From positions 496,001 through 560,000 of the forward strand of contig JAPDRO010000011.1 in assembly GCA_030247885.1 (NCBI GenBank): DNA of 64,000 nt, in the 5' to 3' direction. The notes beneath the pieces were generated by a model. That model had not been told where the DNA came from and did no database searches. It was given only the letters and a program-made list of their open reading frames with translations. Made by a program: the position numbers and the translations under genes. This DNA is from Taxawa tesnikishii (nom. ined.). Lineage: Eukaryota; Ascomycota; Dothideomycetes; Dothideales. Below are positions 1-64,000 of this stretch, one piece after another (position 1 is the first letter of the stretch; each line of letters begins with the position of its first letter).

Positions 1-123
1 GATTTATGCCTGTGATGCATGCTCGTAATGCAAGCTTGTATCATAATGCATGCTTGTATCGTAATGCATGTTTCGTTCATAATGCTTATTTGTGGTGTAT
101 GCTCGTGATGCATGCTTGTAATG
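1..123. repeat. Degenerate 18-bp tandem repeat
   Basis: About six diverged copies of an 18-bp unit close to TAATGCATGCTTGTATCG lie head to tail at the window edge, so the array may continue outside. It ends about 100 bp before the rrp40 start codon, in its promoter region. No coding role is apparent. Confidence 0.6.
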
Positions 124-222
124 ATGCCGAGTCGTGAGGCAACCACGCCCAGCCTCATACATCCATGTCCTCTGCAAACGAACATCACTGGTCATACCAC
201 AGCAAAGAACAACACAGGCACA

Positions 223-948
223 ATGAGCACCACAGTCGTCCTCCCCGGCCAACCGCTACCGTCCTCCGCTCCCGCTCTCCCCGCGCCTCCCTCAAACAAA
301 ACTCTCACTCTCGGCCCGGGCTTGCGACATGTTCCACCGTCGACAGTCCTCCCCACCATCGCCGGCGAGCTCTGCACCGACACGCGCAAAAATGCCGTCT
401 GGGTCGAGTCGTCAAGCGGTCGCTACCTCCCGCACGTCGGAGACCTCGTCATCGCCAACGTACACCACAGCAGTACCGACACCTACCACTGCAGTTTGAC
501 ACCGCATACCCCCTTCGTGCTGCTGGCTCAGCTGAGTTTCGAAGGTGCGACAAAGAAGACACGACCGCAACTCGGAACGGGCAGTTTGGTATACGCGAGG
601 GTGAGCAAGGCGGAGAAGTGGGCCGATGTCGAGATTGAGTGCGTCAATCCCGCCACGGCTAAGGCGGATGGCATGGGTCCACTCAAGGGTGGCATGGTAT
701 TCGACGTGTCTTTGGCGCTGGCCAGGCGCTTGATGATGGGAAGAAAGGGCGGCGTGCTTGTGCTGGACGAGGTGGGTGAGAAGGTCAGGTTTGAGGTCGC
801 AGTGGGCAGGAACGGCAGGGTGTGGGTGGACAGCGGGAGCATCAGAGAGACGGTGGCCATCGGAAAGATACTGAGAGAGGTGGACGACAAAGATCCCGAC
901 GTCGAGGCGCAGCGGAAACTCGTCAAGAAGGCATTGAGGGACCTCTAA
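223..948 (+). CDS. rrp40: Exosome complex subunit Rrp40
   Basis: A 241-residue uninterrupted protein. It resembles Rrp40, one of the three S1/KH cap subunits of the RNA exosome, which guides RNA into the nine-subunit barrel for 3'-5' processing and decay in nucleus and cytoplasm. An N-terminal segment (to about residue 70) is followed by an S1-like beta domain that opens with VGDLVIANV, and by a C-terminal KH-like region. The stretch GRNGRVWVDSGSIRETVAIG matches the conserved G-x-N-G-[RK]-[IV]-W motif of Rrp40. The length is normal for the family. The ATG at 223 is preferred over an in-frame extension further upstream because the protein sequence becomes family-like only after it. The neighbouring gene converges on it. 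Confidence 0.92.
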   Translation: MSTTVVLPGQPLPSSAPALPAPPSNKTLTLGPGLRHVPPSTVLPTIAGELCTDTRKNAVWVESSSGRYLPHVGDLVIANVHHSSTDTYHCSLTPHTPFVLLAQLSFEGATKKTRPQLGTGSLVYARVSKAEKWADVEIECVNPATAKADGMGPLKGGMVFDVSLALARRLMMGRKGGVLVLDEVGEKVRFEVAVGRNGRVWVDSGSIRETVAIGKILREVDDKDPDVEAQRKLVKKALRDL

Positions 949-1360
949 TGGCAGGGCAGGAGGTGAATTGGTTCGGTTATGATACCCCGTGATTGGATGA
1001 TGACCAAGAGCATGAGACATGGATGAAAAAGGAAGAATACAGAAAAGCGCAGCCCCGTTCGCCAATACGCCCTCTGCCAGCACCTTCGCTGAGCCATTTC
1101 CAGTATTTGGCCCCGGTGTCCCAACGCACCGGCTACCAGCACGTGCCGTGCAAGGCCACCCAACATTTTACTGTAAATCAACCATTGCCTTGGTGAGCAC
1201 ACCGCCACATCCCTCATAAGGTCTGGTCCGTCCCATGCACCGATGCTCCAGACCCATATCGCACCACTGGACAACCGTCCTCTTGGGCCACCCGCGTGGA
1301 GCAGCTCGCCTTGTGTTATGCCAGTGTAATCGCTACCGACACCGACCCTCCGCATCCCGG
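949..1360. other. Convergent 3' intergenic region
   Basis: This 412-bp stretch separates the 3' ends of rrp40 (plus) and the F-box-like gene (minus). I see no conserved coding signal, RNA gene or repeat; it presumably holds both 3' untranslated regions. Confidence 0.5.
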
Positions 1361-2268
1361 TCATTTCGCGGCGCATCTGGCCTCAATCAAGTCGTCTGCG
1401 AGTTGGTTCGTTGTTGTGACTATGTCTCTAACGCCCTCAGGTCTAAGGCTTCCTCTTCCGCCGCCAGGGCTGATGATCGAAACCACCTTTGCCGCGTAGG
1501 TTGTTGGAGCCGATGTAACATTGCACTTTGGACCTTCGATAATGCACGTAGCATCTCTGTGCACGTCGACTTTCCACCTCTTTGCTGCAGCGTCAAATCC
1601 GATGCACACAAGGAATCTGTCGCGGTCCTGGCCCTTTGGCACTGCTTCCCAGTACTTAGCGGTGCTAAGAATCGCACGGCACCAGTTGATTTTCTTGACA
1701 TTACCTGTCCAGAGGATACTTTGCTCCCAGAAAATGGCTAGCTTCCGAGTGTGTCTGAAGTTCTCCTGCCCGATTGCAGCGCCCCACTTTGCCACTGTGT
1801 GCGCGGTGTTCCAGGCCGTTGCGTCGAACCCGAACGTGTTCTTCCCGTAGAACAGTGGTAGCACCTCCTTCCTCAGCTGCTTGTTGACCATCGCCAGATC
1901 CGGTTGCTCTTGGCCTGTCTTCGTGTCCGGCCAAATGAAGGAGTCCGGACGCACGACAACGAGTTCGAAGACCCGTAGCTGTAGCTCCTTCGGCAAATCG
2001 AGCAGTCTGCATGGGCCAGTGAAGTTTTTTGAGCAGCTTCGCCGAGGGTACGGTACTGAGAGCATCTGTCCCTGGTGAACGTTGTCATTCTGCTGAGAAC
2101 CCCGGGATTGGTTTTGGCGAGCTTTTGATGAGGCGTCAATGGTGCGTGGAGCAAGTCGTATATCTTGAAGCCTCTGGGGCCTGTTGGTGACCTTGCGCGC
2201 TTGCGATTTCGTGGGTGCTTGGACGTCTTGGAGCCGGTCGAAACTACAGATGAACCGTCGCCTGCCAT
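1361..2268 (-). CDS. F-box/2EXR-like protein
   Basis: Predicted protein of about 302 residues. The basic N-terminus starts at the ATG at 2268. In the middle comes LLDLPKELQLRVFELVVVRP, typical of the short F-box-like (2EXR) module abundant in filamentous ascomycetes, followed by a 'VNKQLRKEVLPLFYGKNTF' segment also standard in that family. A role as substrate adaptor for a ubiquitin ligase is possible but unproven. N-terminal and central parts lie in different frames; adding one base at the C run 2100-2103 joins them into a continuous frame of the expected phase. This fits the same missing-base pattern seen in other genes here. An alternative is a start at a later internal Met in the second frame. 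Confidence 0.6.
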
Positions 2269-2715
2269 GACGGTGTGAAGGCGTCAAAAGACGTTGACGG
2301 AGTTGCTGATAGCTGATCGATAAAGGATAATGTGGTGTGAAATGGAAATGACAGCGTTGATGAAGTTGAAATATTTTCACCAATCAGGTACGGTTGAAGG
2401 AACAAATTGACATATGAGTGAATGAGAGGGGAGAATGATGGACACGCCAACTGAGAGAAAGTCAAAGTGACAGTCAATCAAGCATTTTCCGAAGTGTCAA
2501 AGACGGAGAAGGTTGATCAGAGAAACAGTTGTTCAACCACGCAGCTACATCTTCGAGATTGCTGAGTTGGGTCGCAGCCGAGTGCCGTTTCATTCGTCCT
2601 ATCTACAGAAAGAGCAGAAGTAAAGGGCAGAAGTAAAGGGCAGAACACCACCGCCGTTGAACGCTGGATCTCTATAGCCTCTGCATCGCACGCTGTTGAG
2701 GCACGCCCGAGTTAT
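2269..2715. other. Intergenic, promoter side of F-box-like gene
   Basis: No supported gene. It should contain the promoter of the minus-strand F-box-like gene. A short direct duplication of AGAAGTAAAGGGC occurs near 2615-2642. Confidence 0.4.
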
Positions 2716-3150
2716 CATTGGCCACCTGCTGGAAGAACAAATACGTGCCCCAACCGATGGAGATGGCCATCTGAGGAACGACTACACCAACGACAAGTTG
2801 GCGAGCCAGACGGTCGCGGTGGCCAGGCCTGCACCTTTGGCGCGTTTGGGGTTTGAAAACACTTCAGCCGGAAGAGTCCAGGCAAGGGGTTCGTGTGAGC
2901 TGGCATGGCACGAGATGCAGATGCCTATCCAAAGTCAGCTTTCTATACAGTCTCGATATCCTGGGGACAGGAACGACCCACAGATCAGTGCTACATCGAG
3001 CCATCCCATCCCGATATGCATCGCCTAGCTGTTGCTATGTTTTCTCGATGATGCCAGCCATTGTCATGTGCGGTACGGCCGTTGTGAAACCTCCAAAGAT
3101 AACTAGCTTGCATCTTCCGATCCTGTTCGAGATATAGCACGCAAAAAGTC
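2716..3150 (-). pseudogene. MFS sugar-transporter remnant
   Basis: Two blocks of a major-facilitator sugar transporter remain. The upstream block (3035-3148) reads ISNRIGRCKLVIFGGFTTAV, the loop with the NRIGRRK-type signature plus the next membrane helix, and then meets a stop. The downstream block (about 2716-2870) reads PLAWTLPAEVFSNPKRAKG and, after one apparent missing base, VVVPQMAISIGWGTYLFF, the hallmark helix pair near the C-terminus of the family. Sequence past the final FF is not transporter-like, and the N-terminal half cannot be recognised upstream. This is a host gene remnant rather than a mobile element. Missing bases in the assembly could exaggerate the damage, but the lost ends suggest true decay. 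Confidence 0.55.
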
Positions 3151-3240
3151 TGGAGGTATAGGCAGATCTCGGCGACGACTGCCTTGATCGGGTTAGTTCC
3201 GCCGAATCTTGATAGAGCTACATAGAAGTCTCGCCCCAAC

Positions 3241-4584
3241 GATCAGATGCCGAGATCTGCACCCTCGTTGAACTACTCCGGCATTGTTGCCGCCTTGTGT
3301 TCTTCCGGAACCGCCGTCAGGATGAATAATCCCTTCTTTGCCGTGTGTTCTGATCTCGGTCACATGGAGAAAGGTGGTGTTGATGGCTGCTGAACAGCAC
3401 CGGTGGAGTTGACGCCAACTGCTCGCGGTTCGTTGCACGGTCTTCTGTTCTTTGCCGTACGTACACCGGAGTAGCAGTCTTCCGCGGCATGACTAGCCCT
3501 ACTGTCTACGTGGTGCAGGATACCGAGCACCCATTGCCACTGGGAAGCAAAGGTTGGACATATCATAGAATGGGTCTGCAGTCAATGAAGAGGCGGTGCT
3601 GGAGAACATGTCGGGGCAGCCGCGGACGAACCTCAAGATGACAGGACCACACGCGGTGAAGCGGCACAAAACATGAAAACATCTCTGGGTAGTTGTCTGA
3701 ACGGCGGTAACAGCGGGGATGTAATCAATGGTAGCTGTGGTAGCTCCGAAATCCTTTTTTTGGGGGGGGAATAGCGCGTCTCGTCTCTGCCCTTTGGTTC
3801 TGAAAGAAAGAAGTTAATCTCTGTAGCCAACCCATCTGACATCTTCTGCCTTACTTGACAGAATCACTCTCTTCCCTCATGTCTCAACGGTGCCGCTAGA
3901 CACACGACACTGCGGCGATCATGGAGCTGAATCCGAAGAGACCGAAAACTTGTAGAAATTGCAGGTCACGCAGTTACCTCGCCTCTGATGCAGAGATTCG
4001 CTTCATGATCTACGAACAAATATTCTCGGAAATCGAGGCGCTTCGCTGCGGCGCCACTTACTTCCTTTCCATCACTTGGTTACAAAGAGGGTGGTGTTAT
4101 GGCTATATGTGTCCAAGCAACTGGGTTGAGAGAAGCCTCGTGTTGTCTTGTCTCTGACATCTCAGCGATGAGGTAAATCGAATGAGAGGCGTTGAAACGA
4201 ACCAAACAGCCTTGAACAGCTTCATAGAATTCAGGGAACGAAATCATGAACAGACAAACAAAGTATCCAAATCAAATTGGCCGGAACGGATGAGATGACG
4301 AAGACAAGTGGTCTGGATACCTCAAGAGATAGCGGGAAGAGAAGCGAAGTCCCGGGTGGAGCGAATCTCGACCACCATGGACGGCGATTATTTATCATTA
4401 TATATTAAAGTCTTCTAAATCATCCCCTGCGCCAGTCGTGTTCCTGAAGATTGGCATACTCCCAGGGTTGTATCCCTCCAACTCATAACGCTGGCTATCC
4501 CTGGTGTACATGACTAGGGCCGGGTTCGTCCCGGACCAGTGGTCTACTATAACAATGGAAAGGCCACAAAGGCAAGAAGAACGG
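3241..4584. other. Gene-poor stretch with a small F-box-like fragment
   Basis: No complete gene. A short plus-strand frame at 3921-4157 encodes LASDAEIRFMIYEQIFSEIE, which resembles the opening 'lPaEIRnmIYeqiF' of 2EXR/F-box-like proteins but stops soon after, so it is probably a broken copy. Homopolymers T7 and G8 adjoin at 3752-3769. The left end may hold the lost 5' part of the transporter remnant; the right end holds the sph3 3' region. Confidence 0.4.
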
Positions 4585-5613
4585 CTAGTCAGCTGCCAGC
4601 ATGCTTCGTTGCAGACGTTTTCGCGGCGGGGAGGTGGCTCCCTTCGTAGATAAGTTGGGGGTTGCGGACGAAAGCACTCTCACGGCTCCCGTTGCAGTCG
4701 CGGAGGAAGCTGGCTTTGAAGCAGTCTTGGACGCAGTAGTCTTTGATGCGGCGGCAGAAGTAGTCGAGGATGAAGAAGCCTTTGCAACAGCGACGAACTG
4801 CACGAAATCCGGCCACATGGTACCAAAGCTTGTATAGCTCGAATCCGTCGTGATAATAGCAGAAGCATAGCCGTCCTTTTTGACCGCATCCACAGCAGTC
4901 TTCAGCTGCGCATCCGTGCCTTTAAAACCGTGGATCATGACCGTGCTCTGCGCCCTTTGTGCTGCGGGAATTGATGTGTTGCCACCGTGCTTCGTCCAGT
5001 AGTCGAATGTGTTCTCGTAAGCATTGATGATGTCTGCAGCATTGTAGAAGCGCGAATCGACAGGTACACCAGGGTTCGTCCACACTCTGCTGCCTTTAGT
5101 CATGACCTTCTTAGCTTGCTTGTCGATGGTGTTCATATAGTCGAGGTACTTCGTATCACTGGGAGCTTCGTCCACGAAGAGTCCGGAAACGTGGATATCG
5201 GCGTTCTTGACGGTCGCCCAGGCCTCGTAGTTTGCGATGTCGGCTTCGATGGCAGAAAGCTCACGTGCACCCCAGCTGGTGTGTACGTATCCGTAGAGGT
5301 CGACGTTATCGTATGCGTTCAGTTTTGACATGCACTCGATGTAGTTGAGATCAGGCAAGGGTCCGCCGGGGCCATTATTGGGATTGACAACAAGGCTGAA
5401 GTTCACGGACGGGTTTGCAGCGATGGCATTGAAGAGCGGGGTCCAGGTCTGCACAGTCGGGTATATGTACAGAGGAAACGCAATGCTCAAAGGGTTAACC
5501 ATTTTTGCTGAATCGCTTTTTCGCCGTCCGGGTGATGTATGGCGGTCGTAGGAGTCGAGTTGGAGAGTTTCTTGCAGGCCAGACATCTCGGACACGATGC
5601 TAAACGGTATCAT
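4585..5613 (-). CDS. sph3: Sph3, spherulin-4-like GAG glycoside hydrolase (GH135)
   Basis: Spherulation-specific family 4 protein. In A. fumigatus, Sph3 is an endo-acting N-acetylgalactosaminidase that cleaves galactosaminogalactan and is needed for its production. The domain begins at about residue 38 with IAFPLYIYPTVQTWTPLFNA, continues through VVNPNNGPGGPLPDLNY and carries the acidic active-site motif GLFVDEAPSD. A Ser/Thr/Ala-rich tail follows. Two starts are possible, 5613 and 5502 (Met-Val-Asn-Pro just before the domain). Neither gives an obvious signal peptide or membrane anchor, so a short upstream exon may be missing. The last about 16 residues depend on a C4 run; with one more base the frame would end at about 4589 with a similar Ser/Thr/Ala-rich tail. 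It is the most downstream gene of the co-oriented GAG cluster. Confidence 0.9.
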   Translation of the reverse strand: MIPFSIVSEMSGLQETLQLDSYDRHTSPGRRKSDSAKMVNPLSIAFPLYIYPTVQTWTPLFNAIAANPSVNFSLVVNPNNGPGGPLPDLNYIECMSKLNAYDNVDLYGYVHTSWGARELSAIEADIANYEAWATVKNADIHVSGLFVDEAPSDTKYLDYMNTIDKQAKKVMTKGSRVWTNPGVPVDSRFYNAADIINAYENTFDYWTKHGGNTSIPAAQRAQSTVMIHGFKGTDAQLKTAVDAVKKDGYASAIITTDSSYTSFGTMWPDFVQFVAVAKASSSSTTSAAASKTTASKTASKPASSATATGAVRVLSSATPNLSTKGATSPPRKRLQRSMLAAD

Positions 5614-6195
5614 TATGTATGTCTGCAGTGAGCGTTGTTGGTTGTTGATTTGATAGTAACGGTTAGGAACCAAGAGCGCAAAGGGGCAAAGGGAGCATGC
5701 CAGGAGTTATAGACGTTTGTGTAACGGCTAGCCAGTGCCGAAACCGTCAACCGAAAAGAACGGCTTTATTACAGAGAAACATTGGCTCACGCAGAGCCGA
5801 GACTCGAAGAAATGAACTGGAACTGTAACGAATTGCTCGGGGATGTTCTGGACTCTCTTTCCCACCTTCAGTTCGTCTCAAAGTGTAGTAGATCTATGAA
5901 TTTGAATCGAGCTACAGCTGTCCTATGGCCAAGCAAGGCCCAGCACAATGAGTATACATCAATACACGAAATTGAGCGAATATCCTCTCCAACGGCTAAC
6001 GAACTCTATCCTCGTATACGAACAGCCAAGGCCAATAAGGAAAACGGCGAATTCTAGAGCTTACGCGGAACCTATACCAAGACATCAAGCGATCGACTGT
6101 TGTTCGATCAAATGCTCTAGACATTATGTACACAAAGAGTGGGTATAGTAAGGAAATTTGTACAAAGTGATGGCCTAGTTCCGCCAGTTAAGGTC
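5614..6195. other. sph3 promoter / gtb3 3' region
   Basis: Roughly 580 bp between two co-oriented cluster genes. It may hold a short first exon of sph3, since the recognised Sph3 sequence lacks a secretion signal. No other feature is visible. Confidence 0.35.
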
Positions 6196-9100
6196 TTAGG
6201 CCTGCATCTTCTCATGGTCCACATCGCGAATCTGCAATCTACCTTTCCTCCGCCGCAGCTGCTTCGCATCAAAGTCCTGCCACCGGGGTCTAGTGTCTTG
6301 CTGCGTTTCAGCACTATCGTCGTACTCGAACAAAGCCCGTTCTCCGAATATTGTGTTAGCGGACGAGTGCTGGTTGCGGTTCCGTTTCGAGCGACGGATC
6401 TCTGCTCTCCGCCTCTGGATCCAGTACATCTGCTCATGCTCGCGCAAGTAGCGATGACCGTGGAAACTGCGCAGCACGACGTCACGCAGTCTGAGACCAA
6501 GCGCGCGACGATCATCGGCCACTTCGTACATGCGCTTGGTGACCCAGACCACATCCTCAGGCGTGAAGGTATCTGGAAGAGCTAGCTCCTGGGTCGGATC
6601 CTTCGTGTATTGAGTCCAAGGGCCGAGCATACCCAGAATACTGAGTTGCGCACGCGCCAACGCTTCAGGATCGTTCGGCGGGACAACCTCGCCGTACCTC
6701 TTTTGATGTCGTCGGGATCCGTGAGTACGAGAGCAGTGGCACCGACCTCTGTCGCGACGATGGGTACGCCAGACAGAGCGGCCTCACCAATTGCCAGCGG
6801 AAGACCCTCCGAAAGCGATGAGTTCATGAAGAGCCATGCGTCCTTCAGGACTTCTTTGGGCGATCCGAAACCGGCGAGAATGACCTTGCCAGCCAAGCCG
6901 CGCGTGTTGATGAGGGTTGTAGTCTCAAGCGCATAGCTTGGCTGACGGTCCTGCGCGCCGTAGATGACAAGGCGGTAGTCCGAGAATCCGTAAGTGTTGA
7001 TGATGATGTCGGCAGCGAGCACAGCGGTCTTGACGTCCTTGATGAACTGCACGTTGGACAACATGACCGTAGTGGGAAGCTTGCTTTTGGTCTCCTTGAC
7101 TGGCTGAAAAGCATCCATGTTTCCGATTCCGTTCACAATGGGGTCGATCTTGCGTGCGAATAGCTTCTTGCTTCCACGAAGACCCTGGTCGGTGCCCAGG
7201 TCCTGTTCCCAATCTGGATTGAAGACTGACGTGCAGGGCAAGACGATATCCACGTGCGTGTATGCCAGATGACACGCGAGCCTGACTCCAGCGAGCAGCA
7301 TGGTTTGTACAGGGATCGGCAGAAGACATTGCGCAGGACTAATGTTGAGGCAGGTCTCTCTCCAAAGAATCGCGTGGTCCCAAATGCCCCAAGTGGCACC
7401 GCGACGGTACTTCAGGAGCATACCGTAAAGACTGCTGATACCGTGGTGGGTGCTTTGGAACACGGTCGGACAATCGGCTGGCAGCTCGACGGAATAGATG
7501 AAGAAGTAGCAGACGTAGAGGTTAAGGGCATCGCGATAATCACTCATGGAGGCTTGTTGGATCTCGAAACAGTCCTGTGGGCGGTTGATGTTTGGATCGT
7601 TGTAATCGTAGAGCCAAGCTTCGATCCAGGCGCGCCAGACTTGATCGCTGTTCCAAGTCTTGTTGAAGTCGCATTGCTCGAAGTACTTGCTCATCTTGAG
7701 AATGACGTTAGTGTAAGTGACAAGGTCCTCGCGAGTGTAGCGCTTGGAGCGGGCTCCTTTGACAAACAGCCTCAGGAGAGGGATGAAGGTTTCTTGGATG
7801 TCTTCCTGCACCAGGGTGTTGTCGATCCTTTCATCGACTTGGGTTTGGAGCAGGTTGTCGATGACGCCATGGTATGGTGTTTTGCCGTCCAAGCCCCACA
7901 GCGGAAGGACCTTCAAAGAGTTGATATTGCGCTCGATCTGGAAGCGTGGGATACCGAAATCGTTTGCAGATTCTGCCAGACAGTGGCCACGAATGGTAGT
8001 GTGACCATTAACCAGATCTCTTCTACAATTGGAGACACCGCCAGGGTTGTCTGGCCAACACCCATTGTCTGAGAAGATGACAGAAGTAGTTGTTTCCGTG
8101 TCACGATAGCAATCGTCAGGACGGGCCGTCACTTGGTTGGCGTCCTTGCCAAGGCCCATTGTGTACAAGTCCGCCGACTTGATGAGGAGCGGACATGTCT
8201 GGGACGACTCGTGGGAGGGCTCTATGGCGGAAACGATTTGCTCCAAATTTTCGTCAAGCACATGAGCTGCCTCGAGAAGGAAACCCGCGTCACGGAGATG
8301 CCAGTATTTCCTGAGAAGAGGCTCTTTGCGCAGAATCATCTCATCCAGAAAACAAGCAGAAACGGCGTCCACAAATGGCGCCTTGCCCCAAGCGCTCCAA
8401 AGGGCCGTCCTGAGTGTAGAAGTGGGCAGCCGGCGATAGACAACCTTCTTCCCAAAGTGAGGCAGTGCAGCGGAGAACTTTGACGAACGGCTGCTGAACC
8501 ATTGCCGAGGATCGAGCGAACTGCCGGACCTCGGGCTTGCCAGTCTCTGAATACAGTACGTTGGATGGTAGATGAGAAGGTCTTCGTGGTCGAAACTTCG
8601 GTGCTTGGGCTTCTTGAGGAAATCGTACTTGTCTTGCATAACCTCTGGGGAGGAAGACAAGCCAGCATGCCACCTTCGTCATCCAAGACACTAGCTTGGA
8701 CATCAATGTCCCTCGAGTGCTTGTAGGTCCACCTTAGGTCGTATGTCTTTCCCTTGAAAGTAGCAAGCACGCGTTGAATCTTGTCTGAAGGTGTCCAATG
8801 CTTGATCTTGTTGGAGCCGGTACGTGGCTTGACGCACCAAAACGCGGTAAGGGACATGTGCGAATCGTCATTGGCGCTTGTGTAAGTTGCCATAAGCACA
8901 TCTTCGGCCGTATGAGAACCTTTCTTGTATGAGAACTCATAATCGAAAGCGGTGTCTCCACGGATGATTTGTCCACTAATAGGGCGACCGTACTTATCAA
9001 ACTGGGTCTTCAGTTGACCCTTTGTCTCCGTGGTAATCTTCGAGATAGGCCATCTGGATGTGTTGTCCGCGTACTGGTAAGTGGTCGTGATTGGCTTGTC

Positions 9101-12100
9101 CTCAGGACCTAGGAAGTCTTGGCGTCGGTTTAGACGGTGTCGGTCGTCGTAAAATGCGATTGCGATAGGGCGCTTGCCCTCAGGAACCTTGTCATGGAGG
9201 TCGCTGTATACTGCAATACCAAGAGGCTCGTTCACGCCTCGGGAAATGAAACCTGTCGCCTTCCACAAGGGTGTATCCACCGTGATTCTGTTCCCTTTAA
9301 TGTTCTCGATGCGCCTTTGCGCACGAGGTCGAGCAACGGTCCAAGTGGGTGTTTGCCGGCAAGAAGGAATGCATATGTGCAGGCATTCTTCATCCACCAG
9401 CACAATTTCCAAGCCTTGAGAAGGATCCACAGCGTAACGGTTCGCATCGGGGTATCATGCAAAGCATACCATAGCTCCCTACTAGCATCAGGCGCGGCAC
9501 CGGAGATGACAGCAGTCCATTTTACGACACAGTCAAGCCATTGCACGACGTTGTACACGATGCGGCCCAGCACGGAACGGCTCGGTAGTTGATGTGAAAC
9601 CGTGGAGCTGAGCTCTGCACTTGACGGAGTGGAAGTTTCTTCGTCACCGACATTGAAAGACTCTTTGAAGTGCAGCTTTCCAGCCTTGTGTTCGTTGAGA
9701 CATGCCATAAGATGCTCGTCGTGCTGCGTGACGTTCTTCGAATGCTTGTGGAGCCATGTCTTGACAATCAATGTAGCCGAAGCAGGTGCACCGAGTACAC
9801 GATTCAAAATGAGTCGGCGGACGTCTTCAGGAGTTTCACCCCAGTGAGCATTAACATCTACGTCAAGACAAGCGTGGCGGAGGATAGTAGCGTTGGTATC
9901 GTGGACGTTGTTGCAAGTAGCGTGGTTGAGCTGACCCTTCAGAACAACACTCTTCTCCGTATTTGCGACATGAGCGTCGTCAGAAATCTTTGGACTCTTG
10001 GTCTTCTCGAAAGGGTTGGGGAAATATTCCGTGAAGATGAAGGTTCCAACGGCAGCCGAGAGAGTAGCCGTGTTCTGACCGATTGTAGTATCGTAGTACC
10101 ATCCAGCCGTTGATGGAACTGCTCGCAAGACGCAACCAACCAGGAATCCAATAAGGCAGCAGCAGAAAACCGTGATGACATGAGCACGGGGGTTTTGGTG
10201 AAACATCGGTGGAACTGGAAAAGCAAAGCTCCCGTGTAACTGGAGATGTAAGTGAAGTAGAGAATGATGGATTTGCTGTCAATGACAAAAGCCCAGAGGA
10301 GGATCGTAGTGATACCGAAGGGAATAGACAGGAGAGTGAACAGTTCCAGAAGAGCAGCCCGGTAACGCCTTCTCCGGAGCGCTTCTCCTTGTTGTGTTAT
10401 GCGGGCGAAGTCTTCAAGGCTGGTCAGTCTCTCTTTCGAGAGCATAGTTGCGTATGGCCAATAGCGCTGGAGAACAATGTCAACGGCAACAGCTCCCAGC
10501 AAGAAGTACAGCAATCCGAAGCAGAGAGCGTAACGAGTGGTAGCATTCGAGTAGAAATTGGCTTCAGGTTTTCTTGCGCTCATGGCAATGGTGATCCATC
10601 GATCCATGAGAGCACCGAGGAAGAGTCCAACGTTCTGAGCAAGATCGTATCTCGAGTAGCGGTAAGTGATGAAAGGGCTGTGCTCCTTCAGACCCCGCAT
10701 CAACTGTCTCTGGTTCGCAAGCGCGAGTTCCAGCTGCACGAACCAGGTGGTGGTGAACCTCTCCGGCAGTTCCTCACCATTACTCTCCTTCTCAAGCAGA
10801 AACAACGCATATGGCATCCCATCTGCCATTTTCTCCACAAACTCGTCAACTGGTCTTCCGCGCTGCAGAAGAGCTAGAAGCTTGTTGCGGCTTGGACGGT
10901 TTTCGAGGGCAGTCTCAAGAGCAGCACGCGCTGAGGCAGCTAGCGAAGAAGCATCAACATTCGGGGTGAGCCCTGAGTTAACCTGCTTGTACCAGGCCAG
11001 AAGGTCTTTGTCTTTGACGGCCGGGACCTTGGTGTGCCAAGTGGTCCACTCGTGGCAAAGGTTGCGGAAAGTGAACAACAGGGTAGCGATGAAGACGTAT
11101 ATGACCAAGAGGTAAATGAGCGTATCCCATCCGTTGACAAAGGTCGTCAGAACTGGCGAGATGAAGAGGATAGTGATACACTTCCACATTGCGATACGGC
11201 CAGAGGTCAGGGAGAGCCGGCGCGATGCATGGTGGCCATCATTCCGAGCACGTTCAGAAAGATGCTCAAGGCGAAAAGATACATCACGAAGACGAAGGCG
11301 GCAAGCCATGAGTACTCGAACCCAAATGCAACGAAGCCACACAAAGCGACAACGCTGGTGAGCATAAGAGCGGCCGAGAGACGTTGGACGAGGAAGTGAG
11401 TCATGTTGTCGAAAGCGAAGCTGAAAAGATAGAAGCCACCGGTACTGCCAACCCATCCTGTAATTCCTCCGGTCATGAGCAGTGCCGCGAGGATTGCGTA
11501 GTTTGCCATGGTTCCATACTCGCCCATGAAGGAGGTCAAATAAAGACCGCGGCCGAGGAATGCCAGAAGAAGCACGTCAATGATAGCGGGAAAGCAAAAG
11601 ATTGACAGAGCTCCGAAGTCTTCGGCAGCTTTCCGGAAGCTGATTGCTGTCCTAGCCTCAGGCGTACGGCTGGGCGCATCTGTCGGGTCACCGGAACCGG
11701 TAAGGACATCGCGGCTTTCGAGCTTGATACGAGGCTCGGCATTGGAGTATGCGGAGAAGACGTCCTTGCCGTTCCAGGATTCCACTGGAGGAGGATTGTG
11801 CGTAAGGTATTCGCGGTATCTTTCGTAGGTGATCTCACCCAAAGCGCGAGGGTAGATGCCAAAGTAAATTTCGCACTGAGAACCCAGGACCCAAAGTTCG
11901 GAGAAGACACCAGCTTGATCGGGTTGAGACAAGAACAAAGGGCACCTGTCGGTAGTTTCTAAGTAGATGTCCTCGAAAGCAAGCCTCCGGAGTACGCAGA
12001 AAAGCACCAGCGCATAGAGATCTGTAACCGGTTCCACCACTGAATGTTCACCAGCATTACCATAGGCTTTGAGAACAGCGCCGGTGATCTTCTTCAGGGT

Positions 12101-14491
12101 AGTCCTGTCAGAGTTGAACAGCGATTTCTCAATCTTCTCTTCCAGAATCTCGTAGAGCTGAATGAGGTTGTCGATTTCTGGAAGCTCATGTGCACCCATC
12201 CGAGCAAAGAATTCTAGTCTCATCTGCACGAGCGTGCGGATGTCAACAGAGCCGTCAAGGCATGCCCTGGAGTGCAGAGTATTCCAGGTTCTTCGTGTGG
12301 TATCCTCGATCAGCAGGCGTGAGCAAGTCTCCCTGATAGCGTCCGCGAATGGATGTTGACTTTTGGATACCCTAACCTGCTCGAGTAGATACAGAAGTTC
12401 AGCCTCCGTGGAGTCTTCCAATTCCTTGTGAAGGCTCATGGGAAGCTGGGCTGCAAACATGTCGGTCTGCGCTGGTGCAAGCTTACACTCTTCCTCGAAT
12501 CTCTCCAAACGGGACACGCCGTGTTCGGCAAGGAAGACGTGCCAGATGGTGGCTGCATCGTTGTAGTTCTTGAGGGAGATGAAAATGTCCAGTCCGTCAT
12601 CAGTTCTGTCAGAAACACCCCAGACCTGTCCGCCCTTGTCAGGGAGAGCGAAGCCGCTATCCAGACCCTTGTAGATCCGTACACGGCCAGCCGCAAGATC
12701 CCGCAGAAGGAGACGCAACAAGTCACCGTGTGCAGAAATTTCAACAAGCGCTTTTAGGCTGTTGGTAACGCGAAGGTTCTCCGCATCACCAAAAACCTGC
12801 AGCATCTTTCGGTCTCTTAGGCACCTTTGAATGTTGAGGATTTGGCTGTATTGTTCGCTAGTAATTTCTTCCCGGAGAGCGAAGCTTCCATACGGGCACA
12901 ACGGGCTTCCACAGCTCGAGACGCTCCAAAGATCGCTTCTACGAGGTGCACCCGAGATGTAATCTGGACTCTCAACGGTCGAGGGGTTGTCCGACTTCAA
13001 AGCAGACAAAGCATCGGGCAAAGGATACAAAGCGAGTAATCGGTCAGCTGAGGGAATAGCGTCGCACAGAAGGTCCATCTCGACATGATGGGCCTGTTCA
13101 TCATCATCAGACGTAAGTGAGAAATTGACATGGGTTGACCACGTCTTCTGAAGCCAGACTGCGTCTGCTTTCTTCAAAAAGTCGAAAGCGCTGAGAGGCA
13201 TTCCCTTGCGGGGCTTGTGGTCTGCAGAGACAAGTCTAGGTCTGGCTTCGATGACCGCTCCGTAGAAATCCGCCAGTTTGTAGGCCCTACGCAGGGTCGC
13301 CGAGGAAGGACGAATGTCCCAAAGTTCCAAAAAGCCGAGGAAGAAACCAGGTCGGGTCTTGCGTTGGGTCTTGGCTCTGGCAGCGCACTCTCTAAGAGTG
13401 GCGGCCCTGAAGAAATCACGCCGTTCGCCGTTAGGAAGTAAGCATGCGTTCTGGAGGATAAGACCATCGATAAGCTCAAAGTGAAGCTGTTCGAGCAGAG
13501 GAGAACCAGCATCGCCCAGAAGCATAACCGGGACATCCAGTTGGCGCAGCTTCCGAAGGAGGATATTGGTGAAGCCTGCATTATCGCTTGAGCCGTAGCG
13601 AAGAACAAGCCCGTCCAGGCCCTGGCTGAAGCGAAGTTCGGACAAGTGCTTAGCGCGGTCAGCTGCATTGTCTACCGCGGAAGCTCTGAATGACCCATCT
13701 GTGAGATCACAAGCTCCGAAAAAGAATGACGGGTTTTCCTCGCCCGTTAACAACAGCGGTTGATGAGCTGCAGAGCCTTCACGAGAATGGAATCGCGAAG
13801 AAGCTGGTCGCGGTGACATGCGAGAGTCCAGGCCCACGCTCAAGCCTCGAGACTCTGGCCGCATGCCTGCTCGAGACACTGGTCGGGAGGTGGGCGGAGT
13901 ATCGAGAAGGAAGGAGAAAGTCGAGAACCGCGAGTCGAGCGGTTGTTCGACCGAATCTCGGATGGACTGCGCGGCGCTTCCGCTTGGAGTAAGGAACGGG
14001 TTACCGGCGGTCAAAGGTTCAGAGATGTCTTCCAGAGCATCCTCGGAGATGGAAACGATATGCAGACCATTAGAGGCAGATTCGAGATAGAAGGACGGCT
14101 CGTTGCCACCAATGACATGCAAAGACTTGACACCGGCCAGTTTCTGAGACAGATCGAGGACCATTCGGTCTGAACGTCTTCGGAGTTCATCCTTTTCGTC
14201 CAGAAGCTCGTGGGAAGCGCGTATGCGTCGAAGCACTGTCGTCAGAATCCTGAAGTAGGTTTTTCCGAAATCTGTCCATGAACCAGTACTGGCCTGCCGC
14301 ACTCTCTGTATCTTCTGAATGGCCAACGTTACGGCACCAAGAAACAGGGCAGTGCATCCCAAGACCACGATGAGGATCTGATACCAGTGTTTGGTGAGAT
14401 CATCCTTACCAAGAACGCCATTCCATGCGATCTTGAACGGAGAGTTGGGGTCGGTAGATAATTCATCCGTGAACTGGAACGGGGATGACAT
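6196..14491 (-). CDS. gtb3: Gtb3, giant membrane glycosyltransferase (GT4) for GAG
   Basis: About 2,766 residues. An N-terminal membrane helix (around residues 38-60) precedes a large cytosolic region, then four helices around 965-1090, further helix pairs around 1100-1500, and a C-terminal GT4 domain. This holds LPTTVMLSNVQFIKDVKTAV, RLVIYGAQDR and the nucleotide-sugar motif EAALSGVPIVATEVG (E-x7-E type). In A. fumigatus, Gtb3 is the proposed polymerase/exporter joining galactose and N-acetylgalactosamine into GAG. The reading frame changes five times, near 11210-11212 (G3), 10188-10192 (G5), 9293-9295 (C3), 8647-8650 (G4) and 6701-6704 (T4). One added base at each restores continuity and makes the whole length divisible by three. 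No GT-AG intron explains these sites, so I infer sequence error rather than decay. The start ATG is at 14491. Confidence 0.9.
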
Positions 14492-16212
14492 GTTGACGTA
14501 TCTGGTAGTCGGCCGTCACGCTGGAGCAACACCCCGATCCGGTGCGTGAAAGAATTTAGGCAGACGTCATGTAAGGATTGTATAGAAGCAGGAGCGGTAA
14601 CCGGTGGGTCAGCAAGCGATGGCGAAAGACAAGAAGACCAGGGTGACGCTCGCAGGAAGGGTTAAGGATAGAGATAGATAGGGAGCAACGATAACTACAG
14701 AAAGACGTGTACTGGGCAAAGGAAAGACGAGAGCGAGTTTCAACAAGAACTTGGAGGGAAAGCGGCACTGTGCAGTTGACACGCAGGAAGGCCAGCAGCT
14801 AAAAACAGACAAGGCATGCCCTCGACCTTGACGATCCATCTCTGGCAGGACTCGAACAAGAAGGCGAACGAACCCTCTGTCTGGGCCCGCGGCTGTTCCG
14901 ATCCCGGGCATTGTGGGCTGAGACAGCGAGCGTGGTTGCGCCCTGGTGAGACGGTGGGGTCAGGGCAGACCTGTGCGAAGTGCGTCAAGCGTGCCGGACA
15001 GAAGGCAACGTATTCGTTCTTTCTTGCCGAGAAGCCATCGCGAAGCGACGGCAACGGGGCAGGGCATTGTGGTAGTAGTTACTAGCAGTCGATAGAGTTG
15101 GCTGCTAAAGTTTTGGTCCGCAACGGCTCGTGCAGGGACTTTCAGGGGCAATGAGCACTAGCCCAGACCACGTAACTGCAGGCAGTGCTATTTCCGGGTA
15201 GAGGCGTGTACCGAAGTACCGAGACCGTTCCCTGTAGAGAGGGTCTTCCACCGGGGATCTACGATGAGCTGACGGTGGAGGAGATGGAGAGACAGGCCGG
15301 CGAGCGAGACTTCGAGGTCTGGAGTGATCGCCGTTTCAGGCTCCGCTCTGCGTTGCGGGCGGGCAGAGATCAGTAGTCAAACCGTCTCACCTCTCCCGCA
15401 AACTGTCCGACAACGCTCTACCCAGCAGAAACCTAGTGAGCGCAGTGAGCGCAGTGAGCCTGGGAGACGGGGGTTCCGTTGTGCAATACACTCCAATTTT
15501 CTTGGTGCCTCGTATGCGGTCTTCAGCATCAGAACAGACGACTTGGCAAAAGCAACAATTCTGGCTACGACCAGGGCCCACTCTTGACGTGGTGGCGCTT
15601 GTTTGGCGAAACTGCCAAAAAGTCGAGTGCGAAAAACGCAGTATGATCGGATGGCTAAGCTCTAGCGCGCACGACACTGACCGGATGCAGGTCCCATGTC
15701 GCATGGGGATTGGGGCTTGGACCACTGACTCGCGGCGGCAGGGACAATTTCCCAAGGGGCCAAGAACAGCAGCCCCGCGACTAGCCCCAGCCAAAGAGCC
15801 ATCCAACGCTAACGCTGCACGTCACCCGCTTAACCTCCAGGCTTCTCCTCGGCTGCCATATTCTACTTTATCTTCCGCTTGTGCACGTGCAGGGGGAGTT
15901 TCCTGATTTCCTGTTCGATAGTAGCAGAAGCCACAAATGGATGAATGGCTGTTCGTTCAGTAATATTAGGCGCCTATGTACTCGGGCCAAGAGCCAAGAC
16001 GTAAACAGAGCTAACCGTCCAGATCAACACACAGAAAACCTTTTTACGTAAAAATGAGCGTCCGTGAATGCCTTCAATTGGCGATTCTGCCCTTATGGCC
16101 AAGAGTCCAGAGTCCCAAATAAGAAATGCGTGACAAGCCAGACAATTACGCTTGTTGGACGGGGGTATTGAAGATCTCAAACAAAAGCAGGCTGGAACTG
16201 GGACAGAGACTA
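14492..16212. other. gtb3 promoter region
   Basis: A 1.7-kb intergenic stretch upstream of gtb3 and downstream of uge3. No conserved coding sequence is recognised on either strand. A 9-bp unit AGTGAGCGC is repeated head to tail at 15435-15459. Cluster regulatory sites may lie here, but I cannot name any. Confidence 0.4.
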
Positions 16213-17495
16213 TCAGGAAGAGGCGAGCGGAGCCAGTGCCCGCCAGGTGTCCTCGGCGCATTGTGACAGAGACATCTCCGTCCTCCACTGAAGTTCGCGC
16301 TCCGCTCTTTCCGTCGCGGCAACGCAGAAGCCCACATCGCCCGCACGTCTGCCGACGCGCTGTACGGGAATCTCACGGCCTGCGGCAGCGCTCATGGCAT
16401 CCACGACTTCGGCCACCGTTGCGCCGTTGCCGGTACCCAGATTGTAGGCACGGAACGCATGCTTGTTCGCAGCGGCAGCTCCACGGCGGCAATGTGGCCG
16501 CGGGCAAGGTCAACGACATGGATGAAGTCGCGCACTGCTGTGCCATCGCGAGTTTCCCAATCACTGCCGAAGACATCGAGGACAGGACGAGAGCCAGTTA
16601 GGACCTGTGCGATGACTGGGAATAGGTTGGTAGGCTTCTGGCGAGGGTCCTCACGGAGGATACCTGACGGGTGGCAGCCCACGGGATTGAAGTAGCGAAG
16701 AGCGGTAATCCTCCAGGAAGGGTCAGCTTTGGCAACGTCTGCCAAGATGGCTTCTGCGAAGTACTTTGTCCGGCCGTATGGGGAAGTCAAGCCTTTGACG
16801 CCTGGGATAAGAAGCTGCTCTTCGCCATTCTCGTCGACGTAGGTGTCGATGAAGTGGACAAGATCCTCCTCCTTCAGAGGCTTGCCCTCGTTGGCTTTTA
16901 TGCCGTAGACGGTAGCGGAGGAAGAGAAGACAAAATTCCTGATGTTGAACTCCTCGAGCCAGGCCAGCAGTTGTATCAGGCCAGAGATGTTGTTTTGGTA
17001 GTATGCCAGGGGCTTGTTGATGGATTCCTCTACCGACTTGAAAGCAGCGAAATGAATGACACCCACGATGCGCGACTGGCGAGGCGCGGACGAATCGAGG
17101 GAAGGAATGGCGTACTGTGCGAGCAGCGAACGCATAGCGAAGCTCCTGTAGTCCAATTTGTGGAAACGCAATGCCGGCATCTTAACGCCGGTGTTCTCGC
17201 AGTGCTCTGCAGCAAGTGTCTTGATGTTGGTGAAAACGTGGTCGAAAGAGTTGCTCAAGTCGTCAATACAGAGCACGTTGTAGCCAGCCTTGAGCAGTTC
17301 CAGGGTTGTGTGAGAGCCGATGTAGCCAGCACCACCGACGACCATGACGAACTCTTGCTCGTCCTCGCCATTGCTTTCGAAGTAGCCGGAGTCTTCGAGT
17401 GCTGAGAGATCTGGCGAAGATGGCGGGGAAGATGAAGCGAGGGAGACTGATGAGGACGAAGAGACAGAGCGAAGACAGTCGATGGAGCGGTGCAT
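16213..17495 (-). CDS. uge3: Uge3, UDP-glucose/UDP-GlcNAc 4-epimerase
   Basis: Short-chain dehydrogenase-type epimerase of about 427 residues. It should make UDP-galactose and UDP-N-acetylgalactosamine, the precursors of GAG, in the cytosol. After an unusual Ser-rich extension of about 50 residues comes the NAD-binding motif VGGAGYIGSH. SSSATVYG supplies the catalytic Ser, and YGRTKYFAE the YxxxK Tyr/Lys pair; ALRYFNPVGCHPSG is classic GalE sequence. Near 16481 the frame shifts. One added base changes an unrelated tail into GHIAAVGAAAANKHAFRAYN, then NLGTGNGATVAEVV and the normal GalE C-terminus ending at 16213. The true ATG is at 17495. Its place in the cluster identifies it as the GAG epimerase rather than the housekeeping GalE. 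Confidence 0.95.
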
Positions 17496-19811
17496 CTCGA
17501 CTGTCAACTACTGGTTATAATGGAGAGGTGTAATGGAAAAATGTATTATACGGATAACAGAGTGATCAGGGTTGGTATTCTAGCGAATGACTCGGTCAGG
17601 TATGCCTGGTGAAATGAGTGTCCCAAATATGAGATCAAGGCGAACTTATTATTCAGGATGGTGTGTTCCTGCTCGGCCTCTTGGCATACGATTGTGTAGG
17701 CCAGGTTGTTCTGGGCATGTTGCCTCATTGTAGACCAATCCGGTACGTGGCTTGATCCATAGTGGAGGTCTCGAGACGTCTGACCATGCTTCACCGACTT
17801 CGCCGATAAGGGAGCCAATGGCTAGACGAAAGGTCGATGTGCCTTTCTGCGTGGCGGCAGAAATACTGTCATGGCTTGAGGACGTGCGCCCGTGGTGTGT
17901 TGTGGGTTAGGTAGACATCCGACACTACCTTTCCCATGCTTGGACCTTAGGGCGACACTACGCAAACGGAGTCCTTGCGGTAGACGACTCAAGGTTTGGC
18001 GAGGGTCTCGTGAAGTCTCGCTTCTTGCTTCTGTCGTTCAATGCGCCGGTCTCTCAGTCCGAGCCTTGACCACGTTCGGCGCTGTTTAGTACACTGTGCT
18101 CTACCAACCCCTGGGCGTGCGACATCCACAGCAATACGCTCGTGCTTCCGAAGTTCAACTGGGACTTTACCACTCCAAACAGACGGATCGCCGTGGAATC
18201 ATCGGAAACTCCACGCCGGCATGACTTGCACATCTGTGATTAACTTAGCCCATCAACATAAGCAAGCGAAGTCTCCACGGGCTAGCTACAAACAAGTGGC
18301 ACAGGACAGATAGCGTGCTGGATCGGGCACGGGTGTAGTCGAAAGCAGTTTCCAAGACGGCATTCGGATTGTGCCTATGCAAGGCATGGTCTGTGGCTAA
18401 GAAAGTGGAAACAGGGGAACACAGCATGATCGCCACAGGGAGATCTGTTTACCGGATCACCGGTGACCAAAACGTTCGAGCCAAGGCGCCATACTGGGCC
18501 CAAAGGGTGAGCGTACCGTGTTCCGAGTCATCGCTTACCGTCTCGATTCGAGCTTCCCAAGTTGCTGTAACTGCGGATCTCCGTCGTAGTCGGTCAGGGG
18601 CGGCGGAGGACGAAGAGAGAAAGCAGTGTGAGGTGGTCCCTACAGCGGCCCTTCTACGGCAGAAAGACGCCGGTGGGAACGGGGTACACCATGTAGCTAT
18701 TTCTAGCACCGGAGCGCGTTACATGTAGACATTGTGCGATGACCGCTGAACGTTCGCGGTGCAGCAGCAACGTTTAACATGGAGCAACGACGGTTTGCAT
18801 ACCGTTGGACGGCGCCATGCCCTGTTGCAGTACGAAACGCGGAAAGAAGCAAGCCTTGAACGTTGGGTACGTTTTAGCCGTTGGCTGCTTGACTGGACCT
18901 CAATGGACAAGGCCCGGTAGTTCGCCTGCACGTCGACTAAGCCTTCTGTGGCCGTAACACTGGGTGCTTTCCTATGTGTGAGCGTCAATGCGCACGTCCA
19001 AATTGGCAGTTGTCGAGCATCGCACCGGTGCGCGACGACAAAGGTAGCGCACCGCGAAGAACAACCTTGCTCTGCGCCCAGAACGATGTGACGTTGGGGA
19101 GTTTTTCCGCTCGTAATTTGAGCGGCGCTGGTGATAGCCGATCTTGGCAGGGGAACTGAGTCGAGTTGATCCGCGTCACCGTGTCATGCGGGCCATGTGG
19201 GGTGACGGTCAGCGGTCAGGGCTGCTGCCGTCATGTGGCTGAGGATTTCGAAAAATTCGGGCCACAAGCCAAACCTTCAAAAGGGCTATCGTTTAGCGCG
19301 ACAGCAGAACACGAGGCAATCAGGGTGTCTCACCCACTCGCCAACTGTCTTGGCTCATTGCTTCGGTACCTGCGGCGATCAGCAGCGCAGATGCTGGGCT
19401 ATTGGTGCGCTGCATCATGTGTGTAGCTATTATTGCTCATACTTGCATGACTCTGCTATTGCTCGTATCTGCATACCCTCTACAAGCAATAATGCCAGGC
19501 GAACCGCTGTAAATCGTGCTTCCCCTCGATCGATCGATCGATGCTCCAGCACTCAACAAACAAGGTCGGTCCCAAAAACTTCCGTGTGACCTTCAGATGG
19601 TCTCACACGCATCGGGGAATCACTCAGTCATGGGGCAGTTCTCGGGCGTGGTGATGAAGACGGTTTAATGCCTCGTAGGATTCCCCTGCGACCACCTGAC
19701 GGTGACGCATCCCAGCAATGTCACGATCAACATCGATTACACGCAGAGGAAGAGGCAATATGTCAGAAATTTAGGTTTCCATACAACTAGAAAGTGAAAC
19801 GTCATGGCCAA
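17496..19811. other. uge3 promoter / ega3 downstream region
   Basis: A 2.3-kb stretch with no recognisable protein, RNA gene or repeat family. A short (CGAT)n run lies at about 19528-19541. It is unusually long for this otherwise compact region. Confidence 0.4.
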
Positions 19812-20919
19812 TCAGGACGAAGTCTGCAGCGTCGTGTTGGCCGTTAGGCCACCGCAATACTCCACCCAGCCGTCCAGGTTCATCTTTTTGATGACGGTGC
19901 TGAAGTTCTCGCTGCCTTCGCCATCACCCGAGTCCGAGCAAATGGTCGACACCGCGCTCGTCTTAATGTTGTTTGGCGCGCCGTCCGGGTATTCGATGTG
20001 GAAGACCGGCTTGCCGGCATCGATGAAGGGCGAGTAAGTGTCGCACTCGCTATACTGCACGCACTGCTCGTTCACGCTGAACTGCACGATCGAGGTGACG
20101 TTGGGCACGATTCCTCCTGCGTTCTTGAGACCCATGGCCAGAGAGTATTTGTCCGCCTGGGTACGCAGATACTGCATGAAATTGATTGAGTCCGCCTCGG
20201 TTAAGCCCAAGCCGTTCTCGTTGTCCTATGTTTCCTGTCAGCATGGGCTCCATCTTCGATAAGGAGGTCTAGTGAAGGCGACCTGCACGTACATAGCCGT
20301 CGACGTTGTCGGGATCGATTCCGTCGCATCCCTTCTCACTGGCAAGTTTAATTCTTGCAGCCATAATGCTTCTCACGTTGGTGCTATTCAAGTCGAGCCA
20401 CTTCTCGCCCGGCCAACCATCCAGTTCCTTGCCAAGGTCCGACGACTTGAAGTCTGAGGAATCAGGGCGGTCTGGTTCGTAAGATCCCGCACTGAAGTAG
20501 CAGATGACTTTCTTTCCAAGGTCGTGGAGCGTGGAAATCGTAGTGTTGGAATTCGTGAATAGGTCAATGTCGTAGATACTGACATTCGGTGATACTGATT
20601 TGGCATCCGAGTCGAGCGCAATGGGGTTGAGAAGGATGATCTGCCAGCTGCTGTTCACTGCGGGTTGCCATACTGTTCCGTTGCCGGCAGGAGTGGTAGC
20701 ATTTGGGGACGTGGTAGAGGTTGGTTGAGGTGATGAGTTGTCATCGTTGTCGTCGCCGTCGTCGCTCCCTCGGAGTCCGAGTCCTACACCCAAGCCGACT
20801 GCAAGCGCAATCACAACGATGGCAGCAACAGCAGCCCATATCAACGTCCGGCGGGAGCATCGTCTGTGAGAACGAGAACGAGGAACCGCCTCGACGGGTA
20901 TGTACTTTGTGTCCTCCAT
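19812..20919 (-). CDS. ega3: Ega3, endo-alpha-1,4-galactosaminidase (GH114)
   Basis: Two exons, 20919-20293 and 20225-19812, joined in phase 0 over a GTACGT...TAG intron; about 346 residues. A basic cytosolic tail is followed by a membrane anchor around residues 25-48 (LIWAAVAAIVVIALAVGLGV), then a Ser/Thr/Asp-rich stalk and the GH114 domain. This contains ICYFSAGSYEPDRPD, GCDGIDPDNVDGY (likely catalytic Asp region) and VFHIEYPD (likely catalytic Glu region). Ega3 of A. fumigatus is a membrane-tethered enzyme cutting deacetylated galactosamine linkages of GAG at the cell surface. The start at 20919 gives the compact type II anchor expected for the family. No frame problem is seen. Confidence 0.93.
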
Positions 20920-21805
20920 GTTCGAGTGCTGCTGCAAGTGTCACACTGTGCTGAGTACTCTCTGAAGTAGATGTCGATCCCTTGTTAGAGAAACAACATA
21001 GGATCAAGTGATGTGGCTTAGCTAGAGAAGGAGAGCAGGCTAGAATAGGGAGATCTATGCGGGACTGGAGTCTGGAAGTCGGAGCTTTTGCCCGGCCAGT
21101 TCTCGCAATTCCTAGTGGCTATTCTTAGGTGAGAGATGTTTGCGGGAACCGCGGAAGCAGGTACGTGAACGGTCTGCTTTGAAGATGGGCCGTTCCTCGT
21201 TTCACCGGTGCGCAACCTAGAGCGAGTTAATTGGGTGAGGGAAATGCTAGTAAGCGCAGCAGGGCACTTGCGGATATTAGTACCAAGTTGGCTCTAAGAA
21301 ACTTCAGACCGCCAAGAAAATAGCGTTGCGGCGGGCTAACGCAGTCTAGAAACGGGCCTGCAGATGCTCAAGCCTCAAAGTTCCCCACGAAACAACTGCC
21401 CATGCTTTGGCTTCGTCGCTTGCTGGCATGGATCCTTTTCGTATTTTCTGCTCCCTGACGTGTGTCAAGCGAATAAGGCCACCCACTACTGCAAGGGACA
21501 GAAGGAAAGTTGAAAAAATTAAAATTGGGAAGAACAGCCCCTTTTTCTCAACAACCATCTCCACAGGGGACAAGCATGACGTAAAGTAATACCGTATCGT
21601 TCGCGCTGATACTGAATGACTTCGAGCCTTCATGGATAAACCATACTGTTATTTGCACAGGAAGCACAAAATAATACGAAGGATTGTTGTGAGGTAACGT
21701 CATGGTTTGTTCGTCAGACAAATGGGTATTGAATCGAAAGAATTATGTAAAGGCTATAAACTTTCCCCAGCGCAACAGTTATGCAATGCAAACTGTGGTA
21801 CATCA
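20920..21805. other. ega3 promoter / agd3 3' region
   Basis: About 890 bp between co-oriented cluster genes. No gene or RNA is recognised. Confidence 0.4.
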
Positions 21806-23868
21806 TTACAGAGCAACAGGTGTAGAAAGAGTGAACGTCACTGGGGATCCTTTCAGAGTAACAAAGACAGTCAACGGGTCAGTTCCGTACTGCTCGCTGG
21901 TGGTGACGGCGCTGGTGGTGGCCTTGCTTGGGAAGGTGACTGGGACGGGCACGCTGCACTGGTTGTTGGTAGCAGTGACGGTGACACCGGTGATCGACTT
22001 GCCATCGGCAGAGTAGGTGTAGGACAAGTTGGGTTTGCAGTTGTCCAGGGTCATGCGGTTGGTGAAGGCAGTAGCGATGTCGTCGTGCTTGAGGGAAATG
22101 ATGGGCCAAGTGGTCAGCCTCATCATCTCCTGCACGACGGTCTCGACCCAGATCGTGATCAAGGAGAGTTTGCCGGTCTGTGTGCCGACGGTCGAGCTTG
22201 GCACGTCACTCTGTCTCAGGTTGGCCTGGTGGAACATGTAGGGGTCCTGACGCAGACCAAGCAGATGGCGGGTGTTGGTGCTGCGGGCATCGTTGAGAAG
22301 GTCGGTGAAGTCACCCTTGCCACCGGAGGTGTTGATCCATTCCTGAGTAGTGCAGTTGGGCAGATCGCAGTTGTAGTAGATAGTGGTGGCCCAGCGGGGA
22401 ACGATGGTCATACCGGCGTAACCGTTGGACTCCACAGTGCTAATCAACGGCCAGAAGGCGTTGTTCTGGTTCATCAGAACGGGTCTGGTGTTGTCACCGA
22501 CCACGGCAGTGAGTCCATTGTCCTTCCATGCCCTGATTGCGTCACCGTTGTGCATACCAGTGATGGCAGGCGGGATCAGGCCCTTGGGGAGAACCTGGCG
22601 CCGGCGGAGATGCCAACCTGCTTCAGCCAGGCAATGTTGAAGTTGATCTCCTTGTAGGTATCCGCGTAGGTTGCGTTGTCTAAAGCCTCGTGGGTGAAGG
22701 TGTGGGATACATGAGCGAATGCATCACGGTTAGCGGCGGTCATAAACCAGCTGGCAAGAGTATCCTTCTTCGCGCAAGCAAGGCTCCATGAGTAGTTGGT
22801 TGGAGTGGTAGGCCAGATGTCAGTGCCAGTGCCAAGGGGCTTCATGAACTCCAGAGCAGTATCGACCTGGTCTGCGTACTCGATGGCAGAGTTGGGGTTG
22901 CAGGAGCCGCCTGCCTCAATAGCGGCCTCGATGTTGCCGTTGCCGTTGTGTCCAAGCTCCATGAAGTAGTTGGAGCCAGCTGGGAGCCTCGCATTGAGAG
23001 CCTTCTGCCAGGTAACGTGAGCCTGAAGATCGGCAGTGCGAAGTCTGAAGTTGGTGCCAGCAGGCTGATAGAGGGCGGTCTCGAGGTGAACATCGTCGAC
23101 CTGGGTGCTCAGGTAGATACGGCGACGGCCAACGAACAGACCACGGGTCATCCAGTGGATGTAGGCGTGCTGCAAGAAGTTGGAGGTAGCAGACCAGTCA
23201 GTTGCCCAGCTCTGGAACCAGGCCATTTGCTCCCTGCCGCCGATCTGGTTGATGACTGCAGCGGTAGTGGTGCCGGTGAAAGAGCCGCCTGGCGCATACT
23301 GGGCGACCTCATACGCAATGCTGGAGTTGGTGATGGTAGCAGGGTAATGCCACAGACCTTCAGTGGTCATGGTAGCGCCGGTCTTGATGTTGGCAGTGGG
23401 GAAACCGGTGGCGTTGCTGATACTGACATATTGCTCAACACCCGAGTCGCAGCATCCGGCGCCAGCAATAGCAGTAGTGACGCCGAAGTCCGGACCAGGG
23501 TAAACGTCAAGGCGAACCATGCGAACCTTGAAGTCGGTCTGGTAGTTGTAGAGTTGCTGCCATTGTGCGGTGGAGATGGCGCTCTCCCACGAACCGTTGT
23601 AGTCGTAGGAGACCTCGCTCAGCACAATGAAACCACCATAGTTACCGGCGGTGGTGGAAGAGTTCAGGGTAGGGAGTGTGATACCCTCCTGTGGAACAAT
23701 GACGGTCTGGTAAGGAATGCCGTAGCCCTGAAGACCAGAGGTTGCGGAGCCGGCAGAAGCAGTGTCGCGGGCGAAGACAAGGATGGTGTTGCCAACGGTC
23801 TTGCCAGCTGCAGCGGCGGTTGTAAGGAGGGAAAGAGCAAGAGCGGTGAAAGACGAAACTCCCTTCAT
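21806..23868 (-). CDS. agd3: Agd3, GAG deacetylase (CE18)
   Basis: Secreted protein of about 687 residues with a clear signal peptide (MKGVSSFTALALSLLTTAAA). In A. fumigatus, Agd3 is a metal-dependent deacetylase that removes acetyl groups from GalNAc residues of GAG, giving the polycationic polymer that adheres and forms biofilm. The carbohydrate-esterase domain shows STQVDDVHLETALY (Asp dyad) and HVSHTFTHEALDN (HxxxH metal ligands). A beta-sandwich-like C-terminal region follows. Near the G4 run at 22586-22589 the frame shifts right after QVGISAGARFSP; one added base gives KGLIPPAITGMHNGD and continues to the stop at 21806, with total length divisible by three. The ATG at 23868 is chosen because it places the signal peptide at the N-terminus. 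Confidence 0.93.
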
Positions 23869-26800
23869 TGTGCCCGCTTCAGCGTGTGCTTTCGGGATGA
23901 GAGGAGAGATGAATGGGTTGGAACAATAAACGAATGGAAGAAGATGGACTTGGGGACAGGAGATGCGAGTCTTGATATATAGCATGGTACTGCTGCGGCG
24001 TCTGTCCGCGAATCCGCTCCCAATGGCTAGCTAGCTGCCTCATACGAGACGGTCAGCTAGCCTGAGCTCATGGCGGCGGCCAGGACGTCGGCGCCATGAG
24101 CCCTGGAGCCATTGTTGGGCTCTCGCTCGCTTCGGATCCGCCGTTCCTAATTGCGGAGAGAGCGTAGGCTAGTATGACTTTGGAACGCCCCCTGCGGCGG
24201 TTGTGGAAATTCTAGGTGATGGTCGAGGCGCTCGACGGTGTGATATGGCGTGGTTTGGTGAGGTGCAGAGGGACCCTGAGCATCGTCATGGGCGATCCAT
24301 GACCCTAGTCGACGCTACGCCAAGGCGCCCGACTCGCTCCGACTCCACAATCCCCGGTGCGGTGGACCGACCGGGACTTCACCAGCCACAGCACGCTTCC
24401 GTTCAGGTCCGCCTTGTCAAATCCTGGCTCGGGCCCGGATTAGTGTACCCCCATCTCGTCTTTTCTATTGTTCTTCGAAGTTTAGCCGAGCATCGCGCTT
24501 GGGCCCTACCAAGAGTACCAATGTACATGTGAAACAGACCTCGCCAAACGCTGCACTCCTGTTCTCTCAATAGTCCCCATGATCAATATGCATGACCATC
24601 TGCTCTCGCTTTGCATGACTCGGCGTCTCATCAAATGGTTCAACACGAACCCAAAAATAATCCGCGGTACGTAAGTCACCTGCCGCCATCGCTCGGCCTT
24701 TTCCCGTTTACGGCCAGTCTGCAATTTACTACATACTCCCATGGGGAGATCCACCGCCGCCGAGATACGAGCGACGCGGACGTGGTATGCACAAAGCATT
24801 TCCGCGCCCAACTTGCCCCCTCCAAGTGCCGCTTAGCCAAGTTACAGCCAAGGGCACACAGGAACAGATCGAAAGACTAAACAGGAGACAACCCCTTAAG
24901 GTTGGGCCTTGTTTCAACATTCCCAAAATTGGAAGAGATCCTGACTCTTCCCACATCCGAAGCCTCTCCGCATGAACACGCTCTGCGATCTTCGCCTATG
25001 GACGAAATACAGAAGCTTACGTATGCCAGGGGTGCCTTTCTACGCCGTGGTTTCGTTGTTCCCTATGCAAAAGTCCCAAGCCGGGATACGGCATGCCGAT
25101 CTTGTCGAGACCATACCGACCGTGCGCCAGCAGAAAATCCTACCAAAAGGCAGACGTCCAAAAGAAGCTCAGCAATATCGTAGGCCTTGGCTGTTCTGGC
25201 CAAGGAACCCGAAAGTGGTTCTGTAATTGCATCCTTCGGGCTCAGGCGAACGTCAAAGCCAGCCGGTTGCAGTAGAATAATGGTGTGTCACGGTCGAAGG
25301 CCACACACTTCGATGTCCAGGTTGCGGATGGATTACGTTCGGTTACCGTCTGGCTCCATGGCGACTGAAAAGATCTGTGTCGGGTCAACTCCGAGAGGCA
25401 TGTTTTCGACGAGATGGCCTGAGTCCAGACTCGAAGTCTTCTTTGCTTCCATGGAGAAGCATGGTACCAATGGCCGAGCCGTTATGTAAAGTTCGTCGCA
25501 CCGTGTCAGGCTGTTCCTGGATTCGAACCAACGGGAAAGCGGTACTGGGATCGACACAGTTTCATCTTGACCTTGACATCCGCTTCCTTCACAGGTAAGA
25601 GTTGAATCGATTTAGTCCATCGATGCGATAAGGAGGTCAGTATAAGGACTTGCTTTCCAGGTTCATTACATGTCGAGTACTATAATAGAACAGTAGTCAG
25701 ATTATGCGCTGGCTTTTGTCGACGATGTTTCTGAGCTCCGCTCGTACATGGTTTGGCCAGAATGCAGCTTCCGGGTGATGGGTGCATTGCAGTCTGCCAC
25801 ATTAAGCTGTGAGTGTTTCTGCTCTGCAGATGTTCGGTTATGGTACTGCAACAGAATCCAATAGAGCCTCTATTCTCTTTAAGTCCACGAAAAGGCCCTC
25901 TGAGACGTCGGACGTTGACGTTCCAGATTTGCAATATTCGAATACAGCAGAGAGGTTTGTTGCCTTCGGCTAAGGTATGTAGTCCGCCGACGAAACTTGT
26001 CCTCTGTTCAGTCCCCTTCTATGGAGCGCTCTCGAGACGCAAAAACGATTCTCGTTCCGTTGGTCATTTTACTGCCAATGCCCTTATAAGTCAGGACAAC
26101 GATTGGAGTCAGCTAGTACCCCCAGTAACAATCTCAAAAAAGAAAGCGCACTTCACAAAAGCGTAAAAAGATTCCAACGATCATACAAGAAAAGAAGTGA
26201 CAGGTTGTTGGTCGTATAAGTGGGTTCAGATATTTGAGGAGCGGAGGGCACCATGATGGATTGGGCCTCAACAAAACTGGTTAGCATGCGTGGCTATTGG
26301 ATCTCGCAGGCCCCGTATATAGTGACTCTGGGGAGTCTGTTGGCGACGCGAAGTAGCCCGGATGGATCAGTCCGGGATGTTGTTACCTGCAGGGCTTGCA
26401 AACGTACACCGCTGCGGAATGAAGGGAGAGAAAACAAAGAGAGATTGGAAACCAGATTTTAAGGTCCTTTAGTACGGAGATGAGGCTGAAAGACCGTCCT
26501 TGACGTATCTCTCTCGACCAGAAGAAACATCTCCCAGGTCAGACAGGTCATTATACTGATTGAATAGAAAGGGGACGCGCTGCTGCTGCTTGTCTTACCT
26601 ACAGCTGTATGGTAAGACTAATTTAGGCAGCACTTCCTTCCACGCAAACATTATGAGAGGTTCTTCGATGTCTCTTTCCTCGACCATCACATAAGCTGGC
26701 ACAACCCGTCGTGAAGTTTGCCATCGCGATGACTGAACGAAGCACTCCAGTACACTTGATCGCCATCGGGCGAACGCGGTCAACCTTCCTCAGATTTGCG

Positions 26801-28494
26801 GACCAACTTGCCCTTTACCTGACATATCAGGCTGTCGTGACCGAATTCAAGAGAGACAGCGGGGGATGTCAATCAGGTGGCTGAGAAGGAGAAGCCAAGT
26901 ATGAAGGTCCAGACAGTGCTAGGAGACAACTGAGACTGTCGGATTAGAAAAATTGCCACAGCTCGTGAAGAAAATAGTGCACAAGGAGTTCGATATTCGG
27001 TGATGAAGGTACTAATATCGGTGGCGAATATTGTCGTGTCTATAACGTCAGGTACTGATCGCTTGCTATAGAACAGGATCGATTGGCCGATAGACGACTA
27101 CCAAAAAGAAACCAGACTGCTGCTGAATGCGGACGTGAAGAGTTCAGATGACTGAGCGGTTATATCTATGGAAAGCCACACTGTCTTGTTCTTGGCGTGC
27201 TGGCACAATGCGATACCTTCAATTCAGGTGTGAAAACACGAAACGTTACCCTCCTCACTCGTTGCCCCTCTCCAACCTCGTTGCAACGAACCCCTCAACA
27301 TTGAACACTGACATCAGCGAAAAATAGACAGCGGTAAAACCGAAGCGTCTTGAGTGATAACAATCACCAGGAGTCTTTTACACACCATGAACGTCAGTCA
27401 GACCGCGATTTCAAATTGTTAGATGATTGGACCTAGCCAGGCCTTGTTGTACGAATACTACATATCAGATTGTATGGAAGACGCTGTGGTTTTGCAAATA
27501 CACTGTAGACAAGCAGGCAGCAAGTCCTGGCATGGCTCATCCTCTCTTGGATTGATTCCTCTCAACTCGCCGAACACTCCGGCCATGCACGTTGGACTCG
27601 ACGACATGCTACAGCCACAAATGAAAGAGAGGACGCTTCCTTGCATCAACTGTAAAGGTATCTGTCCACTGTAGCCTGCATGTGTCGTTCCTGCTGACCA
27701 AAACCATAGAAAAATATATGGAATGTAGCTGCTACCACCTCAACGCAACCTGTGCTCCAATATTGAAAGTGGGTTACCAGGCGACACTCAAAGCCCATGT
27801 CTGAGTCGCAACAAGGGAAGTCTGGATCGTATCCGTCCTAGCCAGCTACGCTCAGGCACGCTCGTCCGTCGAGCAGAAGTCCGGCTCGCCAACAGTCTTC
27901 GCAGGCGCGTGCCCCTGGTAAGGCCAATTCCTTGTTTCGTGGTTTACGCGTCTCCTTCAGCACAGCAGAATTTGCTAGATCCAAGTGAATCTTACGACGA
28001 AAAAGCCCGCGCCACGAGCACACCCGTACAGGAAGCTTGGCTGTTGCGACATCTTGTACGCAAGCTGGCTTGCTCGGTATGCACTCCAGTGAGTTAATGC
28101 TCTCCAGTGCTGAGCCACTTTCTTCAACTTCTCCAATTCTCCGAATCTGTGGTCCCCGTCCATTGAATCCTACAGCGGTGTCAAGTTGTTTTGCGAGTGA
28201 AGATTGGCTCCTATGGACCAATGTGATGGATGTGTGATGTGACGTGTTACGGATCATTACCCCGGCAAAAACTGTCCAAGCCCGTCTCATATAAGTCACC
28301 GCTCCAACACGACCTATTTAGCGTTCGATCGAGCCGCGAGTGCAGCTTCTGGCGCTGCTGGCACGGCTACGGGACTGTTCACGTAGCATCGAATCTTCTC
28401 GTCTTCGGTTTCCTTGCTCAACAGTCACCTCATCAGGACTCGCTCATGCATGAGCGTCAACAAAGCGGTTCCTTGCTCGTGTTCTTTCTTTCCT
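23869..28494. other. Long gene-poor region
   Basis: About 4.6 kb between agd3 and mtg1, the longest stretch without a supported gene. Open frames are short, overlap on both strands and show no family motif. No tRNA, 5S rRNA, terminal repeat or tandem array was found. The first few hundred bases should contain the agd3 promoter. Confidence 0.5.
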
Positions 28495-29589
28495 CTACGT
28501 TGAAGCGGCATGCTTCGCCCTGGCCCTCTGCCTCTTGGCCTCTTTATCCGCCTTCCTAGCCTGGTTCATACTGACAGGCTTGTTTATCTCCTCCCCTATC
28601 TTCGTCTGCAGCGCGTCCTCCGTGACCGTATCCAACACGAACCGTCCCAGATGACCGTTCCTCCACCTCTGAATCATCCACAGGGCCGTGCCTTCTGTAT
28701 CCGGCTCACCGCCCTTCTGCAGGCGGCCCGTTCTATGCGCCATTGCATTCAAAAGGTCCACTGCATCGTTGGTCGGCGCGCTGTACTCGCGGTAGAGGGT
28801 CGGATCCACAAGATTGATCTGGTAGAGTAGATAGTCGGCCAGAGAGGTCGGTGGGATGATGGTATCCTTTACGCTGCCGCAGAGCGCGAGTTTGAGCATG
28901 GACTCGGCGTCCGGGATGTAAGGGACGAAAACACCGGGAGTGTCCAGCAGGTACACGCCCTCACCGTCTTCTGTGCCTTGGACGATCTTGACGCTGGTCG
29001 AGATCTTGCGAGTGACGCCGGGTTGGGCGCCTGTGTGTGCTGCTTTGCCCTTACCTACACCTTCTCTTCGTAGTGCGTTAAGCAATGAGGATTTGCCGAC
29101 GTTCGGCATGCCGACGATCATCATCCGAGAGCCAGTGAGCGTAGTATTGCCCTCAGAGTGCTGTTTGGCGAACTCGAGAACGCGCCGCACGTCGCGCTTG
29201 TCTTTGTGATCGGAGAATAGGACGTTCGAGGGTTGGTGCCAGCGGCGGATGATGCTTTCTCTCTACTTGGTGCGTCCGTCAGTTTCACGGTTCGACGATG
29301 CGTACGCGGGTTCTTGTCCGACTCACCTCAGCATCCGCAGCCTTTCCGTTGCTTCCAAGATCCCTCTTAGTGTAGACGACCAGACGCTCCCGGCCAGCCA
29401 GACTCTGCTCGAAGAGAGGGTTGCGCGACGTCAGAGGTACCCGGTAATCTCGACACTCGATGATGAGATCAATCTGCGATAGCATCGTGTTCATCTTGGA
29501 TAATCCAGCACGGTGATGGCCCAAGAAGTATGATCGTGGTAGGGAATCGAGCGGCGGGAACACCGCTCGGGGATGAATGCTTTGGCCAT
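28495..29589 (-). CDS. mtg1: Mitochondrial GTPase Mtg1
   Basis: Circularly permuted GTPase of the YlqF/Mtg1 family, which acts at the mitochondrial inner membrane in large ribosomal subunit assembly. Exon 1 is 29589-29327 and exon 2 is 29262-28495, joined in phase 0 across GTGAGT...TAG; about 343 residues. It opens with PPLDSLPRSYFLGHHRAGL and IDLIIECRDYRVPLTSRNP. The permuted G4 motif is YTKRDLG, the P-loop is GMPNVGKSSLLNAL (G1) and DTPG is G3. The first few residues (MAKAFIP) lie in another frame from the rest; one more base in the G4 run at 29569-29572 joins them in the order expected for fungal Mtg1. Lacking that, translation would need a later Met and lose the conserved start. Confidence 0.92.
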
Positions 29590-30030
29590 GGTGATTGCGG
29601 CAGTGTCTGAGCCATACTGCCTGCTACCGCCGGTTCATCAAGGTGTTGCGACGCATGTTGCCATCTCAAGGGAGAATCGCTCAAGCGATAGCATCTGGCG
29701 TATCAAAAGATCCTGTACGCATGCGGAAAGTCTGCCGAGGTCTGTTGCTGTGACGTCTCTGCTGTTGCGCGACCAACCACCCATATTTCATATTCCCTAG
29801 ACAACAGTCGCAAAGAACGGAGGACTTCCCTTAACACACCTACCAGTCGCTGCAGAATATGCGTTCGGACTCGTTGCGTGCGTTCACTTGCATCGCTCAG
29901 CGACGGCGCCGCCATACAGCGCGCTGAACAACAACTGCTCCATCTTGGAAATCAACAGTACAATGGACAGATATTGAATTGAACACGCGACTGGATAATC
30001 TTAATCGCACCGAGTGATTTGCTTGTTACC
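29590..30030. other. Divergent promoter of mtg1 and pol4
   Basis: About 440 bp between divergent start codons. No coding or RNA feature is visible. Confidence 0.45.
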
Positions 30031-32173
30031 ATGGCGTCAAGTCCTTCATCATCCCAGACACTTCCCGGGTCCACTCCTCCATCTTCGCCGCCGCCGGAAC
30101 ATCAGGAACCTCTCAACCTCAGCATCTTGCCACCAATATTCGTGTCGAGCACGCATCTGGACACCGAAGTTTTGCATGACTTGGAAGAAGATCTCGTCGA
30201 AACGGGAGCTATTCTGACCTGGGACGTCAACGAAGCCAAGATCATCCTCAGCAAAGTCGAGAGCAAGCGGAGAGCCCAGTTTGACCTGCGAAGCAAAGGG
30301 TTGTGGACTGAGGAATACCATTCTGTCAAGGAGACTTGTTCCAGACCAAACCATCAGGCTGCTGCGGGACCTGCTGCGAAGAGATGCAGGATTGACGTGG
30401 TGGAGACGTCCAGAAAGGACGATGGAAAGGCTATCACGATTGACGGCTCCGAGACGGAATCTGAGGCTGAAGAGGATCCAAGATCCAAGGGGAACCTGTC
30501 AAGGCTGCAAATCCGATCGAACAACCAGGAAAGGAGCCGAGCACCACTCTTGACCAAATCGCTGGGGATACTGTCAAGGTGCTCAAGATTCAGTGGTTTG
30601 AGGATTGCCAGAAGGCCAAGTCTATACTTCCGTTTCGGAAATACCTAGTCTATGAAGGAAAACATGCTTTCCGACCTGTAGAGTCAGCAGCCACAGTCTC
30701 ACATCAGGCGTCTGCCACAGGACACTCACAGACATGCACAAAGGGTCTTCTCCTACAAAAGTCCCAGCAAGTACGTAGTATCCTGGAGCGAGCACAAGCA
30801 GACGCTTCCGAGCACAAGAATAAGTCAAACCCCACAGAGGACATGGAGGACGCACATACGGTGCGCCAACGCCTGGAATCACAGGCGCGTCGTTCGACCG
30901 AGGACGCGGCGGCGGAGGCCAATACGCTCATCTCCTACAACAGACAACCTCCGAGTACGACGAAGGGATATCAAGCGAACTACCCGAGATGCCGGATTGG
31001 GTGAAAAATCACGTCAAGTACGCCTGCCAGCGCCGCACACCCGCCAACTCACCCAACGACGATTTCATCGCTCTACTCAAGAAGATCAAACTCGCACGCC
31101 TCCTCACGAACGACCAAATCGGTGTACGCGCATACAGCACCTCGATCGCCTCCATCGCCGCCTACCCGTCCAAACTCAGCAACCCGCGGGAGATCCTCGC
31201 ACTGCCCGGCTGCGACGTCAAAGTCGCCAACCTGTTTGTCGAATTCGCCAATACAGGCAAGATCCAAGCCGCCGAAGACGCCGAAAACAATGTGGAACTG
31301 AAGGTATTGCGTCTCTTCTACGAGATCTGGGGTGTGGGCGCCACGACCGCACGCGAATTCTTCTACGACCGCGGCTGGCGCGACTTGGACGACATTGTAG
31401 AATACGGCTGGTCGACGCTTCAACGCGTGCAGCAGATCGGCGTGAAGTACTACGAAGAATTCCTGTCGCCGATCCCACGGTCCGAAGTCGAAGAGATCGC
31501 ACGGGTCGTCCACTCTCACGCGGTCAGGGTGCGCGATGACCGCATCCAGAGCCTCGTCGTCGGCGGCTACAGACGCGGCAAACAGAGCTGCGGGGACGTG
31601 GATATCATCATCTCGCACCCCGAGGAGGACCAGACCTTGAATCTCGTCACGGATATCGTCGCGAGTCTGGAGACGGAGGGGTGGGTCACGCACACGCTGC
31701 TCCTGACGCTGACATCCAGCCAACGCGATCAGCAAACCCTGCCGTTCAAAACCTCCAACGCGCATCCCGGACATGGGTTCGATACGCTCGACAAGGCGCT
31801 CGTGGTATGGCAAGATCCCTCCTGGCCGACCGAAGACGCGGATCTGGCTGCCAATCCGAGAGCGAAGAACCCGAACGTGCACAGGCGTGTCGACATCATC
31901 ATCTCGCCGTGGCGCACTGTGGGCTGCGCGGTCGCGGGCTGGACGAGCGGGACGACGTTTCAGAGGGACCTGCGGAGGTATTGCAAACACACTAAGGGCT
32001 GGAAGTTTGATAGTTCGGGCGTCAGGGAACGGATGAGGGGGCAATGGGTCGATCTGGAGGCGTGGGAGAAGGGGAAGGAGGGAAGGGCCAAGACGATGGT
32101 GGAGGCGGAGAAGAGGGTTTTCGAGGGGTTGGGGTTGGAGTATTTTGAGCCGGAGGATAGGTGTACGGGGTGA
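30031..32173 (+). CDS. pol4: X-family DNA polymerase (Pol4, pol mu/lambda-like)
   Basis: About 714 residues with no intron needed. The N-terminal part (PPIFVSSTHLDTEVLHDLEE through WFEDCQKAKSILPFRKYLVY) is a BRCT-like domain split by an acidic, Lys-rich linker. From about residue 325 comes the polymerase core: the 8-kDa helix-hairpin-helix region LARLLTNDQIGVRAYSTSIA, the fingers, and GGYRRGKQSCGDVDIIISHP with two catalytic Asp. VHRRVDIIISPW supplies the third Asp. The family fills gaps in end joining and base-excision repair in the nucleus. Two frame shifts, at the G4 run 30489-30492 and the C4 run 30830-30833, are each explained by one missing base; the length is then a multiple of three. 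An intron at the second site fits less well. Confidence 0.9.
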
Positions 32174-32670
32174 GCAGGTAGGATTAGGCCGGCGTTTGTT
32201 GGAAAGGGAATGGTGCGATGATACCCAGGGGTCGGAGAGCCGGTAGCGTGCGTGTTTGAGTTTGTGTTGCACTGGATTGGCGTATAAGATCTGGAGTGTT
32301 GCACGAAGAGGATAGCCGGTCAACGGTAGCGCATCTTCCTTTCTGTGTACCGCATCGTCCAACTTAGTTTCCCCTACCTGCATGTTGCGTGTGTGGAGAC
32401 CGCAGGCAACACACTGTAAAGGGACAAGATTACGCCAACCCTGCACACAGGCATGCCAACCCTGCATACAAGCATACCAAGCTTGCTAAAATCATCACCA
32501 AGACACAGGCCAAGCACTCTGAACTCCAAAGCATGATGCACAGAAAGTCTTGTTTGCACAGCGAAAGTAAATGTTAGCATTAAATTCAACAGGGTATATC
32601 TACAACTTTTTGCTCTTTACGTCTTCTCTCCAATGCACAAGTGCACTCTCTCTCTCCTCTCCTACATCGT
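32174..32670. other. Convergent 3' region with 21-bp repeat
   Basis: About 500 bp between the 3' ends of pol4 and the siderophore transporter. It contains a 21-bp tandem duplication, GCCAACCCTGCACACAGGCA type, at 32434-32475 with a weaker third copy after it. No coding signal is seen. Confidence 0.5.
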
Positions 32671-34610
32671 CTAGATGACAGTACCCTTGTTCTGTTTCTT
32701 GTCGACGTTGTAGTTCTTCCAGATAGCTATGGAAGGAATCGCCAAAACAAGGATGACAGTCGCAGCAATGCACGAATCGCGCTGGAACTGGCCCCAAGCG
32801 TACTCGATGGCGTTCCTCGTCGGGCTGCCGACTGGATAGGTGATCTGCTGCAGGTATCCACCGAGGTAGATCTCGGACCAGTCAGCTGCGGTGGCAGCGG
32901 GGAGCGCGTTGCGGAGGGCGTTGGGGAAGGTGTTTGCGAAGATGGCTGCGGTGACGGCTTGACCGATGGCGCCACCGATGCTGGAGGACAAGCTGAGGAG
33001 GGAGAGCATCATGGGAACGCCGTCGTGGTCGGCGCAGGCCATGACAGCCATGTCCTCGGCGATGACCAGGGTGCCGCCCGCGAAGGCGATGAAGATCTGG
33101 CACATGACGATGTAGCCAATGCCGGAGTCGGAGCCACGGAAGTGGATCATGAGCCCGGCACCAAGGAACATGAGCGGCAGGCCGAAGCAGAGAGCAGCCC
33201 ACTTGAAGTGCTTGGTGTAGCGGACGTAGATACCGAAGACGACACCCCAGAAGCATGACCCTACGTTGTAGATCTGACTCATGTAGCCGGTCTCGGTAAT
33301 GCTCAGGTTGTAGACCACGAGCACGAAGTTGTAGTATTGCAGATCCCAGCTGTAGAAGCTAAAGTAGAGGATGGCGGCGGTGCAGCAGGCGCCCAAGACG
33401 GTGCGTTGCCTGAAGAGCTCCCAGCGGATGAAGTGTACGCGGGCGAAAAACTTCTCCCAGGCGGCGAAGACGAAGAAGAGGAGGAAACCGATGACGACCA
33501 TGGCGATGAAGGTCGCGCTCTTGTAAGTGCTGCGGCCGTAGGACTCCAAGCTGAACGGCAGGAGGAAAAGGACGAAGGCGGCCATGAGCAGGAAACAACC
33601 GACGACTGGTCACGCTGTTAGTGACTTGAAGTTGGAAACACCCGTCGAGCACCGTATCGACTCACCATCGAACTCGTGGATGTAGTGCACGATGGACTGC
33701 ATCATGGTCCGACCACTGTCCTTGCTCGTGAACAAGCCCATCTTCTCGGCCTTCCTTTGGTAGTACTTGAACACGACCGCAATCGGCAGGAATACGACAG
33801 GCATGATGATGGCAAACGCTCCGTAAGCCCAGCGCCACGTGGTCATGTCGAGGAAAGACTGGGCAGCACGGGGGCCAAGGAAAGCAGTAGCGATGAATGG
33901 TGTCGAGACGAATGCAAAGGCCCATGCTCTGTTCTTGAGACCGGACGTATCGGCGACGAAGATCTGCAGGATAATGTAGATGGCATCGTAGCCGATCCAG
34001 TACAGGACGTATCCGGCAGCGTAACCGTTCGGTCCGGTACACGAAGCGATGACAATGATACCGAGGACGTAGACGCCGACGAAGACGAGGAATCCTTCTG
34101 TGCGGCCCCATATGTTGAGCATCTTTGCGATGGGCAGCTTCAGTACACCACCGATGATGTTGGCGAGGATGTAGGCGGTGCCGATTTGCGGCGCATTGAT
34201 GAAACCGGAGTAGGCATTGTTGATGACGTTGCTTCCGATGGCGGATTGAAAGGCAAGCATGAAGAAACAGACCCAGATCCTACCACAAGTCAGGCTTCAA
34301 TCCTGTATCAGACCACAGCGGCAGTCGGAACAAGCATTTACCAGCAGTACGTCAAGACGACGGCCTTCTTGCTCCAAACAATGGCAGCGGCCTCGGCCTT
34401 CTTCACACCCAATTGAGCATCTGCAGTAACGGCATCCGGGTTGAGCTGAGCCTCCTTCTCGTTCCTGGCCTCCAAACTCAAATTGTCAGAGTCACTGCCG
34501 GTGCCGACGGCAATATCAGTGCCTTTGACCTCCGCCGTGTCAGCTTCATGAGCAGCAGCCGCGATGTGCGATTGGTTGTCGCGACCCCTGAACGCATCAA
34601 AGACGCCCAT
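32671..34610 (-). CDS. Siderophore-iron transporter (MFS, MirB/Sit1-like)
   Basis: Three exons: 34610-34342, 34279-33666 and 33605-32671, with GTAAAT...TAG and GTGAGT...CAG introns; about 605 residues, standard for the 14-helix siderophore-proton symporters of the plasma membrane. A charged N-terminal tail of about 75 residues precedes the helices. Family signatures are [18 protein letters not shown], the loop [34 protein letters not shown], and the C-terminal [20 protein letters not shown] segment. It imports ferric siderophores. A sequence identical to the iron-regulator GATA consensus lies about 320 bp upstream, suggesting repression when iron is plentiful. The exact siderophore cannot be told. 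No frame problem is present. Confidence 0.9.
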
Positions 34611-34661
34611 GATGGGTGGGTGATGAGATTGATGAGATGGGGCAGGAATAATATGGAAGGG

Positions 34662-34680
34662 TTAATCAGATTGATAAGAT
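34662..34680. promoter_or_regulatory. GATA-type half sites near the transporter start
   Basis: AATCAGATTGATAAG carries two nearby GAT(A) cores about 55-65 bp upstream of the siderophore transporter ATG. It approaches, but does not match, the extended SreA consensus. Motif reading only. Confidence 0.3.
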
Positions 34681-34926
34681 GGGAAGTGCAATGGAAGGGG
34701 AAGCGGCAAGCCAGACTTTTTATCACCTACGCTTTTCCGCCAAGCGGGTCAAGTCCTGCAACCTGATGCTTGTTCGTTGATACCGAACCTTGGCTAGTCA
34801 TGTTCCCGGCAACAACAGACCCGAATAAACGAAGTCGTCGTCTGTAGCGTTGTGAGATGGATGTGCAAAGCTCAGGTTTCTCTTCTAGCGCGCACCCACC
34901 GCATACCTCTTCCCGAGTATCGCCGG

Positions 34927-34935
34927 ATCAGATAA
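34927..34935. promoter_or_regulatory. Candidate SreA iron-GATA site
   Basis: ATCAGATAA fits the extended consensus ATCWGATAA used by fungal iron-sensing GATA repressors of the SreA/Sfu1 family. It lies about 320 bp upstream of the siderophore transporter start, a usual promoter distance. Confidence 0.55.
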
Positions 34936-36396
34936 CCCTGGCATGATCCACTTCGGGGGCACTAAGCACTCGATGGGAAGCGACTGCTGCAAAACTAATG
35001 GGTCGCATGCGCCGATAATGCAGCGCGAAGATGGGCTCGAGGCGCGAAAGGATTCTCTCTTTTGCAAGCAGGCTAGAGCACGCGTTACAAGCCATGACCC
35101 GCAGGCCACGACGGCGCGTCAACCTGGCAATCTATCGACCTCAAGTGGTATCTGATGGCATCAGACCGTCTTCACTCATTGATCGCTCCAGGGCTCCGAT
35201 TTCGGTCATGCCGACCTGTCGACGACTGTGTACGCACCCCTTCCCACTGTTCAGGACGGGAAATCAACCAAAATATCGATCCCAGTCGACGCAGAGCAAC
35301 AGATACGAAGGAAAGTTCTGTTCGCCGGCGTTGAAATTGCTCGGCGAAACCCAGAGCGAACCCGAGTCAGGTAACCTTATAGCATCTGCGCCCCCACGTC
35401 AGGGCTCGTACACATCATCCGAGATCAGCAAACCAATAGTCGGATTCACTTGCCTACCCTAAGCCTGCCAAGGTGTTGAAGAGCATCTAGTAACAATCCG
35501 TGTTCCACGTCCTGCCTATCTTCTGGAACAAAGTGGGTGTTGTTGAGAGCCAAGAAGCAGAATTTGCCATGGCCCAGCTCCGGACAATGACCTGTCAGGC
35601 ACGGTCGGACTTGTCTTGTCAGCCAGAGTGTGTCTTGTCAGGGACAAAGCCGTTGTAACCGTTCCCTCGAAGGCGGTCCGGAATACTACCTCGCCAACGA
35701 TTTCAATTGCTTGGGAATATCTTCAAGGGTACAGCTGTTTAACACATCCGTCAAAACGCCACAAAACAACAGTATCGAATTCGCGGAGTCGGCACATGGT
35801 CCTCTCAGGGATACACTCTTCACGTGTTACGTGGTGGCCGACATTATACTACCAGATGCCATTGTTCTCAACAGACCGCTTAGACGTCGAGTGCATGCCA
35901 AGATGCCTGTTTGCGGCAACTCTTGAAGCATTTGACTGACTGACTGCTATCGCAATGCGGTTCTACAGTCACACAAGCACTCATCCAGACTCATGTATTC
36001 AGATTCGTTGCCTTCATAGCTGCGTCTAAGCATCAAGGTCAAGCATTGCATGGTCTGTAAGCACAGAAGGTCGAAGTCCTTACTCACCACTTCTTCGCTC
36101 TGTTGTGCTGTCCGATTCATCACACCGTCTGCGGTACGCTTGTGGCCTGCCGGACGCTGGCCACCTATACTCTCATCACTCTGAGACCAAGAATTCGATG
36201 CTGGGCTCTTCCTCAGGGCAAGCGGAATGTTCCTGACTTGGTGGTCTCAGGCCTGCTAGAATGGCGAGTCATAGGTCTTGGTGTACAGACCAAGGACGTA
36301 CTCATCAAGGGATGTTTTGGTTCTATCCTGCCTGGGATCCGCATACGGCCGATTGGCGACGTAATGGGCACACAGCTCAGTCTTGAAGCTGTCTGA
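34936..36396. other. Intergenic region upstream of siderophore transporter
   Basis: Apart from the regulatory motifs noted separately, nothing is recognised. Open frames are short and without family motifs. Confidence 0.4.
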
Positions 36397-36893
36397 TCAG
36401 ACGCCCAACCTCGCAAGAGTGTACAGGCGATAGGTAAAGGGGCGAAGAGATGTCTCGGCTACAATGTCTGAGTTCGGCGGGCTGAGCAGCATGTTCAGTG
36501 CAAAAGTCCATTCTCTGTCGTTCTTGCAACGTGGGACGCTGATTGGATGGTCGTTTCCAAAGTCGTTTTCGTTCTTCATACTGTCTGTGAGCTCGGGAAA
36601 TGCCTTCGCCATGATTCCCAGCCATTTAGGGTCTCCACCACAGCAGGCCATGTATTCGCCGTTACCAACAACGCCATCTTGCTGCATAGCAGAATCGAAG
36701 ACATTCTGGAGAACTGGTTGCAAAGACCCGCCGGCATCCAAGTGGTTCCGGACGTGCGGTGGCCATTCGCTCTCTCTTTATCCGGTGCTTCCAAAGCGTT
36801 CATCTGGGTTGGAGGTTTCTTGGCCTTCGAACGGGTAGAGATGGAATGGTCAGGCGCGTAGCTCACACATCGTTCAAGGTCAAGCGTAATCAA
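36397..36893 (-). CDS. Hypothetical protein or fragment
   Basis: A frame of about 115 residues reads SLQPVLQNVFDSAMQQDGVV, then CCGGDPKWLGIMAKAFPE and VPRCKNDREWTFALNMLL. It looks protein-like, similar in style to small lineage-specific proteins that carry a 'gdPefl.im..AfpE' stretch, but I cannot name a family. An N-terminal continuation exists in another frame and could be joined by one base, but that join is not convincing. It may be a short gene or the end of a decayed one. Confidence 0.3.
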
Positions 36894-37173
36894 AGTGCTG
36901 CAGCTTACTGTATCATCGCGAAAAGTATCTGGTGGAAGCGGAAGAAGCGGTCACAATTATACAGATAACACAATGAGAGGTTTTTACCTACGATCGTCCG
37001 TGACCTCTGACTCCTCGCACGCGCCAGTCACAAGCATATCCCAAAACTTTCCAAGTACCGTTTCGATCGAGCTTGAACAATCTTTACGGATACTCAATTC
37101 CTCGTTCTCCACGTCCTCCTCTTCGTCCTCCTCCTCTTGTACATCGTCATCATCATTAAACAGCAATAGCTGC

Positions 37174-38560
37174 CTATGTCGGCCATCCCCTCGGCTTCTT
37201 GAACTCCGGTTTAGCAGATGATCTTGTTGAACTTCCGTCGCCGCGGCGCTTACTTGGAGTCGATTCGAGAGTAGGCAGCGCGTCCTCGTCGCCGTCGTCG
37301 TCGTCGTCGTGATAACTGACAGGAGTGCTGGTCATAAAGGCACTGGCAAAGGTCCTCTTGACATAACGGCCCGTCTCTACAGGTGATTGTGCAAGACTTC
37401 GACGAGCGGATTCTTCCAGCGTCTCCAACGACCATGTCTTGAGTTCCTTCTTGACGGCAGGCAGGGTCGGCACCTTGTCCTCTTGGTGAACGGATTGGTT
37501 CCTTATATCCAAGCACAGCCTATCCTCTTGCTTCACGGTAGGTGCGACGAGAACCTCGTCATCATCCTCAATTTCCATGGCCGTCTTCTCCATAAGAGTC
37601 GATGTTTTGCTGCATGGATCATTGTTAGACGGGTCGCAGGCGTCTTGACGACGAGTGAGAGGGCGTGAAACCCGTTCCCGACGGCCAGAGAAGTCCAGGC
37701 CTCCCACTGCTGCCATCTTGTCTGTTGTAGCCACCGGTTCGTGTGCAACATCACAAGCCTGCTCTCTTCCCGTCCTGCTGACCTCCTTGTTGATCCAGCA
37801 AAACCATTCAGATATTCCCAGGCGCCGAAAGCCAGCTTTGATAAACAGACTCTGCGAAGGATCCTTTGTAGGGCGGGCCAGTGCGCAAGTGACGTACGGA
37901 TCGATCTTCGGCGCATCGTCGAGTAATATCTTGACAAGGCTCGAGCCGATGCCCTGTCGCTGGTGTGGCTCTTCAACTTCCAGTTGGTTAATGTGCAAGA
38001 AGTTGCCGCAGGTAAAGACTTTGCCACCGGACTTTACCTGTAGGCCTTTCTTGAATTGGCCGTACCTATGATGGTGTCAGCTGATGTCGATGGACCAAGA
38101 AGGTACACGAAATTACGTACTTGTCGAAAACATCGAAAACAAGGTCGTCGAATTGAACCTCTTCCATGCTGGCGCCGAAGCTATATGCGATTGCTGTGTG
38201 GTCGACAAAGTATGCGGAGATGGTGCCGGTTTCAAGAGACTTGTCCTCAGCGTCCAGTAGCGACTCGTCTTCCTCCGAGCACTCTGTCGGGACGTACTCG
38301 TCGTCCGAACCGTTATCACCTAGAAATGTTGTATCGCAGTCTTCTTCCTCCTCCTCCTCCTCCTCTTCTTCTTCTTCTTCTTCTAACCCATCGCCTTCTG
38401 AGTCTGATAGACCGTCAGATGACTCTTCCCGGTGGATAAGTGAAATGGTTCTGTGGACACCAATTGGGCCGTCCGTTGCCGATGCGCGGATGGTGACATG
38501 CCGTAACCAAGGGACACGGTCGTCGTCTTCGACATTGATGCTGTAGCGACGGGATGACAT
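37174..38560 (-). CDS. GNAT-like acetyltransferase with acidic N-terminal region
   Basis: Exon 1 is 38560-38121 and exon 2 is 38065-37174 (GTACGT...TAG intron); about 443 residues. The N-terminal third has a beta-strand-rich segment, then a run of Glu (about 16 in a row), encoded by GAG/GAA repeats, and another acidic stretch. The centre carries LHINQLEVEEPHQRQGIGSS, the acetyl-CoA-binding Q-x-x-G-x-G motif of GNAT N-acetyltransferases, and SLFIKAGFRRLG, its usual C-terminal strand. The rest is low-complexity, with a second acidic patch and a basic end (KRRGDGSSTRSSAKPEFKKP), suggesting a nuclear protein. The substrate is unknown. The start at MSSRRYSINVEDDD is preferred over a Met nine codons upstream. 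Confidence 0.75.
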
Positions 38561-38996
38561 CTCGACACATCCTTGATGAAGACACAAGGTGAGCGAAAGG
38601 AAGGGGACAGTGTAAAGAATGATGGGATAATTCTCCGTAGGTGCAGGAGGTCGTCGAGGTGCAGAAGAGCAAACTAAAGGAAGTGGGGGTGAAAGCTCTG
38701 TGTTGGTCGTGGGTGAAGTGGGGAGAGAGGAGTCGCTCAGGCTTCACATAAAGACAATTCACGATATCTTCTTCCCACTCTACCTCAAACACAGCAGCAA
38801 AAGTGGGCATGAGGTAGGCTGGTATCACAAAGGAAGCTGGTCTTGGACCGGCAATAACAAAGAATCAAAGGAACTAACCAATAGTTTGATGCTTACTGCT
38901 AGTTTGCTTCGATTGTCTCAGGTTGCAGGGATGCCGTGGGTCTCCGCTTGCTGTTCACAATAAATGTTCCATGCACGCAATACCGACGAACCACTA
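38561..38996. other. Intergenic between GNAT-like gene and EI24-like gene
   Basis: About 440 bp holding the GNAT-like promoter and the 3' end of the next gene. Nothing else is recognised. Confidence 0.35.
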
Positions 38997-39944
38997 TCAC
39001 TCGGTGGCTCTCTTGGCCTGGTTCCTCAGTCCTGGCGCCGTCGTCTGGCTCCTCTCCAGGTCGTTCGCCCACAGCGCTGCACCGACGGTGTTCGTGAAGG
39101 CGAAGAAAATGCCCACGATCGGGACCATCTCCAGCAGGGTAGCAACGACGCCGAACGAGGTGTACGCGCCCTGACGCTGTTCCACCCAATCCTCGCGCGT
39201 GCTCTTGTTCATCTTCTTGAGCTGAAAGTACCTGTTGTGCGCGTTTGGCCCGTTCCTCTTGCCTTGCAGGAGGATGAACATGACAGTGCCAACCACGGGG
39301 ATGAAGTTGAGCGGAAGGTACATGAAGTAGCGGATGACGGCGCTTGGAGCGAACTTGGCGAATGGCTTTTTGACGAGCTTGCCGAGACGTGCAATGGCGT
39401 CACTACCACCTTTGACGGGACGCTCGGAGGCCACCAACTCGGTCTGTCCTTTGGCGACGAGAGTCTGGAACCGCCTACGTTAGCCCTGTGCTTGTTCGTT
39501 GAGATGGATTGCACATACACCATCGAAGGTGTCCACCAGACTGTCCTCCACCAGCATAGTCTTCGCCAGAGTCATGAAGATGGTGCTGCTCTCGCTCAAA
39601 ACAAGCAATGCCGTGCTGAGAGCGGCAAGAGGTCCGTTGAAGATGGCCAGGATAGCGGCCTGTGGAAGGTAGGTGAAGAAGAACATGGACGCGGTAACGC
39701 TGACTCCGAGAGTCAAAGTCGGGATGATCTTGGACATCAGAGGCTTCCAAAGCGCGCGGTGCGACATGAAGTAGAGCATGCCCTGTCGTGGTGATCAGGT
39801 GGGTGTCAGTCGAATCCACGGCTGTGATGCACACACCTGAATAGGGTAGAAGTAGGCGCCTGAGCGTGCTGCATCGTTGGCCAGATGCTGGATGCGCGTG
39901 GCCTCTTCTTGGGCCGTCTTTTTGACTTGATCTTTGGCAGTCAT
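38997..39944 (-). CDS. EI24/Rrt8-like multi-pass membrane protein
   Basis: Three exons: 39944-39837, 39782-39519 and 39464-38997 (introns GTGTGT...CAG and GTATGT...CAG); about 279 residues. Hydrophobic segments include LTLGVSVTASMFFFTYLPQA, AILAIFNGPLAALSTALLVL, YLPLNFIPVVGTVMFILLQG and LLEMVPIVGIFFAFTNTVGA. This arrangement, with the 'lNfiPvvGt' and 'eMvPivGiff' helices, resembles the EI24-domain family that includes yeast Rrt8/Lds proteins of lipid droplets and the spore wall. The exact role in moulds is not known. A short cytosolic N-terminal helix precedes the membrane part. The gene diverges from eIF1, with about 470 bp between start codons. Confidence 0.75.
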
Positions 39945-40411
39945 CTTTCCCGCGGGTTAGAGTTGTGGATGTGCTTAATATTTGTTGATTAGTTGATGGA
40001 TGTTGAGACTGTCGAGGCAGCTCAGCGCAAAAGATGACAGGGAGCAAGCAATGCGTCCTTTCGTGCTTTCCTTTCCTTTCCGTTCCATGTTTTGTTTGCG
40101 CGACGTGGGACAGCGTGACCGCAATCTACGTCACAGTCACTCTCGCCGTCACAGTCGCTACGTTTCGCTTATCCAACTCAAGATCACGATCAAAATCAAA
40201 ATCAGTCACTTTTGCAAGGGACCAAGCGAGAGACCCTTTGCCCCTCTTCTTCGCGCTTCTCTCCCTCTCAGCACCACAACACACTCAACCACCTCACAAA
40301 CCTCTCCACTCAGCACATCCACCACCGACGTCAAAAGCACACGTATCCACACATCCAAATCGCGAGCCGACCAACAACACACAGTCGAAAAAGCAGCCAC
40401 CCCACTGTCAT
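39945..40411. other. Divergent promoter (EI24-like / eIF1)
   Basis: About 470 bp between divergent starts. It is CT-rich with C/A tracts next to the eIF1 ATG, typical of a strong housekeeping promoter and 5' leader in fungi. No gene is seen. Confidence 0.45.
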
Positions 40412-41122
40412 ATGTCCGCTCAGATCGAGAACCTCAAGTCCTTCGGTACGTGCGAAACACCGCCGACGACCCCGCCAACGTCATCTCCTCCTCCTCCCCT
40501 CCTCCTTCTGCCCCTTCCTGCGACTGAGAGCTGTCGCATTCACTGTATGGCGGCCTGTGTCGCTTGCTCGGACAGGGAGATGAGGTTGCGGCTGTTGTTG
40601 GGCATATCAACAGACACCGCATGAACAAGGCTAATCGTTGCGTCAGACCCCTTCGCCGAAGCTGACGAAGACACCGGCGAGACTAAACAGTCTCAGAACT
40701 ACATCCACATCCGTATCCAACGTAAGTCGCTTCGCTGCCTGCCTCCGTCCTCCCAAGACCTCTTCGTGTTGCCGTCGGACCGCCTTGCTGACAGCGTGTG
40801 CCACACAGAACGCAATGGTCGCAAGACCTTGACCACAGTTCAAGGTCTTCCTAAGAAGTTCGATCAAAAGAAGATCTTGAAGGTGATCAAGAAGAAGTTC
40901 GCTTGCAATGGCACTATCGTCAATGACTCTGAGATGGGAGAGGTGATTCAGCTGCAAGGAGATCAGCGTAAGGATGTTCAGGAGTTCTTGACCGACAAGA
41001 AGGAAGGTCTCGAGCTCGATGCCAAGACCATCAAGGTATGTCATACCCATCCCTCTCACAACATTATTCTGTGTCATCCGCAACATGCTGACGGAGTATC
41101 GCTTCAGGTCCACGGCTTCTAG
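40412..41122 (+). CDS. sui1: Translation initiation factor eIF1 (Sui1)
   Basis: Four exons: 40412-40445, 40647-40721, 40809-41035 and 41108-41122. The introns are GTACGT...CAG, GTAAGT...CAG and GTATGT...CAG, so an about 116-residue protein has three introns and a last exon of only five codons. The protein reads MSAQIENLKSFDPFAEADED and continues with IHIRIQQRNGRKTLTTVQGL, FACNGTIVNDSEMGEVIQLQ and ends KVHGF, a near-textbook eIF1. It binds the 40S subunit and enforces AUG selection during scanning in the cytosol. Assignment is secure. Confidence 0.97.
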
Positions 41123-41660
41123 TCGCCCAACACCGCGCCTAACCCACTCGTCCGGTACGAGGGACAGCCGGTCGTTGACGCTACGACAACACTACGAACT
41201 CCTGCTCCCGGACTCGCATAGCCACCCATCATCGGCTTTCTCTACGAACATGTGACGAAGACGTGGGCATCTTAACTGGGCGCGGGCGTTGGAAGATACC
41301 CTTGGTAACCAAACCGGCCAGCTTGTTACTCCTATGATGAGTATTCCCTTATTTCTGTTGCATTCCTTTCCATGAGTGTGCGAAGTTTGCGAAGCCGAAG
41401 CAAGGGTATGGGAAGGGGAAGGTTGCACGCAAGCGGGGAATGTGCGTGACGGATCGCTCATTTTGAGGGTTTCGCTTTGTGCGACCAAGCGTGCTTTTGC
41501 TATGCTACATGCTGTCCCAAGCAACGGCGAACTTGCATATGATATTCTACAGACCTCCACCAACCCTGCTTGTCCCAAGTGCACTGTCATGTGATCGAAT
41601 CGTACATGTATCTTACAGCGCAGCCATCCATTTTTCGGCAACGTTCTCCAAGGACAACGC
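41123..41660. other. Convergent 3' region
   Basis: About 540 bp between the ends of eIF1 and the Mba1-like gene. No feature is recognised. Confidence 0.4.
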
Positions 41661-42980
41661 TCAGTCCAGGCCCAACTCCCTCCTCCTGTCACGCTCGAGC
41701 TTCTCCAAAGTCGTCTCCCCGTCGTGCCCCAAATCATCCACTGCCCCTCGACACCCTTTCTAATCATCTTCTGCACCACAAAGTACTCCGTCACGTCCTT
41801 GCCCTCGCCAGCATTTGCCCCTCCAACACCAGAACCGACCACGCTTCCCTCGTCCGTCACCTCCCTCACACTTCCATCCCTCTGCCGCTCCCGCTTCACT
41901 CGTCGCAGCGACTGTACCGAGCGGATGCGAACCACGGCCTGTTGCACAGTCGTTTGCTTCTCTTTGTCATCGTTCATCATGAGTAGAGTCGCGCGGTACG
42001 ATGCCAGACGTGGGGAGCCGACGTAGCGGTGCAGTTTCCAGTCGAGGTAGGTGTTGGTGGGGCGTGAAGCGATGCGTTGAGATAGAGAGTCGGAGATGGA
42101 TTCGCAGAGGCAGGGGCGCAGGGATTCGACGTTGCCGCTACGGAAGGCCAGATTGTTTAGTATCCGGCAATGGTCGGTTGGAAGAGGGAAAGGGAAAGGC
42201 AGAGGTGGCAAGACTTACGCGGCGAACTGTTCGTACATCCTACGATGCAGATCCGTGGCTATCTTGGACACTTTCCGCACGTCGAGCTTCGGGGCTGGCT
42301 TGACGTACCACCACTTGTACAGTGCGATGCTGCGACGCGCGCTCCTTGTCAGTGTCTCCGTTCCGGTGTAAGGAGGGGGAGATTGCTCACCTACCCCAAG
42401 CTGTCCATGAACCGTTGTTTTAGCCGCTTCCACTCGAGCTTCAGCCGTCCCCGAGGGTCTGTGTATATGGCAGGCCTGTTCTTTCCGTGCGGCATGATGA
42501 ATGTTCCTGCGTCGAATGCCTCAGCATTTACTCTTGGAAATCCTCGTTGCTTTTCCAGTCGCAATATGCCATCCTCCATTATCCTCGTCACACTCCCAGT
42601 TGCCTCCCTCGCACTCATGCGCCTCTGACTGGCTCTTCCGGCAACCTCCCTCTCTCGCAGCTCACGCAACCCCGAATCTCAACAGCGCAAAGGAGGAAGT
42701 ATTCCATACCAGGCAACAATCCATTGTCATAAGGAATCATCTCGATGTTCCTCTTCGCCTGCTCCATGCGGACCTTCACGCTGGGCTGTGTCGGCGTCTT
42801 TACCGTAGGCATCCGCACCTGGCTCCTCTGACCTCCACTTTTCGCCCTCCACGCGCCCGTTGTCCCGAAGCTCCTGCGTACTGCATCTTGTACTGGTGTT
42901 GCCGTGCGGCGCAGACCGGGGTATTGTCGGAGAGGTGACCGCACCAGTATGGGCTGTGAGGGTCGAAGGAGGTGCGCCAT
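41661..42980 (-). CDS. mba1: Mba1/mL45-like mitochondrial ribosome-associated protein
   Basis: Four exons: 42980-42710, 42506-42395, 42329-42219 and 42137-41661; about 323 residues. The N-terminus is Arg/Ser-rich without acids, typical of a mitochondrial targeting sequence. Then come RNIEMIPYDNGLLPG, a basic helix region, KWWYVKPAPKLDVRKVSKIA and a TIM44/Mba1-like fold containing LDWKLHRYVGSPRLASYRA and DVTEYFVVQKMIRKGVEGQW. Mba1/mL45 tethers the mitochondrial ribosome to the inner membrane for protein insertion. After QWMIWGTT the frame shifts; one base added to the run at 41717-41720 gives ETTLEKLERDRRRELGLD and a stop at 41661. This makes the coding length divisible by three. Family assignment is good but not certain. 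Confidence 0.75.
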
Positions 42981-43817
42981 CAGGGACGTTAAGGCGCGTG
43001 AGGAATTCGTTGTCGCGGGTAGGGATAATTTTTGGAGGATGCAGATGAAGCTCGAGATGGGAGTGTGCACGGGCCGCGGCGGCGCGGGAGAGCTTCCCTT
43101 TCGCGCACGCGGCGACGATGGAACACTTGCGACCAATGTGTCTGCAATCTACTTCCTTTTCTCATTTCAAATTCACCATGGCTTTCGGGTTACTAGAACG
43201 CCCGGCGATAGGAGTGTTTGCTCGCGCCCTCTGAAGACCGGCACGAAGAGCCGATACAATCAATGGGACCGCCTCTGAGATGTTCCTGGTGCGTTCAACG
43301 ATGTGAAGACTTCGCCCACCGATCTGCTGTCCTTCAGTACCGCTGGACAGCAGAATTCATATCGACCCGGTGTGCCGTACGCTCAGGCCCAGGAATGCTT
43401 CTTGACAGAGCTTGGCTGGCATGCGCGAAGATACGAATCTCTCGGATCCAGGAGCAGTGACCATCACATCTTTTTGCACCTTTCCGTGGATCAAGAGTTC
43501 TTTTACTGAACTACCTGGGTCCTGTAATCTTGAGCAGATGTCTCTTTTTCGACTCTAGCTATGTGGGTTGAACCCTTCGTATCGTTCCTTTGCTTGATTC
43601 CTCTCTAGGCAAGATGCGGGAGAAGCGCCAGAGCAAAGGAGATAGGACCGAGCAATCACCGGTGCCAGCTCGGCTTTATCACTTTTTTCAATCCTTTCTA
43701 TCTCCACACCCTTTCTGGCAGTTGGATGATGCCCAGGTTGTTGCTACACCCTTCCTGCCGCCGTTGCTCAATCACAAATGTTCATAATCCATACTAATCT
43801 TCTTCCTCCCCCATCAA
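42981..43817. other. Intergenic upstream of mba1-like gene
   Basis: About 840 bp with the mba1-like promoter and the region upstream of tRNA-Arg. No further gene is recognised. Confidence 0.4.
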
Positions 43818-43889
43818 TGGCCGTGTGGCCCAATGGTAAGGCGCTTGACTACGGATCAAGAGATTGCAGGTTCGATCCCTGCCACGGTC
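43818..43889 (+). tRNA. tRNA-Arg (ACG)
   Basis: A 72-nt intronless cloverleaf. The acceptor stem pairs GGCCGTG with CACGGTC (one G-T). The anticodon arm is CTTGA-CTACGGA-TCAAG with anticodon ACG, the T-arm is GCAGG-TTCGATC-CCTGC and the discriminator base is A. A T4 stretch at 43891-43894 serves as Pol III terminator. Confidence 0.97.
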
Positions 43890-44089
43890 ACTTTTGCCCC
43901 ATCTCCTTCATTCGGACAGCGTTGCTTTTGTCCAATGGCCATTGGCGATGATGAGGGGCTGGCGTAGCCATGTGTGCCCAGCCTGTGCATTGCGCCGGTA
44001 CGGATGTTCGGCAGGTCCAAGATTCCAGCAGAATTGATAGCGAAAGGCGGCTCTGGCAATCTTATGGATGTTGTTCTGCCTATTTGGCA

Positions 44090-45611
44090 TCATATAGGTT
44101 TCTTGCTCCCACATATTCCGCAGACGCCACAGTCTCCGGCATTGAGGTATCCGCTTGTGGTACAGCTTGCGTTTTGGCAGGTCCAGACGTGTGAAATTTT
44201 GTGAGTGTTCAAGACGTGTGAACAGGCGATGCAGCGGGCTGTGCCTGGCTCGTTCTCGAGAGAGCAGATCGAACACACGAGTGAAGGTTGCGGTGCGGGT
44301 GTGGGAATGATTGAGGTGGCTGGGGTTGTGTAGGTCGTTGGAGATGCGGAGGCAGTAGTCGTTGACGTGGGGGCGGAAGATCCGGGATGCTTTGAGTGTG
44401 GTTCTGGATGTTGAGGTCGTGGACTTGGAGGCGGACGAGAGCGCAGCGGGTGAGGGTTCGTTGTCTTCTCTAGGTTCGTGGGCGCGGTGGAAAGTGCTGC
44501 AGTCCCTTCGTTGTCGTCGCTGAGTTCGCTCGCTGTAGATGAGTCATCGAGAGGGACGTTCGATATCGTATGTCTGGCGGACGAACTCCTCTTCTGAGGC
44601 GTGGGAACTCGCTTCGGGGCTGCAGTAGGACCTTGGTAGAACTCCCTCAGCTCGGCCAGCTCCCGCTTGACTTCCTCATCCGCTGGGTCCTCGTCTTCGC
44701 AGACCTTGAGCATCCGGTTGCCGTGATCGTCCAGGATGCGTTTGCCTTGCGCATCAGTGGCTTCAGAACCGAGATCGCCATCTTCGTAATCGGAATCACT
44801 CTCACTCTCGTCCGCCGGCTCCTTCTTGACTGCCTCGTCTTCGACCGTCGCTCTCGCTTGCTCAAAGCGTGCAAGCGCAGCGTTGGCTCTCAGCTCCCTC
44901 CCCTCTTACTTCCTGCCACCTTCGGCTTCGAAACCACCCTCTTCCCTCCCTCTAGCCGCGCCTTGACCGACTCGTCATCACCGAGTGCGGTCCCATGCTT
45001 GCCGAACTTCTTCTCGATGCGCCGCTGTTGCCTCTCCGCATAGCTCAGCTTCGGCTTATCACTTGCACGCCTCCGCTTCTTGCCGCGCGAGCTCCTGTAG
45101 GTGCCTCCGCAAAGACTCTGAACCTGCAGCTCGGTCTCCGGCATGGCGTTGGTGCTGTACTGCCCACTCAGCAGCGTCTGCCCACGGCCCCATAATCCTT
45201 CGCCCGTGTAATCCTTCTCCCAAAGGGCTTTCAGGTCGGATCGGTAGGTGTTGTTGACTTGCCAAAAAATTTAGAATGGTTCATCTGCTTACAGTGCGCG
45301 AGCTCGTGCATCATAACGCCCTGCACGTATCTGAACGGTAGCCATTGTCCCGTAGACGGCGCTTTGAGAACCAGTTGGATCACCTCGCCGGCGTTGAAAT
45401 TGCGCCCGACGAATTCCAGATTCGGTGGGTACTCTTCCAGTGACATGACGGCGATGTGGTGCGCTTTCATAATGGGGTAGCAGATGGCGGCCACGCGTTC
45501 CAAGAAGTCTCGAGCTAGGGCTTCGTCGGATGTTTCGAGTGGCTTGATGAAATTGATAAGGGGGTTCGGGCGCGTGGTACGCTCGTTGATACGCTCGAAG
45601 CCGAGAGGCAT
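44090..45611 (-). CDS. wss1: Wss1, DNA-protein crosslink metalloprotease (WLM domain)
   Basis: About 507 residues. The N-terminal WLM domain includes CYPIMKAHHIAVMSLEEYPP and the zinc-metalloprotease motif MMHELAHCKQMNH (HExxH-like, HELAH, with a further His). A basic then acidic middle part follows. The C-terminus has a RanBP2-type zinc finger (LVCSICSLENEPGTARCIAC) and a second Cys-rich knuckle (WTCQNASC...CGVCGICG). Wss1/Spartan proteases cut proteins crosslinked to DNA in the nucleus, guided by SUMO/ubiquitin signals. Two frame shifts, at the A6 run 45264-45269 and the C4 run 44900-44903, are each mended in phase by a single base and bring in conserved sequence (KFFWQVNNTYRSDLKALWE). The ATG at 45611 opens the WLM domain correctly. 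Confidence 0.88.
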
Positions 45612-45854
45612 GATGGGTAGGGTATTATGTACGGACACTTCTCCGACGACGAGTTTGGGGCGTTGTTATGGACCACTCACACCGGGATGCACCCGCGTGT
45701 GCAGGGGCCAGCCAATAACGCTCCGGCTTCAACCGTGCGTCGTATGCACACGTACAGAGGGTCAAACAAGAAGCAAGGCAAACTTAGCTACAAAACGATG
45801 CGGCCACGCTATGGGCGAAGACAGTAAAAGGAGAGCCGATCTCAACCCAAAAAC

Positions 45855-45998
45855 TGCGGCCAACGGGGTTCGAACTGGGAGGGATGTTAGAACAATGTGA
45901 CGAGAGTCATTGTGAACGGCAGAACTTACCCCGTGACCTCCGCCTATCTCATTCGTTATGATGGGAAGGCGGAATCATAACCACTAGACTATGACCGC
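45855..45998 (-). tRNA. tRNA-Gly (CCC) with two insertions
   Basis: The cloverleaf is complete once two inserts are removed: acceptor GCGGTCA with TGGCCGC, D-arm GTCT-AGTGGTTA-TGAT, anticodon arm CCGCC-TTCCCAA-GGCGG (anticodon CCC at 45963-45965), variable loop AGGTC, T-arm ACGGG-TTCGAAC-CCCGT and discriminator A. The mature length is 73 nt. Insert 1 (45946-45961, 16 nt) lies after position 37, the canonical tRNA-endonuclease intron site. Insert 2 (45875-45929, 55 nt) lies between positions 53 and 54. A consensus A-box (TAGTCTAGTGG) is intact, and a T5 terminator directly follows the 3' end (45849-45853), so the gene looks transcribable by Pol III. The next gene, wss1, starts about 240 bp downstream on the same strand. 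Confidence 0.85.
45875..45929 (-). other. Spliceosomal-type intron inside tRNA-Gly T-arm
   Basis: The 55-nt insert starts GTAAGT, ends CCCAG and has CTAAC about 11 nt before its 3' end. All three are fungal spliceosomal consensus signals. Its middle can form a hairpin between ACAATG and CATTGT. Exact removal restores a perfect five-pair T-stem and the seven-base TTCGAAC loop. No bulge-helix-bulge typical of tRNA endonuclease substrates is evident by eye. Confidence 0.75.
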
Positions 45999-46785
45999 TA
46001 ATTGGTGGCAAACATGTAAATTTTAATAATATAGCACACGAGATTGATGAGGCAATCAGCGGGGTATGGTACGACGGGAATCCGGACAACGATCTCGGAA
46101 ACTCATTGCCAAGCACTATAGATAGAGAACGCAAATAACATGCCTCTGTCTCGAGTCAACATACAACTGGAGGGCCCGGCACAATTTAGAACATGCGAAT
46201 CAAGTTCAAGGTATAGAGGGCGAGTCAAGCTACCGGGCAGCAGCTCAGAGGCCTCAAGGTGTTTTCACGGTTACCGCCGAACAGCTTGTAGCAAACTACC
46301 GCAATGCCGTTCTCAGAGTTCACACACGCGGCTGCAATAGTGTACTGTTGCAACAACACGAAGGAAACAATACAGGAGGACTTGCATGACCTTGTGCTTC
46401 TGCACCGAGGTTTCCACCCCTCTGGGACAAGGATTGGCTGTGTCCTCGACAGTACCAAACCGAAGAACTTCTGCCTGATCCTCTCCAAGAGGCTGACAAT
46501 GCCAGACTGTGCACGGTATAGGTCGATGTTAGGACATTTCCCAGATCTCCCAGGATGTCAAGATGTTACAGAGATGTATAGTCGTCATGTTCCCTTATGT
46601 ATACAGATTCCAACATCGTACATACGCTTTTCCTTGTACAGGCCTTCGACCGAGACAGAGGTCTTTCCCCGTTCCTCTGCGCCGAGCAATCAAGCCGTCC
46701 CTTCCTTCGAGGACATGGAAGCGCCATTCCAAGAATTCGGCCTGCTTCGCATCAGCTCACGATCCTTGACGATTTCTTTCTGAAC
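45999..46785. other. Intergenic between tRNA-Gly and LETM1-like gene
   Basis: About 790 bp. An open plus-strand frame of 159 codons (46304-46783) shows no recognisable motif and ends against the 3' end of the LETM1-like gene; I do not call it. Confidence 0.35.
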
Positions 46786-48154
46786 CTACCTCTTGAACAG
46801 CATTTCCACCACACTCCGACCCGCGCCCTCATCCTTTTCAACCCCGTCCAACCACGCACCAAGCTCCCTCTTTAGCACATGCGTCGGCTTCCCCACAACA
46901 TCAATCCCACGTTCCTCGCACGCAATCTCCACCTCCTGCTCAGTCAACCTCTCCACGCCGCCTTGCCGAATCAACAAAGTGTCGTCAATGGCTAGGTAAT
47001 GCAGCCGCTTCGCCACGCCGCGGCGCATCAGCCCGTAGGGCTTCAACCCAATCCGATCCCACAGACGGCGATGGGTCCCAAGTGCGGTAGACATGTGCAG
47101 TGTCTGCGCAGGCGTGAGAAGCGAAAGAAGAGCACCAACATAGGTACGGCTGAGCATCGGGTCTGGCACCGGGGTGCGCTTTTCCGCCTCTTGCGACGCG
47201 CGGGCAGGCGAGTCCTTCAGGATGATCTGCACATCCCCTCTTCTCTGACACCCAAGTCAAGCACAGTCGTGCTGCGTGGATCGCCCTCTTCGTTCTTGAC
47301 TAATCTGACCTTGTCCAGCTGCTCGAACGTCGGAGATTGCGTGCCTAGTCTGAATGCTTCTCGTCGCCTCTTCTCGCCCGCTTCGCGCATGCTCTGCACC
47401 TGTTTTGGGATCCGGCAGGTGCGCGGCACTACGCCTGGCATGAAGGGTACGAAAAGCGGAAGATACTCGCCCAGAATGAGCACGAGGAAGCCGAAGAGTG
47501 GAAGCTTGCCCATGTCATGTTTGTCCCTAGTCAAGATCTGATACTCCGCCCGATCGAGCTTTCCCAGCCGCACAAGCTGCGCGCACAGCGTCGGCAGCGA
47601 GCGCGGAAGCTGTAATCGTTTCTGCACCGCCGCATCGTGCGCCAATGGCGGTTCGGGTCCTTCCGGCAAGACGACTGGCTTCTCCTGCCTCTTTACTGCC
47701 GCTTCTGCTGCGCTTGCGTCTTGAAATGCAGCGAGTACCGCACCGGATGCTCCCGCACGAGCGTTGACGTCCATCATTGCCTGTCTGGTCCGTTTGAGCA
47801 CCCGCGCCCTTCTGTGATTCGCCCATGTCGCTTTGCAGCCCACCCAATAGAACTTTGCGTAACTGCGCCCGATCTTGAACCAGTAGACCGGTTTGCTCTG
47901 GCCCGGTTGTCTTGTTGGCAGTTCCAGAGGCGGGGGAGGGTCGTGACGGGTGGGTTTATGCCATCGCTGGGTTCGTCGGTGGGAGACGGACTCGACCCCT
48001 TGATCGAGGTTGCTAGGGTCCGGGTTGCGAGTCGTAGGTGGGCGGTTCTAGGTTGTGCAGTGGCGGTGTGGATGCGCCATGCTATACTATAGACAAGTGG
48101 TGCATTGGAGGCGGTAGGAGCAGCTTTTGACAAGCTGGCGATTCTGTAGGTCAT
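46786..48154 (-). CDS. LETM1-domain mitochondrial inner-membrane protein
   Basis: About 456 residues. The Ala/Arg/Ser-rich N-terminus looks like a mitochondrial presequence. YWFKIGRSYAKFYWVGCKAT precedes the membrane span, then LPLFGFLVLILGEYLPLFVP, the typical LETM1 transmembrane segment with its Pro/acidic residues. The C-terminal domain has LKPYGLMRRGVAKRLHYLAI, ending with RGIDVVGKPTHVLKRELGAW. Relatives (yeast Mdm38/Ylh47, human LETM1) act in K+/H+ exchange and in binding mitochondrial ribosomes. Shifts at the G5 run 47932-47936 and the C4 run 47235-47238 are each cured by one base and give in-family sequence. The protein is shorter than classic Mdm38, so it may be a paralogue. Confidence 0.87.
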
Positions 48155-48379
48155 TTCATCGTGGCATCTCTTGCGAACGAGGACGATGACGACGGTACAT
48201 ATATTCGCATGAGGAGCGGGAGTTCGACGCTCGGGGTCCGCGTGGGCCGCCGTAATAGTGATGACATTGTGATTTCTCTGGAAGGGCGACGCCGACGATG
48301 AACGAGATCGCGAACGATTATACAGACAAGCGGCAAAGGGCAGATTCGATGTTGGTGTTTTCGTTCCATGATCCGAACT

Positions 48380-49475
48380 TCACGCAGGTGGCAGCATCAT
48401 GACGTACTCCCTCTCGCTGTCGCCAAATCCAATCACATCACTATCCACCAGCTCAATATATCTACTCGCTCCGACCTTCTCACCATTCAGTCGCGTTCCG
48501 TTCGCGCTCTCCAAATCGATCAAGTACGGCTTGACCTTGCTCTCTCGGTCGCCGTACTCGTTCGTCTTCGTGATATGCCTGAATTGAATGACCGCATGCT
48601 GTTTGCTAATACTCGGGTGCTCCAAGACCATGTCCACCACGGCTTGGTCACGGCCCATGAGCCAGCAACTGCGTGTGTGAAGGTATACTGTGTCAAGCAT
48701 GTCTTTCCCTTTGAAAACGTACATGCGCCATTGTTCGCTCGACGGTGGTTTGCGTGCCTCGGGCGGCTCGTGGTATTTCAGCACAATGTTGGTCCCGGCG
48801 ACAGTGTTGGCTTCCTTGGCCAGTAGGCCCGTGGAGCTGAAGTTGGGCTTCTCCTTCTCGATAGGTTTGTCGACGGCATTTGGAGGGTTGTCTTGTCCGC
48901 GGAAGGATTCTTGCTGTGACGGCAGTGGACCGCGTGATCGCCTTGGCGGAGAGCGTGATGCTGAACGGCTGGGCGAGCGTCTGAGGCGCTTGGGTGGGGA
49001 GATCGTGAGTAGCGTTTCCTGCGCGAATGGCCTCCAGACGTTGAACGATCCCGTCTACGGCGGTCTGTACTCCTATCGCGATCTCTATTTCTACGGGGGC
49101 TGCGGGAGTAGTCGCGTCGTCGAGCAACCTGCCTATCCTCCCCGTCGCTTCGCTGTCTCCTGGGAGGTGACCGCCGTCTTGAGTCGCCTGATTCTGCAGG
49201 GCTCACGGAGCGCTTGCTGCGGCTGGATTTCTTGTGTTCCCCATCCCTGTCGCGGTCATCCCTCCTTCTCCGCCTGCTCTCATATTCGTCGTCAGGGGTC
49301 CTCCGCCTTCTGCTGTCGTATTTGCTCGAGCGACGACGGTCGTGGTCCTCTAAAGGAGACCTTCGGCTGGGGAGGAGTCCTTTCCAGAGCGGTGAGACCG
49401 CCTGTGTCTTCGGTCGGGAGCCGGACTCGCCGACGACTGCCGAGGGCGGTCTTGGTCTTCGTCTCTTGGTGCCAT
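48380..49475 (-). CDS. pml1: FHA-domain splicing factor (Pml1/SNIP1-like)
   Basis: About 365 residues. The first 200 are an Arg/Ser/Asp-rich splicing-factor-type region (DRRRSSKYDSRRRRTPDDEY and RS repeats). A conserved linker KPNFSSTGLLAKEANT follows, then VLKYHEPPEARKPPSSEQWR and the FHA domain with CWLMGRDQAVVDMVLEHPSI, SKQHAVIQF and SANGTRLNG, which bind phosphothreonine. This is the layout of SNIP1/Pml1 proteins, a subunit of the RES complex that helps retain and splice pre-mRNA in the nucleus. Two shifts, at the G4 runs 49369-49372 and 48996-48999, are each explained by one missing base. The restored frame starts MAPRDEDQDRPRQSS at 49475 and its length is a multiple of three. Confidence 0.82.
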
Positions 49476-50514
49476 GGCAGGTGCTGCTCTTACACCGCTG
49501 CGGAGTGAGGGTGTGGTGTGGTGTAAGGCGACCGAGCCGAATGAGAGTAAGCACGCGTCCGGCGTCCAAGTGCTTATGCACGTACCAATATTAATGCTTA
49601 GTACTGATTTGTGTTCCGGGCCTCGACTGTTCTAACGCATGCAAGTGTTAATCCTGCGAGCCCTCGTCCTGCTTTGTGAACAGCCTCTTTTCTCAGATGA
49701 GAAAGAGAATTGTTAGGATGAATTGACTGCCGGTCTGATTGCACATGAAAGGCAATGCAAGAGTTCGCGGACGCAGCCGGCTGGGTCTTGGCACGTCGCG
49801 CGCCCGTCCGCGTCGCACATCCGAGTCTAATTCGACCTCGAGTTGAACAGGCGCTTGACTCTCGCATCTCCTTATTGGCCGTGTACGGGAGCTACTACCG
49901 CACACCCCCGGACATGGCCTACCTTGCGTTTCATCACGGAACCGGGTCAGGAACAGAACCGCACAAGCGACTCAATCCCTATGCCTTTCAGGCGTCGGCT
50001 AACACTAGGCATGGCATCTCCAGCCGCACATGCTGACCCCCGCGCTTCATGTCACCCTACCCGTACCGCACCCTGGCCACGGTGCACCAGGATCCTGTTG
50101 GTGAGATGATGTTAAGTGTGGGCTGCCGACATGAAGATCGGTCCTGGGCGCCTATGCCCGGCGGTGACCAATGGTGAAGGTAAGCTTCGAGCGCGACCTG
50201 CCATCTGCTCTTCATGGCGATAGTGGGTGCTGCTCCGCTATGTTATCCACACATTCCGTCAGGCGCGACACCCGACACTCTCCATTCTGTACTTGTTTTT
50301 CGTTTACAGCGCGCAATGAATCGGGGTAACCATGATGGCTTCCAAGTTCTTCACATGGTCCAAAGGTGATCGTCGTAACATCCATGAGGCCATTGCTGAA
50401 GGCGGTGTTGTTTCTATCCCTGTCGATATTACTATCAGAGCTACCAAGGTAAACAATGCCTTCCTTTCCTGACATGTAGTCAGCTTCCTTTTGCACTCGC
50501 CTCCTCCATCCACC
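49476..50514. other. Divergent intergenic region
   Basis: About 1 kb between the divergent pml1-like gene and the coiled-coil gene, holding both promoters. No tRNA, repeat or conserved coding sequence was recognised. Confidence 0.4.
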
Positions 50515-53500
50515 ATGTTCAGGATTAACAAGCGAACGCAGAAAGCAAAGCACAACACACCACAGCCTTCTCCTCTTGACCTCTCTACATCCCCCATTGG
50601 CGACGCGTCGCAGAAGTCGCTGGGGTTTCATGACGCGTACGTCGAGTCCGCGACCAACCTTCTAGCTGCTGTGACGGATATTGTGCGGACTTCACAACTC
50701 CAGTCGTCGCGCTCATCTGGTTCCGGCCAACTTCTTGAACCCTCCAGTGGCAGACCAAGGTCGCATACTGCTCCTCCGACTCCAGTGGTTGAAGCCGGCC
50801 GCAAAGATCCTGTCGAACTACTCGGATCTCTTCCTTCGGACGTACACCGAAGAAAGGAGAACCATGAATCAGTGCGGAACACTCGACCTGCGCCACTCAC
50901 GACACTGTCGTCACAAGAAAAAGCGGGACTTGAGCTCGAAAGACCACACTCGAGTCCAACGGAGAGGTTGCCGAGTTACTTTACCCACCAAAGATCAAAT
51001 AGTGAAAATCAAGTAGTCTCGGAAGAGGATCTGATCTCTGCGCCTGCTGTATCTCCGCGTTCGAGGACGTTTGTCAAACACAGAGCTTCCGCAGGGTCCG
51101 GGTTGAAAACACCACAAAGCGCCCGACCTCTCCAAGCCGTAGATCGGTATCCCTTGATCGACCGAAAACAACGAAGGCCTTCGCTCAGCCTACTGCAGTC
51201 TTCGAGAAACCCTCAACCCGAACAGAACAAACTCTCAAGTGCAAGAGAGACAGTCTTGTCTTTGGCATTCAAGGTAAATACATAGCATCCACACGCATCC
51301 ATCGGGATTGAACATTTCAAAGAACCGTTCCATGGGCATATCAGACATTGGCCACTGTCCCCCGAATGCAACTGATCAATCTTCAGACCCAACCACATTC
51401 GTTCCCAGGACGCAAGAACTTGCCCAAGAACCTTACAACTCAGAAAAACAACGTTCCTACGCCGGTCTCGCAGCTTGCAGCACTGCTGAAATCCTACGAG
51501 AGTCAAATTACCAGCCTGCAACAAGCGCACGGTCGAGAGGTTTCGACACTGCAAACTTACATTAATCTCCTAGAACACCATCATTCGACGGGGCTCTCTG
51601 AAGCTCCCAGTAAGGACGAAGCTCATACAATCTGCGCCCGCATCAACGGCGATACTAACCGTACTCTTGCAGCACGATCACAAACACATCTCACCATCGA
51701 TACATCTCAGGTTTCGGCAAAAGTTGGTGAGCTACTTGTTACAGATGACTCGGACACAACCCTGCTTTCGTTGGATACCGCCTCAGAATGTCAGAAGAGG
51801 ACATCACAGGAGAACGTAGCGGAGATCAAGACGTTGAAACAGAGGCTGGACGTGTCTCGCCAGCTCGAAGCAACTGCAAAAGATATGGAGAAAGAACGGG
51901 ACGATCTACGAAATTCACTCAAGATCAGCGAGCGGCGGATAAAGCAGCTGGAAGAGAGTCTTTCAAGGTCGAATGACAACGAAATGACACTCAGAAACAC
52001 GGCAGAGCATCTCGAAGCACGACTAGACGCGGCAAACAATCAAAGACTTGACGTGCTCCAGGGCTATCACGAAGCGCGTGAAAAGGCCCGCAGGCTGTAC
52101 GAACAGGAAGGCATGCTAATGCACGAACTGGAGCAGCTCCGGAGAAGACCCACGGAAGCCGAGGCCAACGAACTCAGGACCAGGCTACACGCTGCCGAAG
52201 ATGAAATACAGTCCCTGAAACAGCAAACCAATTTGGCGCACGATCGCGCAGGCTTCGCTCCTCTAGTAGCCAGTCTGCAAGAACGGGTTCAACAGGCGCA
52301 CGACAACAACGACGCCAAATCCTCCCGGATCGCGGAGCTCGAACGCGAAAACGAAGCACTGCGCTTCTACAGTAGCCCTGCACCGCAATTCACGCCTCCG
52401 TCTGACCATCAAGAGCCCGTTGAACTTGACGCTTCACCGGGTACAGAGAGGAAAACAGTAATGAAATCGACAGAGGAGGCTGCAAAGCACACCGTGAAAG
52501 AGCTTGAATGTCATCTAGAACATCAAAAGGCCGTCATAATCTCTTTACAAGCCGAACGGAACACCCTGAGCTCCCTTCTACGAGCAGAGGTCCGCCGTCA
52601 AGCCCGCACTTCGGCCAAGCAAGGTTCGTCCATTCCCACCCCAGCAAAGGCCAAACGCGACATTGATGCCTCCGTCACGGAACTTCGAACCCGAATCGCC
52701 GCTGCTGTATCCGCAACACCAGCGGAGAGCGACAAGCCCGGCGAGGAGCTGTGGAACCTGAAGATGGCGAGTCTGGAAACGGAGCTCGAGCGGCTGGCCG
52801 AGGAAGTCGTATTGTATAAACTTGACGTGCGCGGTTACAGGAAGGATCTCAAGAACGCGCATGCCACAATCGAGGATCTGCAGCACCGCTTGCCACCCGC
52901 CGACACCTCAGCGTCTAAAGAGCCTGAAAAGGTGGGCGGAGATGAACCAGCGCCTTCGCCGCGACAAAGTCCGCGCGTGGAAGACGTCCTCGCGGCCTCG
53001 TATGCCAGTTCCACGTGGCCTGAACGCGCTCGCCAGCAGCATACGGCTGTGCTCAATGGTCTGGGCATCACTCTCGGCTCCTCTGGCGCTTCCTTCGCAG
53101 GCACCACCGCTTCTTCAGTCCCAAGTACCACACTTTCAGACATTGAAGCACGGCGACCAAAACCCCGCTCGGAGCGCACAAGCGACTGCCGAAACCGCCG
53201 CACGCGCGAACACCAAATTCGTCTCCTTTGACAACCGATACGACGAGAGAGGTAGAAGGAGGTCGACAGCAAGAAGAGGGTGAGATGAGACAAGGGCATG
53301 GGCGAGGGCAAGGAGTCATGGCAGCTGTGATGGGAGGGAATGAGATCGGGCTGGCACCGCAGAGAAAAGAAACGATGAGGAGTTTGAGTGAGAGTATCAT
53401 CAGTGCGTATGCAAGGCAGTGGACACCAGAGACGGGTGCGAGGAAGGTAGGGCAGGAGGGTAGAGGGGTGGAGGGGGAGAAGGAAAGGAGGTCGGATCCT

Positions 53501-53527
53501 GGGAAGAGGGATGAGGGAAGGGGATGA
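50515..53527 (+). CDS. Large coiled-coil protein, function unknown
   Basis: Exon 1 is 50515-51273, with an intron from GTAAAT at 51274. The acceptor is at 51386, or in frame at about 51344; exon 2 then runs to 53527. About 966 residues. The first 250 are Ser/Pro-rich and disordered (MFRINKRTQKAKHNTPQPSP). The middle, from about residue 370 to 790, is dense heptad coiled coil (LKQRLDVSRQLEATAKDMEK; RIAELERENEALRFY). A short terminal helix contains SLSESIISAYARQW. No enzyme motif is visible. The architecture suits a scaffold of the cytoskeleton, spindle pole body or septum, but I do not recognise a family. The last 120 residues need one extra base in the C4 run at 53163-53166; otherwise the protein ends early at about 53231. 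Confidence 0.75.
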
Positions 53528-54408
53528 TGTGCGACGGAAGATGCAAAGGAGGGGGATAGGGAAATTTGAATGAAGGGTCGGACGAGAAGTGATGGGTTGT
53601 ATGATTGGATGATTGAGGTTGGGATCTGGTATTTGGTATCTTTGTGTACTGAACGAGACTTGATACCTGTGTGCTCTGCAGGGGCGTCTGAGTTTTCTGC
53701 AGCATCGTCGACGGGGACCCGATGCTCACCTAAGCGACAACCGTGAAGAACATGCCTCCCCCCCAAACGTAACTCTGCCCAGGGAGATGTCAATCTGGAG
53801 CACGCTACAGCAACCAGCCATAGGCAGATGTTTCTCTGACTCACAACGCCGAAGAAGCAGCAGCATCAGCAGCAGCCACGGCACACGAGCGCAGCGCTCA
53901 GGCTCTCGAGGAGTGCGTCCAGCAGCGTCGACTGCTGAAGTCAAACGACGTCAAGCCCTCACAGCAAACCCTCCTGTCACCGCTTTCTCTGTCACCTCTT
54001 TTTCTGCCAGTGCTAGTTGTCGCCTGCTTCCCACCACCCTTCTCATTCTATACTGAAGGATCGAAGCGAGTATATAGCACGGAATCTCCGCAATGCTCAT
54101 TCACAGTTCATCATCCCGTGCTCGATTTCCTTTCATTTCACCCTGTCTTGTTATCTTTTCATGAACCAGTCATTGTATCCGCCTTGTGTGACCTCCGCGT
54201 CGGCAAGCTGCACGTTCCCGACTGCCATGTCCGACTGTCTGAACCAATCCGCAATGGCCTACCACTTTGTACAAAAATCCAAATCTCCAGAGGATCCTAC
54301 GCAGGAATCCACAGCACATAGACGGTTCATTCCAGGTTGATCGACCCATCCACGTATCGGAAGCCTCGACAGGCTGGCTGAGGATCGAATGATTTGATTG
54401 CTTTTCGG
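53528..54408. other. Convergent 3' region
   Basis: About 880 bp between the ends of the coiled-coil gene and gpi1. G-rich just after the former. No gene is recognised. Confidence 0.4.
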
Positions 54409-56841
54409 CTACCTTGCTACCTTCCGCCCCAAGCTTCCCCGTTCACCGACTCCACCACATCCCCTTCTCCCTCTCCTTTCCCGTTCGGCCCTTCTTGCCT
54501 CCCCCACGCCTCCCGCTCCGCTTGCTCCGTTGAGTCCTCCGTTCAGTTTGCCCGCACCCTCAGTCCCGGAATCTGCCGTAAGCATGATCCACAGCTCCGC
54601 CACGGCAATACGCTTGGCAGGCAGCATGCTGTACTGCAGGCTATAGAGGCTCTTGCGGTGGATCGGCGGGACGAAACGGCCGGTCACCAGACAGAGAAAG
54701 ACACGCGGTGAGAGGTAGTGTTTTCGGATGCGATGGCCGAGTTGAAAATACTGCGAGAACGTGTGCGAGAGAGGAAGGGGGATGGACTGTGCGGGTGTGT
54801 GTCAGTAAATTTTTGCTTTCGACGTCGAGGTGGAGTTGTTGTGGATGGCATTCACCTTAAGCTTAATGTATGATGTTGGTGCAGGTCTGGGCGTAGAGAC
54901 ATCTGTACCCTGTTGTTGGGAAGGAACAAACGCCGAAGGGGTATCTTGAAGTTCAAAACGAATGCCACCTGCGATCGCATCAGTGAACCGTGCTCATGCG
55001 TGGCTTTGTCTGTCTGAACCGGTCATACCGGGTAAACGCCGAGAATCTTTGATCCGTAACATGAGTGCGAAAAGTGGGAAATGGTTTAAACAAGCCAGCC
55101 AGGTATCCAATGCAGCCTTGAGCACGATGATGCCCATTCGTGCGCTGGCAAACGTGGCGTAGAAGACGCCCACGGTAGGCAGAAGAAAAGTAAGTACTGT
55201 GAAGAGAATCGTGCCGAGAAGAAGTTGGTCCAAGTCGTAATCGCAAGAGTCGATGCGGTTGCGGAGGACGTTCCGCTTCTTTCCACGGAAGAGGTGAAAA
55301 AGCGAAATGATGATGCTGAGCTGCCAGTTGTAGATCCTGGCGGAGGCAACGTAGAAAGAATAGATATGCAGCGTAAGCACGGTGAGGAGGTCCGAGAACA
55401 GAGAGATTGGCAAGCTCGCACCGGCAAAGCTAGAGACGCCAATGAACTGTACGATGTATGGCAGAGCAGGACGGAGGCTTCTCATGCAACCTGGACTCTG
55501 TAAGCATAGTGGAAGTTACGAAGAAGTGCGAAGACGTACCAGCCCAATAATCGATGACCCAAAGGAAGAGATCGCCAAGGAAAAGAGCTAACTCGGTGTT
55601 CAGTTTCAACCCGGCCGGCCAATCCATCAGCCACAAGATCATCCGCTGCAGTCCTTCGATTGACCAGCTACCGACAACCATGTCCACTTGACTTGCAACA
55701 AAATCGGCATTCTCGATGATATACGACCCCAAAGCAATGCCAATGATCACATCGTTCGCCACCAGCCACAAGCTGTTGTAGAACCGAATGTACTCTGGGT
55801 GGTTGTTTGTGATGCTCTCCCAGTTGCTGCGACGTCTCCGAAGTGTCAAATACTGAGTCGGCCAATAGCAGAATTGTTGCAGTCGTATGTCCACCTGTTG
55901 GGCGGTTGCCGAGATGTCCTTCAGCGCAGGCGACTCTGGCGACAGGCGCCATTCCAGGATCCGCAAGATCATCTCGCCACCTATCCTGTGTGCCATCAGA
56001 CCAAGAATGAACAGATGAAGCACAATTGGATATATCCATCTTGTCCACGCAAACTGCAGTCCCAGAAGTATGTAATCCCACAAGTCGTTTGCAGATTCGA
56101 CAACCCGCTCACTCACGCTCAAGCTGCGCTTGATCTTCAACATCACAAGGCCAATGTTCTTCTGCATCAGCTGATTGAGTTCGTAGGCGCAATTGATCTG
56201 GTTGAGTATGACGGGCAACGCGAGCTCTTTCTGTGTCCGTGGATGCTTGATGACCGTATGTAGGCGCAGTTTCTCCACCAGCTTCTGCTTCTGCCGCCTC
56301 GCCGCCTCCTCTTGTGCGTCAATGCCTTCGAAAATGGGTATGGACTTTCCGACGCGATCGGACATGTTGCTAAGAGTCAACGAGATCGGAACCAGCGAAA
56401 GGTATTGCATTCGATTTGGCACGGGAGGGTCAAAGGATATGAGCTGTAGCGAGACACCGCAATGCTCGGGACAGTACAAGAGTGGCAGTCGTCCGCTTGG
56501 TCTGGAGGAAGCCACAAGGGCAAGCGGGCTGAAGGTGCTCGGTGCATTGGCTGGGTTGAGGGTCCCAAGTACCACGAGAGGTGTGCGACCACATCGCTCT
56601 AGGATGTTCGATATGGGATGCGGACTGCCGCGAAACAGTGTCCCAACACGTAGGGCGTTGTCGACATTGCGTGCCTGTCGTCGTATCCATGAGCCCGTGA
56701 AGATCTGATGTCCCTGCCCGTACTAACCTCAACATCCTGCAGGACTGCCACCACAATGACGTCCAAGTCGGAATTCCTCCATCCTACTATTACGCCAGGT
56801 CTGGTGGTATTCGGAATGTCTGAAGGCCAGAATATGCGCAT
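54409..56841 (-). CDS. gpi1: Gpi1, GPI-GlcNAc transferase subunit (PIG-Q)
   Basis: Five exons: 56841-56728, 56674-55540, 55490-55029, 54968-54856 and 54786-54409, all with clean GT-AG introns; about 733 residues with no missing base. It is a subunit of the ER-membrane complex that adds GlcNAc to phosphatidylinositol, step one of GPI-anchor synthesis. The PIG-Q signature is strong: WPTQYLTLRRRRSNWESITN, NHPEYIRFYNSLWLVANDVI, YNWQLSIIISLFHLFRGKKR, NVLRNRIDSCDYDLDQLLLG and LNHFPLFALMLRIKDSRRLP. Several helices span the membrane. The last exon carries TGRFVPPIHRKSLYSLQYSM and a Gly/Arg-rich tail. The start at 56841 lies only 41 bp beyond the stop of the gene upstream. Confidence 0.95.
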
Positions 56842-56882
56842 CAATGCATTGTGCGTGACCATGCTATCATAGCGTTGTGCTG

Positions 56883-57266
56883 CTAGAAAGAACCTCTGCG
56901 CTTCAGCTGTTCACGCGCCGAAATGCCTGCTTCTCTTGATCGTGGATGCTGAGCTGGGTCAGGACATGTCTCAGAATCGGAAGGAGCTCGTTGTGTACTG
57001 ACTATATCGGCTTCCCTGGCCGCTATGTGCTCGATGGGGATGATGAAGAGGAAGAAGAAAATGGAGAGGATGATGAAGCCTTTAGCTGTGCGGGTCTGTC
57101 TGGGTCAGCGCGCGCATAGGATGGATGCTGGGTCGAGTGTACTCACGACAACGCTGTGGTCCCAGGCGAAGATGGCAAGCTCGTATAGCCTTGTGACGAG
57201 GTCCCAGCGAGCGGTTGTGTAGCCAGCGACGAAGATCCCGAGAGTGATTCCTGAAAATGGGTGCAT
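56883..57266 (-). CDS. Small two-helix membrane protein
   Basis: Exon 1 is 57266-57147 and exon 2 is 57095-56883, joined in phase 0 (GTGAGT...CAG); about 110 residues. Two hydrophobic stretches, GITLGIFVAGYTTARWD and GFIILSIFFLFIIPIEHIAA, flank WDLVTRLYELAIFAWDHSVV. The C-terminal tail is polar. I recall similar tiny conserved fungal proteins but know no function. It lies head-to-tail with gpi1, its stop 41 bp before the gpi1 ATG, too close for an ordinary promoter, so the two may share transcript or regulation. The first few residues (MHPFS) are uncertain, because an acceptor-like TTTTCAG precedes GITLGI. Confidence 0.68.
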
Positions 57267-58067
57267 GAATTGAGCCGGTCATGTCCGACAGCGCATGTGT
57301 CGTGGTGTTTGGTGTAGATTCGAGTTGTTGATGTATATCGTGTCGACAACAGTCAAAGGGTTAAAGGAGGGGGCACGACGCGCGTTCGAAGAAGTCAATT
57401 CTAGGCCCTCTGCAACAGCGCACAGTATCGAGGGGTTTGAAGTCAAAGTGGCAGCGAGAGCAGAGTGCAATGCGAAAGGGGGCTCAGACTCAGACTCAGA
57501 CTCAGACTCAGACTTCGCAGTACGACATGGCAGCAACCACTGCACTGTTAGCACAGCTTCTGGTGCGGCATATTTCGTGATGAACGCGGGACAATTCAGA
57601 GAGTGGAATGGAGGCGCCCGAGCCAATGATGTGGCGTCATTTTGTCTTGGCGCTTGCCGCTCATGAACCTCGCGCCAAAGCAAAGCAAAGCAAGCCATTC
57701 CAGCCACAGCAGTTTTACCATATCCGGCAACCCAAGGCCATAACAGAGTCGTAGAGCACTCCGCGGGCCACAGCGACTTCTGACCGCGGGCACACTTGGT
57801 ACGCTCCAACTTTTTCCGGAAAGCGCCCGCAAGAGCACTCATTGACGCCTCCACGACTGCCAACAGAGCGCGAAGAGACGTCACGTGAATCTCGAGAAAC
57901 AGCAACACATTCACTTCCATTCCATCTAGTTCATGTCGCGACTGCTGGCACCTGAGACTACGAACCATGCTTTGTAAAACACATCCTGGCTTTCTTATAT
58001 CTGAATCTCGACGCTCGCTCAACAACTGTCGGTAGCCCACCACAAGCAAACTTTCTGCTACGCCAAA
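57267..58067. other. Divergent promoter region
   Basis: About 800 bp between the small membrane-protein gene and nup42. It contains a perfect hexanucleotide array (CTCAGA)5 at 57483-57512. No gene is seen. Confidence 0.5.
57483..57512. repeat. (CTCAGA)5 microsatellite
   Basis: Five perfect copies of a hexamer in the divergent promoter region of nup42. Likely length-polymorphic. Confidence 0.9.
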
Positions 58068-60219
58068 ATGTTCGCGAGGGACAGTTACCGACCAAACAAC
58101 AACAATAACAGAGTCTGCAGTTTCTACCAACAGGGCAAATGCAAATTCGGCAGTAGGATCTCTCCGCTTGACTAAGGGTTCGACCATCCGCTCACCATCA
58201 TCCAGACAACTGCAAGTTCGACCATCCAGGAGCCGGTCGGTCCCAGGACAGCGGCGGCTCAGGTAACCGCTTCGGCGCCCTACAAGGGCAGGCCGGTAAC
58301 GTTTACGGCAACCGGAACAACAACAGCCCTCGACCTGGAGGCGATCGATGTATGTCTTCGTTTATATCAATATCAGGGTTTCGGCCAACCATCAGCAACC
58401 CTTTCCTTTTCTGATAGTTTCAGTCTCCGTTCAGCTGGGGTTCGAATCGCAGAATGCTAGAAATTAATGCTAACCTTGAGACACGTAGACAGACCAGGCT
58501 CTAACGAGACCCTCCCGTAAGCCGACAACAACATCGAGAACCGATATGACAACCACTAACTCTATCAAAGATATCAACTTTCTAAGGATGCTATCCAGAT
58601 AGATCTCGAGAAAGAGCGTCCGCAATGGCCGCTCTCGTCGTATGGACCCGGGCGAGGCGCCCCGAGACAGTTGATCGAGGGTTTCCCAATCGAGCAAAGC
58701 TTCGAGGAAATGAGAGTGTTGCACTATCTCGCAGTGGCACAAGGCAACGTTCAAAAAGCGGTAAGTCAGCGCCTAGCGGACATCGGAATAGGTAGACCTA
58801 ATGGGGCTGTCAGGTGCAAAATGAGCAAGAGCTGCTCAACAAGTCCAACCAACAAGTCCAGCAAATTTTGAGCGATCTTGATGGCGCTATCAAATACGTC
58901 CTCGATGGTAAGGACATTCACCCAAACAGGCTGGATATGGAGATCACCGCCTCTGGTGCAGGTAATGCCCAGCAACAACCAAGTCCATTCGGCTCCGCGC
59001 CATCTGCAGGTCCCGGCTTCGGGCAGCCTTCCGCTCTCGGTGCAACCTCTTCGCAACCAGGACTCGGTCGACCAGCGTTTGGACAAGCTTCGACTCCGTT
59101 CGGCGGATCATCTCAGGCTGGCGGTTTCGGAAAGCCTTCTTCGCTTGGCGGTGGTGGCAGTCCTTTCGGTCAGCCATCTGCGTTCGGCCAGCCGAGCCCT
59201 CTCGGACAGCCTGCCTCAGCGCCATCTGCATTTGGTCAACCTTCGCAGATCGGACAGACTGGTTCGGCATTCGGCCAAGCGTCAACACCGGGACAGACAA
59301 CGTCTGCGTTTGGGCAACCCTCGAACCCCGCACAATCGAGTCCGTTTGGCAGGCCTGCACAGACTCCTGCATTTGGCCAACCAAGTCAGCCATCGCCCTT
59401 CGGTGGTTCAGCCAGTGGCCAAACAACAAGTGCGTTCGGGCAGCCATCAGCATTCGGGGCCTTGGGTCAAAATCAACAAGCATCATCCAGCCCATTCGGT
59501 GGGCAGCAGAATCAGACACAACCGCCAAGCACGTTCGGTCAATCTCCAGCAACACAACCGACTGGAGGAATCTTCGGTAAACCATCCCCTCAACCAGCGA
59601 CCGGAGGAGCGTTCGGAAGACCATCTCCTCAACCCGCATTCGGACAACCATCGCAGCCTGCACCATCGGGATTTGGCCAAACGTCACAACCCGCAGCATC
59701 TGGGTTCGGCCAGGCGTCAGCGCTGGATGCAAAACCAACATTCGGAGCACCAACTGCGTCTGGCACAAACACACAGTCACCATTCGGAGCCGCCAGCACA
59801 CAACCAGCCACTAAATCCCCTTCGGCAGCACGACCACTCCATCCGCCCCCGTCCCAGTAGCAAACCCATTCAGCGTAGCCACGTCTCAATCCACCCCCGT
59901 CCTCCCCGCCACCGCCGACCCCTCCACCTACCTGCGGGTCCTCGCCGACGGCACACTGCTGAGCTTCAAACAACGGCCCGTGACCTACATCGATTCACAG
60001 CCGCACTACCAACGCTCTGACGGCACGATGGAGCGCATTTGGCACGCTGCCGGCCCTCCAGCGCCGAACCCGGATGTAGAGGCGCCACCTGAGACGTACG
60101 ATTTGCCGGCTATGAAGGATTTGAAAAGCTTGTATGAGAAGGCGCAGACTGTGGGATTCGAGGGAGGCGTGATTCCTGAAGTGCCGCCGAAGAGGGAATG
60201 GACCGTTTTTAGTATCTGA
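58068..60219 (+). CDS. nup42: Nup42-like FG nucleoporin with CCCH zinc finger
   Basis: Five exons: 58068-58152, 58206-58349, 58489-58516, 58571-58760 and 58814-60219; about 617 residues. The N-terminus has the CCCH finger VCSFYQQGKCKFGNNCKFDH (C-x7-C-x5-C-x3-H), interrupted by intron 1. A helical domain with ERPQWPLSSYGPGRGAPRQL and a coiled region ILSDLDGAIKYVLDGKDIHP follow, then about 300 residues of FG repeats (GFGQPS, SAFGQPS, SPFG). The C-terminus YDLPAMKDLKSLYEKAQTVG is probably the Gle1-binding end. Nup42/Nupl2 sits on the cytoplasmic face of the nuclear pore and helps Gle1/Dbp5 release exported mRNA. One missing base at the C4 run 59817-59820 separates the FG region from the C-terminus; restored, the length is in phase. 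Exon 3 is only 28 nt. Confidence 0.9.
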
Positions 60220-61809
60220 TTGCGGATATAGGATCGGCAATGGAGATGAGGGTGAGGATTATGCGCAGCTGACTGTAACAACACAGGGAAAGAAACATGG
60301 CAGGCGAATCGAGAAGGACAAAAGATGCGATTCGAAAGAAATGTTGAGAATGTTGGACACATTATTCGCAGTCGTCGATACATGTTTGCTACCTGGCGTT
60401 CAAAACTTGGAGAAGGAAAAGTTCTTAGAAGGGGTCCGTTGTTTGATTCTGGACCGTGAAAGCCAACCTCGTTTTCCGTGTATACCCACAGAACTGATAT
60501 GCAGATGACGCGCTCGCCTCGACGTCCCATAATTATTCCGATTCCTATGGGCGCCACGAGATACTGTCAATTGCAACATGTCGCCCGTCGTCATTTCCAG
60601 ATCTCTTGGATCCAAGCGTCGGGCTTTCTTCCGTTTGTAGAGAGTTGAACACTGCGGAGGGCTCTGGTAAAGAGGCCATGGCCCCAAAGTATAGGCTCAT
60701 GGCTGAACCGCATTCTCCAGTCCCGTGTAGACACAGATGTGTTCTTGAAGCATTGCGGGTATGGTGCCTTTCCCAGGGCCGGTGCGTCAAGGAACGTTGT
60801 CGATGATCGTTCCATCCCAGACTGCAAGAGTTGGCGCAAAACTCCTCGCTTTGGCTAGACATTGCTCGCTCCAGCTCCGTCGTAGATCTGTTGCGTGTTG
60901 ATGTGATTCGGCATAGCGGATTTGTCATGTCTTGTGAGGCTCGTCCTAGCAATGGCTCCAGGTAGACGACCTCTTCCGACGACGAAGATATTCCAATCAG
61001 CTGTGGGACTCTGTGTCGGTATCTTCTCCACATCAAAAACGACAGGACTGCAGCAAGTTGTACGCCGAGAGTGGTCAGCACAGCCGTTGTAATCTCTGTC
61101 ACCGTTTTTCAGCTCCATTATACAGATGCCATGAAGGGAATGCATAGTAGCGTGCATTCTTCGCCGCTTTTGTCGATGATCGGCACGGAAGACATCACCA
61201 CAGACTGCCATACATTGCCAGTGTCGCGACGATTCAATCGGGTCCGAGCGAAGACACGCGGGCAGACAAGCGAGGACGCACGGGTAGGATGCAAGGCACG
61301 ATTTTTTCACTCAGCTCGACTACTAGGAAAGAATGAAAACGTGATGTCGTGTCTGACGTTTCCCTTTCCTGAGGCAGTCTCTATTCTCGGCTAAGACATA
61401 TAGGAGCATGATGTTTCCTGACCAGAAATATGCCGCAGTCATCCACACAGACCCTTCCGTTGAAACCACGCTAAAGGGAAACACGGTTTAGACGGCTATC
61501 ATGTAAGCTGTAGGCATCTAATAGGTGAGCATGAGATGACCGGCAAAAGCTGGTTTCCGCTACCTTGCATAACTCTCCTTTTCTCACGTCCATGTATGCT
61601 CTCTCCAGAAGGCCATCGCCATCTGGCTACAGTCTTGCATGCTTAGCAGGCCTTGTCTCCTCTTCAACTTCTGCCTCTTCAGCTTCCAGCCGCACACACT
61701 ACTCGTACATGTTGTTTACACGCGGTGGCTCTGTGCACAGGATTCGGAAGCTGTCTGTCCCTTTTCCGTGTAATCAGTCGTAGCATGTCCCGGGTGTGTT
61801 TGGTCGTGC
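60220..61809. other. Intergenic between nup42 and bioF
   Basis: About 1.6 kb containing the 3' ends of nup42 (plus) and bioF (minus). A minus-strand frame at 60545-61102 has one hydrophobic stretch (LTTLGVQLAAVLSFLMWRRY) but no ATG at its start and no known motif, so I do not call it. Confidence 0.4.
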
Positions 61810-63242
61810 TTATAGTCTTGCACGTTCCTGTGCTGATAGTTCTCGCGGGTCGCTTGATGCCTGACGCCGGGCTAACGCGACCCATTCCTTCATCGTTTCA
61901 ACCAATTTCTCGACTTGCGCTTCCGTGTTCCCAGCATGAAGGCAAACCCTCACCCGCTCCGAGCCTGCCGGGACCGTCGGTGGAACAATCGCGCGGATGA
62001 TAATGCCCTTCCCTTGACAATAAGCTGCCAGGCTTCGTGGCTCGGCGGTCAACACTGAGAATATTGGCGATTGCGGGCAGTCATCCGAAACGCGCAGCAG
62101 ATTCTCGCTGCCAGGATCAAGATGGAGTTGCTGTTGCAGCTGGCTTAACTGATGGTGGAGCGACCTGATGAGGCGCTGAAGGGTTTGAGCTAACTGCACG
62201 TTCGAAGTGTTAGGTATGAGAGCAAGGACAAGAGGCGAAGAACATACTGCTTCTGTCTGTCCATCCATCAGCATCGAGTACGAAGCTTTGACCGCCGCGA
62301 GCCCTGGAAATGACATAAACGTGGTATATATAAGCGGTCTGGCGTAGTTGATCAGATATTGACGTATCAACGGCCTGCAGAGGATGATTGCTTCGAAGAA
62401 TGGTCAGTCAGTACTTCCACTCTCTTCTGATGCTTCTACTCACCCCCGTTGCTGGCTAACGCCTTTCCGAAGGTATGGAGCCGGATTGCCACCCGATCTT
62501 CCAGTCCGAGATGGCAAACAAGGCCCCTGCCGTACCGTCCTAGTACGCCAGTGGAGTGTGCCTCGTCCACAACGATGTATCCGTTGCGGCGAGGGAGCAT
62601 CTGATCCACTATGTCTGCGATCTGTTTGAGTGGAGCGATATCACCGTCCATGCTGTAAATCGCTTCAAGGGCAACGAAACAGTTGCTTCTGCCGGTGCGC
62701 ACAGCCTCGGTGGAGGCAATACAGCTGTTCAGGGTTTCTCTGAAGTGCTCCACCGAGTTGTGTGAGAAAGCTACGCATTTGGCGGCACGCGATGCTCTCA
62801 TCCCATCATGCACACTTGCGTGGATATACTCGTCGTATATGATCAGGTCATCGGGCTGCGGCAAACATGAGAACAGTCCCGCATTTGCGTCGAATCCAGA
62901 GTTGCACAGCAGCCCGGCAGGAGCGTGGTGGAAGGCAGCTATGTCCTGCTCAAGCTTCTCAGCGTAAGCAGAATTGCCGTCGAGAAGGCGAGAGCCACCG
63001 CTTCCGAGTGTGAAGTCGGCATTGCGAGCGTGAAGCTCGTGCAGGAAGCGGTTGCGCAGAGCCGACGACGTCGAAAGCGACAGGAAATCGTTTGATGAAA
63101 AGTCAATGGAGTCTTTCGCGTTGGTTGTCAGTTTCCTGAGCGTGGACTGCTCGCGGCGGCGATCAAGGATGGCGGCCAGCGTGGTCTCGAGTCCAGTCCT
63201 CTTCCCTTCCATGCCTTGGCTGCACGACGCGATCTTCTGCAT
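61810..63242 (-). CDS. bioF: BioF, 8-amino-7-oxononanoate synthase
   Basis: Exon 1 is 63242-62444 and exon 2 is 62390-61810 (GTGAGT...AAG intron); about 459 residues with no missing base. PLP-dependent enzyme joining pimeloyl thioester and alanine to form KAPA, the first committed step of biotin synthesis, in fungi usually peroxisomal. Motifs are DFSSNDFLSLSTSSALRNRF, TLGSGGSRLLDGNSAYAEKL, IVVDEAHSTGVLGRYGRGL (PLP ring contacts) and HTFGKALASNGA with the Schiff-base Lys. An internal Met (MEGKRTG, ten codons in) could also be the start. The C-terminus QERARL is not a clear peroxisomal tripeptide. It is divergent from bioDA, sharing a 354-bp promoter. Confidence 0.9.
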
Positions 63243-63596
63243 GTGTGAATGTCAACGCATCCATCTCGCGGGGTTCGTGAATTGATTACCAAACTATCGC
63301 AATACCGAGGATGCGGTCCCTCAACAAGTCGTTGAGAGTGTCATTGATGACCGCCGAAAATGTCTCGCGCGCGGGCCGACCGACCGAGGAGTCGAGGACG
63401 TGTCTCGGATGTCGGGAATCGCGTCGACTGAAGTCTATTTCTGGCTCCTCTTCCGTCCCGATTCGATTCTGCCTTATCGCGAAGGACATCCCCTCCTCGT
63501 CCTTCAAAAGTCCAGAATTATATGCGGCTTGCATCCGGGTCAATGGCTGTGATATAACACTTCCTGGATAGAGGACCCGCCGGCTCATCACACACA
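63243..63596. promoter_or_regulatory. Bidirectional biotin promoter
   Basis: 354 bp between the divergent bioF and bioDA start codons. A minus-strand open frame (63588-63286) covers most of it but starts 8 bp from the bioDA ATG and has no known motif. Co-regulation of the two biotin genes is inferred from the layout. Confidence 0.5.
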
Positions 63597-64000
63597 ATGC
63601 GGCAGGTCGGCTCAGTGCTCTGGCCGAAGCTCAGAGCAGTCCAGATCTATGGCGCGAACACTGGCGTTGGCAAGACCGTCGTGAGCACGCTGCTCTGCAA
63701 TGCCCTCAAGAAACGCCTGCCGGACCATGGAGTACACTATTTGAAGCCCATATCTACAGGGCCGCTCAGCGAGGCCGACAACAGGTAAGGATATCGCCTT
63801 TTGTCTTCCGCATGCCTTGGCCAACACTGTTCTTCTAGTCATCTGTCTAAATACTGTAAGGGCATCCTGTCTAAAACCCTCTATCAGTTTTCTGAGCCTG
63901 TCAGCCCACACATAGCTGCACGATCATCGAAAGAGGTACGGTTCTGGATGACCAAATCACCACGCGCCCCACTGACTCAATACAGCCCATCGATGACCAG
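63597..64000 (+). CDS. bioDA: BioDA, dethiobiotin synthetase/DAPA aminotransferase (partial)
   Basis: Only the first exons are in the window: 63597-63784, 63839-63935 and 63986 onward, running off the right edge. The N-terminal dethiobiotin synthetase part shows IYGANTGVGKTVVSTLLCNA (P-loop), HYLKPISTGP (substrate loop) and LYQFSEPVSPHIAARSSKEP. In fungi this domain is normally fused to a class III DAPA aminotransferase, together performing the two steps between KAPA and dethiobiotin in mitochondria. The fusion partner is outside the window, so a stand-alone BioD is possible. The first residues MRQVGSVLWPKLRA could form a short targeting sequence. Confidence 0.88.

Follow-up and report, generated by a model that had tools for sequence, protein, structure and literature searches.

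The window, the whole stretch of 64,000 nucleotides of Taxawa tesnikishii DNA analysed here, carries on its minus strand a tRNA-Gly(CCC) gene in three exons, which are separated by an ordinary tRNA intron and by a second insert that resembles a spliceosomal intron. The source is a desert soil fungus of the Dothideomycetes, the class that the sequence-only reading had mentioned: one protein encoded in the window is 100% identical, over 86% of its length, to H2203_005480 of T. tesnikishii, and two more match records of this species, one of them also under the name Dothideales sp. JES 119. The features of the gene are listed below.

45855..45998, minus strand: tRNA-Gly(CCC) gene, three exons (Rfam tRNA model; ARAGORN on the sequence minus 55 nt)
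45962..45998, minus strand: exon 1, tRNA nt 1–37 (sequence reading)
45946..45961, minus strand: ordinary tRNA intron of 16 nt at 37/38 (ARAGORN i(38,16) on the spliced sequence)
45930..45945, minus strand: exon 2, tRNA nt 38–53 (sequence reading)
45875..45929, minus strand: spliceosomal-type GT-AG insert of 55 nt at nt 53/54 (donor GTAAGT, branch CTAAC, acceptor CAG)
45855..45874, minus strand: exon 3, tRNA nt 54–73 (sequence reading)
45866..45876, minus strand: B box AGTTCGAACCC in the genomic DNA (by eye; 10/11 fit to the consensus GGTTCGANNCC)
45981..45991, minus strand: A box TAGTCTAGTGG, uninterrupted (by eye)
45849..45853, minus strand: T5 run, Pol III terminator, one base past nt 73
46028..46033, minus strand: TATATT, a TATA-like element that starts 35 nt upstream of nt 1

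The two boxes are judged against the B-box consensus GGTTCGANNCC and an A-box consensus. The joined exons give a 73-nt tRNA in which 7/7 acceptor pairs and 5/5 T-stem pairs are formed, as the sequence-only reading had described for removal of 16 and 55 nt; its account of GTAAGT, CTAAC and CAG in the 55-nt insert also holds on the minus strand, as does that of the A box and the T5 run. The insert has the GT-AG ends of a U2-type intron, a fitting CTAAC branch whose A is followed by 12 nt, and a 3′ end CCCAG, with two registers possible; its excision restores the host RNA. It lies at 53/54, whereas the 16-nt insert occupies 37/38, the canonical position of endonuclease introns. With its A box whole, its B box fitting at 10/11 positions and its T5 run, the gene has the make-up of a Pol III gene, and its intact acceptor and T stems give no sign of a pseudogene. 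The genomic B box fits at 10/11 because the final A and G of the insert replace nt 52–53.

The Rfam tRNA model, run with permissive filters on a 901-base stretch, spans 45855–45998 with 32.1 bits against a cut-off of 29. The gene was missed by a fast whole-window Rfam tRNA scan and by ARAGORN run without introns. With introns allowed, ARAGORN gave tRNA-Gly(ccc) only once the 55 nt had been removed, the 16-nt intron being left in.

A stray introner with a hairpin core had been suggested as the source of the insert. The hairpin is unremarkable (MFE −4.8, z −0.81 against shuffles), and the insert used as a DNA query returned no copies besides itself, so that the near-identical copies by which an introner is known are not found for it; the suggestion is weakened. 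Among the 12 inserts described below, one has a hairpin with z below −3 (Leu-CAA_psi intron 1).

The sequence-only reading had also reasoned that the gene would have to be spliced if it were the only Gly(CCC) gene of the genome. That is probably not the case. From its stems, locus L080 reads as a probable second Gly(CCC) gene, with a longer 37/38 intron and without a T-arm insert; ARAGORN prints (tcc) for it. A spacing-limited pattern had pointed to no other Gly(CCC) gene, wrongly, since the longer 37/38 intron of L080 exceeded the spacing. With such a copy at hand, the fungus may be able to do without the window gene, which on its own makes a weaker case than the ten-gene set to which it belongs.

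That set comes from a genome sequence of 29,367,862 bases in 34 contigs. Ten of the 82 nuclear tRNA genes read, a sample that is no measure of a genome-wide rate, carry 12 extra inserts, 51–56 nt long, which occupy seven sites in the D, variable and T arms; site numbering and gene classing were done by hand. The inserts span eight isoacceptor families, and none of the 12 lies in the acceptor stem or the anticodon arm.

Gly(CCC), window gene: insert at 53/54
Lys(CTT), L111: insert at 53/54, donor GTACGT
Leu(TAA), L118: one insert at 12/13, another in the variable arm
Leu(CAA), L117: insert at 15/16, GC-AG
Leu(CAG), L108: insert at 15/16
Ala(TGC), L119 and L061: insert at 19/20 in each
Arg(CCT), L107: insert at 16/18
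Ile(AAT), L161: insert at 18/19
Leu(CAA), L155, decaying: two inserts, placed as in L118, donor GGAAGC, by eye mismatches in the stems

Only L155 in this list is marked as a pseudogene by broken stems or signals. Most of the interrupted genes also have an ordinary intron at 37/38. Such introns are frequent among the nuclear tRNA genes read; for Ile(AAT), L158 and L160 have one and L018 and L141 do not. A tRNA-His-like 3′ half lies directly upstream of the interrupted Ile gene, in the first 60 bases of L161.

The tRNA loci came from sites with a B box plus a T-run and from other leads, and were read by eye with ARAGORN; one list of such sites consisted of the matches listed among 131 places, and of another, of 45 places, 39 were covered. 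Of 18 loci first set aside as noise or duplicates, those that were not duplicates were read again; L046, a tRNA-Ile(TAT) without a GT-AG insert, is included in the 82. Loci L042, L089/L167, L140/L168 and L163 are left out of the count, and 20 further candidate places contained no tRNA by eye or ARAGORN. The sample favours genes whose B box can be recognised, mostly with a T-run nearby, and several isoacceptors are absent from it, which is why 10/82 cannot be taken as a rate. The pattern GTRAGT...YAGTTCRANNC matched eight places, of which the window gene was the only tRNA by eye; it missed the Lys gene L111 because of the donor GTACGT, and that gene came from the B-box sites (viral contigs scanned for such tRNA inserts, 0). 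L089/L167, L140/L168 and L042 have tRNA-like 3′ halves and 5′ parts without a fold, and may be truncated pseudogenes or more interrupted genes. On the organelle-like contig C25 of this genome (G000), tRNA hits are mirrored about 49,574, with a nested mirror about 14,105, which may be an inverted repeat or an assembly artefact; an algal source, which these mirrored tRNAs might suggest, is contradicted by the protein matches.

ARAGORN with introns allowed found nothing in 7/10 of the unspliced genes and a wrong tRNA in 3/10. All ten were found in their spliced versions, nine with the assigned isoacceptor; the tenth, Leu(CAA), was called SeC, as was its intronless sister L086. Introns of this kind may have gone unseen because tRNA finders expect a single intron, at 37/38. 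The available text of the JES_119 genome paper gives 29,383,553 bp, 38 scaffolds and 197 tRNA genes by tRNAscan-SE, and the word "intron" does not occur in its main text (PMC11195213).

The ends of the 12 inserts are GT-AG in ten, GC-AG in one and GG-AG in one, the last in the decaying L155. GT/GC...AG ends thus occur in 11/12 inserts, against 0/52 of the introns at the usual position in any register, these controls being the unfiltered ARAGORN list at its positions 36–41. Under an equal-base null with registers counted, the probability of at least 11/12 is 1.4e-18, and with only the eight distinct sites it is 1.6e-14. The branch motif CTRAY is present in 10/12 inserts, and the other two have TTAAC and CTTAC; the distance from the branch A to the insert end is 10–13 nt in 12/12, the best motif having been picked by hand within 7–29 nt. 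The splice-site consensus was taken to be the general fungal one, since four protein-to-window attempts yielded only one plausible mRNA intron. The Lys and Ala_a inserts have 17/18 nt in common round the branch site; scores between other tRNA families are weaker.

Extra inserts in the D and T arms could instead be ectopic introns cut by the tRNA endonuclease at a bulge-helix-bulge (BHB) motif, the GT-AG ends being coincidental. For the BHB we took a geometry of 3-nt bulges round a 4-bp helix. By this measure, to which no positive control was applied, a full central helix is formed in 0/12 inserts in any allowed register; the mean is 2.3/4 pairs, with 2/4 for Gly, and four of the 12 inserts reach 3/4. 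Ectopic D- and T-arm introns are known in red algae and archaea, and many nucleomorph ones are described as being without a defined BHB in the part of that literature consulted (PMC3978253). Endonuclease cleavage leaves the GT/GC-AG ends in 11/12 inserts and the branch motifs unexplained, and we consider it very improbable.

Intronless sisters supply empty sites for five of the interrupted genes. The Ile gene L161 minus its insert equals L018 in 74/74 bases; the spliced Leu(UAA), Leu(CAA), Leu(CAG) and Lys sequences are identical to L087 at 96/97, to L086 at 110/112, to L122 at 101/108 and to L181 at 96/102 positions; these lengths include the introns at 37/38, and by eye it is there that most of the differences lie. 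Among the genes read, Lys has five intronless copies (L178–L182). These Lys(CTT) copies have no near T-run, and share similar stretches upstream (AGTCTTGCC...CACCA) and downstream (a CTGATCA hairpin, then a T-run); by eye, these surroundings give the impression of a tRNA-derived repeat or of a Pol III transcript that extends beyond the tRNA.

The sisters raise the question of whether the interrupted copies are dead, that is, whether introns or intron-like DNA sit in tRNA copies now silent while the sisters carry the load. With intronless sisters for Lys, Leu(UAA), Leu(CAA), Leu(CAG), Ile and, through L080, probably Gly(CCC), those interrupted genes could be dispensable, and L155 is visibly in decay. 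The Ala(UGC) pair tells against this view. Each of the two Ala(UGC) genes found is interrupted, and the exons of the two are the same except at positions 7 and 66, which pair as A-U in one gene and as G-C in its partner, a change that, judged by its pairing, is compensatory in the spliced product. Their D-loop introns are 69% identical (shuffled mean 49%) and their flanks 58% (shuffled mean 51%), and the 37/38 introns have diverged too. A search with an 18-nt Ala(UGC) probe, two mismatches being allowed, returned the two interrupted genes and L184, which is no tRNA by eye; a more diverged gene would escape it. In addition, 9/10 spliced bodies are clean by eye, and splice signals are kept while intron interiors diverge. 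Death of the Ala(UGC) genes is unlikely, and death as the explanation of the whole set is improbable. The dead gene proposed earlier is therefore disfavoured by the intact body, boxes and terminator and by the Ala(UGC) pair, and may still be right for the Gly gene taken alone.

Introns of the same kind interrupt the U6 snRNA genes of this genome. All three U6 hits over the cut-off (L175, L176 and L183) carry GTAAGC...ACAG introns, of 51, 55 and 56 nt, which sit after ...CCCCTGCACT, and the remaining U6 sequence and a T-run follow downstream of the intron. The hits match model positions 1–66 only, because the intron interrupts U6 at that point. The count leaves out three hits below the cut-off: L185, degenerate and intronless; L186, degenerate and with a longer span; and one on C9. 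If L175, L176 and L183 make the U6 of the fungus, a Pol III transcript is among the substrates of its spliceosome. U6 introns reportedly match the B box, to go by the title of a 1990 paper by Frendewey. In the fission yeast S. pombe, as far as the sources were available, U6 is transcribed by Pol III, and the spliceosome removes the mRNA-type intron that it contains (PMC8917221, PMC10484740). The central claim of the sequence-only reading, a spliceosomal-type GT-AG intron beside a normal tRNA intron, gains strength from these three U6 hits and from the nine other tRNA genes with such inserts.

Transcription of the interrupted tRNA genes deserves separate consideration. Six of the 12 inserts (at 12/13, 15/16, 16/18 and 18/19) lie within the A box, nt 8–19 by hand numbering, which tells against those genes being simply transcribed by Pol III. 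In 3/10 interrupted genes a TATA-like match lies upstream, at about −35 to −43, one flank being only 44 nt long, and T4–T5 runs begin 0–7 nt from the 3′ end in 10/10. Spliceosomal splicing is coupled to Pol II transcription, and Pol II could accordingly be the polymerase of the interrupted genes, with splicing taking place in that setting, a view that agrees with the broken A boxes and with the seven genes without a TATA-like match. The T-runs at all ten 3′ ends speak against it, as do the B boxes, whole or nearly whole by eye, and the presence of the same kind of intron in the U6 of this fungus, a Pol III gene elsewhere. We hold Pol II transcription to be quite improbable, and the least secure part of our own proposal is that Pol III transcribes the genes with D-arm inserts.

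We propose that the Gly insert is a U2-type spliceosomal intron in a Pol III-transcribed tRNA gene, one of a set of ten, and give this reading a probability of about 0.83 on the sequence evidence. It is supported by the sequence anatomy, the empty sister sites, the uniform splice signals, the compensatory exon change and the U6 introns. In this proposal, the U1, U2 and U6 snRNPs would recognise GUAAGU and CUAAC in the uncapped Gly precursor; the insert would be removed as a lariat and nt 53 joined to nt 54, after which the T arm could fold. The 16-nt intron would be cut by the tRNA endonuclease and its ends joined by ligase, by the usual route. As to gain, our guess is that a free intron was reverse-spliced into a Pol III transcript and then passed back into DNA. 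For the interrupted tRNAs, Pol III transcription, splicing in vivo and the order of the steps are what we infer.

A broader proposal seems to us evenly balanced between true and false. In T. tesnikishii, and perhaps in its order, the spliceosome may be an obligatory enzyme of tRNA maturation, with at least one isoacceptor, Ala(UGC), derived solely from genes with spliceosomal introns; tRNA genes would go on acquiring introns of this type, probably through reverse splicing into Pol III transcripts.

Removal of tRNA introns is not known to be a task of the mRNA-splicing machinery. No report of spliceosomal introns in nuclear tRNA genes was found among the open-literature matches listed, judged by title and start of abstract, a scope outside which most subscription papers and preprints fall. 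The tRNA host and the insert sites appear to be new, as far as we are aware; the intron type in a Pol III host has its precedent in U6. A 2026 review, in the part available, treats tRNA splicing as independent of the spliceosome (PMC13149111). If our reading is true, the spliceosome handles short, uncapped Pol III transcripts besides U6, and tRNA supply is tied to splicing. The genes would also offer clean cases of intron gain or loss, in which the sisters are the same apart from the intron and the host has no reading frame, and the sister-gene pairs are a good setting for the question of intron birth. In tRNA annotation, such genes can be overlooked or given a wrong name, as the ARAGORN results show.

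Several known systems resemble the one described. Ordinary 37/38 tRNA introns coexist with the inserts in most interrupted genes, including the window gene with its 16 nt; they differ in their fixed position, in having GT-AG ends in 0/52 cases and in their removal by endonuclease and ligase. Nuclear rRNA genes of fungi are said to contain mRNA-type introns, according to the title of a 1993 paper by Rogers; the host is likewise a structural RNA, but rRNA and not tRNA. Introners are new spliceosomal introns at new sites, as the inserts would be, and are so described in the accessible part of the introner paper, the main text of which has no occurrence of "tRNA" (PMC9860276); a difference is that no repeated family is seen here for the Gly insert, which matched itself alone. 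The ectopic introns of Cyanidioschyzon merolae, nucleomorphs and archaea, as far as the source seen goes, are also extra introns in the D and T arms, several per gene (PMC3978253), but depend on BHB and endonuclease, whereas the Taxawa inserts have spliceosomal signals and no full BHB. The fission yeast U6 intron, so far as its description was at hand, is likewise an mRNA-type intron in a Pol III gene that is removed by the spliceosome (PMC8917221, PMC10484740); there the host is an snRNA, and here the hosts are tRNAs, with seven sites in eight isoacceptor families.
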